From Acidobacteriota bacterium (GTDB taxonomy: Bacteria; Acidobacteriota; Blastocatellia; RBC074): a stretch of DNA of 64,000 nucleotides. Positions 1-64,000 of this stretch are shown in pieces. How positions within the stretch are numbered: position 1 is the first letter of the stretch; each line of letters begins with the position of its first letter. The notes under the pieces are model-generated. The model did no database searches. It saw only the letters and a program-made list of their open reading frames with translations, and was not told the origin of the DNA. The stretch is taken from NCBI GenBank assembly GCA_016196035.1, contig JACPYM010000060.1, positions 1-64,000 on the forward strand, read 5' to 3'. The position numbers were made by a program, and so were the translations under genes.

Positions 1-150
1 GATATGCTTTCTACACACGGATGGTTGCGCTTGGGACTCCTTTCGAGTTTCGTCACCCAAAAGGATAACCCGCTACAACGCAATCATCCGTTTCTTTTTC
101 AATGACCGAGCTTACCCACAAAATCCAGTGGGATCAGCAAAACTGAAATC
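1..150. other. Left edge, no recognisable gene
   Basis: Short reading frames are open from the window edge, for example to a TGA at 103-105, but none shows a motif I can name. It may be the tail of a gene outside the window or plain spacer downstream of the aldo/keto reductase. Confidence 0.3.
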
Positions 151-1095
151 TCAACCCAGATTTTCAAGCTCACTGACTTCATCCACGCTCAAGCGAAATT
201 CCAGCGCGCCCCGAATGCCCGCCACTTGTTCGGCGCTACGCACGCCGACAATTGCGCCAGTCACCGCCGGGTTGTTCAACGTCCAGGCAATCGCCGCTTC
301 GCCCGCCGTGCGCCCATGCCGCGCGGCAATCTCTTGCAGCTTGCCGGCCAACGCCAGATTGCGTGTCAGCAGCGGTTCTTGAAACTGCGGGCTGCGCGCG
401 CGCCAATCGTCAGCCGCCAGCCCGGCAATACGTGCGCGCGTCATTGCGCCCGTCAGCAAGCCCGAACCCATCGGTGAATAGGCCAGCACGCCGATGTTTT
501 CGGTCAGGGCGTAAGGCAATACCTCAGGTTCGTATTCGCGGCGAATCAGCGAATAGGGCGGTTGCAGGGAAGTGATCGGCGCAATGGCCTGGGCGCGTTG
601 CAACTGGCTGACGTTGAAATTTGAAACGCCGATCCAGCGCACTTTGCCTTCCGCTTGCAGCTTGGTGCAGGCGGCCCAGCCTTCTTCCACTTGTTCATCC
701 GGTTCCGGCCAGTGAATTTGATAGAGGTCAATCACGTCCGCGCGCAACCGGCACAGACTCGCCTCGCATTCCTGGCGGATCGAAGCGGCTTGCAATGATT
801 TGCCGATCTGGCGCGCCGCGCTCCAGACGCGCCCGCATTTGGTGAAGACATAAGGCTTGGCCGCGCGCCCTGCCAGGGCTTGCGCGACGACTTCTTCCGA
901 ATGACCGAGTCCGTAAACCGGCGCGGTATCAATCCAGTTGATGCCCGCGTCGAGTGCGGCGTGAATGGCGGCAATGGAATCGCGGTCATCCTGTGCGCTC
1001 CAAGAGAAAGCCCAATCCGGGCCGCCCATCGCCCAGGCGCCGATGCCGACGGGCGTAATTTTCAGATCACTATTGCCAAGTTGGCGAAGTTGCAT
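151..1095 (-). CDS. Aldo/keto reductase
   Basis: This 314-residue protein is a cytosolic NAD(P)H-dependent aldo/keto reductase with a TIM-barrel fold; the substrate cannot be read from sequence. The catalytic tetrad is visible as Asp56 and Tyr61 in WIDTAPVYG, Lys86 in FTKCG and His128 in YQIHWP. The segment RWIGVSNF and the late GAIVGVRS cofactor loop are typical of the family, and the length is normal. The ATG at 1095 is preceded by TTGGAGC. It is divergent from the heme operon and probably transcribed alone. An alternative description is a general stress or sugar-aldehyde reductase. Confidence 0.9.
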   Translation of the reverse strand: MQLRQLGNSDLKITPVGIGAWAMGGPDWAFSWSAQDDRDSIAAIHAALDAGINWIDTAPVYGLGHSEEVVAQALAGRAAKPYVFTKCGRVWSAARQIGKSLQAASIRQECEASLCRLRADVIDLYQIHWPEPDEQVEEGWAACTKLQAEGKVRWIGVSNFNVSQLQRAQAIAPITSLQPPYSLIRREYEPEVLPYALTENIGVLAYSPMGSGLLTGAMTRARIAGLAADDWRARSPQFQEPLLTRNLALAGKLQEIAARHGRTAGEAAIAWTLNNPAVTGAIVGVRSAEQVAGIRGALEFRLSVDEVSELENLG

Positions 1096-1389
1096 GTTTG
1101 CTCCAAATGTCTAGCCAAATGTCTAAATTGATGTTGATTCGCTTGGGAGTCAGGCGAAGCGCACCGCATGGGTGGCCGGGCCGCGCCGTTCACTTTACGC
1201 AACCGCAATGCGGTTTCCAAGCGTTCTGACGGTTCCCCTAGCTATTGCCGTCTGGAATTAGCGCACTGAAACGGGGCGGTTGTTTTTGCGCCGCAGTGGA
1301 AGGTCTGGCGGGCGCGTGATGGCCCAATGAAAAAGACTGATGACAAAGCGATGACACTTGAACGGCGGCGGCCCGCTATAATGGCGCTT
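1096..1389. other. Divergent intergenic region, aldo/keto reductase to hemA
   Basis: This spacer must hold promoters in both directions. A 12-bp direct repeat, CCAAATGTCTA at 1103-1113 and 1115-1125, sits just upstream of the reductase start codon and could be an operator. On the hemA side the only clear element is TATAAT at 1377-1382. No gene is evident, although the hemA frame is open back to an ATG at 1327. Confidence 0.5.
1377..1382 (+). promoter_or_regulatory. Candidate -10 box of the heme operon
   Basis: A perfect TATAAT ends seven bases before the ATG at 1390. If used, the mRNA would start at or next to that ATG and be leaderless. No good -35 hexamer lies 16-18 bases upstream, so this is a weak call. 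Confidence 0.3.
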
Positions 1390-2376
1390 ATGCTGGACGA
1401 ACTCAGGTTGTTGCACATCCCACGCGTGAGTGACGCCGCGCGCACCGACAACCAGCTTTGGCGGCAAGCTCTGCAATGGCAGACTTGTTTGCGGCGGTTG
1501 GTGATCTTGCATCAGGATGCTCTGCCATCCCACCTCAACCTCGGCTTCGACCCCAGGTTCGACCCCAAGTTCGACCCCAGGTTCGACCCCAGGTTCAACA
1601 AAGCTGGCGCTCGCCGGGAAATTTATCGCGCTGCCAGCGCTTATCAATTTCTGCTGGAAATCATTTGCGGGTTGCATTCGCCCCTGTTGGGCGAAACCGA
1701 AGTGCTGGGGCAGTTCCGGGAGTTTTATCTGGCCGCGCCTTTTCCTGAAAATCATTGGGGCAATTTTTTGCGGCAACTGACGGGCGATTTGTTGCGCGAC
1801 GCTAAACGCATTCGCCGGCAATATCTGCAACATCTGGGGCATCGCTCGTATGGCAGCCACGCCAGTCAATGGTTGCACAGCTTGCCGGTGCTCGGTGTTC
1901 TAGGGGCGGGTCAATTGGTGGGCGAGTTAGCGCCCTGGCTGACGGCGCAAGCCACAGTCCGCGTGTTTGCGCGCAATCCGGCGCGCGCCGCCGCCGCTTT
2001 GGGCGAACAGCAAAATTTGCAAGTGCACGGCTTGTCCGACCACGCCACACCAGGCTGGCCGAACGCGCAAAGCGGTTTGATCATCGCTGCGCCACTCGCC
2101 GCGCAAGAAATCTATGCCTGGATCGAACGGCAAGGCGCGTCGTTCGCCCGCGTGCTCGATTTGCGCGGTGAGGCGGTGAATGATCCGCTGCCCAAAGCAG
2201 TGTTGGCTGGAACCGAAATCATGGCCTTACAAGAATTCTTCGCCGGCTTGAGGCAAGAGCGCCAACGCGGAGAAAAGCGCGCCACCCTGGCGCGCGTGGC
2301 GATTGCCCAAGCCGCCCAACGCCAGTTGCGGCAAACGCAATACCGACCGTATGGCTGGGAGGATTTGTGCGCGTGA
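1390..2376 (+). CDS. hemA: Short, divergent glutamyl-tRNA reductase
   Basis: HemA reduces glutamyl-tRNA to glutamate-1-semialdehyde, the first step of C5 heme synthesis. Recognition rests on the helix GLHSPLLGETEVLGQ, which matches the family's GLDSxxLGExQILGQ, on the Rossmann motif VLGVLGAGQLVGE, and on position at the head of a hem operon. The catalytic Cys is probably the one in QTCLRR, a changed version of STCNR. At 328 residues the protein is about 90 shorter than usual: it stops where the C-terminal dimerisation helices should continue. A four-fold 12-bp repeat encodes an FDPRFDPK-like insert near residue 55. The frame is also open from ATGs at 1327 and 1381; 1390 is chosen because the TATAAT overlaps the earlier starts. 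The stop overlaps the start of hemC. Confidence 0.8.
   Translation: MLDELRLLHIPRVSDAARTDNQLWRQALQWQTCLRRLVILHQDALPSHLNLGFDPRFDPKFDPRFDPRFNKAGARREIYRAASAYQFLLEIICGLHSPLLGETEVLGQFREFYLAAPFPENHWGNFLRQLTGDLLRDAKRIRRQYLQHLGHRSYGSHASQWLHSLPVLGVLGAGQLVGELAPWLTAQATVRVFARNPARAAAALGEQQNLQVHGLSDHATPGWPNAQSGLIIAAPLAAQEIYAWIERQGASFARVLDLRGEAVNDPLPKAVLAGTEIMALQEFFAGLRQERQRGEKRATLARVAIAQAAQRQLRQTQYRPYGWEDLCA
1546..1593 (+). repeat. Four 12-bp tandem repeats inside hemA
   Basis: The unit TTCGACCCCAGG occurs at 1546-1557, 1558-1569 (with one change), 1570-1581 and 1582-1593. As 12 is a multiple of three, the reading frame is kept and each unit adds FDPR or FDPK. Confidence 0.9.
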
Positions 2377-3881
2377 GCACGGTCATCAGGATCGCGGCGC
2401 GCCGCAGCGTCCTGGCGCGCTTGCAAGCCGCGCTCGTGGGCGCGGCCTTGCAACAAGCGCAGCCAGACCTGACGATCAACTATCAGTTTCGCGCTTCCCT
2501 CGGCGATCAGCGGCCTGACGAACCGTTGTGGCAAATGCCTGAAAAAGGTGTGTTCACCGAAGATTTGCGCGCCGAGTTGTTGGCCGGGCGCTGCGATCTG
2601 GTCGTGCATTCGTGGAAGGATTTGCCCATCGAAGAGCATCCGCAAACCTGCCTTGCCGCCACGTTGCCGCGCGCCGATCAACGCGATTTGTTGTTGGTGA
2701 ACGCCAAACGTTGGGAACGTGTGCGCGCGCATGGCAGCTTCGCCGTGCTGACTTCGTCGCCGCGCCGCGCCCAGAATTTGCGCGACTTGCTGCCCGCCGC
2801 CTTGCCCGCCTCCATCCGGCACCTCGAATTCAAACCCGTGCGCGGCAGCATTCAGACGCGCGTGGAGAAGCTGTTCACCGAAGACGCCGCAGGCCTGATC
2901 ATCGCCAAGGCCGCGCTTGATCGGTTGCTTGAAACAGATGTCGTCGAATTCGCCGAGTCACGTGACGAGTTGCGCGCGGCGCTCGGCCAATGTCATTGGA
3001 TGGTCTTGCCGTTGCGCTGGAATCCGACGGCGCCGGGACAGGGCGCGCTCGCCCTCGAAGCCCGCCGCGCGGACACGGATTTGCTCGCCCGCTTACAGGC
3101 AATCAATTGCGCTGAAACTTACGCCGCCGTCGAGCGCGAACGCGCGATCTTGCGTGCCCACGGTGGCGGCTGCCATCAGGCCATTGGCGCGAGCGTACTG
3201 CAACGACCTTACGGCGAAATCACCTTTGTGCGCGGCTTGCGCCAGGACGGTGAACCGTTGCAAACCGCAGCGTTGCGACCCGCGCGACCTTATCCGCCCA
3301 AAGTTGGCGCACAGGCGTTGTGGCCGTTGCGCCGCGAACAAAATCATTGGTTTGTGCGTGAGGCTCTGCCCGTGAGCGAGCCGCCGGGGCAGCCGCCGTT
3401 GTGGATTGCCAAAGACAGTGCGCTGCCAGCGGATTGGGTTGTGCCACCAACGCAATTGATTTGGGTGAGTGGCTGGGAGACGTGGCGCAAATTGGCCGCG
3501 CGCGGCATCTGGGTCAACGGCAGCGCCGAGGGTTTGGGTGAGCAGGAAAACCCGCGCATTGCGGCGCTGCCTGGCCGTGCGCCCGCATGGTTGAAGCTCA
3601 CCCACGCTGAAAGCGATACGGCGGGCGGGATGAAAACCTTGGCAACGTACCGCTTATTGCCAGACGCCGCCGCGCCGACTTGGCAGCAATTCGAGCAAGT
3701 CGAATACTGTTACTGGTCGAGCGGGTCGGCCTTTCAACGCGCGCTGGAACTCTATCCGGCCTTGCGCAACCGCGTGCATTTTTGCGGGCCGGGCGCTTCG
3801 CCAGCTACGCTACGCGCGGCAGGCGTGGAACCGCACATCTGTCTTGACCATGAGCATTGGCTGGGAGCATTGGCTGGCTGA
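2367..3881 (+). CDS. hemC: Porphobilinogen deaminase fused to a uroporphyrinogen-III synthase-like domain
   Basis: Residues 1 to about 300 are hydroxymethylbilane synthase, which joins four porphobilinogens. The catalytic Asp85 lies in HSWKDLP and the dipyrromethane cofactor is held by Cys269 in GGGCHQAIGA. The remaining 200 residues, with the segment RKLAARGIWVNG and a glycine-rich end, fit a divergent HemD domain that would close the ring to uroporphyrinogen III; this second assignment is less certain. A GTG at 2367 lies 4 bases after GGGAGG at 2357-2362, and another GTG at 2373 overlaps the hemA stop as GTGA. Either start implies translational coupling to hemA. Confidence 0.85.
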   Translation: MRVSTVIRIAARRSVLARLQAALVGAALQQAQPDLTINYQFRASLGDQRPDEPLWQMPEKGVFTEDLRAELLAGRCDLVVHSWKDLPIEEHPQTCLAATLPRADQRDLLLVNAKRWERVRAHGSFAVLTSSPRRAQNLRDLLPAALPASIRHLEFKPVRGSIQTRVEKLFTEDAAGLIIAKAALDRLLETDVVEFAESRDELRAALGQCHWMVLPLRWNPTAPGQGALALEARRADTDLLARLQAINCAETYAAVERERAILRAHGGGCHQAIGASVLQRPYGEITFVRGLRQDGEPLQTAALRPARPYPPKVGAQALWPLRREQNHWFVREALPVSEPPGQPPLWIAKDSALPADWVVPPTQLIWVSGWETWRKLAARGIWVNGSAEGLGEQENPRIAALPGRAPAWLKLTHAESDTAGGMKTLATYRLLPDAAAPTWQQFEQVEYCYWSSGSAFQRALELYPALRNRVHFCGPGASPATLRAAGVEPHICLDHEHWLGALAG

Positions 3882-3926
3882 AATGCGGTCCGCTTGAAGC
3901 CGGCGAAACAACATTTGAGGGCGAAT

Positions 3927-4886
3927 ATGACCGAACGACTGATGCGCTTACGCGCCCACCGCCACCTCCGCGACCTGTGCGCTGAAACCGAATTCAACCG
4001 CGCACAATTGATTCAACCGCTCTTCATCGTTGAGGGCCTGGCGCACGACGAACCGATCACAGGCCTGCGCGGCACGGCGCGGCAATCCATTGAATCCGCC
4101 GTGCGCCAGGTCGCAAGCGATCTTGAAGCAGGTGTCACACAATTCATTCTGTTTCCCGTGCCGGGTGAAAAACGCGCGGATGGCTTCTCGCATACGTTTG
4201 CCCAAGCGGCGATCAGTGCGCTCAAAACGCGCTTCGGACGCGACCTGTGTTTGTGGATAGACACCTGCCTTTGCTCTTCCACCACGACCGGGCATTGCGC
4301 CGTGCTGGAAGGCGAACAGATCAATTTGAACAAAACGCTCAACGCCCTGGCGCAAGCGGCGCTGGCCTTTGCGCAAGCGGGCGCGGACGGCATCAGCCCG
4401 AGCGATATGATGGATGGCCGCGTCGCCCGCATTCGCGCAACCCTGGATGAAAACGGCTTTGCGCTGACACCGGTGATGAGTTACAGCACCAAATTCGCCA
4501 GCAATTTTTATGGCCCTTTTCGCGAAGCCGCTGACTCAGCGCCGCAATTCGGCGACCGGCGGCATTACCAACTCGATCCGCGCATGCGCAGCGCCGCATT
4601 AGCCGCGAGCGAGCGTTGCGCGGCAGAGGGCGCAGACCTGCTGATGGTCAAGCCCGGTCTAACCTCGCTCGATTTGATTCGCCCGATTCGCAAACGCACG
4701 GGCAAGCAGGTCGGCGCATATCAGGTCAGCGGCGAATACGCGGGGCTGTCACTGTTGGCCGAGCACGGCTTGCTCAACTTTGACGCGGCGCTGCTGGAAA
4801 CCTGGCACGTCTTCAAACGCGCGGGCGCGCAATTCATCATCACGTATGGCGCACGCTATGCGAAGCGTTTGGGCATCGCCACGTAA
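3927..4886 (+). CDS. hemB: Delta-aminolevulinic acid dehydratase (porphobilinogen synthase)
   Basis: HemB condenses two aminolevulinates to porphobilinogen. The 319-residue product carries both Schiff-base lysines, Lys189 in SYSTKFASNFYGPFR and Lys242 in LMVKPG. The zinc ligands Cys114, Cys116 and Cys124 in DTCLCSSTTTGHC mark it as the zinc-dependent class, not the magnesium-only class. The ATG at 3927 is preceded by TTGAGGG at the right distance, which favours it over an upstream TTG at 3894. It is the third gene of the heme operon, 45 bp after the hemC fusion. Confidence 0.95.
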   Translation: MTERLMRLRAHRHLRDLCAETEFNRAQLIQPLFIVEGLAHDEPITGLRGTARQSIESAVRQVASDLEAGVTQFILFPVPGEKRADGFSHTFAQAAISALKTRFGRDLCLWIDTCLCSSTTTGHCAVLEGEQINLNKTLNALAQAALAFAQAGADGISPSDMMDGRVARIRATLDENGFALTPVMSYSTKFASNFYGPFREAADSAPQFGDRRHYQLDPRMRSAALAASERCAAEGADLLMVKPGLTSLDLIRPIRKRTGKQVGAYQVSGEYAGLSLLAEHGLLNFDAALLETWHVFKRAGAQFIITYGARYAKRLGIAT

Positions 4887-4907
4887 GCAAGAGGATAGGC
4901 GGGAAAT

Positions 4908-6200
4908 ATGGTTGATCAAACTTCAGCACAGTACTTCGCCCGCGCGTTGCAGGTTGCGCCCGGCGGCGTGCATTCGCCCGTGCGCGCCTTCAAAAGCGTC
5001 GGCGGCACGCCCGTCTTTTTCCAAAGCGCACAAGGCGCACTGCTCACATCGGTCGAAGGCCGCGAATACATTGATTTTTGCCAGAGCTTCGGGCCGCTGC
5101 TGCTGGGACATCGCGACCCCGACGTGAGCGCCGAAGTGCACGCCGCGATTGAGACGGCATGGAGTTTCGGCGCGTGCGAACCCTATTCGCTGGCGCTGGC
5201 CGAATGGATTACGGCGCGCTTGCCATGGGTAGAAAAGCTGCGCTTTGTTTCTTCCGGCACCGAAGCCGTGATGAGCGCCTTGCGCGTGGCGCGCGCCGCC
5301 ACGGGCCGCCAGCGCGTGCTGAAGTTTGAAGGCTGCTATCACGGCCACGCGGACGCCTTGCTGGTCAAAGCGGGCAGCGGTCTGGCGGGCGTGGCGGCCA
5401 GCACGAGCGCGGGCGTATCCGAAGCCGTCGCCAGCGAGACGCTGGTCGCGCCGCTCGATGATGACGCGGCACTGGAAGAAGTCTTTGCCACCTACGGCCA
5501 CGAGATCGCGGTCGTGGTTATCGAACCACTGCCGGCCAATTATGGCTTGCTGCTGCAACGGCCTGAATTTCTGAGCAGGCTCGCGCAACTCGCACGGCAG
5601 CATGGCGCGCTGTTGTTGTTTGATGAAGTCATCTCCGGCTTTCGCGTGGCGCGCGGCGGCATGGTTGAAATGCTGGGCCTCACACCCGATCTGGTTTGTT
5701 ACGGCAAGATCATCGGCGGCGGTTTCCCGGTGGGCTGTTATGGCGGGCGGCGCGCTTTGCTCGACCTCGTGGCGCCGAGCGGGCCGGTCTATCAGGCGGG
5801 CACATTGAGCGCGAATCCGGTCGGCATGCGCGCGGGCTTGGCGACGCTGCAAAAAGCTGAGCACCTCAACGTGTGGGCGCAGTTGGAAACAAAGACCGCG
5901 CAATTTTGCGCTTGGCTCAACGGGCAATTCAGCGAACGCAGTTTGCCATACGAGATGACATACGCGGCTTCGTTGTTCTGGCTGCGGGGGCAAACGGCTG
6001 CGCCGATTCGCAGCATCGCGCAGATTCCAGCCGAACACAGCGCCAAGTTCGCGCGCATCTTTCACGCGGCCCTGGCCCACGGCGTTTATCTTGCGCCGAG
6101 CGGTTATGAAGTCGGGTTCGTTTCGCTGGCGCATACAGACGCCTTGCTGGAACGCGCCGCGCAAGTTTTGCTGGAGGCCGTCAGCGCCGCGCAGGCGTAA
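4908..6200 (+). CDS. hemL: Glutamate-1-semialdehyde 2,1-aminomutase
   Basis: HemL converts glutamate-1-semialdehyde to 5-aminolevulinate, acting directly after HemA. It is a PLP enzyme of fold type I with Lys267 in [14 protein letters not shown], the [16 protein letters not shown] phosphate-binding region and the FDEVISGFR strand. At 430 residues it has full family length. It follows hemB by 21 bp and precedes hemN by 13 bp, so all are surely one transcript. A 439-residue open frame on the other strand is an artefact of GC-rich codon use. Confidence 0.96.
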
Positions 6201-6213
6201 GCGCAAATTTGCG

Positions 6214-7557
6214 ATGAACGATCTATTTGCCAAATACGACATCCCCGCGCCGCGCTACACCAGCTATCCGACCGTGCCGTTTTGGAGCGAATCCCCGACG
6301 ACCGAACAATGGTTGCAGGAATTGGAAAGCGCCTTGCAAGACGAACGCGCGACGTGGGCCATTTATTTGCACCTGCCTTTTTGCGAAACGCTGTGCACCT
6401 TTTGCGCTTGCAACACCGTCATCACGCGCGATCACGGACGCGAGGAAACTTACCTTGAACTGTTGCGGCGCGAATGGTCGCTTTATCGCGAACGCTTGCC
6501 GCAATTGGCCGCGCGCCCGTTGCGGCAATTACATCTGGGCGGCGGTTCGCCCAATTTCTTTGCGCCTGAAAACCTCAAGCGCATGCTGACGCCGCTGCTG
6601 ACCGAAACGCAGTTGGACAAAGAGCATTTCGACGCTTCGCTTGAAGTTGATCCACGCCACACGACGCTTGAGCAGTTGCGCACGCTGGCCGAACTCGGCT
6701 TCACGGGCATTTCACTCGGCGTGCAGGACTTCAACGAAGAGGTGCAAAAGCTGGTCAATCGCCACCAGCCGTTCGTGCTGACGCAACGCCTGACCGAACA
6801 AGCGCGCGCGTTGGGCTACACGTCCGTCAATTACGATTTGATCTACGGCCTGCCGCGCCAGACCTTGGCGAGCATTGCAGCGACAATCCGGCAAACCATC
6901 GAGTTACGCCCCGACCGCATCGCGCTTTACAGCTTCGCGCTGGTGCCGTGGATCAAACCCACGCAGCGCGGCTACAAAGACGAAGATTTGCCGACGGCGG
7001 ACGAGAAACGCGCCTTGTATGAACTTGCACGCCAGATGTTGCTGGACGCGGGCTACCTTGAAATCGGCCTGGATCATTTCGCCTTGCCGCACGATGCCTT
7101 GAGCGTGGCGCAACGCGGCAACGGCTTGCATCGCAACTTTATGGGTTATACCGAGGCGCGCACGAACGTGCTGTTGGGCATGGGCGTCAGCGCCATTTCA
7201 GAGACGCCGACCTGCTTTCACCAAAACGAAAAGGCCTTTCCGGTTTACGAGCGGCGCTTGCAAGCGGGCGAGTTGCCGACGCTGCGCGGTCATTTGTTGA
7301 ATGCTGAAGATCAGGCGCGGCGCGAACAGATTCTGCAATTCATGACGCAATTCAAAGTCGTACTGACTGAAGAGCAGGAAGCCGCCGCGCCGCAATTCCT
7401 GCAACCGCTTTTTGAAGATGGTTTGGTCGAGTTGCACGCGCGCGAATTGCGGCTGACCGAACGCGGGCGGCCTTTCCTGCGCAACGCGACGATGTTTTTT
7501 GACGAACGCTTGCGGCGGCGGCGACCCCAAACCCGCACCTGCTCGCAGGCGCTGTGA
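6214..7557 (+). CDS. hemN: Oxygen-independent coproporphyrinogen III dehydrogenase
   Basis: HemN is a radical SAM enzyme that decarboxylates coproporphyrinogen III to protoporphyrinogen IX without oxygen. The iron-sulfur cluster motif is Cys57, Cys61 and Cys64 in FCETLCTFCAC, with the extra Cys66 typical of true HemN, as opposed to HemW-like proteins. The N-terminal KYDIPAPRYTSYPT and the GGGSPNF motif are also diagnostic. The ATG at 6214 lies 13 bp after hemL; the frame is open further upstream, but that would overlap hemL by over 100 bp. The protein ends in an arginine-rich tail. It is the last intact gene of the operon; hemE is absent here. Confidence 0.95.
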   Translation: MNDLFAKYDIPAPRYTSYPTVPFWSESPTTEQWLQELESALQDERATWAIYLHLPFCETLCTFCACNTVITRDHGREETYLELLRREWSLYRERLPQLAARPLRQLHLGGGSPNFFAPENLKRMLTPLLTETQLDKEHFDASLEVDPRHTTLEQLRTLAELGFTGISLGVQDFNEEVQKLVNRHQPFVLTQRLTEQARALGYTSVNYDLIYGLPRQTLASIAATIRQTIELRPDRIALYSFALVPWIKPTQRGYKDEDLPTADEKRALYELARQMLLDAGYLEIGLDHFALPHDALSVAQRGNGLHRNFMGYTEARTNVLLGMGVSAISETPTCFHQNEKAFPVYERRLQAGELPTLRGHLLNAEDQARREQILQFMTQFKVVLTEEQEAAAPQFLQPLFEDGLVELHARELRLTERGRPFLRNATMFFDERLRRRRPQTRTCSQAL

Positions 7558-7647
7558 GCAAAGACTGACGCAACGCGCCCGCTCCGTTGGCGAAACTGCT
7601 CGAACGCGCGCCGCAAGCCGCAATTCAAATGCAGGAGCAGCGCAACC

Positions 7648-7734
7648 ATGAGCGGCGTCTTGTTGCTGAATTTGGCTAACCCGGCAACGTCTGACCGCCA
7701 GTCTATGCTGGCGCTGGGGCAAGCTGTATTTTGA
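7648..7734 (+). pseudogene. Possible ferrochelatase (hemH) 5' remnant
   Basis: An ATG at 7648 preceded by AGGAG at 7633-7637 opens a frame of 28 codons that begins MSGVLLLNLANPATSD. Ferrochelatases commonly begin with a GVLLLNLGTPxxP-like strand, and hemH often follows hemN. The frame then ends at a TGA (7732-7734), and the next 75 bases show no further hemH homology I can see. I infer a truncated hemH, but the match is short; a chance resemblance or a small peptide gene is possible. Confidence 0.35.
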
Positions 7735-7809
7735 CAAGCGCGGCAGCTTGCGCCAGATTGGCGCGGCAGTACGCCGTACTTGCTAATCCAATCTCAACAG
7801 GTGAATCGC

Positions 7810-9222
7810 ATGAACGTCAAAGGTCTGGTCAGCAGTCTGCTGCTGGTTTTGTCTGCCGCGCCGGTGTGGGCGCAAACGGGCGCGCGTTACAACTTGATTT
7901 CCATCGTGACCGACGATCAGGCGCGCTGGTCAATCGGCGCGTATGGCAACCGCGAGTCGCGCACGCCGAATATGGATCGGCTGGCGCGCGAGGGGGCCAA
8001 ATTTCTGAATGCTTTTGTCGCCACGCCGGTCTGTTCGCCCAGCCGCGTCGCGTTCATGACCGGCTTGTATGGCACGCAGGTCAATATCACCGATTGGATT
8101 GCGCCGAATGAAGACGCCGCCGGGTTGGGTTTGCCCGCCTCGGCGATGACCTGGCCAGAGGTGCTGCAACGCAATGGTTATCGCACGGCGCTGCTGGGCA
8201 AATGGCATCTGGGATCGCAAGCGCAGTTTCATCCGACCAAACGCGGCTTCGATGAATTTTATGGTTTTTTGGGCGGCGGCAATACGCCCATGAATCCGAC
8301 GCTGGAAGTGAATGGCAAGGAGAGCAAGCTGTCAGGCTCGTTGCCGGATTTGCTGACCGACGAAGCGCTGCGCTTTGTCGTGGCAAACCAGGCGCGGCCC
8401 TTCGCGTTGTCCTTGCATTTCCGCGCGCCGCATACGCCTTATGCGCCGGTGCCCGAAGTGGACAGCGAGCCGTTCAAGACGCTTGATCCGACCATTCCCG
8501 ATTTCAAGGGCTTGGACGTGGCGCAAACCAAACGCTTTTACCGCGAGTATTACGCCAGCATTCATTCGGTAGACCGCAATCTGGGACGGTTGCTTGACGA
8601 GTTGGACAAGCTTGATCTGACGCGCAAGACCATCGTGCTGTTCACCAGCGACCACGGTTACAACATCGGCCAGCACGGCATTCACACCAAAGGCAACGGC
8701 TACTGGATGCTGGGCGGCGGCAATGGGCCGACCCGCCCGAATATGTGGGATACATCGCTGGCGATTCCGCTGCTCGTGCGCTGGCCGGGCGTGGTCACGC
8801 CGGGCCGCGAAGTTGCCGAAATGGTCGTCAACTTGGACACCTTTGCCACAGTGCTGGGAATGTTGGGGCTGCCCATGCCGAACGGCGTGCGGCAGGAAGG
8901 CCGCGATTTCGCGCCCCTTTTGCGCGGGCAGAAAGTCGAATGGCGCAATGAAATTTTTGGGCAATACGATCTGCACAACGGCGGCCTGGCGTTTATGCGC
9001 ATGATCCGCACCAGCGAGTGGAAACTGGTGCGGCATCATCATGCCAACCAACTGGACGAGTTGTACGACTTGAAAAACGATCCGGGCGAGACGCGCAATC
9101 TTTACGGCAATGCGAACCAGCGCGCCGTGCGCGACGAATTGCAACGCCAGTTGACGGCTTGGCAGCAAAGCATCAGCGATCCGCTGTTGCGCGAGAAAGC
9201 GCGGTTGGTGATCGAACGTTAG
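7810..9222 (+). CDS. Secreted sulfatase
   Basis: This is a type I sulfatase, hydrolysing sulfate esters, probably of polysaccharides, outside the cytoplasm. A signal peptide spans about residues 1-21 and ends at VWA. The sulfatase signature CSPSR places the formylglycine-forming Cys at residue 75, and Asp35-Asp36 in VTDDQ are metal ligands. GKWHLG and [13 protein letters not shown] are further family motifs. Length is 470 residues from the ATG at 7810, which follows AGGTGA. The frame could start a few codons earlier at TTG but the signal peptide favours 7810. It needs a formylglycine-generating enzyme, which is not in this window. Confidence 0.92.
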
Positions 9223-9985
9223 CCTGTTTGTAGCCGTCAAAAAAAATCTCTTCCTGTAAATTTTTCGATGACAATGTAGGGGCAACCTGCGTGTCTGCCC
9301 CGGTGGCTTTTGCGTCCTTTGATGCCGTCTGCTGCCACCGGGGCAGACATGCAGGTGTCCTTGTCATTACCCACATTTTTCCAGTTTCCTGGTCTTTGAT
9401 TTCAGGGACGGCTCCTGCTCTTCGCCCCAGCGGGGCGGGATGTTTATAGCATTCAGGCCAAAATCACCCCCAAGCTCCAGCGGAGCGACATCTGTCAGAT
9501 GTCGCTCCGCTGGAGCTTGGGAAACAACGAACGCCCAAGCTATAAATATCCGGCTCCTCCGGAGCCAAGAGAGGCGCCACTTTTCTCAAAGAAACCTCGA
9601 AAATTCTGGCTTCGAGCCAAATCAAAAAATGTGGGTAATGACAAGGCAGGTGTCTGCCCCTACATTGTCATCACCGGATTTTTTACAGGAAGAAAAATCT
9701 TTGCCCGGACTGGCGGGTTCACGCGGCGTTTAGCGCTTTATTGAATGAGGGTGCAGCAACGGCCTGCGCGCGCGTGGTAAACGCCGTTCACACTTTGACC
9801 GAAAATTTTGAGACCGGCGGCGTGTGCGCCGCGTCTATGTTTGTGGCCCGCAAAATTTGCCGGTTTCTTTGCACCTCAAGTTTCTTTCATCAGGCTTTCA
9901 CGCCTCCCCCAAAGGGCTAGCGAGCCAGTGTCAGGCGTCCCTAGCGGTTGGGTTTCAGTCTGCCAGTTCATTTCAAGTCAAAATT
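9223..9985. other. Large intergenic region holding a MITE-like element
   Basis: Between the sulfatase and the propeller protein lie 763 bp without a credible gene. Positions 9250-9692 form a structured element described separately. The remainder, 9701-9985, has no clear motif except a short leader before the ATG at 9986. Open frames here are too short and lack ribosome binding sites. Confidence 0.6.
9242..9700. mobile_element. MITE-like element with nested inverted repeats and 8-bp flanking repeats
   Basis: The outer inverted repeats are CTTCCTGTAAA (9250-9260) against TTTACAGGAAG (9682-9692), continued by GATGACAATGTAGGGGCA (9267-9284) against its complement (9655-9672). Both ends are flanked by AAAAATCT (9242-9249 and 9693-9700), a likely 8-bp target duplication. 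Inside are three more inverted pairs: 9293-9307 with 9334-9348, 9359-9380 with 9625-9646 (22 bp perfect), and a 26-bp perfect palindrome 9469-9494 / 9496-9521 with a 1-base loop. No transposase is encoded, so it would be a non-autonomous element moved in trans. Confidence 0.7.
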
Positions 9986-11245
9986 ATGAAAGTGTCATTC
10001 ACGCAGCAATTCGTGTTTGTACTCCTCACCTTACTTCTTACGCCACTGGGCAGCCAGCCGTTGCTGGCGCAAGTGAATCGCCCGCGTGTGACCGTCTTGC
10101 CCGGCGAGCCGTTGCGCCTGCCCGGCGGACGGTTGCCCGAAGCCGGGATCGAAGACGGCATTGATTGCAACAGCCCTTTGCATTGGGATGCGGCGGGCAA
10201 TCTTTATCTTTTCGCTTCGGTGCAGCATCCCTTTCGCAGCGAGGGCATCGGCCTGTTGGGCCTCATCGAAAAGGCTGAATTGCCGCTTTCGACCTCGATT
10301 CACTCGGATTTTGAATTGGTTGGCGGCATGTGGCTGGAAGCGACCTATCGCGACGAAGACGGAACGTTGTATGGCTGGTACCACAATGAAATCTCTGCCG
10401 GTTGCGAGAATGAATTTCTGACCGTGCCCCGCATCGGCGCCCTGATCTCGCACGATGAAGGCGTGACCTGGGAAGACCTGGGCATCGTGTTGCAAGCACC
10501 AACGGAATCGTTCAACTGCGGCACCCAGAATTTCTTTTTTGCCGGCGGCAACGGCGATTTCACGGTACTGCTCGACCGGAACAAGGAATATTTTTATTTC
10601 TATTACGGCTCGTATGATAGCCAGGTTGACGAGCAGGGAATTTGTGTGGCGCGTCAGCGCTATGAGGATCGCAACGAGCCGGTCGGCAAAGCCTGGAAAT
10701 GGCGCGACGGCGCTTGGGGTGAGCCGGGGTTGAATGGGCGCGGGACGCCGTTTATAGCCGTCAACACGGATTGGCATAGCGCGGAGCCGGATGCGTATTG
10801 GGGGCCGTCGGTGCATTACAACAGCTATCTGGAACAGTATGTGATGTTGCTCAATCACGCGCTGGATTCGCGTTGGTATCAGGAAGGGGTTTATCTCAGC
10901 TACAACCGCGACCTCACCGACCCTTTGGGCTGGAGCACGCCAGAGCGTTTGCCGCTCGACCCCGAAGGCCGCGCTTATCCGCAAGTCATTGGCCTGAGCG
11001 AAGGCGAAACCGACAAACTGGCCGGGCGGTCGCCGCGTTTATTCATCCAAGGTGATTCGTTGTGGCAGCTAGATTTCAAACATCCCGGCGAACCGGACAG
11101 CCCCGCCCCCCTACGTGAACCCTCTGAAACACGCAATATGCCCGAACGCTTTCCCGGGTTCAGATCGGCGCTTACGGATTTACCGGCAAGGATAAATCTT
11201 GGCATCCAAACGGGCAGGTTGCGCGGACGGCACGGCGTGTTTTAA
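9986..11245 (+). CDS. Secreted propeller-type protein, glycosidase-like
   Basis: The 419-residue product begins with a signal peptide (FVFVLLTLLLTPLG, cleavage near residue 30). The rest is rich in aromatic and acidic motifs such as LHWDAAGNLYLF, ISHDEGVTWEDLG and GPSVHYNSYLEQYVML, which resemble the blades of five-bladed propeller glycosidases (GH43, GH117 or sialidase-like Asp-box folds). I cannot name the family. The start at 9986 is chosen for the signal peptide; the frame is open upstream from 9824. The last 60 residues are low in hydrophobic structure. Near a sulfatase and a NagB-like gene it may act on sulfated or amino sugars, but this is inference. Confidence 0.6.
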   Translation: MKVSFTQQFVFVLLTLLLTPLGSQPLLAQVNRPRVTVLPGEPLRLPGGRLPEAGIEDGIDCNSPLHWDAAGNLYLFASVQHPFRSEGIGLLGLIEKAELPLSTSIHSDFELVGGMWLEATYRDEDGTLYGWYHNEISAGCENEFLTVPRIGALISHDEGVTWEDLGIVLQAPTESFNCGTQNFFFAGGNGDFTVLLDRNKEYFYFYYGSYDSQVDEQGICVARQRYEDRNEPVGKAWKWRDGAWGEPGLNGRGTPFIAVNTDWHSAEPDAYWGPSVHYNSYLEQYVMLLNHALDSRWYQEGVYLSYNRDLTDPLGWSTPERLPLDPEGRAYPQVIGLSEGETDKLAGRSPRLFIQGDSLWQLDFKHPGEPDSPAPLREPSETRNMPERFPGFRSALTDLPARINLGIQTGRLRGRHGVF

Positions 11246-11253
11246 AAGCATGC

Positions 11254-11763
11254 TCAATTCAGCTTGGTCTGCAAGCGCCGGAACGCCAGCAAGGCTTGTT
11301 TGTAATTGTGGTTCAACTCGTAGGCTTCTTTGTACAAGTTCATGGCCCGCATCTCATCGCCGAGCTTTTCATACACCCGCGCCAAATTGAAGCGCGGATA
11401 AAACGGGCATTCATAGCGGCGCGCGTCAAAGGCTCGGCGCAACCAGGGAATCGCGTCGAAGTAATTGGCCTGCTGAATCAGATACGCGCCAATGTCGTTG
11501 TAAGGGTTGCCGTAATCCGGGTCAGTCTCAATGGCTTTGTGGCATTCGGCGATGGCGGCGTCGAGGTCGCCTTGAAAACTGTAAGCCCAGCCGCGAAACG
11601 TATAGGCCTCGGCGGTCGGATGGATTTCGAGGGAGTGCGTGTAAAGTTCAAGCGCTTCGGCCAGGCGGCCTGCTTGTTGCGCCGCATGGCCGCGCTCCCA
11701 CCAGCGCAACGCTTCGGCGCGTAACTCTTCCAGTTCTTCTTCAAAAACAAAATCAGCAAACAT
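11254..11763 (-). CDS. TPR-repeat protein
   Basis: The 169-residue product holds about three tetratricopeptide repeats, visible in the ALELYTHSLEIHPTAEAYTFRGWAYSFQGDLDAAIAECHKAI pattern (quoted in part here as ALELYTHSLEIHPTAEA) and following helices. It has no signal peptide and is likely a cytosolic scaffold. The ATG at 11763 is preceded by AAGGA; ATGs at 11778 and 11823 are also in frame. It converges on the propeller gene, 8 bp away, and is divergent from the NagB-like gene. Confidence 0.8.
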   Translation of the reverse strand: MFADFVFEEELEELRAEALRWWERGHAAQQAGRLAEALELYTHSLEIHPTAEAYTFRGWAYSFQGDLDAAIAECHKAIETDPDYGNPYNDIGAYLIQQANYFDAIPWLRRAFDARRYECPFYPRFNLARVYEKLGDEMRAMNLYKEAYELNHNYKQALLAFRRLQTKLN

Positions 11764-11860
11764 CTTGGTTCCTTGCATTGTGTTGCGCCGCTGCTCAAAA
11801 TCGCCAGCGCGCGCCAGGTACATTGTCAAAATCACCCCCGCGCGGTCAAACGAGAAGCCT

Positions 11861-12646
11861 ATGGAAATTCCGATCACCGGTTTACTGCATCAGTTTCGCG
11901 CGGATCAATTGAATGTTTACGTTTATGAAACTCGTGCGCAAATGGGCGCGGCGGCGGCGGCGGCGGTCGCGGCTGAATTGCGCCGGTTGATTCGGGAGCG
12001 CCAACGCGCCATCGGCATTTTTGCTGCGGCACCGTCGCAGAACGAGTTTCTGGCTGCGTTGGTCGCCACGCCGGACATCGAATGGACGGGCGTGATCGCC
12101 TTTCATCTGGACGAATATCTGGGTTTGGATGAAGAGGCGCCACAATCCTTCCGCCACTATTTGATTGAGCGGCTGGTCAAGCGCGTGCCGCTGGCTGAAT
12201 TCCACGGTTTGCGCGGCGAGGCGGCCAATCCGGCGGCGGTTTGCGCCAATTACGCGGCGCTGCTGGCCTTCAAACCGCCCGATTTCGCAGCGCTGGGCAT
12301 CGGCGAAAACGGCCACTTGGCGTTTAACGATCCGCCTGTCTGTGATTTCAATGATCCCGAAACAGTGAAGATTGTCGAACTGGATGAAGCTTGCCGCCAA
12401 CAGCAAGTGAATGATGGCTGCTTCCCCACGTTGGACGCTGTGCCGCGCCGCGCCTTGACGCTGACGATTCCGACGTTGATGGCCTGCGCGAAACTGTTCC
12501 TGAGTGTGCCGGGGCCGCGCAAGCAACAAGCCGTCAAGAAAACGTTGCAAGGGCCGATCACGACGGGCTGCCCGGCTTCGATCCTGCGTATGCACAAAGA
12601 TGCGCATCTGTTTTTGGATCAGGAAGCCGCGACGTTGGCGCTGTGA
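11861..12646 (+). CDS. Glucosamine-6-phosphate deaminase/isomerase-like protein
   Basis: The 261-residue protein belongs to the NagB/6-phosphogluconolactonase family. FHLDEYLGL matches the NagB catalytic-Asp motif FNMDEYVGL, and ALGIGENGHLAFNDP matches GVGNDGHIAFNEP. A typical role is deaminating glucosamine-6-phosphate to fructose-6-phosphate, in the cytosol. The Gly-Glu-Asn change at the second motif occurs in NagB-like proteins of environmental bacteria, so the exact substrate is uncertain. The ATG at 11861 gives the expected length. The alanine run near residue 30 is unusual but in a helix region. Confidence 0.82.
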   Translation: MEIPITGLLHQFRADQLNVYVYETRAQMGAAAAAAVAAELRRLIRERQRAIGIFAAAPSQNEFLAALVATPDIEWTGVIAFHLDEYLGLDEEAPQSFRHYLIERLVKRVPLAEFHGLRGEAANPAAVCANYAALLAFKPPDFAALGIGENGHLAFNDPPVCDFNDPETVKIVELDEACRQQQVNDGCFPTLDAVPRRALTLTIPTLMACAKLFLSVPGPRKQQAVKKTLQGPITTGCPASILRMHKDAHLFLDQEAATLAL

Positions 12647-12883
12647 GAACTTCCGCCGCACCTGATTCCCGGCTCCTGATTCCTGACTCCTGATAGTCAA
12701 AAAATCAGCCGCGCTTTTCCAGCGATCAGGAATCAGGAATCAGGAGCCGGGAATCGGCACGCGTCCGCTTGTTCGATGTTCACTCAATTTTGCAACGACC
12801 GAGACTGGGCGTCTTTTGGCGCATTTTTGCGGCTGAACACAGCGGTTGCACAACCATTTTGCGGCAAGTAAACTCCGTCGCCT
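12647..12883. repeat. Heptad-type inverted repeat between nagB-like gene and M16 peptidase
   Basis: Positions 12664-12694 and 12725-12755 are inverted copies differing at one of 31 bases. Each arm is built of seven-base units such as GAATCAG, GAATCAG, GAGCCGG, GAATC. The hairpin lies just after the NagB-like stop and could terminate transcription. The rest of the spacer, up to the ATG at 12884, shows no clear promoter. Confidence 0.85.
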
Positions 12884-14164
12884 ATGTGGGTAAAGCAGCA
12901 ATTCGATCTTCGGAAAACAACGCTCGACAACGGGCTGGTCGTGCTTTCAGAGCAGATGCAGCACACGCGCGCGGTCAGCTTCGGCGTTTTTTTGCGCACC
13001 GGTTCGCGCTACGAAACCGCCGAGCAGAACGGGCTAACGCACTTTCTGGAACACGCCCTCTTCAAAGGCACGCGCAAACGCTCGGCCTTGCAGATTGCCA
13101 AGGACGCCGACGTGCTGGGTGGCAATCTGAACGCCTTCACGGGCCGCGAGATCGTCGGCTTTCACAACGAGGTCGTGGACGAAGACTTGTTGGGCGGTTT
13201 TGAATTGCTGGCCGATCTGGTGACCGCGCCCGCCTTCGATCCCGCCGAACTGGACAAGGAACGCAACGTCATCCTCGAAGAAATCAAGATGACCGAAGAC
13301 ACGCCGGACGACATTCTGTTTGACGTGTTCTTCGAGAATTTCTACCCCAATCATCCGCTGGGCCGCCGTGTATTGGGCACGCCCGAAACCGTGGCGACAT
13401 TCCGCGATGAGCGGGTCGCCAGTTATTACGAGGATTTGTTCAGCCCGGAAAACGTCGTCTTGGCCGCCGCCGGCAATCTCAAACACGAACAGGTGCTGGA
13501 ACTGGCCCAGCAGTATTTTGGCGCCTTGTCTAAGCGCCACGCCGCCGTGCCCGCGACCGCGCCGCCGCCCACGCCGCACATCACCTTGCGCCGCAAGAAA
13601 GAACTGGAGCAATCGCATCTGGTGCTGGGTGTGCCGTGCCCGTCGTTGCTGAGCGAAGAGTTTTACACGACCGGCTTGCTGACAATGATTCTGGGCAGCG
13701 GCATGAGTTCTCGTCTGTTTCAATCGGTGCGCGAAGAGCGCGGCCTGGTTTATGACGTGTATGCTTCGGCCAATCAGTTTCAGGACACGGGCTTCTTTCA
13801 GATTTACGCAGGCACCTCGCCCGACCGGCTGACCGAGACGATCAACGCGATCATGGCCGAGTTGAAACGCTTGAAAAACGAACCCGTCAGCGCCGATGAA
13901 TTGCAACGCACGCGCGGCCGGATGCGCGCCTCGCTGATTTTGAGCCTGGAAGATTCCGGCTCGCGCTTGAGCGCGATGGCCGGTAACGAGATCGTCGAAC
14001 GCCGCTTCATCCCGCTGGAAGAAACCGTCGCGCGCATCGAAGCCGTCACCGCCGAAGACGTACAGCGACTGGCGCAAGAGCTGTTTCGGCCTGAAGCCTT
14101 TGCAGTCACGGCATTGGGCAATCTGAAAGGCTTCAAGTTCAAACGCGCGCAGCTTGAATGCTGA
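12884..14164 (+). CDS. M16 family zinc peptidase
   Basis: This is a pitrilysin-type metallopeptidase of the processing-peptidase-like branch. The inverted zinc motif is HFLEH, His53 to His57, with the distal Glu in ERNVILEEI. The second half carries the R/Y motif region SSRLFQSVREERGLVYDV. Length is 426 residues, normal for the single-unit enzymes. It lacks a signal peptide and should be cytoplasmic. Its last 41 residues are repeated, with changes, at the end of the following island. A good Shine-Dalgarno is not visible before the ATG at 12884. Confidence 0.93.
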   Translation: MWVKQQFDLRKTTLDNGLVVLSEQMQHTRAVSFGVFLRTGSRYETAEQNGLTHFLEHALFKGTRKRSALQIAKDADVLGGNLNAFTGREIVGFHNEVVDEDLLGGFELLADLVTAPAFDPAELDKERNVILEEIKMTEDTPDDILFDVFFENFYPNHPLGRRVLGTPETVATFRDERVASYYEDLFSPENVVLAAAGNLKHEQVLELAQQYFGALSKRHAAVPATAPPPTPHITLRRKKELEQSHLVLGVPCPSLLSEEFYTTGLLTMILGSGMSSRLFQSVREERGLVYDVYASANQFQDTGFFQIYAGTSPDRLTETINAIMAELKRLKNEPVSADELQRTRGRMRASLILSLEDSGSRLSAMAGNEIVERRFIPLEETVARIEAVTAEDVQRLAQELFRPEAFAVTALGNLKGFKFKRAQLEC

Positions 14165-14192
14165 TGAGTTGCGCGCGCGGCGCTGACTGGAC

Positions 14193-14219
14193 AGAGATTG
14201 CCTACAAGAGGCAATCTCT
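14193..14219 (+). terminator. Hairpin after the M16 peptidase
   Basis: AGAGATTGCCT (14193-14203) pairs perfectly with AGGCAATCTCT (14209-14219) over a 5-base loop. No clean T run follows, so termination is likely but not proven. It lies at the left edge of the AT-rich island. Confidence 0.5.
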
Positions 14220-14352
14220 CTGTTCGTCAAATACATAAAGAGTTTGGTACATCAAGCGAATAGCAATCCACTTGATTGGTCAAAGCTGGGGAGGCATGGA
14301 AGGCATAACTGAGACTGATCAATCATGAACCTAACCCATCATTGGAGGAATA

Positions 14353-14784
14353 ATGGCAAGCGAAATTGCAGGGCCTTTTATATCAGCGGCTGTGCTATGC
14401 CACATGGTCATCGAAGAGAAAGATGGTGTAAATAGCATTATCAGGATGGTTGACCGGCTGATTTTTACTGTCTCTGGTGAAGCACCTGAAGAAATGCCGT
14501 CAATTCCTGTCAACAACCTAGTTTTGTTTTTGGGTTTCAAGTCGGGTTTAGCCAGAGACAGTTACTTAATAAAGCTTACTTTATCTTCGCCTAGCGGAGA
14601 GGAAACTAATCAGGCGTCCTTCACTGCCTTATTTGAAGGGGAAGAGCGCGGGGTGAATGTTAAGCTTCAACTGAATTTGGAGATCAAAGAAGAAGGACTC
14701 CACTGGTTCAATGTCTACCTGCACGATGACCTTGTCACGAAAGTACCTTTGCGAGTGATCTATCACCGAGTCTTACAGGGGTAG
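14353..14784 (+). CDS. Hypothetical protein, DUF6941-like
   Basis: The ATG at 14353 is preceded by GGAGG, so this 143-residue gene is real. The pattern (an opening ALLC-like stretch, a mid-protein FLGF strand, and a closing predicted beta strand before a short basic end) resembles the small DUF6941 family, often found with accessory genes; this is from memory and only moderately sure. Codon use is clearly more AT-rich than that of the flanking genes, which fits horizontal origin. It converges on the next gene with a 50-bp overlap of coding ends. Confidence 0.65.
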   Translation: MASEIAGPFISAAVLCHMVIEEKDGVNSIIRMVDRLIFTVSGEAPEEMPSIPVNNLVLFLGFKSGLARDSYLIKLTLSSPSGEETNQASFTALFEGEERGVNVKLQLNLEIKEEGLHWFNVYLHDDLVTKVPLRVIYHRVLQG

Positions 14785-15088
14785 AGATAGCTATTGAAGC
14801 TGAACTTGTCCCTGTTGCGATGAAAACCTTATTGCTTCCAGTCACCAACTTTGTAGTGAAACTTCTGACCAGTGGTATGAGTTCCTTTTTTAGCTCATCG
14901 TCAGGTAGGTGACCACTATGGTTTTCCGCAAAAGCCAATTCAATCGTGTAGACCAGTTGTCTCAATTTCTCATCAGGCGATTGGTCAATGTCCCACGTAG
15001 CCGCTATCAACCATTCTTGAAATTGCTGCTTTGTGAGTTTTCCAGCGAGATAGATTGCTAATTTTGATCTGATTTCAAGGTCTGTCAT
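14735..15088 (-). CDS. Conserved hypothetical protein
   Basis: The 117-residue product begins MTDLEIRSKLAIYLAGKLT and has an all-helical, acidic first 75 residues; the pattern EWLIAATWDID and a late SGHLPDDELKKEL segment look conserved, as in a small helical family often seen beside other hypotheticals. Function is unknown. AAGGGG lies about ten bases before the ATG on its strand. Its start codon overlaps that of the next, divergent gene by two bases, and its 3' end overlaps the upstream convergent gene. AT-rich like the rest of the island. Confidence 0.6.
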   Translation of the reverse strand: MTDLEIRSKLAIYLAGKLTKQQFQEWLIAATWDIDQSPDEKLRQLVYTIELAFAENHSGHLPDDELKKELIPLVRSFTTKLVTGSNKVFIATGTSSASIAISTPVRLGDRSLAKVLS

Positions 15089-15395
15089 GAATAGTTACCC
15101 CTTATATCCAGTCAGTGATAAAGAGTTACGTGAGATGTTTAATAACGGTCAGTTTTGGGAAAAAGTTCAGCAAGGAGAGATGACCGCAAAAGTACTAAAA
15201 GACCGTCACCCCTCTTTGCCTTTAGCCAATGAGCCATTTTGCACGCGCAGCCAACTGGTCGCCTACTTTAATGATCAAAACGAAAGAGTTGCTCTTGTTC
15301 ATCAATATCTAAGAACGGATGGGACAATCGGCGCGAGCGGGCGACCTGATCCTAAAAGGCTCCTACTCAACGGCATTCTCTACGCTGTATTGTGA
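15087..15395 (+). CDS. Conserved hypothetical protein
   Basis: The 102-residue product has the C-terminal pattern HQYLRTDGTIGASGRPDPKRLLLNG, quoted here only as YLRTDGTIGASGRPDPKR, which looks like a conserved motif of a small family of unknown function. AAGG lies at a reasonable distance before the ATG at 15087. The gene is divergent from the previous one with overlapping start codons, so each promoter must lie in the other's coding sequence. No signal peptide or membrane segment is visible. Confidence 0.6.
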   Translation: MNSYPLYPVSDKELREMFNNGQFWEKVQQGEMTAKVLKDRHPSLPLANEPFCTRSQLVAYFNDQNERVALVHQYLRTDGTIGASGRPDPKRLLLNGILYAVL

Positions 15396-15433
15396 CAGCC
15401 GAGTTGAATCCTTACAAGCCAGATGCTTAGGCG

Positions 15434-15558
15434 TGGTCATCACCGCAGCAGACGTGCAACGGCTGGCGCACGAGCTTTTCCAACCTGCCGCCTTTGCCGT
15501 CACGGGCTTGGGAAATCTGAAAGGCTTCAAGTTCAAACGCGCCCAGTTGGTGTGTTGA
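15434..15558 (+). pseudogene. 3' fragment of a second M16 peptidase
   Basis: The frame ending at 15558 encodes ITAADVQRLAHELF and GNLKGFKFKRAQLVC, about 80 percent identical to the C-terminus of the peptidase that ends at 14164. Upstream of about 15434 the likeness stops. It is therefore the leftover 3' end of a paralogue, or a duplication made when the island inserted. It has no start of its own. Confidence 0.8.
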
Positions 15559-15622
15559 CGAACTGGGCGGCACGCGTGAACGTAGGAAGAGGCGTCACCC
15601 GCTCACCGAATGGAGGAACACG

Positions 15623-16171
15623 ATGTATTGCCCAAACTGTGCCGCTCAAGTGGATGGCATGAAGTTTTGCCGCAAGTGCGGCGCGAATGTCAGTCTGGTG
15701 CCACAGGCTTTGACCGGCCAATTGCCGACCGCGCCCCCAGCCGAACCGTTGATCGGTTTAGTGTATGACCGCCGGGGTCGCCGTCGGCACAATCGGCCAT
15801 TGAGTATGGAAAGCGCCGGCAAAGAGTTTTTCGGCGGCCTGGGGTTTTTATTCTTGTCACTGGCGATTTGGCAATTTTTCCCAGGGGGCAAATGGTGGTG
15901 GTTCTGGATGCTGATTCCGGCTTTCGGCGCAATGGGCAAGGGGATTGGCCAGTATCTTTCCTTGCGAGAGCAACCACGCCAATTTGCGCCGCCGCCCAGC
16001 TATAACGTCCCCGTACCCATGCCGCCTGCCTCTCCGCAACCGCAACTCCCTGTGCCCACCACTTCCGAACTCAAGCTGCCCGAACAAGCTGTGGGCGCAC
16101 CGCAAAGCATCACCGAACACACCACCCGCCACCTGGACGCCGCCCCGCGCCGTGAGTCTGAGCGCACTTGA
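15623..16171 (+). CDS. Zinc-ribbon membrane protein
   Basis: The N-terminus MYCPNCAAQVDGMKFCRKCG is a single C4 zinc ribbon. Two hydrophobic segments around residues 70-105, LGFLFLSLAIWQFF and WWWFWMLIPAFGAMG, predict a membrane hairpin, and the last 60 residues are proline-rich and probably disordered. This layout is frequent in zinc-ribbon proteins of acidobacteria, with no known function. The ATG is preceded by TGGAGGAA. Its stop lies just before a foldback repeat. Confidence 0.8.
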   Translation: MYCPNCAAQVDGMKFCRKCGANVSLVPQALTGQLPTAPPAEPLIGLVYDRRGRRRHNRPLSMESAGKEFFGGLGFLFLSLAIWQFFPGGKWWWFWMLIPAFGAMGKGIGQYLSLREQPRQFAPPPSYNVPVPMPPASPQPQLPVPTTSELKLPEQAVGAPQSITEHTTRHLDAAPRRESERT

Positions 16172-16188
16172 AAAGGGAAGTGCTCTGC

Positions 16189-16307
16189 GCACGCGTAGCG
16201 CAACCCGCCGAGGTTGCGCGGCTTCATCAACTACGACCAGGGCTTCAATTGGCGCCGGCGCTCGACAGATGAAGCGGCGCAACCTCGGCGGGTTGCGCTA
16301 CGCGTGC
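16189..16307. repeat. Foldback element, copy 1
   Basis: Arms 16189-16227 and 16269-16307 are inverted copies with 38 of 39 bases matching, around a 41-base centre. The same arms occur at 22543-22649, so this is a dispersed repeat family. It could act as a terminator for the zinc-ribbon gene. Confidence 0.9.
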
Positions 16308-16439
16308 CAAGCCGCCCGGTTTTGTCACGCCGTCTTTGTCCGAAGTTCGGATGCAAGGCTCGGTTTGTGAGCGTCGCAAACCGTATGCTAGGATGCGCGC
16401 CTATTTGAACAGACCACTCTGTCCTTCACCCTTCAATCA

Positions 16440-17237
16440 ATGCGCATTTGCATCCTGAGCAGCGGGAGTTCCGGCAATGCGACCCTGCTGGTCGCGGGTG
16501 AAACCCGTGTGCTGGTGGATTGCGGCCTGAGCGGGCGCGAAACCATCAAACGTCTGCAAGCCGTCGGCGAAGACCCTGCCAAACTCGACGGCGTCGTCAT
16601 CACGCACGAACACGGCGACCACGCGCGCGGCCTGTCGGCGTTGTGCAAAGCGCTGAACGTGCCCATTTATGTCGCCGATGCCACACTGGTGGCCTGTAAG
16701 CTCGGCGACAAGCAACCGCTGGTGCGGCGCGGCGAAGCCATCTGCTCAACGCAAGATTTCCAAATCGGGGCGTTCCGGTTCAGTCCCTTTGCAATCCCGC
16801 ACGATGCCGCTGACCCGCTGGCTTTCACGGTCGAAGCGAATGGCTGCAAGCTGGGGATGGCGGTGGATTTGGGCTACATCAACGCGCTGGCGGCGGAGCG
16901 CTTTCGCGGCGCCGATGCGTTGATCATCGAAGCCAACCACGAGATCGAAATGTTGCGCGCTTGCACCTATTACCCCTGGGCGTTGAAGCAGCGCATTCTG
17001 AGTCGTGTGGGCCATACCTCGAATGACGAGATGGCGCGATTTTTACGTGATGATTTCGACGGCAAGGCGGCGCATATCGTGTTGGCGCATCTGTCGCAAA
17101 ACACCAATCATCCTGAAATCGCCCGGCTGGCCGCGATTCAGGCTTTGCAGGAACGCGCGCCGCTGTTTAGCGCCGACGCCGAACGGCGCGTGCGCATCGC
17201 GCGATACGGCGCGCCGAGCGAGTGGATTGAGTTGTGA
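16440..17237 (+). CDS. Metallo-beta-lactamase fold hydrolase, WalJ/YycJ-like
   Basis: The 265-residue protein has the MBL metal motif THEHGDH near residue 60, plus the SSGSSGN start strand and the ALIIEANHE segment typical of the WalJ (YycJ) family, thought to be a DNA exonuclease in cell-cycle control. The ATG at 16440 begins the conserved first strand directly. The stop overlaps or touches the start region of the following VWA gene, suggesting co-transcription. Confidence 0.88.
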
Positions 17238-17263
17238 TGATTGAGTGCAGGAGAGCAGGCGAG

Positions 17264-18445
17264 ATGAAGAGCAAGAGAGGTAAGAACCCAGTTGTCATCG
17301 GCTGTCTCGCTGTCTCGCTGTTGAGCTGCCTCTTTGTTCCTTTTCTGCGGCCACTCACCAGCCGCGCCCAATCTGGCCGCAAACCGCAACAACAGCCTGG
17401 TCAACAGCCGGCTACTGAAAAGCCTATTGCGCGCATCGAAACCAAAGAGGTCATCGTTCCTCTGAGCGCCTACGACGCGGAAGGCAAACTGGTCAGCGAT
17501 CTCGAACCCAAAGATGTGTTGGTGTTGGAAGACGGCGAACCGCGTCCGGTCAGTTACATACGCCACGAACCCGCCAACATCGTATTGATGCTCGACCTGA
17601 ACAACGAACTCGGCACCTTCAAAAACGGCACGCACATCCGTTCCCGTTCAGAAGCGGAGAAAGAAGCCGCGAGCGCAGACAAGCAAAAGCCTATGTGGCA
17701 TCAGCAAGGCGAGTATCAAATTGTGGCGCGTCCGGCGACGCGCGAATTCGCCGACAATCTCGTCAAGAAGCTTTCGCCCGCCGACAGCCTGGCGATCATT
17801 CAATACGCCGACAAAGTGCAACTCGTGCAGGACTGGACGAGCGATGGCGCTGAGGCGTTGCGCGCCTTGCAGGCGAAATATCGCATCGGCTTGAAAGGCC
17901 GCTATTACGACGCGCTCAAGCTGGCCGCCGAGAAACTCGAAGAACGCAAAACCGGGCGCCGCATCGTCATTCTCATCAGCGATGGTTTGGATTCGGCCAG
18001 CAAGACGAATCGTCAACAGGCGATCAACGCGCTCGCCCGCGCGCAGGCGACGCTTTACATCGTCGGTTGGGCCGAAGTCTTGCGCGAAGAGATCAGCATC
18101 GCGTTACAGCGCGTGAAAGCCAATGCGCCGGCGGGTATTGATTTGCTGGGCAACGCGCGCAAACGCATCGAGGAATTGCAACGCTATCAACGCCTGCTCG
18201 AAGGCGCCGCGATCCAGTTGCGCGATTTGGCCGAGACGACGGGTGGCGAATGGCTAGAGCCGCCGAATTATGACGAACTGGTGAATTCGCCCCGGCGCAT
18301 CGCCGCTGAAATCGGCGCGCAATACAGCCTGGCCTTTATCACCGAGACGCGCCCGAGCCTGGACAACACGCGCGCCATCGAAGTGCTGGCTGCGCGTAAA
18401 GGCCTGACTGTGCGCTCGCGGCGCAGTTATTGGGTGGGAGAGTGA
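17264..18445 (+). CDS. Secreted VWA-domain protein
   Basis: A signal peptide (VVIGCLAVSLLSCLFVPFL) is followed by a short linker and a VWFA domain: VLMLDLNNELG takes the place of the MIDAS DxSxS, and the later DGLDS segment completes the Rossmann-like fold. The degenerate MIDAS suggests altered metal binding. The architecture matches the VWFA-related family frequent in acidobacteria; the role is unknown. An in-frame GTG at 17234 overlaps the previous stop, but AGGAGAG at 17249-17255 and the signal peptide favour the ATG at 17264 (393 residues). Confidence 0.8.
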   Translation: MKSKRGKNPVVIGCLAVSLLSCLFVPFLRPLTSRAQSGRKPQQQPGQQPATEKPIARIETKEVIVPLSAYDAEGKLVSDLEPKDVLVLEDGEPRPVSYIRHEPANIVLMLDLNNELGTFKNGTHIRSRSEAEKEAASADKQKPMWHQQGEYQIVARPATREFADNLVKKLSPADSLAIIQYADKVQLVQDWTSDGAEALRALQAKYRIGLKGRYYDALKLAAEKLEERKTGRRIVILISDGLDSASKTNRQQAINALARAQATLYIVGWAEVLREEISIALQRVKANAPAGIDLLGNARKRIEELQRYQRLLEGAAIQLRDLAETTGGEWLEPPNYDELVNSPRRIAAEIGAQYSLAFITETRPSLDNTRAIEVLAARKGLTVRSRRSYWVGE

Positions 18446-18642
18446 TGAGCGACGAGAAACAGCAATTGGCGAAAGCCTATCGTCGTGCCAGCTTTGCCCT
18501 GGGCGCGACGGCGCTGCTGTGGACGCTCGCCTTTTTGTTGGTGGCGCGCGCCGAAACTGAAAGGCCGAATTGGGTGATTCCGATTGGGGCGGCGGCGTTG
18601 AGCGTGTTGTGCTGGTCGCTGTATCAGAAAGCCAAAGATTGA
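18445..18642 (+). CDS. Small two-segment membrane protein
   Basis: The 65-residue product has two hydrophobic stretches, FALGATALLWTLAFLLVA and WVIPIGAAALSVLCWSLY. Its ATG overlaps the VWA stop by one base (TGATG), which shows operon coupling. Function unknown. Confidence 0.7.
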   Translation: MSDEKQQLAKAYRRASFALGATALLWTLAFLLVARAETERPNWVIPIGAAALSVLCWSLYQKAKD

Positions 18643-18673
18643 TTTCAACCAAGTGAGCTTTGATAATGCCGCT

Positions 18674-18922
18674 ATGAGTACGATTACTGTAGATGAACTA
18701 GAACGTACTGGCATGAGTTGGCTGCAACGCATCGCGGCAGGCGAAACGCTGCTGGTAATGCGAGCGGGCGAGCCTGTGGCAGAAATTAAACCAGTGGCGG
18801 CACCTGAGGCGGAACCTGGGCAATTGCGCCCGTATGGTTTGGCCGCGGGGGAATTTGTCGTGCCGGATGATTTTGACGACCCCTTACCTGATGAATTGCT
18901 AGACGCCTTTGAGGGAAGATGA
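18674..18922 (+). CDS. Antitoxin of the Phd/YefM type
   Basis: The 82-residue protein matches Phd antitoxins: MSTITVDELERTGMSWLQRIAAGE starts with the dimerisation and DNA-binding fold (only part quoted), and the acidic tail DDFDDPLPDELLDAFEG is the toxin-binding region. It overlaps the downstream PIN toxin by four bases, the standard order. A GTG at 18653 is an alternative start. The partner toxin is broken, so the antitoxin may be a relic or a decoy. Confidence 0.85.
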   Translation: MSTITVDELERTGMSWLQRIAAGETLLVMRAGEPVAEIKPVAAPEAEPGQLRPYGLAAGEFVVPDDFDDPLPDELLDAFEGR

Positions 18923-19305
18923 AGCTCTTGCTGGATACGGACCTCTTCCTTTGGTTCATCAACCGGGACGCACGCTTGCCAGCCAAAATGCGCGACGCGA
19001 TTCGTGAGCCGGGCAATCAAACGTATCTGAGCGTCGTTTCGTTTTGGGAGATCAGCATCAAATATCAAATCGGCAAGCTGCCTTTGCCGCAAGCGCTAGA
19101 GCAATACATTCCAGCGCAGCGTCGGCAGCACCAAATCAACGACTGACAACTTGATGAAATCAGTGTTGCGCAATTGGCGAGCTTGCCGTTAGTGCACCGC
19201 GATCCCTTTGACCGAATGTTGGTTTGCCAGGCATTGGCCCACAGCCTGACACTGATGACAATTGATCCTGTTTTTAATTCATATCCTACTGCGATTTTTC
19301 AATAA
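18919..19305 (+). pseudogene. VapC-type PIN toxin with an internal TGA
   Basis: The frame opens with LLLDTDLFLWF (first PIN aspartate) and continues through SVVSFWEISIKYQIGKL. A TGA at 19144-19146 interrupts it after residue 75. The same frame then resumes for 52 codons with LDEISVAQLASLPLVHRDPFDRMLVCQAL, the normal C-terminal half with the PIN motif HRDPFDR, to a TAA at 19303-19305. The frame is not shifted, so one base change at 19144-19146 explains it. The truncated product lacks the last active-site Asp and should be inactive as an RNase. Confidence 0.88.
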
Positions 19306-19313
19306 ACCTAAAG

Positions 19314-20654
19314 ATGATTAAACGCTACACCCTGCCCGCAATGGGCGCGATCTGGACGGAAGAAAACCGTTTCCAAAAATGGCTCGAAGTTGAAATTGCC
19401 GCCTGTCAGGCCAATGCTGAAGCGGGCAACATTCCCGGCGAGGCCGTGCTCGTCATCAAAGAGAAAGCCAAATTCTCGGTCGAGCGCATTCACGAACTCG
19501 AAAAGACGCTGGACCACGATGTCATCGCCTTCACGACCAATCTGGCCGAGCACATCGGCCCTGAGGCGCGCTGGGTGCATTACGGGCTGACTTCGTCTGA
19601 CGTTGTGGACACGGCCAATGCGCTCTTACTGGTCGAAGCGGGCGATTTGATTTTGGCCAAGCTGCAACGCTTGAGCGACGTGCTGAAAGAGCGCGCGTTG
19701 GAGCACAAAGACACGCCGATGATTGGCCGCACGCACGGCGTGCACGCCGAACCGACGACGCTGGGGCTGACTTTCGCGCTTTGGTACGAAGAGAACCGGC
19801 GCAACATTGATCGTATGACGCGCGCGCGCGTCGGGGTCAGTTACGGCAAACTTTCAGGCGCGGTCGGCAGCTTTGCCCATCTCGACCCTGACATCGAAGA
19901 GCGCGTTTGTTTCCTGCTCGGTTTGCGTCCGGCCAGCGTTTCGACGCAGGTGATTCAACGCGACCGTTATGCCGAATTCGTCTCGGTGCTGGCGATCATC
20001 GCCTCGTCCATCGAAAAGTTCGCGCTGCAAATCCGCCACTGGCAACGCACCGAAGTCCGCGAGGCGCTGGAGTATTTCAAGCCCGGCCAGAAAGGCTCTT
20101 CGGCGATGCCGCACAAACGCAATCCAATTCTCTCCGAACGGCTGTGCGGCATGGCCCGCGTCGTGCGCGGCTACGCGCTGACGGCCTTTGAAAACAACGC
20201 GCTCTGGCACGAACGCGACATCTCGCATTCGTCCGCCGAACGCGTCATCCTGCCCGACGCCTGCATCGCGGTGGATTACATGCTGGCGAAGGCGGCCTCG
20301 CTGATCGAAACGCTGGTCGTCAACCAAGACCAACTGCTCGCCAATCTGAACCTCACGCGCGGCATCGTTTTTTCGGGCCAGTTGCTGCTAGCGCTCGCCA
20401 GCGCGGGCGTCGCGCGCGAAGAGGCGTATTACTGGGTGCAACGCAACGCGCTGCAATCGTGGGACGAGGGGCTGGATTTCCGCGCGCTGGTCAAACAGGA
20501 CGCCGACATCGCGGCGCGGCTGACGGCAGAACAGATTGAAAAGGCGTTTGATGTGCGACTGATGCTGAAAAACGTAGACCGCGTCTTTGAGCGGGTGTTT
20601 GGCGGAGGGATTACCAAATACAGCGGCGCGCTGCCGTTGAATCAGGACACATGA
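19314..20654 (+). CDS. purB: Adenylosuccinate lyase
   Basis: PurB cleaves adenylosuccinate and SAICAR in purine synthesis. The fumarase/aspartase superfamily signature SSAMPHKRNPILSER is intact, and the catalytic His region TSSDVVDTANA and GRTHGVHAEP are present. Length is 446 residues. It starts 9 bp after the vapC remnant. Expected partner purS follows after a hairpin. Confidence 0.96.
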   Translation: MIKRYTLPAMGAIWTEENRFQKWLEVEIAACQANAEAGNIPGEAVLVIKEKAKFSVERIHELEKTLDHDVIAFTTNLAEHIGPEARWVHYGLTSSDVVDTANALLLVEAGDLILAKLQRLSDVLKERALEHKDTPMIGRTHGVHAEPTTLGLTFALWYEENRRNIDRMTRARVGVSYGKLSGAVGSFAHLDPDIEERVCFLLGLRPASVSTQVIQRDRYAEFVSVLAIIASSIEKFALQIRHWQRTEVREALEYFKPGQKGSSAMPHKRNPILSERLCGMARVVRGYALTAFENNALWHERDISHSSAERVILPDACIAVDYMLAKAASLIETLVVNQDQLLANLNLTRGIVFSGQLLLALASAGVAREEAYYWVQRNALQSWDEGLDFRALVKQDADIAARLTAEQIEKAFDVRLMLKNVDRVFERVFGGGITKYSGALPLNQDT

Positions 20655-20658
20655 GATT

Positions 20659-20732
20659 GGGACGGTACCGCGCGCGTCAGCAAGCGGCTCTTAGCTAGAG
20701 TGTCCGCTTGCTGACGCGCGCGGTACCGTCCC
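20659..20732. repeat. 29-bp perfect hairpin between purB and purS
   Basis: Arm 20659-20687 and arm 20704-20732 are exact inverted copies around a 16-base loop. The arms start GGGACGGTACCGCG. There is no T run, so it is likely a dispersed palindromic repeat; in transcript form it could separate purB from purS expression. Confidence 0.9.
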
Positions 20733-20754
20733 GACGTAGCAAAGGAAAAATATA

Positions 20755-21003
20755 ATGTTGGCAAAAGTGTATGTGACATTGAAAACCGGCGTGCTTGACC
20801 CGCAAGGCAAGGCGATTCACCACGCCGCCTCGACCATCGGCTATCAGGGCATTGACGACGTGCGGCAGGGTAAGTATTTCGAGGTCAAACTCGACGCGAC
20901 GCTGGACGAAGTGACGGCCAAAACACAGATCGAAAAGTTTGCGCACGATGTGTTGGCAAACCCCGTGATTGAGGATTACCGGGTTGAGTTGGTACGGCAA
21001 TAG
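20755..21003 (+). CDS. purS: FGAM synthase subunit PurS
   Basis: The 82-residue protein is PurS, the small subunit that bridges PurQ and PurL in formylglycinamidine ribonucleotide synthase. The beginning AKVYVTLKTGVLDPQG and the DVRQGKYFEV strand are diagnostic. A ribosome site AAAGGAAA precedes the ATG. PurQ and PurL are not in the window. It converges on the VWA protein gene with a 9-bp gap. Confidence 0.93.
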   Translation: MLAKVYVTLKTGVLDPQGKAIHHAASTIGYQGIDDVRQGKYFEVKLDATLDEVTAKTQIEKFAHDVLANPVIEDYRVELVRQ

Positions 21004-21012
21004 CTAGCTGCG

Positions 21013-21996
21013 TTACTGCCCGCGCGGCGGATGGTATGCCTTATGCCGCATCTTGATCGTCTGGTCGGAAGAGGAGATCAGCAGCAGCCGTTTGTTGATC
21101 GGGTTGATGCCTTCGGGGTAGTAGGTGAGTTGGTAGCGGTCATTGCGCAATTCGTCGCAAATCTCTTTGACCGCCACTTTGATGTCGCCGTCAATCGGGA
21201 AAATCTTACCGCCGGTACCCTCAGTCAGTTTTTCGAGAGCTTCAGCGGCTTTGGGCGCGTTCTTACGCAACGCGCCGCGCGTGCGGTCGCGCACCTGGAT
21301 GGCGTAAACGGTGATGTTCTCGTCCTGCAAGGTGGCGAGCAGTTTCTCGAATTTGATTTTACTGTCGCGATCCAGTCCGTCGCCAACGATCACGATGATG
21401 CGTTTGCTGAAGCCTACCTCGGGCCGCAACACATCTTCCATCGTCACGTCCAGTGCGTCGAACAAGTGTGGCGCATCGGTCTTGCGCAGCAGGGCCACCG
21501 TGTTCTGCAAATCCTCCGGCTTGTCCGTCCATTCGGTGATGACTTCGGGTTTGGTGTCGTAGCCGATCACTTGCACCTTGTCGCCCTCGTAAATTTCCGG
21601 CGCGAAGGCGGCGGGCACTGAGGCCAGTTTTTTGACATCGGTCTGGATGGTCGCCGAATTATCAAGCAAGACGACGATGCGCGCGGGCGTCGGGTCGGGC
21701 GCGAATGATTCGACCTTTTGCAGCACGCTGCCGTCGAACAGTTCCAATTCCAGTTTGGAGATAAATTTCTCGACTTCGGCCTTGTCTTCGGTGCTGGCCA
21801 ACAGGCGTTTGGGTTTGTTCGGATCGTCTACGCGTTGCGCAATGACCGGGATGACCAGGGTGCGGCGGTTGTTGATCACATTGCGGCCCGATTGGCTGAA
21901 CGCCGGAAGAACGGGGAGCAACAGGGATAGAGAAGTGGAAAGAAGGAGCGCAAACCTGATGCGACGTTGCTTCAACGATGAGTTACTACTTTGCAT
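21013..21996 (-). CDS. Second secreted VWA-domain protein
   Basis: A signal peptide (FALLLSTSLSLLLPVLPAFSQ) precedes a VWFA domain: VVLLDNSATI holds the MIDAS-like DNSxT, with VIVGDGLD later. The ATG at 21996 is backed by AAGGAG; the frame is open a further 57 bases. It resembles the family of the protein at 17264 but shares little sequence. Function unknown; such proteins may bind extracellular matrix or act in surface complexes. Confidence 0.8.
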   Translation of the reverse strand: MQSSNSSLKQRRIRFALLLSTSLSLLLPVLPAFSQSGRNVINNRRTLVIPVIAQRVDDPNKPKRLLASTEDKAEVEKFISKLELELFDGSVLQKVESFAPDPTPARIVVLLDNSATIQTDVKKLASVPAAFAPEIYEGDKVQVIGYDTKPEVITEWTDKPEDLQNTVALLRKTDAPHLFDALDVTMEDVLRPEVGFSKRIIVIVGDGLDRDSKIKFEKLLATLQDENITVYAIQVRDRTRGALRKNAPKAAEALEKLTEGTGGKIFPIDGDIKVAVKEICDELRNDRYQLTYYPEGINPINKRLLLISSSDQTIKMRHKAYHPPRGQ

Positions 21997-22053
21997 TTCA
22001 ACGACTCCTTTTTTCCACCTTAATTCAGCTACAAGTTGCGCGCGCGCAAGCAC

Positions 22054-22416
22054 TCAAGTCGTGCTTGCCTTTGCGGCAGTTTCTTTCTTCTCACTCTTGT
22101 CTGGTTTATCAGCCTTGTCCACTTTATCAGCCTTGTCCACTTTATCAGCCTTGTCGGTTTTCTCAGCTTTTTCAGTTTTTTCCGTCTTGTCGGCTTTTTC
22201 AGCTTTCTTGTCTCCGCCTTTGGCTTCTTTGCCTTTGTTGCTGTAATCGGTCACGTACCAGCCGGAGCCTTTGAACTGAAAGGCCGTCTGGGAAAAGATT
22301 TTTTCCAGTTTGTTGGCCTTGCACTGCGGGCATTTGGTCAACGGCGCATCGCTCATCTTCTGCATCACTTCCAAGTGATTTCCACATTTCAAACATTCAT
22401 ATTCGTAAATCGGCAT
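22054..22416 (-). CDS. FmdB-family zinc-ribbon protein with a KADK-repeat tail
   Basis: The first 50 residues (MPIYEYECLKCG, then CPQC) form the FmdB/CxxC zinc ribbon seen in putative regulators. The last 55 residues are a low-complexity tail made of KADKVDKADK-like repeats, so the protein is highly charged and partly disordered. Function of the family is unknown. It sits 57 bp upstream (in its own direction) of the VWA gene and may share its transcript. Confidence 0.85.
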   Translation of the reverse strand: MPIYEYECLKCGNHLEVMQKMSDAPLTKCPQCKANKLEKIFSQTAFQFKGSGWYVTDYSNKGKEAKGGDKKAEKADKTEKTEKAEKTDKADKVDKADKVDKADKPDKSEKKETAAKASTT

Positions 22417-22758
22417 AGTGTCGTTTGAAAATAACCTCCCTGAATTGCCTGAATTCCTTGTTCAACTGGTCTTTTGGTGCAAACGGAATTTAGCATAAGC
22501 GCGCATTCGCTCACAACGGCGTGTTTTGGCGAAGGGGCACAATAGCGCAACTGCCGAGGTTGCGCAGCTTCAGCAACAAAGCGGTGGAAGACCGGGGCGG
22601 CTTGAATGTCGTAGCCAATGCAGCGGCGCAACCTCGGCGGGTTGCGCTACCGGTTCGACGGCTTGTCCCAGCGGCGGCGATTTGGTAGAAGTGGCCTGCT
22701 TTTTCGTCCTGGCGGCAACGCCACAGCAACCCCTGCGCGATACAGAAAGGATCACCCG
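22417..22758. other. Divergent spacer holding foldback copy 2
   Basis: This 342-bp spacer lies between the FmdB-like gene and the ggt gene. Positions 22543-22572 and 22620-22649 are inverted arms of the foldback element also seen at 16189. AAAGGA about 8 bases before the ATG at 22759 serves the ggt gene. No clear -10/-35 pair could be picked out. Confidence 0.7.
22543..22649. repeat. Foldback element, copy 2
   Basis: The 30-bp arms 22543-22572 and 22620-22649 are inverted copies with a few mismatches around a 47-base centre. Their core GCAACCTCGGCGGGTTGCGC is shared with copy 1. Confidence 0.88.
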
Positions 22759-24605
22759 ATGAAATCAAAGCCTGCAAAGTTACTCATCTATTGCCTGGTT
22801 GGCCTGCTTGCCAGCGCGCCGCTGTACTCTAGTTCTGCCCAGACGCAACGGCCCGACACCTTTCGTCCGCCAGTGCGTGGCACGCGGGGCGTCGTCGCGG
22901 GCGGACAGCCGCGGTGGTCGAAGCGGGCTTGCGGATGTTGCATCGCGGCGGCAACGCTGTGGATGCGGGCGTCGCGGCGACGCTGGCCGGTTCGGTGATT
23001 GAGTTCTCGCACTTTGCGTTCGGCGGCGAAGTCCCAGTTTTGATTAAGCTGGCGAATCAGCCGGTCATTACCATCAACGGGCAGGGCACTGCGCCTAAGC
23101 TGGCGACGCGCGAATTTTTTGAGAAGCGCGCGAGTGCGGATGGCCCGGAAGTTCGCGGGCGCAAACCGGGGTTGATCCCCGGCACCGGCCCGTTGGCAGC
23201 GACGGTGCCCGGCGTGCTGGATGCGATGGTTGTCGCGCTCGATAAATTCGGGACGCTGAAGCTGGCCGATGTGATGCAGCCCGCGATTGAATTGGCCGAG
23301 GCCTTCCCAATTGACGAACTGCGCGTGTCTTACATTCGCAACACGCGCAGCGTCTTTGAGCAATGGCCCGCCAGCAAAGCCGTCTTCCTGCCCAACGGCG
23401 AAGTGCCCAAGGTCGGCGACATCTTCGTGCAAAAGAACCTTGCCAATTCCTTGCGCGAACTGGTCGAGGTCGAAAAGAAAAATGCGAAGCGGGGCCGTAG
23501 CGCCGCGTTGCAGGCGGCCCGCGATCATTTTTATCGCGGGCCGTTGGGCAAACGCTATTGCGATGCGGTGGAAAAGGCCGGCGGGCTGTTGCGCGCGGGC
23601 GATCTGGCCGCTTTCAAGGCCGAGCTTGACCAGCCGACCAAGGTCAACTTTCACGGCTACGAAGTTTACAAGACTGGATTCTGGGCGCAGGGGCCGGTGT
23701 TGTTGCAGACGTTGAATCTGTTGGAAAGCTACGATCTGAAGGCGCTCAAACACAATTCGGCGGATTACGTGCACACGCTGACCGAAGCGATCAAGCTGGC
23801 CTTTGCCGACCGCGACCGTTATTACGGCGACCCGCATTTCGTCAAAGTCCCGGCAGTCGAATTGCTCTCGCCCGAATACACGGCCATGCGCCGCGCGCTG
23901 ATTGATCCGCAAGTCGCTTCAATGGAGCAGCGGCCCGGCGACCCGGTCAACAAACGTTCGCTGGCGCAATTGATTGGTTACGTTCCAACCGGCCCGACCG
24001 AAATCCCAGAAGCCGAACGCGCGCACGACACGACCTGCGTCAACGTGATTGACGGCCAGGGCAACGTCTTTTCGGCCACACCGAGCGGCGCGTGGCTGCC
24101 CAGCGTGGTGGCGGGCGACACGGGCATCCCAATCTCGTCGCGGCTGCAAAGCTTCCTGCTCACGCCCGGCCATCCAAATGAATTGCAACCGGGCAAGCGC
24201 CCGCGCGTGACACTTTCGCCGACGCTGGTGCTGAAAGACGGCCAGCCTTTTGCGGCGCTCTCGACGCCGGGCGGCGACAACCAGGATCAGGCGTTGCTGC
24301 AAGTGCTGCTCAACGTGATCGAATTCGGCATGAATCCGCAGGAAGCGGTCGAAGCGGCCCGGTTTGAAACTTTGCATTTCGTCAGCTCGTTTGAAGATCA
24401 CAAGTTCAATCCGGGCATTTTGAATATGGAGAGCCGCTTCGGCGCAGCGTTGCACGAAGCGCTGAAGGCACGCGGCCACAAGATCGAAGTCAAACCCGAC
24501 TTTGCGCCCACCGCCGCGCCGACCATCATCCTGTATGATCCACAGCGCAAATTGATTGAAGCAGGGGCGGATGTACGGCGCGGACGATATGCGATTGGCT
24601 GGTGA
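22759..24605 (+). pseudogene. ggt: Gamma-glutamyltransferase, frameshifted
   Basis: Ggt cleaves the gamma-glutamyl bond of glutathione in the periplasm. The signal peptide and start (MKSKPAKLLIYCLVGLLASA through RGVVAGGQP) lie in one frame from ATG 22759, preceded by AAAGGA. The rest, from VEAGLRMLHRGGNAVDAG on, is in another frame open from about 22914 to 24605. The switch is near 22905-22913. The catalytic Thr in HDTTCVNVIDGQGNVFS is intact, as is the late GGDNQ motif. Either a one-base deletion (true or a sequencing error) breaks the gene, or a GTG at 22914 makes a cytosolic form without the signal peptide. Confidence 0.8.
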
Positions 24606-24920
24606 GACGGAATTGCTGCGTATAGCTTTAGCCCGCGAATGCGGGCATCAGAATAAAGCCCAGGGTGAAACGCAGAGCGTGTAACCCTGGGATAAGTAGT
24701 GCTTGCACGTCAAGCCTGCGAACGCGGGCGACAGATCGTCAGAAGTAGACGAAGACAACCAAACTAATGTCTGCCGCCCACTTCGTGGGCTGAATGAATT
24801 CATCATTGACACTACCTGGGGTTCCGGCTGCGCCTGCGCCCCAGGCTTTATGCTGCCGCCCGCGTTCGCGGGCTGAGTTCGCGCATAGTTTCGAGGCGGC
24901 TGATTTGGCAAGGAGTAGGA
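24606..24920. repeat. Two inverted A-B-A hairpin triplets
   Basis: On the + strand hairpin A (GCCCGCGAATGCGGGC, 24631-24646), hairpin B (24659-24691, stem CCCAGGG/CCCTGGG) and A again (24714-24729) are followed by the inverse set A (24776-24790), B (24815-24845) and A (24858-24873). The two sets are rough inverted copies. No gene is visible. The end of the spacer holds AAGGAG at 24910-24915 for the next gene. Confidence 0.85.
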
Positions 24921-25883
<963 letters not shown>

Positions 25884-26205
25884 AAAGCCAGCCACGGGGC
25901 ACGGGGAGCACGAGGATTTGCTGGTGCGGTGAGTTGCTTTTCTGTTTCGCCGTGTCGCTGGTACGCGCTGCATAAATTAGACATTATCGGGAATAGGAAT
26001 TAACCACGGGGAACACGGGGGAAGAGGGGCAAGCACAAAGCAGACCGACAGTTCGAAACTCTTCCGCCGCTGGGATTTTGCTTGCGTTCCCCGTGCGCCC
26101 CGTGGTTCGCTCGTTGCTTAATCCCGATAAAGTCTACTGTAATTTTCCGGCACCTCTTTGGTTTTCCCCGTGCCCCCATCTGCCCTCGTGGTTCAACGAT
26201 TTTCT
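25884..26205. other. Spacer with heptad-type text, MoxR to DUF58 gene
   Basis: Several blocks such as CCACGGG-GCACGGG-GAGCACG and later ACCACGGGGAACACGGGGG repeat at roughly seven-base steps, in both orientations. This matches the degenerate heptad repeats elsewhere. No gene is visible; a few bases near 26200 lead to the ATG at 26206, without a clear Shine-Dalgarno. Confidence 0.6.
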
Positions 26206-27486
26206 ATGTTCAACTTCCTGCGTCGCAACAATCTCAGTTTCGCCGTCGTCGCCGGGACGCTGGCGTGTCTGGCGCTGGGTTCGTTGGTGATTGCGCTGAC
26301 TGCGCGGCAACGTGGCGATCTGAGTTGGGCGACGGGGTGGATGCGCGCGGCGCTGGGCATCTTTGTCTTGCTGGTGGCCTATGCCTTGCCGAAGCTGGCG
26401 CAGGTGGTGCAGCCCGAAGCCTTGCCTTTCCGCGCGCCCTTTCAACTGCCCGGCATCGGCATCGCCTTTGGCACCTTTGTGATTGTCGTCGCGCTCACCG
26501 CTTTCAGCACCGGCAACAATCTGCTCTATCTGATTTTTTCGTTGTTGCTGGCGACCTCGGTTGTCTCCGCCGTGGCGGCGCGGTTGAATCTGACGCGGCT
26601 TGAGTTAGACCTGAAACCGCCCAAGCATATTTTCGCGGGCGAACCGGCCACGCTGGAACTCACGCTGACCAATCGCAAACGCCTGTTGCCGTCGTTTTCA
26701 TTGCTGGCCGTCTTGCAGGAACCCAAAGCCGACGCGCGCGAGCTGGCCTTTTTTGCCATTGTGCCGCCCCGCGCCCGCTCGCAAGTGCGATTGACGCATA
26801 CCTTCGCCCGGCGTGGCGTGTATGAACTGCAAAATCTGGCGGTCGTGACGCGCTTTCCGTTCGGCTTTGTCGAACGCGGTTACACGCTCGATAGCCGGGG
26901 TGAATTGGTCGTGTATCCGGCGTTGCAACCCTTGCGCGAGTTTGAGCATTCGTTGCCGGTAGCGCTGGGACAGGTCGAAAGCCTGCGCAAGGGCAGCGGC
27001 AGCGACCTCTATGCGATTCGCCAATACCGGCCCGCCGATCACCGCCACACGATTGACTGGAAGGCGACCGCCAAAACCGCGCGGCTGATGGTGCGCGAGT
27101 TCACGCGCGAAGACGATTGGCGCGTGACGATTCATTTCGATATTCGCGCCACCGTGGCCGAGAGCGAGCGCTTCGAGCGCGCCATCGCGTTGACGGCCAG
27201 TTTGCTCGAATATTTCATCCGGGCGGGCGCCGAGGTGCGATTGTTGATTGGCGCGGCGGATTTTGGTTACGGCAGCAGCCGCGCGCATTGGTACGCGCTG
27301 TTGCGCGAATTGGCGCGCTTGCAAGTGACGGAGCAAGCTGTGGCGGAACCCGCCGCTACCACAGCAGAGTGGACGGGTGCGGAGTTGCGCAATGAATTCC
27401 GCATCTGGCTGACTTCGGCAGCGCCAGCTATGTTGCCGAGCGGCTTAGGCGCGTCAACACAGATGATTCATTTCGACGAGTTGTAA
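26206..27486 (+). CDS. DUF58-domain protein
   Basis: Two or three N-terminal hydrophobic segments (residues 10-100) are followed by a DUF58 domain whose diagnostic motif GSDLYAIRQYRPADHRHTIDW (only part quoted here) and the MVREF strand are present. DUF58 proteins have a VWA-like fold and act with MoxR. Start at 26206 (MFNFLRRNN) fits a membrane protein with a positive N-terminus. Length is 426 residues. Confidence 0.9.
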   Translation: MFNFLRRNNLSFAVVAGTLACLALGSLVIALTARQRGDLSWATGWMRAALGIFVLLVAYALPKLAQVVQPEALPFRAPFQLPGIGIAFGTFVIVVALTAFSTGNNLLYLIFSLLLATSVVSAVAARLNLTRLELDLKPPKHIFAGEPATLELTLTNRKRLLPSFSLLAVLQEPKADARELAFFAIVPPRARSQVRLTHTFARRGVYELQNLAVVTRFPFGFVERGYTLDSRGELVVYPALQPLREFEHSLPVALGQVESLRKGSGSDLYAIRQYRPADHRHTIDWKATAKTARLMVREFTREDDWRVTIHFDIRATVAESERFERAIALTASLLEYFIRAGAEVRLLIGAADFGYGSSRAHWYALLRELARLQVTEQAVAEPAATTAEWTGAELRNEFRIWLTSAAPAMLPSGLGASTQMIHFDEL

Positions 27487-27547
27487 GGACAACCCTTCGT
27501 TGTAACGAGTTTTTGCTGGCTGTAAATAATGCGGGGTTGGAAAGGGA

Positions 27548-27648
27548 GCACGTTCAGAGTTCACGCTTCAGCGTGTCTGCGGGCACGTTCAGAGTTCACG
27601 CTTCAGCGTGTCTGCGGGCCGTTACGCACACGCTGAAGCGTGAACTCT
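27548..27648. repeat. 35-bp tandem duplication with an inverted third copy
   Basis: The unit at 27548-27582 is repeated at 27583-27617, and 21 bp at 27628-27648 are the perfect inverted copy of its core. Each unit contains the palindrome CACGCTTCAGCGTG. It fills the spacer before the transglutaminase gene. Confidence 0.85.
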
Positions 27649-27708
27649 AAACTGCTGTCTCCGAAAAATTTACAGCAAGAATTTATTCATTACGTCACGT
27701 TGAGCGTT

Positions 27709-29961
27709 ATGACCTTGGATCGTTACTTCAAACTTTCATCATACGGTTTGCTGGCCACGGGCACGGCGATGCTGGTGGCGACGCATCAGCTCGATTTGAT
27801 TTCGCTGTCGCTGTTTGCCGCCGTGTTGTTGCTGGCCTGCCTGATTGATTGCGGTTTGAGGCGTTGGTGGGAACCCAGACGCTGGGTGAACTGGCTGGTG
27901 CCGGCCTGGCTGCCGGTGGCGCTGGCGGATTGGTATTTTCTCGATTCGACGCTGCCGGCGATCACCATGCGGTTCTTGCTTTTTACCGTGGCGTTGCGGC
28001 TTTTGCGCCAAAAGAACGACCGCGATTGGCGTTGGCTGTATACCGTGTCGTTTATGCAGGTGCTGTTTGCCGCCGGATTGATGATTGACACGACGTTTTT
28101 GGTGTTATTGATCGTGTACCTGTTCGCGGCCATCTCGACGCTGGTGAGTTTTGAATTACAGCGGGCCGCGCACAGCTTTGAAGAACAACAGCAGAGCCAG
28201 CCCGGCCAACCCGAATTCTGGCGTGAGCCGCGGCAATTCGGCTTTGCCGGCGCCGGACGCCGCATTCGCAAAACGCTGGGTGCGCCGCGCTGGCACAATG
28301 TTTCGCTCTTTGCGGGGGCCGCGCTGTTGTTGATCTTTGCCCTGGCCGCGCCGCTCTTTCTGGTGATGCCGCGCGTGGCGCGCGCCCTGCCCAGCAACTT
28401 CATGCGCGGCGAGGCGCTGTCGGGCTTTTCCGAGAACGTGCGCCTGGGCGAAGTCGCGCGCATCAAACTCAATCCGCAAGTCGTGATGCGTGTGCGCGTG
28501 AAGTTCCCGCCGCTAATACCGCGTCAATGGCTGCGCTGGCGCGGGCTGGCGTTGGACAAATACGAAAATGGCAATTGGTCGCGCACGCTGCCCCGGCCCA
28601 GCCGACTGGATGATCATGGGACAGGCTATTACGTGATTAGCGAACGCGCCGCGCGACAGCCTTACACCGAACAGGAATTTTTCCTGGAACCGCTTAATTC
28701 CGACATCGTCTTTGCGGCGGCGCGCGCAATTAGTGTGGGTGGACTGGATGCGCTGAAGCGTGATGATGCCGGGGCGCTCTGGACTGATCCGCACGCGTTT
28801 TACCGCTACCGCTACACCGTCCAGTCCGACACCAGCGAAATGCCCGCAGAGAAATTGCAAGCGGACGCTTCGGGCTCCTACTCCGAAGAAACGCGGCGGC
28901 TTTACCTGCAATTACCCGACGAACCCGACCGGCGGCTGAAAAAACTGGCTGAAACGATCACGCACGGCGCGGCAACGCCATACGAAGCGGCGCGGCGCAT
29001 CGAACAGCATTTGCAAGACAACTATGCCTATTCGCTCGATTTGCAGGAAGTCGAAGCGGGCGACCCGGTCTGCGATTTTTTGTTCAATGCCAAAGCCGGA
29101 CATTGCGAATACTTTGCTTCGGCGATGGTCTTGCTGTTGCGTCTGCACGGCATTCCGGCGCGCTTGGTCAACGGCTTCCAGATGGGCGAATACAGCGAAG
29201 TGGCGGATGTTTACACCGTGCGGCAATCCGACGCGCATTCGTGGGTCGAAGCCTATTTTCCGAAATCCGGCTGGATCACCTTCGATCCGACGCCGGATGC
29301 CGGGTTGAATGTTTATGACAACGGCTGGCTGGCCTGGATGCGGCATTATGGCGATGCGATGCAGATGTTCTGGCAAGAGCGCATCGTCGGCTTCGACGCG
29401 GGCGAACAGCTTTCGATGCTGCTGGCGGCGCAGCACAAGTTGCAATCCTGGCGTTATGAATCCAGCACGCGCTGGTTCGATTGGCGGCGCAAACTAAACG
29501 AATGGCTGGCCGCGTGGGATGATCCAGCCGACACGTCCGCCAGCCTGATCGAGTCAACCGCCGCGCAGCCCACGTTGGCTGAACGGACGCGGGTGCTGCT
29601 CTGGCATCCAGTGACGCAATTCCTGCTGGTGTTGTTGACGAGTTTGCTGGCGGTGTTTTTGTGGCGGCAATACCGGCGTTCCTGGCGCTATCGGTTCAAA
29701 CACGACCCGGCGCGTTCGGCCATCGCCTTCTATCAGGAATTGCTCGACACGCTGGCACGCGCGGGCAAACGCCGCACTCCGGCGCAGACGCCGCAAGAAT
29801 TCGCCGCCCAACTGCGCTGGCCGCAAGTCACGGAACTGACGGGGTTGTACCAGCGCGCGCGCTTTGGCAAACAGGGCTTGAACGAGGGCGAGATTGCGCG
29901 GGCGCTGCAACTGTTGCGTGAATTGCGCAGCCTGAAATCCAGCAAAGTGCCGGTGCGGTAA
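27709..29961 (+). CDS. Transglutaminase-fold membrane protein (TgpA-like)
   Basis: A 750-residue protein with six or more membrane helices in residues 1-240 (DUF3488), then an extracellular transglutaminase core: Cys in AGHCEYFASAMVLLLR, His in DAHSWVEAYFP, Asp in FDPTPD. A further helix near residue 620 and a DUF4129-like tail end it. It completes the MoxR-DUF58 trio. An in-frame GTG at 27640 lies in the repeat, so the ATG at 27709 (MTLDRYFKLSSYG) is preferred although no clear Shine-Dalgarno precedes it. It ends 4 bp from the convergent add gene. Confidence 0.9.
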   Translation: MTLDRYFKLSSYGLLATGTAMLVATHQLDLISLSLFAAVLLLACLIDCGLRRWWEPRRWVNWLVPAWLPVALADWYFLDSTLPAITMRFLLFTVALRLLRQKNDRDWRWLYTVSFMQVLFAAGLMIDTTFLVLLIVYLFAAISTLVSFELQRAAHSFEEQQQSQPGQPEFWREPRQFGFAGAGRRIRKTLGAPRWHNVSLFAGAALLLIFALAAPLFLVMPRVARALPSNFMRGEALSGFSENVRLGEVARIKLNPQVVMRVRVKFPPLIPRQWLRWRGLALDKYENGNWSRTLPRPSRLDDHGTGYYVISERAARQPYTEQEFFLEPLNSDIVFAAARAISVGGLDALKRDDAGALWTDPHAFYRYRYTVQSDTSEMPAEKLQADASGSYSEETRRLYLQLPDEPDRRLKKLAETITHGAATPYEAARRIEQHLQDNYAYSLDLQEVEAGDPVCDFLFNAKAGHCEYFASAMVLLLRLHGIPARLVNGFQMGEYSEVADVYTVRQSDAHSWVEAYFPKSGWITFDPTPDAGLNVYDNGWLAWMRHYGDAMQMFWQERIVGFDAGEQLSMLLAAQHKLQSWRYESSTRWFDWRRKLNEWLAAWDDPADTSASLIESTAAQPTLAERTRVLLWHPVTQFLLVLLTSLLAVFLWRQYRRSWRYRFKHDPARSAIAFYQELLDTLARAGKRRTPAQTPQEFAAQLRWPQVTELTGLYQRARFGKQGLNEGEIARALQLLRELRSLKSSKVPVR

Positions 29962-29965
29962 CTTC

Positions 29966-31021
29966 TCAAACGTTCAACAACTCCGCGCGTAACGCGGCGA
30001 ATTGCGTCTGAAAGTCGCGTTCCATCGCCGCCAGCTCAGCCGCATTCAACAAGCAGGCGCGCACCCCATTCAACACCAGTTGTTCGACTTGCTCTACCTC
30101 AAACCCGAAGGTCGCGGCGGCTTGCAGATATTCATCCGTCAGCGTGGTGTTGAACATCGGCGGGTCGTCGGAATTCAGCGTGACATACAGCCCCGCGGCC
30201 AGCAGGCGCGGCAGCGGATGTGCGGCGAAAGAAGGCGCGACACCCAAACAAACATTGCTGGTCGGGCAGACTTCGAGCGGGATTTGGCGCGCGCGCAGCA
30301 GTTCGACCAGTTGCGGGTCTTCCAGACAACGCACGCCGTGACCGATGCGGCGCGCGTGCAGCACCTCGATGGCGCCGCGCACGCTTTCCGCCCCCGCGAT
30401 TTCGCCCGCGTGCGGCACGGCGGCCAACCCGGCGGCGCGCGCGCGCGCAAACGCTTCGGCAAACAATTCGGGCGGATTGCCCGCTTCCAAGCCCCCCAAG
30501 CCAAACCCGACGACGCCTTGGTCTTTGCCCGCAATCGCCCATTCCGCGACGGTCAAACTGTGTTCAACGGGGCGCACATTGCGCGCCAGATCGAAAACCC
30601 AATTGCAGCGCGTGCCCAGTTCGCGCAGTCCCCAGGCACGCGCCCGTGTGAGCGCCTCGAATTGCTCAGCGAAGGGAATGCGCCGGTTGGTGCTGAAATG
30701 CGTGTAGGGCGTGAAGGTGACTTCGCTGTAGCGGATGTTTTGCGCGGCCTGCTGGCGCAGAAAGTCAGTGGCAATCAGTTCGATGTCCGCCGGGGTGCAG
30801 ATGCAGGACGAGATCGTCAGATAGATTTCGATAAAGTGTTTGAACTCGGTGAAACGGTACCAGCGTTGCAATCCCGCGATGTCGTCAGCGGGCAGCGTGA
30901 CGCCGTTGCGGCGCGCCAGTTCGAGCAGCGTAGCCGGTTGAATGGAGCCTTCGAGGTGAACGTGCAATTCGACCTTGGGCATACGGCGGATGAATTGAGC
31001 GAGCAATTGTTTCTTCATCAT
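29966..31021 (-). CDS. add: Adenosine deaminase family protein
   Basis: Deaminates adenosine to inosine in purine salvage. Zinc ligands lie in HVHLEGS (His20, His22), the catalytic Glu in HAGE, and the last metal and catalytic motif in SDDP. Length is 351 residues. In related families similar enzymes deaminate aminofutalosine or adenine; the sequence does not settle this. It starts with tandem ATGs, without an obvious Shine-Dalgarno. Confidence 0.88.
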   Translation of the reverse strand: MMKKQLLAQFIRRMPKVELHVHLEGSIQPATLLELARRNGVTLPADDIAGLQRWYRFTEFKHFIEIYLTISSCICTPADIELIATDFLRQQAAQNIRYSEVTFTPYTHFSTNRRIPFAEQFEALTRARAWGLRELGTRCNWVFDLARNVRPVEHSLTVAEWAIAGKDQGVVGFGLGGLEAGNPPELFAEAFARARAAGLAAVPHAGEIAGAESVRGAIEVLHARRIGHGVRCLEDPQLVELLRARQIPLEVCPTSNVCLGVAPSFAAHPLPRLLAAGLYVTLNSDDPPMFNTTLTDEYLQAAATFGFEVEQVEQLVLNGVRACLLNAAELAAMERDFQTQFAALRAELLNV

Positions 31022-31373
31022 TGAACCACGATTGAACCACGGTTTTTACTTTGCAGAGTTGCCGGAACCTTGCCAGCCGGAGACTGCTGGCAAATTATCA
31101 TAAGCGACGAACCAAGTCAGATTGCCGGAACCGTTGGCTTGTAGCCAGGCCGTTGCCTCTCACCCTCAAGGCTGCGGATTCGCATACAAAAAAGGCCGCT
31201 TGGCGTAAGAAATGCCTGGCCGCGTAGTGAAATAGCGCCGACGTGACTTTGCAAACCAAAGCGGGAATGCTAGAGTCCGCGCGTCCCAAACGATGACGAT
31301 TCGCGGTGTTAGTTCCCCTTCCGAAATATCCACGCAAAGTTTGAAACTACCTCTTGCTTGAGAAAGGTACGAC
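31022..31373. other. Divergent spacer, add to zinc-ribbon gene
   Basis: The 352-bp spacer contains one possible promoter on the + strand (separate entry) and no gene I can support. A few short heptad-like fragments (TTGAACCACGATTGAACCACG) occur near 31022-31041. Confidence 0.5.
31249..31276 (+). promoter_or_regulatory. Candidate promoter for the double zinc-ribbon gene
   Basis: TTGCAA (31249-31254), a 16-base spacer and TAGAGT (31271-31276) preceded by TG (extended -10) lie about 100 bases before the ATG at 31374. A moderate match to sigma-70. Confidence 0.35.
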
Positions 31374-32162
31374 ATGGCTTTGTGCCCATCTTGTGGTAGT
31401 GAGCGGTTACGAAATGGCTATCGCACGGCGCCGCTGCCGTTGCGACTGCTGGGTATCCGCACGCTGCTTTGCGATAACTGTAATTTCGAATTTCGTGCCT
31501 TTTGCCCGCGTGAACCGAAGCGCGGGAACGGACAGCGCTCCAAGCGTAAAGCCGATGTCTTTAATGCGGCCCCAGCGGTTGATTTGGAATCCTTGGGACA
31601 ACCTGGCGGGGCGGCCCGGCGGTTGCAGCCGGCGATCAGCTTTGATCGTTCGGCGTTGCCGGTGCACGTCGCCACTGCCGCCGCCGCCTATGCCGCGCGC
31701 GGGCCTCTGCCGGATTTGCCAGACAATTTCGAGACCGACTTGGAACCAGTGATGTCTGGAACGCCAGCGCCTGATGTGATTGATCCACCAGATGCCTCAA
31801 CCAGCAACATGCGCGCGCGCATCAGTGCGCCGCCCCCGTCATTGCCGACGGAAGAGCCGCTGTTAAAGCTCAAAGAAGAGTTAGATGAACGGCGCAAAAA
31901 CGGCTCCAGCCAGATTTGCCCGCACTGCGATTCGCGCGAAGTCAGCCGCCGCCATCGCAAGTTTTGGCAGCGCCTGGTCTTTGGTCTGACGCAAATCCGC
32001 CCCTACCGCTGTGACAATTGCGGGCACGCTTTTTATGGCAACCGCCAACCCCACAAACGGCGCAAACCGCTCACCAATAGCGAAGCGGAACTGCTGAAAA
32101 ACTCCTGTTTCAACTTAACCGAAGGCGGACAACCGGACGACGGGCAAAAGAGCGGCAATTAA
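31374..32162 (+). CDS. Protein with two zinc ribbons
   Basis: The 262-residue protein has an N-terminal ribbon (CPSCGSERLRNG, then CDNC) and a C-terminal one (CPHCDSREVSRRHR, then CDNCGHAFYG), each with a basic stretch RLLGIR or RLVFGLTQIRPYR between the cysteine pairs. The centre is proline-rich and variable. The two halves look like a duplicated unit, as in proteins seen in acidobacteria without a known role. GAAAGG about 6 bases before the ATG supports the start. It overlaps the lipoprotein end by 4 bases (convergent). Confidence 0.8.
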   Translation: MALCPSCGSERLRNGYRTAPLPLRLLGIRTLLCDNCNFEFRAFCPREPKRGNGQRSKRKADVFNAAPAVDLESLGQPGGAARRLQPAISFDRSALPVHVATAAAAYAARGPLPDLPDNFETDLEPVMSGTPAPDVIDPPDASTSNMRARISAPPPSLPTEEPLLKLKEELDERRKNGSSQICPHCDSREVSRRHRKFWQRLVFGLTQIRPYRCDNCGHAFYGNRQPHKRRKPLTNSEAELLKNSCFNLTEGGQPDDGQKSGN

Positions 32163-32776
32163 GCGGCCGGCGGCCACAACGCAAACGGCAAAACGGTTGT
32201 GCCATAGACCAACGCCCCCACGCGCGTTTCTGCCGGCAAGGCTTGAAAGCTGAGCTTGAAGGTAAAGGCCTCGCCCGCTTTCAGACTCACTTTGCCTGTG
32301 GCGGGGAAGGGCTGACCGTCCATCGTCTTGCGGTCTTGCAGCTTGTACTCGCGGCAATTTTCATCCAGCAAGTAAACACGTTCCTTTTCGTCAATCAGCC
32401 AACGGCCCCGGCTGAGCAAATAAACCGGCAGATTCAATTCCACCGCTTCCTGACTGGCAAAGGCGACCAGTCGCACACGGGTTTCCTGCGGCAGGCGCGT
32501 AATCTCTGCCACGGCCACCGGCAATGCCGCATTCGGCGCTGTTTGCTTCAGACAACCTTGCACGCGGGCCAGCGTTACCTGCACTGCCGTTTGCCGCTCA
32601 GCTTCGGGGTTTTTGCGCGCACAAGCGGTTAGGCAAAGCGCCAGCGCTGCCGCAAAAATGAAATGAAACCACGAAGAGACGAAGAGCACGAAGGACCGTC
32701 TGAAAGATTTTCCCCCAGTGCCTGCTTCCTCGCTTCGTGCTCTTCGTTTCCTCGTGGTGAAAGTCTTTTTCCTCAT
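32159..32776 (-). CDS. Putative lipoprotein
   Basis: The product (205 residues) has the lipobox-like LCLTAC at about residue 50, after a long basic N-terminal stretch. The body (residues 60-205) has beta-rich segments and no recognised domain. The ATG at 32776 overlaps the stop of the upstream gene as ATGA, which supports the start and suggests coupling. The N-terminal coding region is made of an inverted heptad-like repeat (ACGAAGAGCACGAAG and its complement), so the true start may be later, at an in-frame GTG near 32700. Confidence 0.6.
32640..32775. repeat. Heptad-like inverted repeat in the lipoprotein 5' end
   Basis: Stretches of ACGAAGA, GACGAAG and AGCACGA type occur twice and inverted between about 32665 and 32760. 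They belong to the degenerate seven-base family and lie within coding sequence. Confidence 0.6.
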
Positions 32777-34683
32777 CTCGTCTCCACATAAGGCCGTGAC
32801 TGCACGATGTAAATTTGCGTTCCGATGGTGATCCATTCGATGTCCTGCGCGACGCCGCGAAAGACGCGCTGAATTTGCAGGGCGGCCCGCGCCAGCCGCC
32901 GCACCACGGCATCGGTCAACACGGCGCGCTCCGTTTCGATCTTGACCTCACGCACGCCACCGCGGTCGTCAAAGGTTAAGAGCGTGTCATCGCCCGACCG
33001 TGTCAGCACGCGCACGGCATTGCTTTTGGGCGTAAACAATAATTGTTCGGGCACGCGGCGACCCTCGACGACGCGCATGCCGAGGCCGCGTTTGGCGTTG
33101 ACGTAAACCGCCCCGTGATCGCTGCGGTCGAAGGGGTTGGTCGTAATCAACACGCCTGCCGCTTCGGCATTGATGCCTTCCTGAATCAGCACTGCCGGAT
33201 AAACGCCCGAATGGTTGATGCCGAAACTTTCGCGCGCTTCGTAGGCTTCGTAATTCCAGAGCGAGGCCCAGACCGTTTTGATCGCGGCCAACAACGCCTG
33301 GTCGTCGCGCACGTTGGGCACGCTGGTATACAGGCCCGCGCCGTTGAAGTTGGGCAAGTCTTCGGAATTGGTCGAACTGCGCGCAAACACGCCTTTGCCA
33401 CCGAAGAGCAGCCGTTTTTTGGCAAGCACGGCGCGGCTGAATTCAGCATTGAGACTGCCCGCTTGAATTTTGCCGCGCAATTCGGCGAGGCGTTCTTTGC
33501 GGTAGGCCGCGTCGTGATTGAAGCGGTCGTTGCCAAGCAATTCCAGCAGCGCTTCATCCAGCTTGTGCGCGCGCAAAAACTGTTCGTAGTAATAAAACGG
33601 AATCGTGAAGCCGGACGGCACCGTGATGTCGCGCACCGTGCCGGCGTGGACGGCGTGCAGCAACTCACCCAGATTGGCCGATTTCGCGCCGAAGCGTTTG
33701 GCCTCGGTCGAACGCTGGTCTTTCAATGCGGTCAACTCACGGAATTCCAAATCGGCTGCTGGCGTAATGAGGTCAGAACGCTTCGCCAATTGCCGTCCGC
33801 GTTCAGCCGTTTCATTGACGGTCGCCGGACGCAGCGTGTAACCATCGTCGCGCGTCTCAAAATAGACGAACTTGCCCGCCAGTGGTTGAAAGGTTTCCGC
33901 CGCGCCTTTGATGTAAGCATTCGGCACGCCCCAGTTTTTTGCCAGCAAGTTGACGTGCGCCAGCGGCGTCGAAAAGGTCGTCGTGATGATTCCGGAAACC
34001 GGCGTCAACGTAAGCGGCGGTTCGCCGAAGACGACAATCTCATTGCGGTCGAGAATGATGTCGTCGGTCAGACGATCCAGGATGCGCAGCACGCCCGCGT
34101 TTTGCGCTTGGTTGAGCGGCAAGTAATCTTGCGGCGCATTGGTTTCGCTGGGCAATAATTTCGGCAACTCTGGCAGTTGAGCCGCGACTTCCTCCTGACG
34201 GGCGGAGTTGGGTTTGAAATAGAGCGGGGCAAAAAAACTGGCGTTCAAGGCGTGCTGCGTTTCGCGCACGATTTCGCTTGTGGCCAGATCGCCCTCCCAA
34301 AACTCAAAGGTGTATTTGTCCAATCGGGTCTGATAGGCGATGGTGCCGAGCACAAAGCGGCGCGTGGCTTCGAGATAATTGTGCCGGAAAAACTCGCGCC
34401 CGCGTTCCAGCGTGAGATAACTTGCGTTCACGAATTCAGAATGAAACGCATAGCGTTGGGAATTTATAAAATAGACCTTGTTTTGGGCGGCGCGGTCTAC
34501 GACAAACATCAGGTGCGGCAGCGCGTAAAAACGGCCTTGGTAATAAACGCGCGACAACCGATCAAAGTCGGCGCGGCTGGTCAGGCGCGGCAAGTATTTG
34601 ACGGCAGGCTGGGCCGCGCGGGATTGCGCCGCCGCCAGGCAAGTGTGGCAAAAAAACAATCCGAGCAGCAACAGATAACGCAT
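32773..34683 (-). CDS. Secreted PEP-synthase-like protein with permuted domains
   Basis: A signal peptide ([17 protein letters not shown]) opens this 636-residue protein. Residues 225-265 contain [21 protein letters not shown], quoted as [15 protein letters not shown], a swivelling phosphohistidine domain with the active His. Residues 330-636 are a PEP/pyruvate ATP-grasp domain ([15 protein letters not shown]). In PEP synthase and PPDK the order is the reverse, ATP-grasp first. A signal peptide on an ATP-dependent enzyme is odd because the periplasm has little ATP; perhaps it stays cytoplasmic-facing, is a binding module, or is not exported. The PEP-binding C-terminal barrel is absent. It is divergent from tilS, 24 bp away. 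Confidence 0.75.
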
Positions 34684-34707
34684 AGACGATCACCGGGAGA
34701 TTCGAGC

Positions 34708-36168
34708 TTGAGCAGCAGGTACACGCCAGAACTTAAAACTGCCGGCAGGAAACTGCAACCATTGACGCAGTTAGAGCGCAAGCTGCAAGCCAGGCTGCGG
34801 CGCTTGGGCGTGGGCGCACAGTCCAGCGTAGTCGTCGGCGTGTCGGGCGGCGCCGATTCGATGGCGTTGCTGGATGCCCTGATCCGGTTGCGGCAACGCA
34901 CGGGCGCGCCGGGTGTCATCAATGCCGCACACCTCAATCATTTGTTGCGCGGCGCGGCGGCGGACGCCGACATGCAATTTGTGCAAACCTGGGCGGAACA
35001 ACGCGGCGTCAGTTTCTTTGGCACTTGTAGCAATGTCGCGCAACTGGCCAAAGATGGACAGCGCAACCTGGAAGCGACGGCGCGCACGGTGCGCTACGAC
35101 TTTTTTCGACAAGTCGCGCGGCAATGCGACGCCCAATTCATTTGCACCGCCCATACCTTTGACGACCAGGTCGAGACGCTGCTGATGCGGCTCTTGCGCG
35201 GCACGGGCGCGGCGGGCTTGCGCGGCATTCATGAAGTTTCTGAATTGGGCGAAGGGCTGCGTTTGTTGCGGCCCTTGTTGAACGTCACACGCGCCGAGGT
35301 GCTGGAGCATTGCGCACAACTGGGCGTCGAATTTCGCACGGATGAAACCAATGCCTCTGAAAAGCTCACGCGCAATCGCGTGCGGCATTCCTTGCTGCCG
35401 CTGCTGCGCAGTTTTAATCCGCGTGTGGGCGAGGCTTTGGTGCGTGTCGCCGCCGCGCTGGAAGAAGACGATGATTTTTTGCGCCAAAGCGCGGCCCAAT
35501 TGTTGAAGCAGGTGGAAGCGGGAACGCGCTTGCGGCTGGCTCCGCTAAACACGGCGCATCCGGCGTTGAGCAAGCGTGTGCTGCGGGCCTGGTTACAAGG
35601 CGAAGGCAAAGCGCTGCGGCGACTTGATGCCGTGCATCTACAGACCTTGCTGAAGCTCATCACCCAGGGCCAAAGCGGCAAAGAAGTCGAATTGCCAGGC
35701 GGCTGGCGCGTCGTGCGCGAATTTGCCGAATTGCGCCTCGTTGCGCCTGCGGCGTTGGCGCCGGTCGAGTTGCCCGAAGTCACTTGGAACACGACTGAGC
35801 CAGTGGAGTTTGGCGGCTACAGATTTACGCTCCAACGTCATTTGCCCAGGTCAGTGGCTGCCAGCTTTTTGCAAAATTATCCGCGCGGGCAGGCCGTGCA
35901 AGTGCGCGAGGGCAAGGAACTGGATGCCTTGCGGCTGCGTACCCGCCGGGTCGGCGACGCGTATGTGCCGGAACGAAAACAGCAGCCGGTAAAACTGAAA
36001 ATGTTGCTGACGCGCCACAAAATCGGCAAAACCGAACGCGCGGCGCATCCGTTATTGACGATGGTGGCGGGACAAATTGTTTGGAGTCCTGGATTACCCG
36101 TTGCCAATGAGTTTGCGCTGCCCGCAGAAGCAGATATTTGCGCTTTGCTGACAGTAGAAAAGCACTGA
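34708..36168 (+). CDS. tilS: tRNA(Ile)-lysidine synthase
   Basis: TilS adds lysine to C34 of the isoleucine tRNA reading AUA. The PP-loop motif GVSGGADSMALL is present near residue 45, with NHLLRG and the HTFDDQVETLLMRLLRGTG helix. A C-terminal TilS domain (ARRKQQPVKLKMLL-like segment) completes it. Length is 486 residues. TTG at 34708 with GGGAGA upstream is preferred; the frame is open upstream into the secreted PEP gene but that part shows no TilS likeness. Confidence 0.9.
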   Translation: MSSRYTPELKTAGRKLQPLTQLERKLQARLRRLGVGAQSSVVVGVSGGADSMALLDALIRLRQRTGAPGVINAAHLNHLLRGAAADADMQFVQTWAEQRGVSFFGTCSNVAQLAKDGQRNLEATARTVRYDFFRQVARQCDAQFICTAHTFDDQVETLLMRLLRGTGAAGLRGIHEVSELGEGLRLLRPLLNVTRAEVLEHCAQLGVEFRTDETNASEKLTRNRVRHSLLPLLRSFNPRVGEALVRVAAALEEDDDFLRQSAAQLLKQVEAGTRLRLAPLNTAHPALSKRVLRAWLQGEGKALRRLDAVHLQTLLKLITQGQSGKEVELPGGWRVVREFAELRLVAPAALAPVELPEVTWNTTEPVEFGGYRFTLQRHLPRSVAASFLQNYPRGQAVQVREGKELDALRLRTRRVGDAYVPERKQQPVKLKMLLTRHKIGKTERAAHPLLTMVAGQIVWSPGLPVANEFALPAEADICALLTVEKH

Positions 36169-36193
36169 AACCTATGGCGGAAGGGCAGCGTCT

Positions 36194-36222
36194 TTGACAT
36201 TTGATCGTTGCCGGGCTGGAAT
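36194..36222 (+). promoter_or_regulatory. Candidate promoter of ftsH
   Basis: TTGACA (36194-36199), 17 bases and TGGAAT (36217-36222) form a fair sigma-70 promoter about 90 bases before ftsH. Just downstream, 36277-36293 is a perfect palindrome CGCTAGA-ATG-TCTAGCG that could be an operator or stabilise the leader. Confidence 0.4.
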
Positions 36223-36313
36223 AGGGCAAAGCACAGATGCATTTCAGAATTTTGGTGAGCGAAAATCAGGGGAATACGCTAGAATGTCTAGCGGAGGTCT
36301 TTAACGGAGGTAC

Positions 36314-38245
36314 ATGGTATTGAACTCGACTATCAGACAAGTGATTTTTTGGGTGGTGATTATTGGCGGCGCGATTTTGCTGTATCAGGTCTTCCACAAT
36401 AGCAGCGCGAATCAGCCGAAAGAGTTGCCCTATTCGGACTTGATGACAGAGGTGAAAGCCGGGCGCGTGACGGACGCAAAGGTTGAAAAGGATCGTGTAA
36501 CCGGCACGCTCGCCAGCGGGCAGAAATATACGACCAAACTGCTGGGCGGCGATTTCGCGGCAGCGGATGTCGCCAAGGCGATGGCTGACAACAAGGTCAG
36601 CAAGGTCGAATACGAACAATCGGCGAGCAACAGCCTGTGGATGCAATTTGCCATCGGCTACCTGCCTTTCTTACTCATTTTCGGCTTCTGGATATTCATG
36701 CTCCGCCAGATGCAATCGGGCGGCAATAAGGCGCTCTCCTTCGGCAAGAGCCGCGCCAAGCTGCTCTCGAACCAGCAAAAGCGCGTGACCTTTAAGGACG
36801 TCGCGGGCGTCGAAGAAGCCAAAGAAGAATTGCAGGAGATCATCGAATTCCTGAAAGAGCCGCAAAAATTCCAAAAGCTCGGTGGCCGCATTCCCAAAGG
36901 CGTACTGATGATGGGCCCCCCGGGCACTGGCAAAACGCTGTTGGCGCGTGCCATTGCCGGTGAAGCCAACGTCCCCTTCTTCTCCATTTCCGGTTCCGAT
37001 TTCGTCGAAATGTTTGTCGGCGTGGGTGCCTCGCGCGTGCGCGACCTGTTTGAGCAGGGCAAAAAGAATGCGCCCTGCATCATCTTCATTGACGAAATTG
37101 ATGCCGTCGGTCGTCATCGCGGCGCGGGCCTGGGCGGCGGGCACGACGAACGCGAACAGACGCTGAACCAGTTGCTGGTCGAGATGGACGGTTTTGAATC
37201 GAATGATGGCGTGATCCTCGTCGCTTCGACCAATCGTCCGGACGTGCTTGATCCGGCCCTGTTGCGGCCCGGTCGTTTTGACCGCCGCGTCATCGTCAAT
37301 CGTCCTGATGTCAGAGGCCGCGAAGGCATCCTGGCCGTGCACACGCGCAAGATTCCGCTCGGCGAAGACGTGGATGTTTCGGTCATCGCGCGCGGCACGC
37401 CCGGTTTCACTGGCGCAGATTTGGCGAACCTCGTCAACGAAGCTGCGTTGAACGCCGCCCGCTACAACAAGAAAGTCGTGGCGATGCATGATTTTGAGTG
37501 GGCCAAGGACAAAGTCCTGATGGGTTCCGAGCGCAAATCGGCGGTGATGTCCGAGGACGAGAAAAAGACCACGGCGTATCACGAAGCCGGTCACACCATC
37601 GTGGGCCTCAAAGTCCCGAACGCCGACCCGGTGCACAAGGTGACGATCATTCCGCGTGGTATGGCGTTGGGCCTGACGCAGCAATTGCCGGAAGGCGACC
37701 GCTATACCCATTCGCTGGATTACATCGAAGGCTCGATTGCGATCCTGATGGGTGGCCGTCTGGCCGAAGACATCTTCCTGGGCAAGATCACGACCGGCGC
37801 CTCGAATGACATCGAACGCGCCACCGAGATGGCCCGCCGCATGGTTTGTGAATTCGGTATGTCGAACCTGGGGCCGCTGACTTTTGGCAAAAAGGAAGAG
37901 CAAATCTTCCTGGGCCGCGAGATCGCCAAGCACCAGGATTACAGCGAGGAAACCGCCATCAAGATTGACCAGGAGGTCAAACGCATTGTGATGGAGCAAT
38001 ACGAGCGCGCTCGCCAGATCATCCTCGACAATCGGGATGCGCTGGATCGTATGGCGCAAGAACTGCTCGTGCGCGAAACGCTGGATTCAGTGCAGATGCG
38101 CCGCATCGTGGCGGGGCTGCCGTTGGATAATGACATGCCTCCGGCTGTGCCTTCGCACTCTGATAGCGACAAACCGGCGGATAAGGAACCGATGTTGAAG
38201 CCGATTTTGCCGCCAATCACGGGTGGTAATCCGGCGACAGCATAG
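36314..38245 (+). CDS. ftsH: ATP-dependent zinc metalloprotease FtsH
   Basis: A membrane-anchored AAA+ protease that degrades membrane and short-lived proteins. Two membrane segments (residues 9-25 and 112-130) flank a periplasmic loop. Walker A GPPGTGKT is at 201-208, Walker B IIFIDEID follows, and the zinc motif HEAGH is near residue 420. The C-terminal tail after residue 605 is proline-rich. ACGGAGGT precedes the ATG at 36314. Length (643) is typical. Confidence 0.97.
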
Positions 38246-38263
38246 CTTCGAGTTTCAATTTCC

Positions 38264-38310
38264 AACACAAAGGGTGGGCAAGTTTTCTAAACTTGCCCAC
38301 CCTTTGTGTT
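38264..38310. terminator. Bidirectional terminator, ftsH
   Basis: AACACAAAGGGTGGGCAAGTTT (38264-38285) pairs perfectly with 38289-38310, with a 3-base loop. It lies between the convergent ftsH and the gene ending at 38334. Confidence 0.85.
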
Positions 38311-38333
38311 TCTCGAAATCTCCGGCAACGCTT

Positions 38334-39164
38334 TTACCACTGCATCAACTGCGAGATCGTCCGCACTACATCCGGGTCATCTGGGAAAATTACGGGCGTA
38401 TCCTTTACACGTTGGGTGCGATCACCTTCGCGTCGCACCAACACCTTCACCGGGCAGCCACAGGCGCTGTACACGTAGGTGAACTCGCGCACCGTCTTAT
38501 CCGGCCATACATCGCGTAACTTCTGCGTCGAGTCTTTCAAATACACGTCCAGCACATTCGCGCCGCCGCGCGAACCGTCCAGGACATGCGAGCCGCCCGC
38601 GCCATTGTCCACATAGATATTTAGTTGTTTCTGGCCCGCCGGCACGTCGCCAGGATTGCCGATGCGCGCCTGCCAAAGGATTTTGCCGGTACGTTTAATC
38701 CGCAGAAAGCCCGTGCCGGGTTTTTCGCTGCTCACGTGCATGGAAATGTGCAGCTTGCCGTCGGGCGTCGGTTCGCCATACGCATCAAGCATCGCGAACG
38801 TGCGCCCCACGCCATCATCTGGCACATAGCCACGTTCGATCTCCAACAGCGCTTGTGCGATGGTTGGCACCGGCTGGCCGAAATCCAACTCTTCGGTGAC
38901 CATTACAGCCTGCGCAATGTTCATCTTGTTGGGGGCAGATGGATCAGCGGCGGGCGGCGGCGCGGCGGGGTGTGCGGCATTCGCCGTGGTAGTGGTTGAA
39001 ACCGTCGCCGCCGGTTTCGCAGGCATTGAAAACGTGCGGTAAAAGATCGCGGCGGCGGCGCTCAACATCAAAATCATTGCACCGATGGCCATCACTAGCT
39101 TGGAATCGAGCGCGGGTGTTGCGGACGTGGCCGCAGCTTGCGGCTGTTTTTTCTTCTTCGACAT
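38334..39164 (-). CDS. Membrane-anchored secreted protein
   Basis: From the ATG at 39164 the 276-residue product begins MSKKKKQPQAA, then a membrane segment (LVMAIGAMILMLSAAAAIFY), an alanine/proline/threonine-rich linker, and a beta-rich C-terminal domain with STQKLRDVWPDKTVREFTYVYSACGCPVKV, of which I quote SACGCPVK. It is probably an N-anchored periplasmic protein. Function unknown. An upstream open frame reaches 39548 but lacks any support. Confidence 0.7.
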   Translation of the reverse strand: MSKKKKQPQAAATSATPALDSKLVMAIGAMILMLSAAAAIFYRTFSMPAKPAATVSTTTTANAAHPAAPPPAADPSAPNKMNIAQAVMVTEELDFGQPVPTIAQALLEIERGYVPDDGVGRTFAMLDAYGEPTPDGKLHISMHVSSEKPGTGFLRIKRTGKILWQARIGNPGDVPAGQKQLNIYVDNGAGGSHVLDGSRGGANVLDVYLKDSTQKLRDVWPDKTVREFTYVYSACGCPVKVLVRREGDRTQRVKDTPVIFPDDPDVVRTISQLMQW

Positions 39165-39303
39165 AGGTGGTTCGGTTGTTGTTGGATGAAATGTGTGGCC
39201 GCCCTGCTTGGCAGAGTGGCCGTTGCCGCACGGCATCATAGCAAATCCGTTTTCAACTGAATATCCACACCTCGACCGGGGCCGCAGCCGGAAATGCGCC
39301 TCC

Positions 39304-39645
39304 TCATTCGCAAAACGTAGACTCGCCCTCGTTCGCCACGCCCGCCAACAGCCCTTCCAGATGCTGCCGCGCCTTCCACGCGCCGGTGCGGTCAGCGACG
39401 GCGAGGCCTGCTGTCCAGATTTGCCACGCTGCTTCGGTTTGTCCTTCTTCCAACAACGCGGAGCCGAGCATTTGATAGGCCGCCGTGTAATCGGATTTGA
39501 TACGAATGACATTACGTAGCGCCTCAATGGCTTCAGGCCAGCGGGCAAGTTTGGTGTATTCGCTGGCCAACCCGTACCAGATCATTTCGTTGTCGGGTTG
39601 GGTTTGGGTCATGGCGGTGAAGGCGTCAATGCGGGATTGCGACAT
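39304..39645 (-). CDS. Small TPR protein
   Basis: The 113-residue product has about two tetratricopeptide repeats (WYGLASEYTKLARWPEAIEALRNVI and the following pair; quoted as ASEYTKLARWPEAIEAL). No signal peptide. AAGGAG lies before the ATG. It is separated from proS by a terminator hairpin. Confidence 0.75.
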   Translation of the reverse strand: MSQSRIDAFTAMTQTQPDNEMIWYGLASEYTKLARWPEAIEALRNVIRIKSDYTAAYQMLGSALLEEGQTEAAWQIWTAGLAVADRTGAWKARQHLEGLLAGVANEGESTFCE

Positions 39646-39674
39646 AGTAGTGCTCCTTCTCCTTGAAGAAATTT

Positions 39675-39715
39675 AGGGTGAGTCCTGGCGCTGATTGAAG
39701 GCCAGGACTCACCCT
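39675..39715 (-). terminator. Hairpin after proS
   Basis: AGGGTGAGTCCTGGC (39675-39689) pairs with 39701-39715 over an 11-base loop, between proS and the TPR gene, which are both on the minus strand. Confidence 0.7.
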
Positions 39716-39739
39716 TTGAATGTTTCGTCGGTAGCTTGG

Positions 39740-41536
39740 CTACTGCGCGTTTAATTGCTGCTTGGCCGCATCAATCCGATCCTTGGCCAGCTTCACGACT
39801 TCATTCACCGACACGTCCTCAAACTGTCGCGTCGCGCGATCATAAAACTCGACCTTGCCTTCCTTCATCTTTTTACCGCCAATGCGAATCTGGAAGGGGA
39901 AGCCGACCAGATCGGCATCGTTCAGCTTAACGCCGGGCCGTTCGTCGCGGTCGTCATAAAGCGCATCCACGCCCGCCGCTTTCAACTCAATGTAGATGCG
40001 CTCGCCCGCCGCTTTCAGTTCGCCGTCTTTCACATTCAGCGGCGTGACGGCAATTTCAAAGGGCGCAATCGTGATCGGGAATTGGATGCCCACCTCGTCG
40101 TGGTGCAATTCAATCGCGGCGGCCAGGATGCGTTCGACGCCGATGCCGTAACTGCCCATCACCAGCGGCACGGGTTTGCCGTCAGCGTTGAGCACGGTCG
40201 CACCCATCGCTTTGCTGTACTTCAACCCCAGCTTGAAAATGTGGCCGACTTCGAGCGCCTTGCCCAAACGCAAGATGCCTTCACAATTCGGACAGCCTTC
40301 GCCCTCGGCCACGGTGCGTAGTTCGGCCCAGAGCGTTACCTGGATGTCGCGTTCGAGGCTGACATTGCGCAAGTGATGATCGTCTTCATTCGCGCCGGTG
40401 GTCATGTTCTGGCGACCGCGCAAGGCTTCGTCGGCGATGACCAGCAGCTTGGTGTTTTTGAGCGTACTCGTGACCGCGCCCAGGCTGCCTGCGTGCGCGC
40501 CCATTGCGTCGAAAATCTCTTCGGGGTGGGCGGGGCGGACGGCGCTGACTTCCCAGCCGTCTTTGTTGAAGAGTTTGGCCGCCGCGTTGACGATCTTGGC
40601 GTCGTTGAGCGGATGATCGCCGCGCAGCAAGGCGAGGAAGAGCGTGTTCCGCGCCTCGCCTTTCGCGTTCTCGGCAACGGCGACGTAGATAAGCGTCTTG
40701 ACCTGCTTATGCGCGGCGGCACCGCCCGCAAACGTCACTAAATCTTCAATCGTGCGCACGCCGGGCGTCGGGAATTTCTCGACGGCCAGCGCCTCTGCGC
40801 CATCATCCACGGCGGGAATGCGCGAGGTGGCCTTTTCAGTATTCGCCGCGTAACCGCACGCCGGGCAACTCGCGACCAAATCTTCGCCCGCGTTGGTGTA
40901 GACCATGAATTCATTCGACGCCGAGCCGCCCATCGCACCGGTGTCGGCATCCACGATCACGTATTCCAGCCCGCAGCGGCTATAAATTTTGCAGTACGCG
41001 CCGCGCTGGTCATCAAACGCTTTGTCCAAGCCGGCGAAGTCAATATCGAAGGTATAGGCATCCTTCATCGTGAATTGGCGCACGCGCAGCAGCCCCGATT
41101 TGGGGCGCGGTTCGTCGCGGAACTTGGTTTGAATCTGATACCAGACCTGCGGCAGTTGCTTGTACGAACGCAGTTCCTTGCGCGCGATGTCGGTGAAGAT
41201 TTCTTCGTGCGTCATCCCCAGGCAATAATCGCTGCCCTTGCGGTCTTTGAGGCGGAACATGTTGTCGCCCATCACCGACCAGCGGCCCGATTCCTGCCAG
41301 ATTTCCGCCGGATGCAGGGCGGGCAAGAAGAATTCCTGCGCGCCGATGGCGTTCATTTCATCACGGATAATCTGGGTGATTTTCAGAATGGAGCGTTGCG
41401 CCAGCGGCAGGTAGCTGTAAATGCCTGCCCCCAATTGCCGGATCAGGCCGGCGCGCAACAACAGTTTGTGACTGACGACTTCGGCGTCAGCGGGTTCTTC
41501 GCGAAGTGTAGGAATGAAAAAGTTTGACCAACGCAT
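39740..41536 (-). CDS. proS: Prolyl-tRNA synthetase
   Basis: Charges tRNA(Pro). It is the 598-residue bacterial type with the INS editing domain: motif 2 ([20 protein letters not shown], quoted as [12 protein letters not shown]) and motif 3 [10 protein letters not shown] are present, and the editing domain lies at residues 240-395. No defect seen. Confidence 0.96.
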
Positions 41537-41538
41537 AA

Positions 41539-41630
41539 TTAAGTTCCAGGTTCTGTGTGCTAAGTTCTACGTTCCGGGTGCTCAACCTTTGAACGTAGGA
41601 CGTAGAACCCGGAACTTAGAGCTTAGCGTT
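41539..41630. repeat. Heptad-type inverted repeat, proS to methyltransferase
   Basis: Blocks such as TAAGTTC, CAGGTTC, TAAGTTC, TACGTTC at 41539-41577 are inverted at about 41592-41630. All steps are seven bases or nearly so. Confidence 0.75.
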
Positions 41631-42327
41631 TTACTGCGATTGCGACGAGTGAGATGCCACACGGCGGGCCGATCAGCTTCTCCAATTTGAGCAGCGGCAC
41701 CAGCCGGTTGGCGAGATCAGCTTGATTTGGCGGGAGGTAATCGCGTTTGAGCACGCGCCCGTTGATAAGCCACGGCAGCATGGCCACCAGGCTAAAAAAC
41801 TTCAGTTCGTTGACGCGGAAGCCAACGCTTTCCAACTTCTCTTTTAATTCGCGCTTTTCGTAACGGCGGTAATGGCCGACCGCGCGATCAAATTCGCCAT
41901 ACAGAAACTGGTGCGACGGCACCAGCAGCGCCAGCTTGCCGCCGGGTAGCAACACTTCGCGCATTTGCCCCAGGGCGAAGAGGTCGTCTTCGATGTGTTC
42001 GAGCACGTTCAAGCAGACGACCGAATCAAAGCCTTCCGCCGCGTATTCCGCCGGGGCGGCTTTGTTCAAATCAAACTGACCGACGCGCACATGCGTTTTG
42101 TCCGCAAACATTGTTTCCAATTCGCGGCGATAGCTGGGCACGACATCCGTCGCCAGCACCGCGCGTCCACCGGCACAAAGGAATTGCGTAATGTTGCCAG
42201 TGCCCGCCCCGACTTCTAGAATGCGGCTGCCCAAGCCGGACGCAATTTGCTCATAGAGCCAGTGGTTGTACTGATCCAAATCGGCCAGTTGATTGAGCGT
42301 TTCGGTTAACGTCAGACTTTCTTGCAC
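41623..42327 (-). CDS. SAM-dependent methyltransferase
   Basis: The 234-residue class I methyltransferase has the SAM motif [15 protein letters not shown] and the acidic motif after it, then [13 protein letters not shown]. The substrate is unknown; the downstream glycosyltransferase genes suggest cell-surface lipids or polyprenyl phosphates, but this is only context. It ends just before the heptad repeat. Confidence 0.85.
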
Positions 42328-42491
42328 GGGAACTTGCCTCCATCACCAAGCCATTCATGAACACCAAAGCCAGCCAGAAAGGCCGCTTAAAAGAGCGGTG
42401 ATGATGCTTGTGGAACGGGGCGAATGTCAACCGCATATTTCGCCTGAGCCTGCGGTCTAACTGCGGCTCAGTTGCGGTTCGTGCGCGCGAA

Positions 42492-42520
42492 TTGCTTGTG
42501 CCGCGGGCCGTTTCTATAAT
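42492..42520 (+). promoter_or_regulatory. Promoter of the first GT39-like gene
   Basis: TTGCTT (42492-42497), 17 bases and a perfect TATAAT (42515-42520) lie 37 bases before the ATG at 42558. A good sigma-70 match. Confidence 0.6.
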
Positions 42521-42557
42521 CGCGCGCGCGCCGCCCACGGCGTTCGGCAAATCACGC

Positions 42558-44366
42558 ATGAATCAAACCGAAACAACCCGTTTTACCCGCGCTGACATGC
42601 CCGCTTTGGCCGTGCTCGGGCTGTTGTTCGGCTTGTTGTTGTTGGCTTCGTGGCAGTGCTGGACACAACCCTTGCTCGATCACGGGCGCGAGATGAATTT
42701 GCCCGCGCGGCTGCTGGCGGGCGAGCAGCTTTACACGGATGTTCAGTTTCTTTACGGCCCGGTGGCGCCGTATTTCAATGCCTTGCTCTATCGCTTGTTT
42801 GGCGTGCATCTGGCTGTCTTGCACGTGAGCGGTGTGGTGTGTGCCGTACTGATTTTGGGCCTGATCTATTGGCTGGCGCGCCAAGTGCTGACGGTCTGGC
42901 CCGCCGCTTCGACGACAGGTTTGGTGCTGGTGGTGTGCGCGCTGAAATCCACGGCCAACTATGTGCAGCCCTATGCTTACGCCGCGCTCTATGGCTTGGT
43001 CTTCGCGCTGGTGTCGTTGGTGTGTGCCGTGCGCTTTGCGCAGACGCGGCGCGTGAAGCAACTCGCTTGTGCGGGACTGTTCGCCGGGCTGGCGTTGCTG
43101 TGCAAGCCGGAGTTGGCCTTGCCTGCGTTGGCGGCGGTGGGCGCGGCGTGGTGGTTGGAATGCCTGTGGCAAAAGCAAGTGGCATGGCGCGCGGGAATGG
43201 TGTTGGCGCTCTCTGTGCTTACCTTGCCCGTCGCGGTTTACAGCGCGCTGCTGGTGCGTGTGCCGTGGCGCGTGTTGTTGGATGACAATCACGTGTTGTT
43301 TACCAACATGCCGCCGCAGTTGGTGTATTTCAATCGGCACATCAGCGGGTTGGCGCAATGGCCCGGCTCGTTGTGGTTCAGCTTGGCGGGGCTGGGCGTT
43401 TTGGCCGTTTGGATTGGCGGCAGCGGCTTGCTCGGCGCATTGCTCTCGCGGTCTGTTGCTGGTTGGCAATTGTTGGCGAAACGGGCGGGCATGTTGCTGG
43501 TGGCGGGCTTGCTTTGGCGTGAAGCGGCGCTACGCCTCTTGCACGTGCCGAGCGATGTGACGCCGTTCGCGGCGGCGGTATTTGTCTTGCCGGTTTTGCT
43601 GTTTGTGCTGGCGCGGCGTGTTTGGCGGGAACGCGACAGCTTCCCGGCGGAACAGCGCGTGTTTTTGTTGCTGGTGATTTTCAGCTTCTTCGCCATCTTG
43701 CGAGCATTGCTGAATGTAACGACGACGGGCCCGTATACACCATTCTTTTTGCCAGTGTTGTTGCTGGTGTATTTGTATGTGTTGCTATGTGCGGCTCCGT
43801 CTTGGCTGACAGAGAATGTGACGTTGCGCCGGCGCGTGCAACAAACGGCGACGGTATTGCTTGCCTTGTTGGTAGGTGGGATGGCCGTCAATTCGGCATT
43901 ACGTTGGCGGCGGTTGAATACATTTCTTGTCAGCGCGCCGCGCGGCAGCTTTCGCACCGTGCCTGAGATCGGTCAGCCGTTGGCCGAGGCTCTTCGTTAC
44001 GTCGAACAGCACAGTGTTCCCGGCGAAACAGTGCTGACCTTGCCGCTTGCCACGACGATCAATTTTCTGGCTGAACGTCGCTATCCCTTGCGTGAAGAGA
44101 TCGTCCATCCGGGTTTTCTGACGGGCGCAAAAGAGGCGGAGGCCATTGAGCGCATCAAGGCGCGCCAGGTGCGTTTGATCTTGCTGGCGAATCTGGATAC
44201 GTCGGAATTTCGCGACCGCACGTTCGGGCTGGATTACAACCAGGAACTCTGGCGCTGGATTGAAGCGCATTATCGATTGGTTGCGCGTTTTGATACGGCG
44301 GAGAGCCAGCAGGCGAAACTAGGCGAGAAACCGTTTTTCATTTTGGCGTATGAACGGAAGCCGTGA
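42558..44366 (+). CDS. GT39-like membrane glycosyltransferase
   Basis: The 602-residue protein has about eleven membrane helices and a GT39-like N-terminal region, DHGREMNLPARLLAGEQLY and FLYGPVAPYFNALLYRLFG (only parts quoted). Such enzymes use polyprenyl-phosphate sugars on the outer face of the membrane. The promoter lies 37 bp before the ATG at 42558; the frame is open back to 42408 but the promoter overlaps there. It is paralogous to the next, convergent gene. Confidence 0.8.
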   Translation: MNQTETTRFTRADMPALAVLGLLFGLLLLASWQCWTQPLLDHGREMNLPARLLAGEQLYTDVQFLYGPVAPYFNALLYRLFGVHLAVLHVSGVVCAVLILGLIYWLARQVLTVWPAASTTGLVLVVCALKSTANYVQPYAYAALYGLVFALVSLVCAVRFAQTRRVKQLACAGLFAGLALLCKPELALPALAAVGAAWWLECLWQKQVAWRAGMVLALSVLTLPVAVYSALLVRVPWRVLLDDNHVLFTNMPPQLVYFNRHISGLAQWPGSLWFSLAGLGVLAVWIGGSGLLGALLSRSVAGWQLLAKRAGMLLVAGLLWREAALRLLHVPSDVTPFAAAVFVLPVLLFVLARRVWRERDSFPAEQRVFLLLVIFSFFAILRALLNVTTTGPYTPFFLPVLLLVYLYVLLCAAPSWLTENVTLRRRVQQTATVLLALLVGGMAVNSALRWRRLNTFLVSAPRGSFRTVPEIGQPLAEALRYVEQHSVPGETVLTLPLATTINFLAERRYPLREEIVHPGFLTGAKEAEAIERIKARQVRLILLANLDTSEFRDRTFGLDYNQELWRWIEAHYRLVARFDTAESQQAKLGEKPFFILAYERKP

Positions 44367-44367
44367 C

Positions 44368-46173
44368 TTATTCGCGGCGTTCCAGCACTTTGATGAAAAA
44401 CTCCGCGTCGCCAACCGGCGCATCCCCGCGTCCACCCGCGCCAAATACTGTTGCCACGCGATAATGCGTCTCAATCCAGCCGCCCAATCGTTGATAAAAA
44501 TCGCGGCCAAATGCCACTGCGCCAAACTCGCGCATGGGGCGATTGACGATCAACACGTAACGCACCTGCTGCCGCGCCAGCAATTCAATGGCTGCTGTTT
44601 CATCACGTTCGGACAGGAAGCCGGGAATCAGAATCTGGTGGCGCAACGGCATGCGTCTGCCGCTCAAAAACGTCAGGTCGCTGCCTTCGGGCAACACGGC
44701 GAGGGTTTCGCCGGGCTGTGTGTGTGCGGCGATGAACTCCAGCGCCGCGCGATAGACCGGCCCGATTTGCTGTGTTGTATAGAGCGTCCCGCGCGGCGTG
44801 TTGATTTCGTAGCTGTTGTTTTTGCGGTACCGAATCCCGAACACGACCGCCGTCACCAGCCACGCCGCCACGAACAACCCGCGCCCAATCGTGCGCGCCG
44901 TGGCCGCCGCTGGCGCGTCTTGCGTCCATTTTTGCAAAGCCTGCGGCAGCGTTTGTGTCAGCAGGAAATAAATCAGCAGCAACGAAGTCGGCAGAAAGAA
45001 ACTGCCAAACGCGCCGCCGCTGGGCACGCGCAACGCCACGCGCGCCAGCACGGCCAAGCTGTAAACCGCCACGATAAAGCGCGCCGGATCAGCCGCCGGG
45101 CCGCGCCGCCATTCGCTGACTAGCAATGCCAGCAACAGCAGCGGCAACGCCCGCAAAGGGCTGCCATCCCATTGGCCCGCTGAAGTGAATCCCATCAAAA
45201 GCGCCGCCAACAGGCAACCGCCACAAAGCAGTAAGGCGCGCATGGCAAAGGCCGGACTATTGCGGCGTGCGCTCCACCAGCACACCAAACCGCTGGCCGC
45301 GCCCCAAACAGCGGCGGCCCCCAGCATTTGCCACAAGGACGCCAACGGGTGCGCCAGGCCCGTGCGTTGCCGGTTGTAATAGACCAGCGAGGCCGGCAGA
45401 TGCGTGAAAAATAGATGGCAATCTTCGACCAGCGTCGGCCAGCCGATGCGCTGAAACAGCCAGGCGTAAACCGGAGCTGCGATTGCCAAGGCTGGCAACG
45501 CGGCCAGCAATAAACCTCGCGTCAGACTGCGCCAATTTGCGCGGTGCAAATGCAACAGCGTCGCCACCAACGTCAACGCGGCGGCCAGCGCGAATTCCTG
45601 TTTGGTGATGGCGGCCAAGCCTATGCAAAGGCCCGCGCCGATTAGCTCGCGGCTGCGCCTGCTTTCGGCATAGCGCAAGGTCAGCCACAACGCCGCTAAC
45701 GCCAGCAACAGAGCGTGCAAAGCGGCATAAGCGTAGGGCGAAATCAAATTGCCCGCCGGTTTGAAAACGCACCAGACAATCACACCACAAACCGCCAGCG
45801 CACTTTCTTTCGGTGGCAATAGGCGTCGTGCGATACGCGCGCACAGCCAGACGAGCAGCAACGAACCGAGCATGCCGCTGACTTGCAGCACGCTCAGGTG
45901 CGCGCCAAACACGCGATAGAGCAGGGCGTTGAAGTAGGGCGAAAGCGGCGGATAGAGGTAATGCACATCGCGGTACAGCCATTCGCCGTTGAGCAGCCGC
46001 AACGGCAAATCCGATTCGCGCCCGCTGTCGGCAATCACGCTCGACCAGCGGCGCCACGAGACGGCCAGCATCAGTAAGAAAATGGCGGATGGCGGATGGC
46101 GGAGGGCGAATGGCAGCATCCTTTGCGAACGCGCACGGGCTGGAAATTGCTGGGGCATGAGATCAGGTTTCAT
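44368..46173 (-). CDS. GT39-like membrane glycosyltransferase, paralogue
   Basis: The 601-residue protein shares with the previous gene the motif YPPLSPYFNALLYRVFGAHL and similar topology. The two genes meet tail to tail with one base between the stop codons. Its first 35 codons contain a heptad-type run (ATGGCGG repeats at 46080-46100), encoding HPPSAIF, so the native start may be later. Confidence 0.78.
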   Translation of the reverse strand: MKPDLMPQQFPARARSQRMLPFALRHPPSAIFLLMLAVSWRRWSSVIADSGRESDLPLRLLNGEWLYRDVHYLYPPLSPYFNALLYRVFGAHLSVLQVSGMLGSLLLVWLCARIARRLLPPKESALAVCGVIVWCVFKPAGNLISPYAYAALHALLLALAALWLTLRYAESRRSRELIGAGLCIGLAAITKQEFALAAALTLVATLLHLHRANWRSLTRGLLLAALPALAIAAPVYAWLFQRIGWPTLVEDCHLFFTHLPASLVYYNRQRTGLAHPLASLWQMLGAAAVWGAASGLVCWWSARRNSPAFAMRALLLCGGCLLAALLMGFTSAGQWDGSPLRALPLLLLALLVSEWRRGPAADPARFIVAVYSLAVLARVALRVPSGGAFGSFFLPTSLLLIYFLLTQTLPQALQKWTQDAPAAATARTIGRGLFVAAWLVTAVVFGIRYRKNNSYEINTPRGTLYTTQQIGPVYRAALEFIAAHTQPGETLAVLPEGSDLTFLSGRRMPLRHQILIPGFLSERDETAAIELLARQQVRYVLIVNRPMREFGAVAFGRDFYQRLGGWIETHYRVATVFGAGGRGDAPVGDAEFFIKVLERRE

Positions 46174-46355
46174 TTCTAGTGGGTGCTGGTGGTTCGCGCT
46201 GCCAGAATGGGCCGCAGCATAAATCCGCCATCCGCAATCCGCAATCCGCCTTCACCCTGTTTGGCAGTTTTAAGTCCGCTGGGGTAACATCCCTGACTTA
46301 AGAGATCAGCGTTCCCCGCTGAAGCACCAATCACCCCAATGTGGTAACCTGAAAG
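46174..46355. other. Spacer with heptad fragment before rpiB
   Basis: At about 46223-46250 the sequence ATCCGCC-ATCCGCA-ATCCGCA continues the ATGGCGG-type heptad text of the preceding gene. No promoter or gene is convincing. Confidence 0.5.
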
Positions 46356-46799
46356 ATGAAAAAGATCGCCATCGCCAGCGACCATGCCGGATTCCACGGC
46401 AAGGAAGCTATCAAAAAAACGCTCGCCGAATTAGGCGTCGAGTATGCCGACTTCGGCACGAATAGTGATGAGTCCGTGGATTATCCGGACTATGCCGAAC
46501 GTGTCGCCAAGGCCGTCGCGGCGGGCGAATACGAAAAAGGCATTTTGGTTTGCGGCTCCGGCATCGGCATGGAAATCGCCGCCAACAAAGTGCCCGGCAT
46601 CCGCGCCGCACTCGCCTGGAACGAAGAGACCGCGCGCGTTTCGCGTTCACACAATGACGCCAACATTGTCACGATTGGCGAACGCACCACACCGCCCGCA
46701 ACGATTGACCAGATTGTCCGCACCTTTCTGACGACCAACTTTGATGGAGGCCGCCACGCGCGCCGCCTCGAGAAAATTGCCAAACTGGAACAAGAATAA
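46356..46799 (+). CDS. rpiB: Ribose-5-phosphate isomerase B
   Basis: RpiB interconverts ribose-5-phosphate and ribulose-5-phosphate. The first strand IAIASDHAGFHGKE and the CGSGIGMEIAANK motif, with the active Cys, are present. At 147 residues it is standard length. It is followed by a heptad hairpin and glyA on the same strand. Confidence 0.95.
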   Translation: MKKIAIASDHAGFHGKEAIKKTLAELGVEYADFGTNSDESVDYPDYAERVAKAVAAGEYEKGILVCGSGIGMEIAANKVPGIRAALAWNEETARVSRSHNDANIVTIGERTTPPATIDQIVRTFLTTNFDGGRHARRLEKIAKLEQE

Positions 46800-46800
46800 A

Positions 46801-46886
46801 AGTGGTCAGTGATCAGTGGTCAGTGGTCAGTGATCGGTTACTGAATCGCGCGCCCGCTGACCACTGATCACTGACCACTGACCACT
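46801..46886. repeat. Heptad-type inverted repeat, rpiB to glyA
   Basis: GGTCAGT-GATCAGT-GGTCAGT-GGTCAGT-GATCGGT at 46804-46838 is inverted at about 46858-46886. Clear seven-base periodicity. The ATG of glyA follows immediately, so translation of glyA likely starts after this stem. Confidence 0.85.
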
Positions 46887-48170
46887 ATGATTAACCATTA
46901 CCGCACGCTTGCCGAAGCTGATCCTGATGTTTACGCTGCGATTCAAAACGAAACGCGCCGTCAGCACGAAGGCTTGGAACTGATCGCTTCGGAAAATTTC
47001 ACCTCCGAAGCCGTGCTCGAAGCCGCCGGTTCCGTCTTCACCAACAAATACGCCGAAGGCTATCCAGGCAAACGCTATTACGGCGGCTGCGAATACAGCG
47101 ACGTCGTCGAGCAATTGGCGATTGACCGTGCCAAACAGCTCTTTGGCGCCGAACACGTCAATGTCCAGCCGCATTCAGGCAGCCAGGCGAATATGGCCGT
47201 CTATCTGTCGGTGCTGAATTACGGCGACACCGTGATGGGCTTCGACCTCTCGCACGGCGGCCATTTGACGCACGGGCACCCGCTGAATTTTTCGGGCAAG
47301 AGCTACAAGATCGTACCTTACGGCGTGAGCAAAGAAGACGAGACGATTGATTACGAGGCGATGGAACGGCTGGCGGCGGAACACAAGCCGAAGCTGATTC
47401 TGTGTGGCGCATCGGCTTATTCGCGCGTGATTGATTTCGAACGCATCGCCGCGATTGCCAAAGGCGTCGGCGCGTTGCTGATGGCTGACATTGCGCATAT
47501 CGCCGGACTGGTCGCGGCGGGCGTGCATCCGTCGCCGCTTCCGCACTGCGATTTCGTCACGACGACGACGCACAAAACGCTGCGCGGCCCGCGCGCCGGC
47601 CTCATTATGTGCCGCGAACAGTTCGCCAAAGACATTGATCGCACGGTCTTCCCCGGCGTTCAGGGCGGCCCGCTCGTCCACATCATTGCGGCCAAAGCCG
47701 TCGCCTTCAAAGAAGCGCTGCAACCGGAATTCAAAACCTACCAGCAACAAGTCCTGCGTAACGCCAAGGCGCTCTGCGACGGCATTCAGGCAGCGGGCTT
47801 CCGCGTTGTTTCGGGCGGCACCGACAATCACGTCTTTTTGGTGGATGTGTTCAGCAAAGGCTTGTTCGGCAAGGACGCCGAAAAGGCGCTCGACGCCGCG
47901 CACATAACCGTGAACAAAAACTCGATCCCCTTCGATCAAAATCCGCCGATGAAAGCCAGCGGCATTCGCCTGGGTTCGCCCGCCGTTACGACGCGCGGCA
48001 TGGGTGAAGCCGAGATGAAACAGATCGCCGCGTTGATTGCCGAAGTGCTGGCCGCGACCGGCGACGAAAGCGTGCGCGCGGGCGTCAGCGCGAAGGTCAA
48101 AGAGTTGACGGCGAAATTCCCACTGTATCCGAATCGCTTGAGCAAGGCCGATGGCGCGGCGGGCGATTAG
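46887..48170 (+). CDS. glyA: Serine hydroxymethyltransferase
   Basis: Converts serine to glycine and feeds one-carbon units to tetrahydrofolate. The PLP lysine lies in [12 protein letters not shown], and the start [16 protein letters not shown] and [15 protein letters not shown] are diagnostic. Length 427. No leader Shine-Dalgarno because the heptad repeat abuts the ATG. Confidence 0.96.
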
Positions 48171-48194
48171 TCGAACAAGCAGCTTTCGGTTATG

Positions 48195-48257
48195 AAGCAG
48201 CAAAGGGCGCAATGCAGTTCAGGATGGGTCTGAACTGCATTGCGCCCTTTGCTGCTT
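48195..48257. terminator. 27-bp hairpin after glyA
   Basis: Arms 48195-48221 and 48231-48257 are perfect inverted copies with a 9-base loop. Lies between convergent glyA and the DapA-like gene; probably a bidirectional terminator. Confidence 0.8.
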
Positions 48258-48271
48258 TGTGGTTTTAGCAG

Positions 48272-49369
48272 TTATTGGTTGGCTTGGCTCTGCCATAAAG
48301 CGGGGATTTGCAGGTGCAACGCCGCCTGGAACTTCTGATAACGTTCACCAAACTGCGCACGTTGTTCCGCCGTTAACGCGGGTGTCCCCACGCAAACCCG
48401 CGCGCTTTCAATCACGCCATTCAACACCAACGACTCTTTGAAACACGCCAGCAACTTACCCGCACGCCGTCCGCCCTCTTCAAACAAACAGGCTTGTTCG
48501 AAGCTTTCACAGACATCGCGATACAGCTCGGTCAATTCTCCGTCACCTGCCCAACACACGCGCCAGGCTTTTTGCCATTCGCGCGGCAGCACGTTGCCGG
48601 GGCCAGAGACGACGCCAATCGGCAGGGCATCGTGCAACAGAAATTCGTGCCAACCCGCGCGCAAGCGTCCGATGAAACCGCGCGGCGGACGATACCAATC
48701 GAAGATCAGCCCGGCATTGCCGATGTAAATGCCGAATTCGCCCGGCTGTTTGTAATGCAGCGCGGCCTTGGTGTAATTGCCCAGCACCGTGCGCGAGGCC
48801 GAGACCTTGATGCCGTAAAGCCAGGGCAGGCGGCTCAGCTCTTTGACGATGTGCGTGCGGATGTGGTCGGTACGTCCGGGTGCGTTGATGTCGGCATTGT
48901 CGTAAAGAAAGACGGGGATGGGATGCGGCGCGGCTTCGATCAGGTCGTTCACCTCGCGGCGAAAGAAACGCACGATGTCGTGTTCGTCGAGATCGTTGAT
49001 CGCCAGCGGCGCGATGACGGCGGCGTCGGCATTGAGTTGAAGCGCCAAGTCTAGGTTGGCGAGGATTTCCTGCTTGGTGTCGCCATTGAGGCCGCACCAG
49101 ACTTCGACGGGCGTGCGGCCCTGGGTGAACAGTTCAGTGTTGATGGATTGCACTTCGTCTACGGCAAGGTGCAAGAGGCGCTGGCGCTCATCATTCGGCA
49201 AGCGGTTCCATTCGCCGGTAGTGCCGTTGGCGAAGATGACATCGGCGCCGTGGCCGTTTTGGATGACGTAGCGAAAGACTTGGCGCTGTTCGTGCTCGAT
49301 GACGTGGCCGCCCTCATCCACCACGCTGATGGTTGGGACGTTCAAGCCGCGTCGCAAACTGTAATTCAT
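48272..49369 (-). CDS. DapA-like aldolase
   Basis: The 365-residue protein belongs to the dihydrodipicolinate synthase/N-acetylneuraminate lyase family; FLYDN and the Schiff-base lysine in YGIKVSAS are visible. It is longer than true DapA, with a C-terminal extension, so a different keto-acid substrate is likely. The ATG at 49369 lies 7 bp after rsmB. It is the last gene of a four-gene run. Confidence 0.8.
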
Positions 49370-49376
49370 CGAAGCG

Positions 49377-50819
49377 TTATCTCCTCTTCCAAAGCACACA
49401 AAAGAAAAAGCCTTCGCAACCGTGGTGGTGCGGATAGGTGCGCCCGCCAAAGTCGCCGGTCAAGAAGTTGGTTGGATCAAGCCCTAGTTCAAGCAAACGC
49501 TCGCGGGTCATATCGCGGAATTCGTAGCCCGCTTCTTTTTGTTGTGCGCGCAACCACGCCACGACTTCTTCACCTTCTTCAGGTTCGGTCGAACAGACGG
49601 CATAGGTCAGCAAGCCGCCTGGCTTCACGCAGCGCGCGGCATTGGCAATCAACTGCTTTTGCAGTTCGGCCAGTTCTTTCAGTTTGGCTTCATTCAAGCG
49701 CCATTTGATTTCAGGATGGCGCTGCAACGTGCCGAGGCCGGAACACGGCGCATCAAGCAACACGGCGTCAAAGCTTTCGACAAAGCTGGCAGGCAGTTCC
49801 TGCGTGGCGTCGAGTTGTTTCAATTCGAGATTGAAAATGCCCAGCCGCTCGCGCATTTCATCCATCGTGCGCAAGCGGTGCGCGTGCAGATCACAGGCCA
49901 CAATGCGCGCATCGGCGGGCAAGAGGGAAGCGAGCAACGTCGCCTTGCTGCCGGGCGCAGCGCACAGATCGAGGCATTGCGGATTTGAAATTTGAGATTG
50001 CGGATGGTTGGCGGCGAGATGTGCAATGAGTTGCGAGGCTTCGTCTTGCAGGTAAAGCGCGCCTGTTTGCACTGGTGTTGCTTGCGAAGAAAGCTTGCCA
50101 GCGGTGATGACGAACGCTTGCGGCGCGACTGTTGATGGTTCGAAGCCAATGCCGCTTTGCGCCAGCCATTCGCGGCTTTGCGCCGGATCGGCTTGCAGCG
50201 CGTTAAAGCGGAAGGCGGTGCGCGGCGTCGTGTTGTTCGCCGTCGCGAGTTCTTTGGCGTCAGTTTCTCCCAGCCGCGCCAGCCAACGTTTGAGCAACCA
50301 CGACGGATGCGAGGTTTCGATGCCGAGGCGCGCCAAGTCATTCGGCACGGTTGCCAGCATTTCTTCCAAACTGGTGGCGCTGTCGCGTGTCGCATTGCGC
50401 AAGGCGGCATTGACCAACGGCGCGGCGGCGGGTTGTTCGGTGGCCTTGATCAAGTTGACTGATTCGTTGAGCGCCGCATGGGCTGGGATGCGCGTGAGCC
50501 AGCGCAGTTGATAGAGCCCGAGCCGCAAGGCGATTTGCGTCGCGGTGTCGAGTTTGTTGGTCGGGCGCTGGGCATAGCGTTCGATCAGAAAATCAAGCGT
50601 GCGTTGCCAACGCAAGACACCAAGCACCAGTTCGTTGAGCAAGCCGTGGTCTTCGCGCGACAGTGAGTTGTAGTTTTCCGAGGCCAGCAAGTTGGTCGCA
50701 TAAGCGTCTTCGGTCGCCACGCGCCAGAGTATGTCGAAGGCAGCGCGGCGCGCGGGCGAGATTTCGATGGGGCGGGGCCTGGGTGGTTGTGACTTGATGA
50801 GGCGGGGGCGTGTGTTCAT
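49377..50819 (-). CDS. rsmB: 16S rRNA m5C967 methyltransferase
   Basis: The 480-residue protein has an N-terminal NusB-like domain and a methyltransferase domain with the catalytic cysteines in [18 protein letters not shown] and [12 protein letters not shown] short heptad-derived insert near residue 285 (QSQISNPQ) lies before [11 protein letters not shown]. It overlaps fmt by 4 bases. Confidence 0.93.
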
Positions 50820-51754
50820 CCGAGTTTGGTTCCAACTTGTAATTTTGCGCCGTTCAGAAAATCGTGCACCGCCATCACTTTTTTTCCGGCTGGTTGCACT
50901 TGGGTGAGGCGCAATTGTGAGCCGTGTCCGCAGGCAACGGCAAAGCTGTCTTTTGCAATTTCAACAATCGTGCCGGGCGCGGCATCACCTGTGTGTGCTT
51001 CAGCGGTTGCCGCGACGATTTCAAGCCGCTGCTCATGAAGCAAAGTGTAACAACCGGGGAAGGGCGTGAACCCGCGCAGCCGGTTGTAAAGTTGCGTGGC
51101 GCTCAACGTCCAATCCACCAAACCGTCTTCGCGTTTTAGCATTGGCGCGTAAGTTGCTTCGGCTTCGTTTTGCTTTTGTGGCGTGATCTTGCTGCGTTCG
51201 ATTCCCGCCAGCGTTTCGATCAGCAATGACGCACCCAACTCAGCCAGACGCGGTGTCAGTTGCTCCGCCGTTTCGGTCGCGCCAATGGCCGTTGTGTCTT
51301 GCCGCAGGATGTCACCCGTGTCCATGCCTACATCCATTTGCATGATCGTCACGCCGGTCTCGGTCTCACCTTGCACGATGGCCCAGTTGATCGGGGCCGC
51401 GCCGCGATATTTCGGCAGGATGGAAGAGTGTACGTTGATGCAGCCCAGACGCGGCGCGCCGAGCATCCAATCGGGCAGGATGCGGCCGTAGGCGGCGATG
51501 ATCCCTGCATCCACCTGCTGAAACAGCGGCTCGAATTCGGCGCGCGCCTCGGCGGTTTTGATTTTGAGCGGTTGATAAACAGTCAGGCCGTGTTCCAGCG
51601 CGCAGACTTTGACGGGCGGCGGTGTAATGACCTGTTTACGCCCGACGGGCTTGTCGGGTTGGGTGAAGACAGCCTGGATGCGATGCCCGGCTGCGATCAG
51701 TTTGCGTAAGCTGGGCACGGCGAAGGCGGGCGTGCCCATAAAAATCAAATTCAT
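50816..51754 (-). CDS. fmt: Methionyl-tRNA formyltransferase
   Basis: Formylates initiator Met-tRNA. The 312-residue sequence has [34 protein letters not shown] and the HxSLLP motif; the tetrahydrofolate-binding site is intact. Coupled by overlaps to a 113-residue gene upstream and rsmB downstream. Confidence 0.96.
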
Positions 51755-52092
51755 GTTTCTGGTGGTTCCAATGGTTCGATCTCAATGGTGTCGAACATCG
51801 CCTGCTGGCGCAACGCTCCGGCAACCGTCGTGGCCTTGCGTGCCGTCAGGGGATGATCCGGGTCGCTGCTTTGAATCAGAAACTCGCCTGCCCCGATGGG
51901 TTCGATGCTGAGTTGGCCTAACGCTACGCCGGGCGCTACGGTCATTGAATCAAGTTGGTGAATGCGAAAGCGTCCGGTGCGCTCGACCCAATCTTCGATA
52001 AACGGGTCGCGCAAGGCGTGCTCGGCTTCGTTCTGATTTGCGTAACTGCCCGTGACCAATAAGCAAAATGCTTCTTCTTTATGTCTTTTCAT
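51751..52092 (-). CDS. Hypothetical protein
   Basis: The 113-residue product, [27 protein letters not shown], is not recognised. Its stop overlaps the fmt start by 4 bases, so it is part of the fmt-rsmB operon. It has no signal peptide, and predicted alternating strands and helices suggest a small cytosolic domain. Confidence 0.65.
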
Positions 52093-52182
52093 GGCGGCAA
52101 ATGGTTTGTTGAATCGTCGCGGCAGTCTAGGCGGCGGGTGGCGGGGAAGTCAATTTGCGGTGTTTCGACCAAGAGTAAAAAA

Positions 52183-52218
52183 ATGGCCTCAAAGCGGTGG
52201 TGCGTGCCTTGAGGCCAT
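52183..52218 (-). terminator. Terminator after the 221-residue gene
   Basis: ATGGCCTCAA (52183-52192) pairs with 52209-52218; on the minus strand the stem is followed by a run of seven T. A clear intrinsic terminator. Confidence 0.85.
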
Positions 52219-52266
52219 AAGCGCTGGATTGGTGCGTTGTTGGTGTGGTGTAACTCGAAAAAAATC

Positions 52267-52932
52267 TTATTCCGCGGGTTCCGCCGAGAGCTGAAAACTG
52301 ATCGTGGGGACCAACAATTGCCCTTTGACCAGCCGCAGCGCCGGATTGTTCAACAGCATCGCGGCCTGATTAAGGAGTTCCGATTCGCGCAGTTCCTTGT
52401 ACTTGCCGTTCTTGCTCAACAGCAGATAAATCGTGCCATTGCCCGGTTGTTTTGGGCGCGGCGTTTTGGGCGCAGCTTTTTTGGATTTGGCCGCTGTCCC
52501 TTTTTCAGTAATTGTCTCTTTCGTTGGTTCGCTCATTTTTTCCGGTGCGGGCGACTGCGCTTTCGCGGGCCGCTTTTTACGTTCGAAGGTATTTGCTTCC
52601 GTTGTGCTCGACACGGCAGTTTGCGCGCGTGACAGCATAGCCACATCTGACCTCGTTCCAGGATTGCTCTGTACGGTCAATGCCGGTCGAGACACAACGG
52701 AAACTCTGGTGGCAGCAGGCTGCGCTTTGCGGGCCGGGGCTATCAGTGTTTGCACCTCAAACACGCGCCCGGTTTTAGCCGCCGCTGCTTCTAAGCGAGA
52801 CTGAATGGCGACTAAGCCAGGTTCACCCGTCACGGCCTTTTGCCAATCTTTGCAGTTGCGCCGGAACTTGCACGACCAATAACAAACTTCGACGGCTTTC
52901 TGGCAACTGAACCGCTGACAGGCGACTTGCAT
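52267..52932 (-). CDS. Cys-cluster protein with a basic disordered centre
   Basis: The 221-residue product begins with a compact cysteine cluster, CQRFSCQKAVEVCYWSCKFRRNC (quoted in part as CQRFSCQKAVEVC), likely metal-binding. The middle is rich in Lys, Ala, Pro and Thr, and the last 60 residues contain the hydrophobic TIYLLLSKNGKYKELRE. AAGGAG precedes the ATG. Role unknown; zinc or iron-sulfur binding is a guess. Confidence 0.6.
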   Translation of the reverse strand: MQVACQRFSCQKAVEVCYWSCKFRRNCKDWQKAVTGEPGLVAIQSRLEAAAAKTGRVFEVQTLIAPARKAQPAATRVSVVSRPALTVQSNPGTRSDVAMLSRAQTAVSSTTEANTFERKKRPAKAQSPAPEKMSEPTKETITEKGTAAKSKKAAPKTPRPKQPGNGTIYLLLSKNGKYKELRESELLNQAAMLLNNPALRLVKGQLLVPTISFQLSAEPAE

Positions 52933-53085
52933 GGCTTACTCCTTTCTCAAAACTACTCCTGCTTGATTCTTTATTCGAAAAAATTGAAGGGGATGCAGAG
53001 TCGCAGACTTGAGCAGCCAAGGATGCTCACAGCGGCACACGGCCAAACTGCTCAAGCCTGCCAAAATGGTCAGGAACTTAGGAAG

Positions 53086-53628
53086 CTAGAAGGGAATGTC
53101 ATCTTCCTCAATGCTGACCAATTCTTTCGCCGCTGGCGCGGCCTTCTTGCCACGGCTCGGCGTTGTGCTTAGCTTTGTTGCCGTAGCGCCCAGCGCCTTG
53201 GCAATCGCTTGTTTCTTCTCCGCTGGACTTTCGTTGGGAATGCCTTGCGTCGTCGTCGTGCTGGCGCTGACCGTTACATTGTTCGTCTCGACGACATCAT
53301 TGCGTTGACCCAGGAATTGCAAATCAAGCGCCGTGACTTCGGGACTAATACGCGTGTGACCTTCGCGGTCAACGTATTCCTCCAGTCGCAACCGGCCTTC
53401 GACATACACCTGACGACCTTTGCTCAGATACTCATTCGCTAACTCGGCCTGCCGGCCCCAGACGGTCACACGAAACCAGGTCGTCGTTTCTTCCGGTTCA
53501 CCTTGCGCATTTTTGCGCCGTTCCGTCGTGGCGACCGAAAACTTGCACACGGCATTGCCTTGCGGCGTGTGTTTCAATTCAGGGTCGCGCCCCAAATAAC
53601 CAACGATGGTGATTTTGTTGAATGACAT
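53086..53628 (-). CDS. ssb: Single-stranded DNA-binding protein
   Basis: The 180-residue protein has the OB-fold start FNKITIVGYLGRDPELKHTP and the acidic tip EEDDIPF that recruits replication partners. Binds single-stranded DNA in replication and repair. The ATG at 53628 (MSFNK) is preferred over an ATG four codons upstream. Confidence 0.96.
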   Translation of the reverse strand: MSFNKITIVGYLGRDPELKHTPQGNAVCKFSVATTERRKNAQGEPEETTTWFRVTVWGRQAELANEYLSKGRQVYVEGRLRLEEYVDREGHTRISPEVTALDLQFLGQRNDVVETNNVTVSASTTTTQGIPNESPAEKKQAIAKALGATATKLSTTPSRGKKAAPAAKELVSIEEDDIPF

Positions 53629-53734
53629 TTCGCACCTCACTTGGTAAACGCTGTCAACCTAAATACCGCGGCAGCGCCGATTGTCTTTCACCGCGCTCGC
53701 TTGCGGCGTCTCACTGTTTCACTGACAGAACAGA

Positions 53735-53763
53735 CTTATACGCCTGTCTTGTTTTTGTGTCAA
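53735..53763 (-). promoter_or_regulatory. Promoter of ssb
   Basis: On the minus strand TTGACA (53758-53763), 17 bases, TATAAG (53735-53740): an almost ideal sigma-70 promoter, about 110 bases before the ssb ATG. The bases just downstream, around 53712-53730, carry a CTGT-N7-ACAG dyad that resembles, but does not match, a LexA box. Confidence 0.8.
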
Positions 53764-53828
53764 CAGTGAAACGCAAGTTTTTTGCAGTTTTTTTCGTGTG
53801 TGGGGAAAGAGGCGGGTTACGGGCAAAG

Positions 53829-53867
53829 AAAAAGGCACGTGCGAGTTGTTTGTGATTCACGCGTGCC
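53829..53867 (-). terminator. Terminator after def
   Basis: GGCACG (53834-53839) pairs with CGTGCC (53862-53867); on the minus strand TTTTTC follows. Ends the def transcript. Confidence 0.6.
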
Positions 53868-53895
53868 CTAATTTGACAGGCTTATTTGCTCAGAG

Positions 53896-54411
53896 CTAAT
53901 CCCAATCGCCGAGTTTGATGCGTTTCTTGATTTTGCGTTTGACCAAGTCACGCTTCAGTGCGCTGATGTAGTCCAGGAAGAGCTTGCCATAAAGATGGTC
54001 TGTTTCGTGTAAGACACAGCGAGCCTCCAGATCCTCGACTTGCATCGTGAATTCCTGGCCGTGAATGTCTTGCGCTGTGACGGTCACGATGCGCGGGAGT
54101 TCGACCTCGAAGTAAATATCGGGGAAGCTCAAACAGCCTTCGTCGCCGACCTGTGTCTCTTTAGTTTCGACGATGCGCGGATTGATCAGCGCGTAGCGGC
54201 GCTGGGGATCACGGTTGCTGCCGCTGCAATCCATCACAAACAGTTTGATGGATTCACCCACTTGAGGCGCGGCCAGCCCACAGCCTTTTTCCTCGTACAT
54301 TGTCTCGAACATGTTCTCGACCAATGCGGCCAGCTTGCCATCGAATTCGGTAATCAGCTTGCCTTCCTGTTGCAGCACGGGATCGCCATATTTCACAACT
54401 TTCAACATCAT
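53896..54411 (-). CDS. def: Peptide deformylase
   Basis: Removes the formyl group from nascent proteins. The three PDF motifs are [18 protein letters not shown] and [11 protein letters not shown] (zinc site Cys plus two His). Length is 171 residues; there are two tandem ATGs and TAAGG upstream. It follows aroC by 79 bp on the same strand. Confidence 0.95.
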
Positions 54412-54490
54412 ATAGCCTTACTCACCTCAATTCTCACGATCTTCGGGAAGATCAATTGAAGCAAAAGAAAACGGCGTTTGCAACCAGGCC

Positions 54491-55681
54491 CTAGTATTCG
54501 AGCAATTGCTGCTGATAGCTCTCGAAATTCCGTCTCATCTCGCGCAACGAATCACCGCCGAACTTTTCGCGCAGCGCTTGCGCCAGCACAATCGCCACCA
54601 TCGCTTCGCCAATCACGCCCGCCGCTGGCACCGCCGTCACGTCCGAACGCTCGAAGTCGGCTTCCAGCACCTCCTTGGTGTCAATGTGGATGCTCTTGAG
54701 CCGTTTGCGTAGCGTGGCGATTGGTTTCAGGTAACCGCGCACACGCAACTCCTGCCCATTGGTCATGCCGCCTTCCAAGCCGCCCGCACGGTTGGAGCTG
54801 CGGCTAAAGGTGCGCGTCGCGCTATCATAAGTAATCTCGTCATGCACTTGCGAGCCGGGTTTGAAGGCATTGGCGACGCCTTCGCCCAACTCGACGGCTT
54901 TGACAGCGTGGATGGACATCACGGCCTGGGCCAGTTGCCCGTCCAGCTTGGCCGTCCAACTCGTATGCGAACCGAGGCCCGGCACACAGCCTTGCGCTAC
55001 GACTTCAAACAGTCCGCCCAGCGTGTCGCCCTCTTCGACCCCGGCCAGATCAATGCGCGCGACCATGCGCGCTTCGGCCTCTTTGTCTACGCAACGCAAC
55101 ACCGTGTCATCATACAGCGCTTGAATCTCGGCGAAGCTGGCGTCGGGTTGTGCGCTTTCAATTTCGCCCAAGCGGATCACGTGGCTGGCGAGTTCAACGC
55201 CGAATTCGTGCAGCAACTGTTTGGCGAGTGCGCCGACAGCCACGCGCATGGTCGTTTCGCGCGCGCTGGCGCGTTCGAGAATGTCGCGCAAATCGCGCCG
55301 GTCGTATTTCATCCCGCCGACCAAATCGGCGTGGCCGGGACGCGGGCGAATGACTTTGCGGTCTCTTCCGGGTGTTCCTTGGGCGAGTAGGCCTTCCGGC
55401 TTCTCCACCGCCATTACGTCCGTCCAGTTTTTGAAATCGCGATTCTCGACGAGCAATGCGATAGGGCCGCCCAACGCTTCACCATGGCGCACGCCCGCCA
55501 GGATTTGCACGGTGTCGGTTTCGATTTTCATGCGGCCACCGCGTCCGTAACCTTGTTGCCGCCGCCACAATTCGTGGTTGATGTAATCCAGCCGGAGGGG
55601 CAAGCCGGCGGGCAAGCCTTCGACAGTCGCAACCAAAGCAGGGCCGTGCGATTCGCCCGAAGTAGTAAAAGAGAAATTCAT
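54491..55681 (-). CDS. aroC: Chorismate synthase
   Basis: Makes chorismate from EPSP, with reduced FMN. The start [15 protein letters not shown] and the motif [11 protein letters not shown] are family signatures, as are the basic [13 protein letters not shown] stretch and the late [13 protein letters not shown]. The ATG at 55681 is chosen for the conserved [10 protein letters not shown] start; the frame is open to 55840. Length 396. Confidence 0.95.
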
Positions 55682-55876
55682 AGCGTTGGTCTTTTCAGTG
55701 TTTATTGTTGCAGCTTCGTGACAGGCACGAAGTATAGAAGTGCCGCCAGCAATGGGCAAATAAACGAAATTGATGTCGTGCCGCTGCGCGCTGCTTTGAA
55801 TCGTTTCGCCGTAGCAGGCATAATCCACCCTCATTTCCAACCTTTAATCAACAATTTGAGAAGGACACACTCTGTG

Positions 55877-57076
55877 ATGCAATCACCGTTTGCGTACATC
55901 GAACAAGCGCCACCCGATCCGATCATCGGGCTGACCGAAGCGTTTAACCAGGACGCCAACCCCGCCAAGGTCAACCTGGGCGTCGGCGTTTATCAGGATG
56001 CCACTGGCAAGGTGCCCGTGCTGCGCGTCGTGCGCGAAGCCGAGGCGCGTTATTACGAGCAAGAGGCGACCAAGAGCTACCTGCCGATTGACGGGCTGGT
56101 GGCTTACAACAAGGAAGTACAGAAGCTGCTCTTTGGCCCGGACTCGCAAGTCATCGCCGAAGGGCGCGCGGTGACGGTGCAGGGCTTGGGCGGCACGGGC
56201 AGTCTGAAAATCGGCGCGGATTTCTTGCGGCGCTTTTTGCCCGACGCGCAAATCTGGATTAGCAGCCCGAGTTGGGAAAACCACCAGATGCTGTTTGAGA
56301 CCGCCGGGTTCAAGGTGAACAGCTATCCCTATTACGACGCCGAAACGCACGGGCTGAATTTCAACAGCATGCTCGAAACGTTGAAGACGCTGCCCGCGCA
56401 AAGCATCGTCGTGTTGCACGCCTGTTGCCACAATCCGACGGGCGTGGATTTGAACAATGAGCAGTGGGCGCTAGTGCTTGATGTCGTCAAACAGCGCGCG
56501 CTGGTGCCGTTTCTGGATTTCGCCTATCAGGGTTTTGGTGAGAGCCTGGCAGCCGACGCGTTTGCCGTGCGGGCCTTTGCCGAGGCGGGCATCCAGTGTT
56601 TGATTGCCAGTTCGTTCTCGAAATCGTTTGGACTATACCGCGAACGTGTCGGCGCGTTGACCCTCCTGACCGAATCGGGCGCGGAAGCGAAGCACGTGCT
56701 GAGTCAGGTCAAACGCGTGATCCGCACGAATTATTCCAGCCCGCCTTCGCACGGCGCGCAGATCGTGGCACTGGTGTTGAGCGATCCCGTCTTGCGTGGA
56801 CAATGGGAAGCCGAGTTGACCGAGATGCGCGAACGCATCCAGCAAATGCGCGACAAGTTTGTGGCGATGCTGCGCGAGAAGGGTATTGAGCAGGATTTCG
56901 GCTTCATTCAACAGCAACGCGGCATGTTTTCGTATTCGGGCTTGAATCCCGAACAGGTCAAGACGCTGCGCGAAAGGAACAGCCTTTATATTGTCGGCAG
57001 CGGGCGCATTTGTGTGGCGGCGCTGAACGACCACAACATTGGCGGCATCTGCGAAGCGATTGCTGAGGTGCTGTAG
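55877..57076 (+). CDS. Aromatic/aspartate aminotransferase
   Basis: A PLP-dependent class I aminotransferase of the AspC/TyrB group. The Schiff-base lysine lies in SSFSKSFGLYRERVG, and the start FAYIEQAPPDPIIGLTEAFN is characteristic. Length about 399. ATG 55877 or GTG 55874 both fit; AAGGA at 55861 is nearer the ideal spacing for the GTG. It converges on the kinase gene. Confidence 0.92.
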   Translation: MQSPFAYIEQAPPDPIIGLTEAFNQDANPAKVNLGVGVYQDATGKVPVLRVVREAEARYYEQEATKSYLPIDGLVAYNKEVQKLLFGPDSQVIAEGRAVTVQGLGGTGSLKIGADFLRRFLPDAQIWISSPSWENHQMLFETAGFKVNSYPYYDAETHGLNFNSMLETLKTLPAQSIVVLHACCHNPTGVDLNNEQWALVLDVVKQRALVPFLDFAYQGFGESLAADAFAVRAFAEAGIQCLIASSFSKSFGLYRERVGALTLLTESGAEAKHVLSQVKRVIRTNYSSPPSHGAQIVALVLSDPVLRGQWEAELTEMRERIQQMRDKFVAMLREKGIEQDFGFIQQQRGMFSYSGLNPEQVKTLRERNSLYIVGSGRICVAALNDHNIGGICEAIAEVL

Positions 57077-57146
57077 CGGAATTGCAAACCGAATGCGCCG
57101 CCAAGAGAGAGGCTCATTTGCTCCGTCTTGCCGGGAATCGGCCGCC

Positions 57147-60137
57147 TCACTTCAATTTCAACAGCCAAATGTCGGCGTCGCTGCTAACCTCGGTGAAATA
57201 GATTTGCCGGTTATTGCGTGAGATGGCTTGAGTGCCAATTTGATTAGGCTGTTTGAGGGCATGAATTTGTTGCGGTTTTTGGCCCGTGCGGTCGAATAGG
57301 TAAAGCGCATTCCCTTCCTTAAAAAGCAACCGCCGACTGTCATTTAGCCAAACGGGGTAGCTGCCTAAATCAGTGAGCCGTTCATAACGCTGCTGGGCGA
57401 CGGAATAAACGACAATGCCGCGCCGTTGCTGTTCTGGCAGGGGCGGCTGCCAGCCCGCCAGAGACTGACCATTCGGCGACCACTCCCAAGGTAAAAATCC
57501 TGGCACAGGCTGGCCCGGCAACACTTGCGGCGTTTGCGCAGCGCCTGGCCGGTCGGCGTCAATGACGTAAGAATTGACGTTGCGGATTTGATAAAGCAGC
57601 TTGCGGCTATCGGGCGACCAGACCGGTGCGATCACTTCCTTGCCCGGCTCATCAGTCATTTGCGCCAGACCGGAGCCATCGGGCCTGACTTTCCAGATTT
57701 CATATTTGCCACTACGATCCGAAATAAAAGCGATCCAGCGACCGTCCGGCGACCAGCGCGGCATGATGTCCTGGGCGGCGTCATCGGTGAGCCGTTGTAA
57801 GGGCGCGCCTGAGAGACTGGCCGTGAAAAGGTCTTGCTGCGGTTCGCCGCGAGTCAAATACACAAAACTCTTTTCATCGGGCACCAGCGAGAAGAGCGCG
57901 TAGCGTTTCAAGCCTTGCGTCAACGGTGTGGCCGCGCCGTTCACCCGGCCTTTGACCGGGTCGAAACCGATTTGCCAGAGGTTTTCGCTGCGCGTGGATT
58001 GACCGTAAACCAGCGTGCTGCCGTTGCGGGCAAAGCTGACATATTGGCAATTGTTCGACGGCAACGTTGCCGGTTCGAGCGCGCCCCACAAACGGCCCGT
58101 GCTTTCGTCAAGCGCCACGCGCCAGAGATTCATCTCACCGCCGCGATTGCTCAGAAAGTACAGGTACGCGCCATCGGGCGACCAGACCGGGTTCCAGTCA
58201 ATGAAGGCGTCATCGGTCACCGGTGTTGGTTCGCCCCCGCTGGCGGCGACCGTCCAGATGTCGCGGTGGCCGCCTTTCTGTTCGCCCCAAAAGGCGAGGC
58301 GCTGGCCGTGTGGCGACCAATTGGGTTGCACGGCGTCGTGCGCGCTAATCACGCGGCTTGCGTGGGTTGTCAGGTTGACGGCCCACAGGCGGCTGGCGCT
58401 GGGATAGGTGTTGCGACCTTCGTAATCCCAGATGTTGTCATCGGCCAGCGCCACCTCGCGTCCGTCGGGCGACCAGGCGGGGTTGAAGCCAGTGTTGCTC
58501 AGTTGCGTGACGTTGCCGCCATCGCTATTCATCACGAAAATGCCGCCGCCATTGCGATTGGAGCGAAACGCGATCTGCGTGCCGTCAGGCGAGTAAGCTG
58601 GTTGGAGTTCAACGCTCGCCGTGCCCTCGGTCAGATTGGTTGCCGTGCGCGCGTTGGCGGCTTGGCGGTAAATATCCCAATTCCCATTGTGACGGCTGGC
58701 AAAAACGACGCTTTGGCCATCGGGCGCGAGGCTGGGGTAAAGCTCTTGGCCGGGCATATCCGTCAGCTTACGCGCGTCGGCGGAGTTGAAGGCCAGCCGC
58801 GCAGCTTGAGTTGCACGGCGCGTTTGCCAAAGCCCGAAACCAAGCAGACCCAGCAATGCCAACGCCGCCGCCCAGGCTGCCTGTTTGCGCCAGCGTGAGG
58901 CGGGCCTGCCTTGCAATGATTGTTCAAACTGTTCAAGCGCGCCGCGCAACTCTGCCGCGCTCTGGTAACGCCGATCAGGCTCTTTGGCCAACGCGCGCGC
59001 CACGATGCGTGCCAGGGCCGGGTCGGGCAGGCAGGTCAAATCCGCTTCGCCGTGCAGGATGGCTTGGCTGCGCGCGGCCTCGTTGCTGCCCGTGAATGGA
59101 CGTGTGCCGGTGAGCAACTCATATAGCACGACGCCCAGGCTGAAGATGTCCGTGCGCGCATCCAGTTCTGCGCGGCGCGCCTGTTCGGGGGACAGATAAG
59201 CGAGCGTGCCCAGCAACACTGCGGGGTCTGTGAGGGATTGGAGATTGGGGATTGGAGATTGGGGATTGGAGATTGGGGATTGGAGATTGGGGATTGGGGA
59301 TTGGGGATTTGGGATTGGAGATTGGGGATTGGAGCTTGGAGGTTGGAGATTGGGGATCGGAAATTGGGGGTGAGCTTTCATCTGTAGCCCGTCATCCGCC
59401 AACTTCACTCTGTCATCTCCAATCCCCAATCTCCAAGCTCCAAGCTCCGATCCCGCAGGTTTTGCCAGGCCGAAATCGAGCACTTTGACCAAACCGTCCG
59501 GGCGAACCATCACATTCTCTGGCTTGATGTCGCGGTGGATGATGCCGGCGGTGTGCGCGGCGCCGAGGGCGTCGGCAATCTGTCCGGCGATCTTCACACT
59601 TTCGCGCCAGGGCAGGCGGCCAGCCGCCAGTTTTTGCCGCAGCGTCTGGCCCGCGATGTGTTCGGCGGCGATGAAATGCGTCCCGGCGTCTTCGCCGATT
59701 TCATAAATCGTGAGGATGTTGGGATGGTTGAGCGCCGAGATCGCGCGCGCTTCACGCGTGAAGCGTTGTACCCACGCAGCGTCCTGGCCGAATTGCGCGG
59801 GCAACAGCTTCAGCGCAATCTGGCGTTCCAGCCGGGGGTCATGCGCCAAGTAGACCTCGCCCATCCCGCCGGTACCCAGGACTGACAAGATTTCGTAATG
59901 TGCCACGCGCTGACCCGGTGCGCGTGGCGTCGTGGCCGTCAGGCCGAAGCTGTCAGCGGCGGGTGTTTCCAGAAAGCTATTGGCTGCCTGAAAGGAGGCG
60001 AGCAGCTTTTCGACTTCTTGTTGTAACTGCGGGTCAGCGGCGCAGGCCTGGCTGACAAAGGCGGCGCGCGCACTGGCCGGACGTTCGAGCGCGGCTTGGA
60101 AAAGGGTTTCAAGTTGTTGCCAGTGGTCGGTGGTCAT
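57147..60137 (-). CDS. Serine/threonine kinase with a TolB-like propeller
   Basis: The 996-residue protein has a kinase domain at residues 85-420 ([42 protein letters not shown]), a membrane helix near 440 ([19 protein letters not shown]) and an extracellular six-bladed PD40/TolB-like propeller from about 470 on. It is a membrane receptor kinase that probably senses an external or periplasmic signal. Oddly, the activation loop between DFG and SPEQ is lengthened by about 75 residues of SPIPNPQ repeats, encoded by heptad DNA repeats. Kinase activity may be altered. Pairs with the ECF gene upstream. Confidence 0.9.
59236..59455. repeat. Heptad repeat array in the kinase activation loop
   Basis: GATTGGG, GATTGGA and close variants recur at seven-base steps over 59236-59370 and inverted at 59414-59450. 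In protein it gives PNPQSPI-type heptapeptides, since 21 bases equal seven codons. Confidence 0.92.
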
Positions 60138-60143
60138 TTGTGT

Positions 60144-60196
60144 GGGATGAGGGGTGAAAAAAAAGAGGCATTTGAATTGGCTTCACCCCTCATCCC
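60144..60196. repeat. Hairpin between the kinase and the ECF gene
   Basis: GGGATGAGGGGTGAA (60144-60158) pairs with 60182-60196 over a 23-base loop. Resembles the heptad text. Confidence 0.75.
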
Positions 60197-60200
60197 TCTA

Positions 60201-60770
60201 TCATTCGCGGTTGAGCAATTGATAAAGCCACGCCTTGGCCATGTTCCAATCGCGGATAACGGTTTGCGGCGAAATGTCCAGCACCTGCGCCGTCTCCTCG
60301 ACACTCAGTCCGCCAAAGTAGCGCAATTCGACGACGCGGCTTTTGCGCTCATCCAACGCCGCCAGACTTTGCAAGGCATCATCGAGTGCGACCACTTCGG
60401 CGGCGCGTGCTTGACCGTAATTCAGCGCTTCATCCAATGAAAGTTTGACCGCGCCGCCGCCACGTTTGGCGCGCTGGTTGGCTTTGGCGTGGTCTACCAA
60501 AATGCGCCGCATCATCTGGGCCGCGACGCCGAAAAAGTGCGCGCGGTTTTGCCATTCGACCTGCGTTTGATCAATCAGTCGCAAGTACGCCTCGTGCACC
60601 AGCGCCGTCGGTTGCAGCGTATGACCGGGGTCTTCCGTCCGCAAATAGCGCGCCGCCATTTGACGCAATTCCTGATAGACCGCCGGAATCAGCCGCTCCA
60701 ACGCAGCCGCATCGCCCGTGCGCCAGGCGCGTAATTGGTCGGTGATCTGATTGGGTGCGATCAGTTCCAT
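60201..60770 (-). CDS. ECF RNA polymerase sigma factor (TIGR02999-like)
   Basis: The 189-residue protein has sigma-70 regions 2 (AARYLRTEDPGHTLQPTALVHEAYLRL; quoted as HTLQPTALVHEAYLRL) and 4 (LRYFGGLSVEETAQVLDISPQTV). It lacks an anti-sigma neighbour; the adjacent Ser/Thr kinase is the usual partner for this group, in which phosphorylation is thought to control the sigma factor. Confidence 0.92.
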   Translation of the reverse strand: MELIAPNQITDQLRAWRTGDAAALERLIPAVYQELRQMAARYLRTEDPGHTLQPTALVHEAYLRLIDQTQVEWQNRAHFFGVAAQMMRRILVDHAKANQRAKRGGGAVKLSLDEALNYGQARAAEVVALDDALQSLAALDERKSRVVELRYFGGLSVEETAQVLDISPQTVIRDWNMAKAWLYQLLNRE

Positions 60771-60961
60771 CTTGCAGGTGGCAGCGTAACGGGGGAGGAC
60801 GCAAAAAAATTCTCAGGCGTTGGGAGTTTTTACGCCCGTTTGTCGCGTTATTCAACAGCCGCAAAAAATCCGGCTTCCGGGAAGCGCAAGTGCCGGTCAC
60901 CGTTTATCGCAATTAAGTTTTGCGGGCTTTGGTTGGGTTTTGTCGGGAAGGACATTGTGAG
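60771..60961. other. Divergent spacer, ECF to Crp/Fnr gene
   Basis: No clear gene. The sequence CGCAATTAAGTTTTGCG (around 60910-60926) is an imperfect dyad. GAAGGA at about 60947 serves the Crp/Fnr gene. No consensus promoter is visible, which would fit recognition by an alternative sigma factor. Confidence 0.45.
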
Positions 60962-61681
60962 ATGGCAGGAATACATTTGAAACCGGAGCGGGCTGACGCC
61001 AATCTGCCGAATTGCTTGAGCCAATTTGCGCTCTGGCGCGATCTGGCGGCGGCGGATTTGCGCCAGGTCAGTGAGCGGTTGCATAGCAAGATATTCCCCG
61101 CCAGCACACCGCTGATGAGCGCCGAACAGCCGGGCGAGGTTGTCTACTTCATCGCCAGCGGCACGGTCAAAGTCCACGTCGAACAGCCGGATGGCCGGGA
61201 CGTGCTGATCGCGATCCTCGGCCCCGGTGAAATCGTCGGCGAACTCAGCGTGTTGGATTGCGCGTTACGCTCTGCCAGCGTGCTGACACTGGAAGCGTCC
61301 CAGTTGCTCTGGGCTGATGCCGCGACGTTCAAGCGCTGGTTGAGAACCATGCCGCCGTTGGCCCACAACCTGGCGGCAATCCTGGCGGCGCGCTTGCGCC
61401 AGGCTAACGAACAGATTCAAACGCTGGCCGCGCTCGATACCGAAGGCCGCGTCGCGCACCAACTGGTCGCCTTTGCCGAAAAGTACGGCCAGCCGCGCCC
61501 GGACAATGCGATCTACATCCCGATTCGCCTGACCCAGAGCGACATCGCCGCGCTGGTGGGCGCGACGCGCGAACACACGAATAAGATTTTGGTGTCATAC
61601 AAAGAGCGCGGCTACCTCTCGACCAACCAGCAATATCATTTCACGCTGCACAATCCGCGCGCGCTGGCGCAACGCTGTTGA
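60962..61681 (+). CDS. Crp/Fnr-family transcription regulator
   Basis: The 239-residue protein has an N-terminal cyclic-nucleotide-type beta-roll (GEVVYFIASGTVKVHVEQPDGRDVLIAILGPGEIVGELSVLD; quoted as LGPGEIVGELSVLD) and a C-terminal winged helix (RLTQSDIAALVGATREHTNKILVSYKERGY; quoted as TQSDIAALVGATREHTNK). It lacks the four N-terminal cysteines of true FNR. Binds DNA as a dimer; the effector is unknown. Lies just upstream of the protease gene and likely regulates nearby secreted proteins. Confidence 0.9.
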   Translation: MAGIHLKPERADANLPNCLSQFALWRDLAAADLRQVSERLHSKIFPASTPLMSAEQPGEVVYFIASGTVKVHVEQPDGRDVLIAILGPGEIVGELSVLDCALRSASVLTLEASQLLWADAATFKRWLRTMPPLAHNLAAILAARLRQANEQIQTLAALDTEGRVAHQLVAFAEKYGQPRPDNAIYIPIRLTQSDIAALVGATREHTNKILVSYKERGYLSTNQQYHFTLHNPRALAQRC

Positions 61682-61769
61682 AGCTTGGCAAAGGTAGGCG
61701 GCGAGCGGCCGGCTGACGAGCAGCAGAGTTCGTCCGCCGGCCTTTTCGTTTTTTGCGCCGCCGCTTGCC

Positions 61770-61814
61770 GCTGTAAGCGATCTTGCAGCCGCGCTGTAAG
61801 CACTCTCGCAGCCG
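61770..61814 (+). promoter_or_regulatory. Tandem dyads before the protease gene
   Basis: Two dyads, GCTGTAAG-CGAT-CTTGCAGC (61770-61789) and GCTGTAAG-CACT-CTCGCAGC (61793-61812), start exactly 23 bp apart. They lie about 100 bp before the protease ATG. The same pair recurs at 63548-63592. Confidence 0.75.
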
Positions 61815-61912
61815 AATTCCTGCCACCCGCTTATCGTTCCGTCAACGCACAACGAGATTGCCACGGCGGCAGTCTTCACCCGAAACAAAGACGAATGAAA
61901 AGGAGAGCGGAA

Positions 61913-62860
61913 ATGAAACAACTGAATTTGAAAGCGGCGCTAAACAACCATCACGGCCGGCGACTGAGCTTGATGCTCAGCTTGATGCTGGCGCTGACCG
62001 ACGCGGCGTATGGCCCGCGCGGCCTGAGCAATTTGACCATCCAAGCCACCGGCAGCGCGGCGGCCTGTGCCAACGTGTGCACCAACAGCCAGATGATCAT
62101 CGGCTGTGACGACCGCGTGCAGAAAGCGGCCAACGTGAACGGTGCGGCCACCTCGCCCTGGCGGCACATCGGGCGGCTGTCGAACGGTTGCACCGGCACG
62201 CTGATCGCCGACCGCTGGGTGTTGACGGCGGCGCATTGCGTGGCGAATCAGGCCGGCAACCCCATCGGCTTTTCATTGGCGCAATCCGCCAACTCCAATT
62301 GCGGGCGCCCATACGGGACGGTTTATGGCATGGCCGCTTACATCCCGACGGCGTATGCGGGGACCAATTCGCAAACCGACCGCTCGTTTGATTACGCCAT
62401 GATCAAGCTGGCCGCGCCGATTCCCGGCGCGACGCCGATGGCGTTTGATTACCTGTCGTGGAATACCGTGTCACCCCTGGGCAAATACTCGATCGGTTAT
62501 CCGAGCGTCACCAAACCCACCGGCACAGTGTGGAGCACAGGCACGAGCGAGTTCGGCCCCAGCCCCAACCGTTGGCTCGACAACGGCGCAAGCGGCTTGC
62601 TGGAATTGGACACCGACGGCGAAGGCGGCCAGAGCGGTTCGCCGGTGTACGTGATTCACAACAACGTGCGCAAAGTCATCGCCGTGCTGATCGGCAGCCC
62701 GGTCAGCGCCTGTCAGGACGGCCACATCTGGGCCTCGCGGCTCACCTCGGGCGCGGTCGAACACCTTCAAAACAAAATGGCCCCGAATGTGCTCGACTTT
62801 TTCTGGCAAGAGATTGATCTGAATTACCTGAACGCCGTGCCGCCGCCGAACTGCCAATAA
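61913..62860 (+). CDS. Secreted trypsin/V8-like serine protease
   Basis: From the ATG at 61913 (after AAGGAGA) a signal peptide is followed by an S1-fold protease. The catalytic triad appears as His in TAAHC, Asp in FDYAMIKL and Ser in GGQSGSPVY. Several cysteines suggest disulfides. The length of 315 residues fits secreted glutamyl-endopeptidase-like enzymes. Expression may depend on the tandem dyads upstream. Confidence 0.9.
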   Translation: MKQLNLKAALNNHHGRRLSLMLSLMLALTDAAYGPRGLSNLTIQATGSAAACANVCTNSQMIIGCDDRVQKAANVNGAATSPWRHIGRLSNGCTGTLIADRWVLTAAHCVANQAGNPIGFSLAQSANSNCGRPYGTVYGMAAYIPTAYAGTNSQTDRSFDYAMIKLAAPIPGATPMAFDYLSWNTVSPLGKYSIGYPSVTKPTGTVWSTGTSEFGPSPNRWLDNGASGLLELDTDGEGGQSGSPVYVIHNNVRKVIAVLIGSPVSACQDGHIWASRLTSGAVEHLQNKMAPNVLDFFWQEIDLNYLNAVPPPNCQ

Positions 62861-62893
62861 TGATCCCGCGTGGACAAGCAAGGAGAGACCGAC

Positions 62894-63397
62894 ATGAAAC
62901 CGTTCCTGATGACCAGCACGATCACGCTGTTATTGGCGCTGCTGACGCTGAGCGCCGCCGCGCAAACGAATCCGCAAGCCGGCGGCGAGACTCAAGCGCT
63001 GGCGCTCGAAGTAAAAAAACTGCGGCTGGAACTGCTGCAACAGAAACTCGAATTTCAGGATTGGAAGATTGCGCAACTCAACCGCGAATTGCGCCAGGCC
63101 CAAACCGAGCAACAACGGCTGGAAGAGGAAGAGCGCGCCATCCAGCAAGAACTGAGCGCGCTCGAACAACAACTGGCGCAGCACCCGCCCGCCGGCAATG
63201 GGCGGGTCAGCGAAGAGGAAGCCGTCAAAACCGATTTGCACCAAAACCGCTGGCCCAAGCTGCGCGCCCGTCAACAACCGGTGTTGCAAATGCTGGCCGA
63301 ATTGAGCGGCCAGTTGGAACGCGAGCAAGCGGCCCAACGCCAGTTGGCCGAACAGGCGCAACGGCTCAACGCCGAGTTGCGCCGCATTACGCAATGA
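62894..63397 (+). CDS. Secreted coiled-coil protein
   Basis: A signal peptide (FLMTSTITLLLALLTLSAAAQ) is followed by 120 residues of near-continuous heptad coiled coil (ALEVKKLRLELLQQKLEFQDWK, quoted as LELLQQKLEFQDWK). It lies 33 bp after the protease and may be co-transcribed with it. Function unknown. Confidence 0.75.
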   Translation: MKPFLMTSTITLLLALLTLSAAAQTNPQAGGETQALALEVKKLRLELLQQKLEFQDWKIAQLNRELRQAQTEQQRLEEEERAIQQELSALEQQLAQHPPAGNGRVSEEEAVKTDLHQNRWPKLRARQQPVLQMLAELSGQLEREQAAQRQLAEQAQRLNAELRRITQ

Positions 63398-63445
63398 CCG
63401 TTGCGCTAGGTAATGCCAGGTAATGACGAATACGCATCCAGCGTG

Positions 63446-63489
63446 AATGAAACACGGCGCAAGGCTTTGCTCTTGCGCCGTGTTTCATT
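63446..63489 (+). terminator. Hairpin after the coiled-coil gene
   Basis: AATGAAACACGGCGCAAG (63446-63463) pairs perfectly with 63472-63489 with an 8-base loop. Followed by TTGCGCGGG, so not a strong T run. Confidence 0.7.
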
Positions 63490-63547
63490 TGCGCGGGAAG
63501 TTTCGCGTTTGGCTTGGCGGCGCGGCGTCACGGCGCGTGCGTCAAGC

Positions 63548-63592
63548 GCTGTAAGCAATCTTGCAGCCGACTTGTAAGCAACCTCGCTGCCC
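63548..63592 (+). promoter_or_regulatory. Tandem dyads before the last gene
   Basis: GCTGTAAG-CAAT-CTTGCAGC and a weaker CTTGTAAG-CAAC-CTCGCTGC follow each other at the same 23-bp step as at 61770. They lie about 120-165 bp before the ATG at 63714. Confidence 0.7.
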
Positions 63593-63713
63593 ACGAGGCG
63601 CACTGCCGTTACCTTGTCAGCCTCGGAGAGAGAAACCAACACTTGCAGTGCCGCGCGGAAACGGGCGTGACCGGGTTCAGGCGCACTGCTTCATCGAAAA
63701 AGGAGACGCAAAA

Positions 63714-64000
63714 ATGCAATTCACCAATCGTCGCAACCAGAGGTTTTGGATTATCACCGCCTGCGCGTTTTGCACGCTGGTGTTCAGCGCCGCCACCTTC
63801 TTCCCCGCGTTGACCGGCAGCGCGGCAGGCCTGGCCGCGCCTGGCAGCGCCGCGCCTGGCAACGAGCAAACTATTTTGCAATTGCAGACGCTTGATCCAA
63901 CTACCGGTGCGCTACTTTCAACGAGCGTGACGAATCACCAGGGTTCTTTCACCGGTTACAATTTTGTGCGCCAATACGCTTACGGCAGCCAGGCCTTCCT
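63714..64000 (+). CDS. Secreted protein, N-terminal part
   Basis: An ATG at 63714 after AAAAAGGAGACG opens a frame that is still open at the window end. The start MQFTNRRNQRFWIITACAFC is basic and then hydrophobic (CTLVFSAATFFPALTG), so it is a signal peptide or anchor. The following 60 residues are Ala/Gly/Thr-rich with GSFTGYNFVRQYAYGSQAF, a beta-type pattern. The family cannot be told from this fragment. Confidence 0.7.
   Translation, partial: MQFTNRRNQRFWIITACAFCTLVFSAATFFPALTGSAAGLAAPGSAAPGNEQTILQLQTLDPTTGALLSTSVTNHQGSFTGYNFVRQYAYGSQAF

Follow-up and report, generated by a model that had tools for sequence, protein, structure and literature searches.

Phage 21 inserts in icd of E. coli, and the element e14 does likewise. 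Integration of e14 at the 3' end of this gene leaves behind a 163-bp pseudo-icd', according to the account of e14 in PMC6379469. In an insertion of this type the target gene stays intact and its displaced 3' end is found at the far side of the element, and both features were observed at the locus described here. This locus lies in a stretch of 64,000 nucleotides from an Acidobacteriota bacterium (contig JACPYM010000060.1, positions 1 to 64,000, referred to as the window; coordinates are those of the window unless a contig is named), where an intact M16 peptidase gene is followed by an AT-rich island and then by a second, diverged copy of its own 3' end. The likeness to e14 in icd, as PMC6379469 presents it, is that a protein-coding gene is the target, at its 3' end, that the new end would be supplied by the element, and that the old end persists as a duplicate, which is 163 bp in icd and 130 nt here. 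The difference from that account is that the M16 island has no recognised integrase or phage gene and that the two ends are just 80% alike. Because no integrase was recognised in it, we read the island as a remnant and do not file it as an intact member of the e14/icd type; the scar is taken as a newly found example of an insertion type already known. A 3' end of an older gene also remains behind new foreign genes in the T6SS immunity arrays that are treated in PMC5361080, but there an effector has been replaced together with its immunity gene, whereas here the protein stays the same peptidase and the cargo bears no relation to it.

The M16 gene, its second 3' end and the island

The M16 peptidase gene (12884-14164, + strand), which we regard as the target gene, is intact by ORF call and by Pfam (Peptidase_M16, 1.8e-35; M16_C, 6e-48) and encodes 426 aa. 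Its functional 3' end is repeat copy A (14046-14175, + strand), and 1394 nt downstream there is a second M16 3' end, repeat copy B (15440-15569, + strand), which is displaced and startless; the two are read as the att-like ends of an insertion. The copies are 80% identical over 130 nt (blastn E 1.9e-29); their translations agree at 32 of 39 residues, or about 82%, and both end at the shared stop, which bears out the protein likeness of about 80% given in the sequence-only reading from which this analysis started. In that reading the fragment matching the M16 end was placed at 15434-15558; the fragment does exist, but its start is at about 15439 and not at 15434. The homology has an abrupt onset within the M16 gene and ends 11 nt beyond the stop codon, which matches the layout given for e14 in icd in PMC6379469. 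Over 40 codons the copies differ at 23 bases, of which 2, 5, and 16 are at codon positions 1, 2, and 3, respectively, and since the mismatches are mostly at the third position both copies diverged under protein constraint, as coding sequence. The mutual identity of 80% compares with at most 68% to the relatives with a comparable M16 end, a comparison from which several invalid reverse-strand or shifted rows were left out. The longest run identical in both copies is 29 nt (14120-14148 and 15514-15542, + strand), with a chance probability of 0.012-0.018 in three shuffles, and it is a possible recombination core. Just 3' of the M16 stop there is a strong hairpin without a T run (14184-14229, + strand; -24.7 kcal/mol, z -5.5), which was not called by terminator prediction. 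Just upstream of the M16 gene, at 12664-12755, two arms of 31 nt, 97% complementary and separated by 30 nt, form an inverted repeat.

The GC content of the island (14165-15438) is 0.450 compared to 0.585 for the whole window, and the lowest-GC stretch of 1230 nt in the window (0.442) starts at 14195. Likewise, GC3 is 0.40-0.49 in the three genes of the island, g1, g2, and g3, compared to 0.66-0.75 in six neighbouring genes. The ORFs, the repeat and the GC content together confirm that an AT-rich island lies between the M16 end and a diverged second copy of it. The first gene, g1 (14353-14784, + strand), begins 188 nt after the M16 stop and is DUF6941-like; g2 (14735-15088, - strand) encodes a small protein and has a 50-nt tail-to-tail overlap with g1; and g3 (15087-15395, + strand) encodes a small protein with the conserved motif PFCTxSQ ... 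HQYLRxDGxxGASGxPDPK. A single CATG (15086-15089) contains the ATGs of both g2 and g3. A link of 44 nt (15396-15439) separates g3 from copy B; the corresponding position, after g3, is where an integrase starts in two phage contigs. Family searches recognised neither an integrase nor a phage gene in the island, and at E 0.001 none of the three genes had a PHROG match.

The trio in bacteria and in viral contigs

The trio behaves as a unit, with g1 and g3 forward and g2 between them in reverse, and this order and orientation was found at twelve loci, five of which are viral contigs. At all 12 loci with both g2 and g3 their start codons, which were chosen manually for this count, overlap head to head; at 9 of them both ATGs lie in one CATG as in the window, and at L082, L086, and L087 the overlap is 16, 7, and 11 nt, respectively. 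As the starts overlap, the ribosome-binding region of each gene lies within the coding sequence of its partner, and in the window AAGG and AAGGGG precede the two starts. Opposing genes with a shared start-codon palindrome, kept from phages to chromosomes, are a clear experimental target.

When families and structures were examined, g1 was found to align over much of the DUF6941 model (PF22091), but in the window it scores 23 bits and is below the curated gathering cut-off of 27, whereas its orthologues in L080 and L070 are above it with 44.3 and 30.9 bits, respectively. The structure predicted for g1 from six sequences is an Ig-like beta sandwich with a mean pLDDT of 84. The best match of this model is the C-terminal part of AlkC (Z 11.0, rmsd 1.9 over 100 residues), and Foldseek gave PDE6D/UNC119 at 7e-5; the fold so predicted is a common one and carries no functional inference. 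The g3 model, from five sequences, also has a mean pLDDT of 84; at E 0.001 it matched nothing in PDB or BFVD, and the best VIA Z was 3.6, which is not proof of a new fold. A search of solved structures by sequence gave no useful match for any of the three. The g2 of the window had no family match above chance level, g2 and g3 had no usable match in Pfam, NCBIfam, PADLOC, and PHROG, and with the PADLOC models (2023 library, E 1) none of 9 trio proteins was matched.

In the phylum, g3 was found in 8 of 396 genomes, which belong to several families. By identity the closest g3 (68%) belongs to another family, whereas that in a genome of the same family is 57% identical, and a closest relative outside its own family is what horizontal transfer predicts. 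G004 is the only one of 37 relatives with all three genes, in the order and orientation seen in the window. In 6 of the 7 g3 genomes other than the window's own, g1 stands beside g3, and each of these six has a g2-like frame between the two, four of the frames being detected by tblastn with the g2 of the window alone. In the seventh genome, G338, a contig end is close by and there is a transposase-like ORF, named by eye. On the locus of this genome that has the 68% g3 (L077), large ORFs look phage-like by eye and are without a structural PHROG match. The g3 of G118 is divergent past about residue 68, and g1-like proteins also occur in some genomes in which searches gave no g3. No g3 was found in PLSDB plasmids, nor in a sample of 398 Firmicutes genomes, a search that had no positive control. 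A search aimed at Cyanobacteria (G409) gave six loci, each at a contig position that the first phylum had already supplied, and so nothing new.

Most bacterial trio loci are without recognised phage genes nearby. The adjacency of an integrase is clear at 1 of the 7 bacterial loci outside the window, that of G141, where g1 has a tyrosine integrase (PF00589, 1.6e-19) at a distance of 0.3 kb and g3 is directly adjoined by the C-terminal part of an integrase (phrog_1, 3.5e-13). There is a weak trace at one more, in G004, where the fragment after g3 is weakly integrase-like (E 0.04), and among the flanking genes searched at the others no integrase was recognised beside the trio. At the other 7 bacterial trio loci, flanks of up to 3 kb per side were searched and contained no gene-end duplicate. 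In G141 (L145, 3288-10579), three long ORFs on that side of the trio where the integrase lies resemble by eye a type I restriction-modification set.

When IMG/VR was scanned with the g1 and g3 profiles, five contigs were obtained (L083-L087). All five have g1 forward, g2 reverse, and then a forward third ORF, which is matched by the g3 profile in four; in L083 this ORF is divergent, was missed by the profile and was aligned manually. The record of L087 includes a terminase large subunit, a portal, a major head protein, and a repressor; a portal is also found in the L086 record and in L084, a tail fibre in the L083 record, and an endolysin in the L085 record. Integrase adjacency is clear in 2 of the 5, and these two, L086 and L087, are contigs with phage head genes: the integrase ORF begins 6 nt past the g3 stop in L086 (phrog_1, 3.1e-29) and 83 nt past it in L087 (phrog_1, 6.1e-47). 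Neither g3 nor g1 was found in INPHARED phages. The locus connects an orphan AT-rich island with a small phage module for which the family libraries used have no entry as a unit.

Origin of the island

The sequence-only reading had offered two origins, one in which a second, tandem M16 gene was largely replaced by the island and one in which it carried its own copy of the M16 3' end, and had named a tandem pair in relatives as the check on the former. We sampled 38 genomes, which are the window's own and 37 others. Each of them has one close M16 gene, further M16 proteins being at most 33% identical among the matches listed, and no tandem M16 pair was found in any of the 38. A scan for the M16 3' end was tried at 47 loci, of which 46 were readable (L047 is without the 3' end); in the downstream DNA examined, none of these 46, all outside the window, shows a second 3' end, and the same test does detect copy B of the window. 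What usually stands behind M16 is a gene of the metallo-beta-lactamase fold (MBL), named by eye, which in the window is at 16440-17237 (+ strand): a related gene lies within 1.5 kb behind M16 in 20 of 29 relatives. The 9 relatives without it there include 8 of the 9 other family members examined, and in these the gene may be farther off. The position of the MBL gene in the 20 relatives indicates that the island interrupts an old synteny, and it means that copy B faces the old neighbour and that the island is located where M16 ends. The only genome of the same genus, G001, has an M16 with 72% protein identity to that of the window over residues 6-235, where the match ends together with the contig, so that an empty site is not visible, and a close MBL gene was not found in G001. 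Nor is the arrangement ancestral in the relatives, which was the observation that would have spoken against both origins: the trio is present in 2 of the 38 genomes, the window's own and G004, and in G004 the trio is on contig C101 and M16 on C90, which indicates that the arrangement is not ancestral at the M16 site. Two further features of this neighbourhood were seen: an inverted repeat at 16189-16307, between a zinc-ribbon-like ORF and the MBL gene, with 40-nt arms that are 98% complementary and 39 nt apart; and, by eye, at 18653-19305, a Phd-like antitoxin ORF followed by a PIN-type toxin split into two ORFs (18919-19146 and 19174-19305), which may be a broken VapBC pair.

Our preferred explanation, to which we give about an even chance of being right, is that a temperate phage, or another element with an integrase, once inserted site-specifically in the M16 3' end and that the island is what is left of it. 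The element would have brought its own diverged version of the last 40 codons, so that integration kept the peptidase intact through copy A and left the old 3' end of the host as the startless copy B. Copy B would then be the old end of the host, either whole or to the right of the crossover, and the element would have contributed copy A, or its last part at the least. Recombination may have had the 29-nt identical run as its core, or else the crossover may have been at the left edge of the repeat. Nearly the whole element, the integrase included, would then have been lost and the trio would have remained; what we infer is site-specific integration, loss of the rest, and a benefit to the host. 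The duplicate, its coding-type divergence, the foreign composition, the conserved trio, its presence in phages, and the interrupted M16-MBL synteny are shown directly and all count for integration, and the position of the trio beside phage integrases supports an integrated element. What counts against it is that the trio must have been trimmed by two separate deletions, left and right, that a clear integrase neighbour was seen at just 2 of 5 viral and 1 of 7 other bacterial loci, and that none of these 7 has a gene-end duplicate in the flanks searched. With only 44 nt between g3 and copy B, the element must have lost its integrase, and on the M16 side it must have lost all but the 188 nt that precede g1. 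An island that brought its own M16 3' end, the second origin in the sequence-only reading, is the best fit to a single M16, a native neighbour beside copy B, coding divergence, and phage cargo; it is not proven, as no integrase was recognised and no virus with an M16 end was found, the viral contigs giving 38 matches to one 21-nt pattern, none of which is M16. If it is correct, the M16 3' end adds a candidate protein-coding integration site in Acidobacteriota, a phylum with little-known viruses.

The coding-type divergence of copy B could also come from a once functional gene, that is, from a former tandem second M16 gene which the island mostly replaced, but the single close M16 in each of the 38 genomes, the absence of a second 3' end at all 46 loci, and the MBL gene that closely follows M16 in 20 of 29 relatives speak against this origin, and it is very improbable. 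A trio that arrived by a transposon, gene cassette or satellite, with the 3' duplicate made in a separate event such as local duplication and drift, would agree with the finding that most bacterial trio loci are without recognised phage genes or a flanking repeat; it is nonetheless improbable, for it requires two independent events at one spot, and a local duplicate would be a startless copy drifting without codon bias, yet the differences are distributed 2/5/16. The explanation that comes nearest to site-specific integration is homology-facilitated illegitimate recombination with linear DNA from a congener that carried M16, or its 3' part, followed by the trio. The left side would have paired by homology and the right joint would have formed without homology inside the recipient M16, of which the last 40 codons became copy B. 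No integrase is required for this, the abrupt left edge of copy B is accounted for, and a nearly identical anatomy is expected, with which the layout of copies A and B is compatible. An identity of 80% is one that two congeners could have, the M16 of G001 being 72% identical in protein over the part compared. The process, with a displaced 3' end as its outcome, is known from the T6SS arrays covered in PMC5361080, and the process is also dealt with in PMC3240628. However, it is termed quite rare where PMC5361080 discusses it, and it leaves unexplained both the 29-nt identical core and a phage trio as cargo that has an integrase for a neighbour in phages. We consider one-sided recombination rather unlikely, and it is the absence of an integrase together with the loss of nearly all of the element that keeps site-specific integration at no better than even.

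Possible function of the trio

The presence of the trio in several phages and in several chromosomes without recognised phage genes suggests that it is kept because it benefits the lysogen. A module of this kind, for defence or addiction, is the most likely function, though we propose it tentatively, from the persistence of the trio without phage neighbours, the conserved overlaps, and the restriction-like set that was noted by eye near the trio of G141. The chief alternative is a role in regulating lysogeny. The trio resembles the anti-phage hotspots in phages and satellites, in the form in which PMC9122126 describes them, in that it is a small cargo module in phage genomes and lies beside an integrase in two contigs, but it differs from what is described there in that none of the 9 trio proteins matches a PADLOC model.

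As far as our searches go, the trio is undescribed: a literature search by family name found no paper mentioning DUF6941 or PF22091, INPHARED and PLSDB have no g3, and nothing useful was found in the literature on overlapping start codons. One specific but doubtful picture is that of an undescribed phage-borne trio, useful to the lysogen and outliving its prophages, in which g2 and g3 would form a mutually exclusive switch or a toxin-antitoxin-like pair and g1, with its predicted Ig fold, would sense or bind a target. A switch is conceivable because, with the g2 and g3 starts in the same CATG, the transcripts would be antisense to each other's translation start, which would make their expression exclusive. 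The third slot of the trio may be exchangeable, since in L083 a divergent gene (6759-7082) stands in the place of g3 with the same shared CATG start.

Follow-up and report, generated by a model that had tools for sequence, protein, structure and literature searches.

Tandem CRP-type dyads at a fixed 23-bp step as predicted sites of an adjacent Crp-family regulator of exported-protein genes in an acidobacterial genome

In a 64,000-nt window of acidobacterial DNA, which is the whole stretch that we analyzed, a tandem pair of dyads was found twice downstream of a gene for a Crp-family regulator, each time upstream of a unit that encodes exported proteins. These paired dyads are very probably the sites of the adjacent Crp, two dimers of which would activate both exported-protein units. 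We infer binding by this particular regulator, activation rather than repression, the transcription start sites and a cyclic-nucleotide trigger. In the proposed mechanism, two Crp dimers would lie side by side, one on a strong dyad centered at −64.5 and the other on a weak dyad at −41.5. The strong upstream dyad would serve as the anchor and the weak dyad would set the second dimer against RNA polymerase, so that both dimers would jointly recruit the polymerase to a promoter carrying a −10 box and no −35 box, switching on unit 1 (the protease and the coiled-coil protein) and unit 2 (the beta-lactamase-domain protein). The order of elements at the locus is crp, hairpin, site 1, protease gene, coiled-coil gene, hairpin, site 2 and beta-lactamase-domain gene (Table 1).

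Table 1 Positions of the regulator, its predicted sites and the neighboring features in the window
Feature	Position	Strand	Details
ECF sigma factor gene, divergent from crp	60201..60770	-	TIGR02999; not regarded as regulating the dyads
Crp-family regulator, cNMP-binding domain and Crp HTH; proposed activator	60962..61681	+	PF00027 5.7e-17, PF13545 2.9e-13
Hairpin with T-rich tail, downstream of crp and upstream of site 1	61706..61755	+	fold of 61700-61760, -32.8 kcal/mol
Dyad 1 (strong), tandem site 1	61772..61787	+	TGTAA-N6-TTGCA, TGTAAGCGATCTTGCA; predicted center -64.5
Dyad 2 (weak), tandem site 1	61795..61810	+	TGTAAGCACTCTCGCA; predicted center -41.5
Predicted -10 box TATCGT, site 1	61832..61837	+	TAnnnT near-invariant at this offset in 12 sites; start predicted near 61844
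Target 1, exported trypsin-like serine protease	61913..62860	+	PF00089 1.1e-10; hydrophobic N-terminus
Target unit 1, second gene, for a coiled-coil-like exported protein	62894..63397	+	homologue downstream of the G006:C64 site
Long near-perfect hairpin separating the two target units	63438..63497	+	fold of 63435-63500, -47.1 kcal/mol
Dyad 1 (strong), tandem site 2	63550..63565	+	TGTAAGCAATCTTGCA
Dyad 2 (weak), tandem site 2	63573..63588	+	TGTAAGCAACCTCGCT
Predicted -10 box TACCTT, site 2	63610..63615	+	same offset as site 1; start predicted near 63622
Target 2 (start), exported protein with beta-lactamase-type serine hydrolase domain	63714..64000	+	PF00144 7.5e-23

The two tandem pairs of the original prediction, each with a weaker second copy further on, were confirmed at 61772/61795 and 63550/63573, and the step from dyad 1 to dyad 2 was exactly 23 bp in both. 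Their description as identical held for the halves of the strong dyads and failed for the second copies, which differ between the two sites. When the 9.59-Mb genome was searched with the pair pattern at ≤3 mismatches, the only matches were the two window sites; the reversed control of the pattern gave 0 matches in the same genome at 3 mismatches. The single dyad at 2 mismatches was found 15 times against 7.8 expected by chance. A single dyad being this common by chance, the signal resides in the pair and not in the dyad, and the genome search with single dyads was dropped as too noisy.

Close orthologues of the regulator, 49−75% identical, were found in the related genomes G001 (of the same genus), G003, G006, G008, G023 and G031. 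Most of these crp genes, in all six genomes and at two loci in G008, were followed directly by a pair with the 23-bp step. The relatives' pairs consist of a classic TGTGA-N6-TCACA dyad followed by a weaker copy, with which the TGTAA-N6-TTGCA of the window aligns; the earlier reading of the units as FNR-type dyads with a 4-bp spacer was a matter of register, and these are CRP-class sites. Three pairs occur at one G008 locus and two in G031, and each of them precedes a different gene or group of genes. The pair was absent at two full-length crp paralogues (in G006 and G008) and at a crp fragment of G006, and no tandem site was present near the distant Crp homologues of Chloroflexota and Actinomycetota (L105−L108). 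The two window sites and ten from other genomes aligned gap-free over 80 bp, with the strongest columns at TGT.A and in the right-hand half of dyad 1, at G..A and T within dyad 2, and at T-A-n-n-n-T in columns 67−72; the TGT.A and TA...T columns were invariant or nearly so across the 12 sites. Elsewhere in this genome (G000), a tandem dyad of divergent sequence, accompanied by a −10-like box, lies on the opposite strand at C59:115907−115976, just after the Crp paralogue of contig C59.

In all 12 aligned sites, including both window sites, the −10 box (TAnnnT) was located 29.5 bp past the center of dyad 2. The predicted starts assume that transcription begins ~7 bp after this box, which places the dyad centers at −64.5 (strong) and −41.5 (weak). 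By the predicted position of the −10 box only, the sites conform to tandem class II/III CRP promoters, with one dyad near −41.5 and another upstream, and a search of the region for sigma-70 promoters with a −35 box gave none. The predicted layout is thus one of tandem class II/III activation, with Crp at −64.5 and −41.5 and without a −35 box. The same Crp might instead repress these promoters by covering the −35 region, as dyad 2 overlaps the position that a −35 box would occupy. Repression is unlikely, however, because no such box is seen there and because the spacing between −41.5 and the −10 box does not vary by a single base, a pattern expected of contact with RNA polymerase rather than of plain blocking.

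A held-out profile, trained on the ten sites from the other genomes with those of this genome excluded, placed the two window sites at ranks 1 and 2 in the 9.6-Mb genome (E = 1.4e-4 and 3.1e-4), and within the window these two sites were its only hits (9.2e-7 and 2e-6). With a simple weight matrix, the window sites scored 36 and 30 bits and the next place fell below zero, each of the three parts contributing by itself. Sites outside the training set were found in G009 (three), G010, G006 (three) and G001. The next candidate of the held-out profile, G000:C58:23078−23154 (L102; E = 0.0025), has the −10 box in place and a gene for an exported protein behind it, and may be a third member of the predicted regulon; C64:122242 is a doubtful fourth candidate (E = 0.023).

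Strong sites (E below 1e-3) were present in 9 of 98 genomes, 7 of which carry a full close Crp orthologue. This co-occurrence is confounded by shared ancestry and in part circular, since the training sites had themselves come from the neighborhood of crp, but the unlinked sites of G006 (C22, C52 and C64) and G001 (C85) were blind finds. The last two of the nine genomes, G009 and G010, are fragmented assemblies in which a contig starts inside the end of crp just before the site, leaving the remnants IIVSYKERGYLS...LANRCG* and LAKRC*, respectively; the G010 remnant, only five residues long, is the weaker evidence. Neither strong sites nor a close Crp orthologue or its remnant were found in the remaining 89 of the 98 genomes, and in a 396-genome sample of the phylum sites occurred only in members of the same two families. 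At G009:C696 (L096), upstream of position 3392, a leftover 3′ end of crp is followed by a tandem site and a gene with a beta-lactamase domain, as if the tail of crp and the promoter had been copied together.

The genome contains six Crp/Fnr matches, and the R-E-K recognition residues are shared by the copy on C59, so that another paralogue might use the sites. Such use is improbable, since the sites track and adjoin the close orthologue (the C60 Crp of the window) and are absent from genomes that have only distant Crp/Fnr proteins. A small regulon of secreted proteins under the adjacent Crp/Fnr gene, as originally proposed, remains the predicted arrangement and is supported by the nine-genome footprint, the held-out search and the co-occurrence with Crp.

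The regulator matched both PF00027 and PF13545 above cut-off, placing it in the CRP/FNR superfamily. Its scores were 90.9 bits against the NCBIfam CRP equivalog NF008732 (cut-off 266) and 36.8 bits against NCBIfam FNR (cut-off 228); judged by sequence, the protein is related to cAMP-CRP and is not its orthologue. Its N-terminal region holds one Cys, without a cysteine cluster for a 4Fe-4S center. In the nucleotide pocket, the equivalents of E72, R82 and S83 are retained, T127 is replaced by Ala and S128 by Asn, and the phosphate and ribose contacts are kept. T127 is the residue that reads adenine in E. coli CRP. The genome encodes one class III cyclase. The recognition helix has the pattern R-E-x-x-x-K, as in M. 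tuberculosis CRP, which provides the nearest solved structures (E = 2e-33). This pattern was kept in all homologues examined except the divergent copies G008:C31 (31 kb) and G006:C15 (a fragment), and the equivalents of R180, E181 and K185 were identical in every orthologue with sites.

All four left half-sites in this genome are TGTAA, not TGTGA. We rejected a change of the recognition helix as the cause, because G001 has an identical helix and yet TGTGA in its strong dyad; the TGTAA half-sites are either tolerated by the protein or belong to sites that are weaker by design. No CRP-like dyad consistent across relatives was found upstream of crp that would point to its autoregulation.

The neighboring ECF sigma factor had also been suggested as an activator, and the motif could be its promoter or operator, as ECF and Ser/Thr-kinase genes adjoin crp in G000, G003, G006, G008 and G031; in the window crp is divergent from both. 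This reading is very improbable. The sites persist at G008:C31 and in G023 without a neighboring ECF gene, which indicates that the factor is dispensable; moreover, the motif combines a dyad of the CRP type with a −10 box resembling that of sigma-70 promoters, and the intergenic region between the ECF gene and crp has a different conserved element. This element, GTTTTTAC-N8-GTCGCGTTATTCAACAG at 60826−60858, is unique in the genome, is kept in G000, G001, G003, G006, G008 and G031, is absent from crp loci without an ECF gene, and is probably the promoter of either crp or the ECF gene. Within the Ser/Thr kinase gene, short tandem repeats of GGGGATTGGAGATT at 59239−59345 encode a repetitive linker (PNLQSPI...). 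Finally, chance or a functionless mobile repeat, which the close similarity of the two window pairs might suggest, is hardly credible for a pair that is confined to these two places in 9.6 Mb and aligns position by position, −10 box included, with sites in nine genomes, a cross-genome conservation that already contradicts it.

Most genes downstream of the sites are predicted to encode exported proteins, with a strongly hydrophobic N-terminus in 18 of 21 first downstream genes compared to 8 of 21 in a baseline that is small and uneven. Among their products are hydrolases of the beta-lactamase type, some of them with repeats resembling polyglycine hydrolase, together with an M23 peptidase, a beta-helix protein and an exported family, as yet unnamed, that occurs in both G031 and G006. 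The exceptions are the targets at G006:C13 and G001:C85, which are not exported, and the doubtful one at G008:C31. Target 2 of the window extends past its end to position 66020 of the contig (768 aa), and homologues of it follow the sites in G001 and G003. Both hairpins of the locus are likely terminators from their folding energy; neither was listed by a simple terminator scan.

As a tentative generalization, which we hold to be possible rather than probable, this Crp subfamily may be limited to two acidobacterial families and act only via obligate −64.5/−41.5 pairs with the 23-bp step. The pairs would then represent a promoter type dedicated to exported hydrolases that travels with the regulator gene, and the half-sites of this genome would have drifted from TGTGA to TGTAA under an unchanged recognition helix. 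No earlier description of such a regulon in Acidobacteriota was found in the open-access articles that were searched. The analysis offers a base-resolved prediction for an uncultured acidobacterial lineage, comprising regulator, paired sites, promoter and targets, and a starting point for learning when these organisms export proteases and hydrolases. With their fixed geometry, the pairs also provide a natural set of tandem CRP promoters for studying the cooperation of two dimers.

Class II and class III (tandem-site) CRP-dependent promoters are known in Escherichia coli (PMC5957442, PMC5449483). The sites described here share with them the TGTGA-N6-TCACA dyads and the dimer near −41.5 covering the −35 region with a further dimer upstream, but differ in the fixed −64.5/−41.5 pair with its 23-bp step at every site, in the TGTAA variant of this genome, and in a regulon that is largely local, beside the regulator gene, whereas that of E. 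coli is global. CRP of M. tuberculosis (Rv3676; PDB 3d0s, 3i54) has the recognition residues R-E-x-x-N-K in common with the regulator, which differs in carrying Ala at the equivalent of E. coli T127 and in belonging to a different phylum. In M. tuberculosis, CRP regulates genes globally. FNR-type regulators and their sites (TTGAT-N4-ATCAA) share the superfamily and the dyad symmetry; in contrast to these, both half-sites and register are CRP-type here, and the protein has no N-terminal cysteine cluster for an iron-sulfur center. Taken together, tandem promoters of the CRP type are well known, and what is new is the regulon, the lineage and the fixed geometry.
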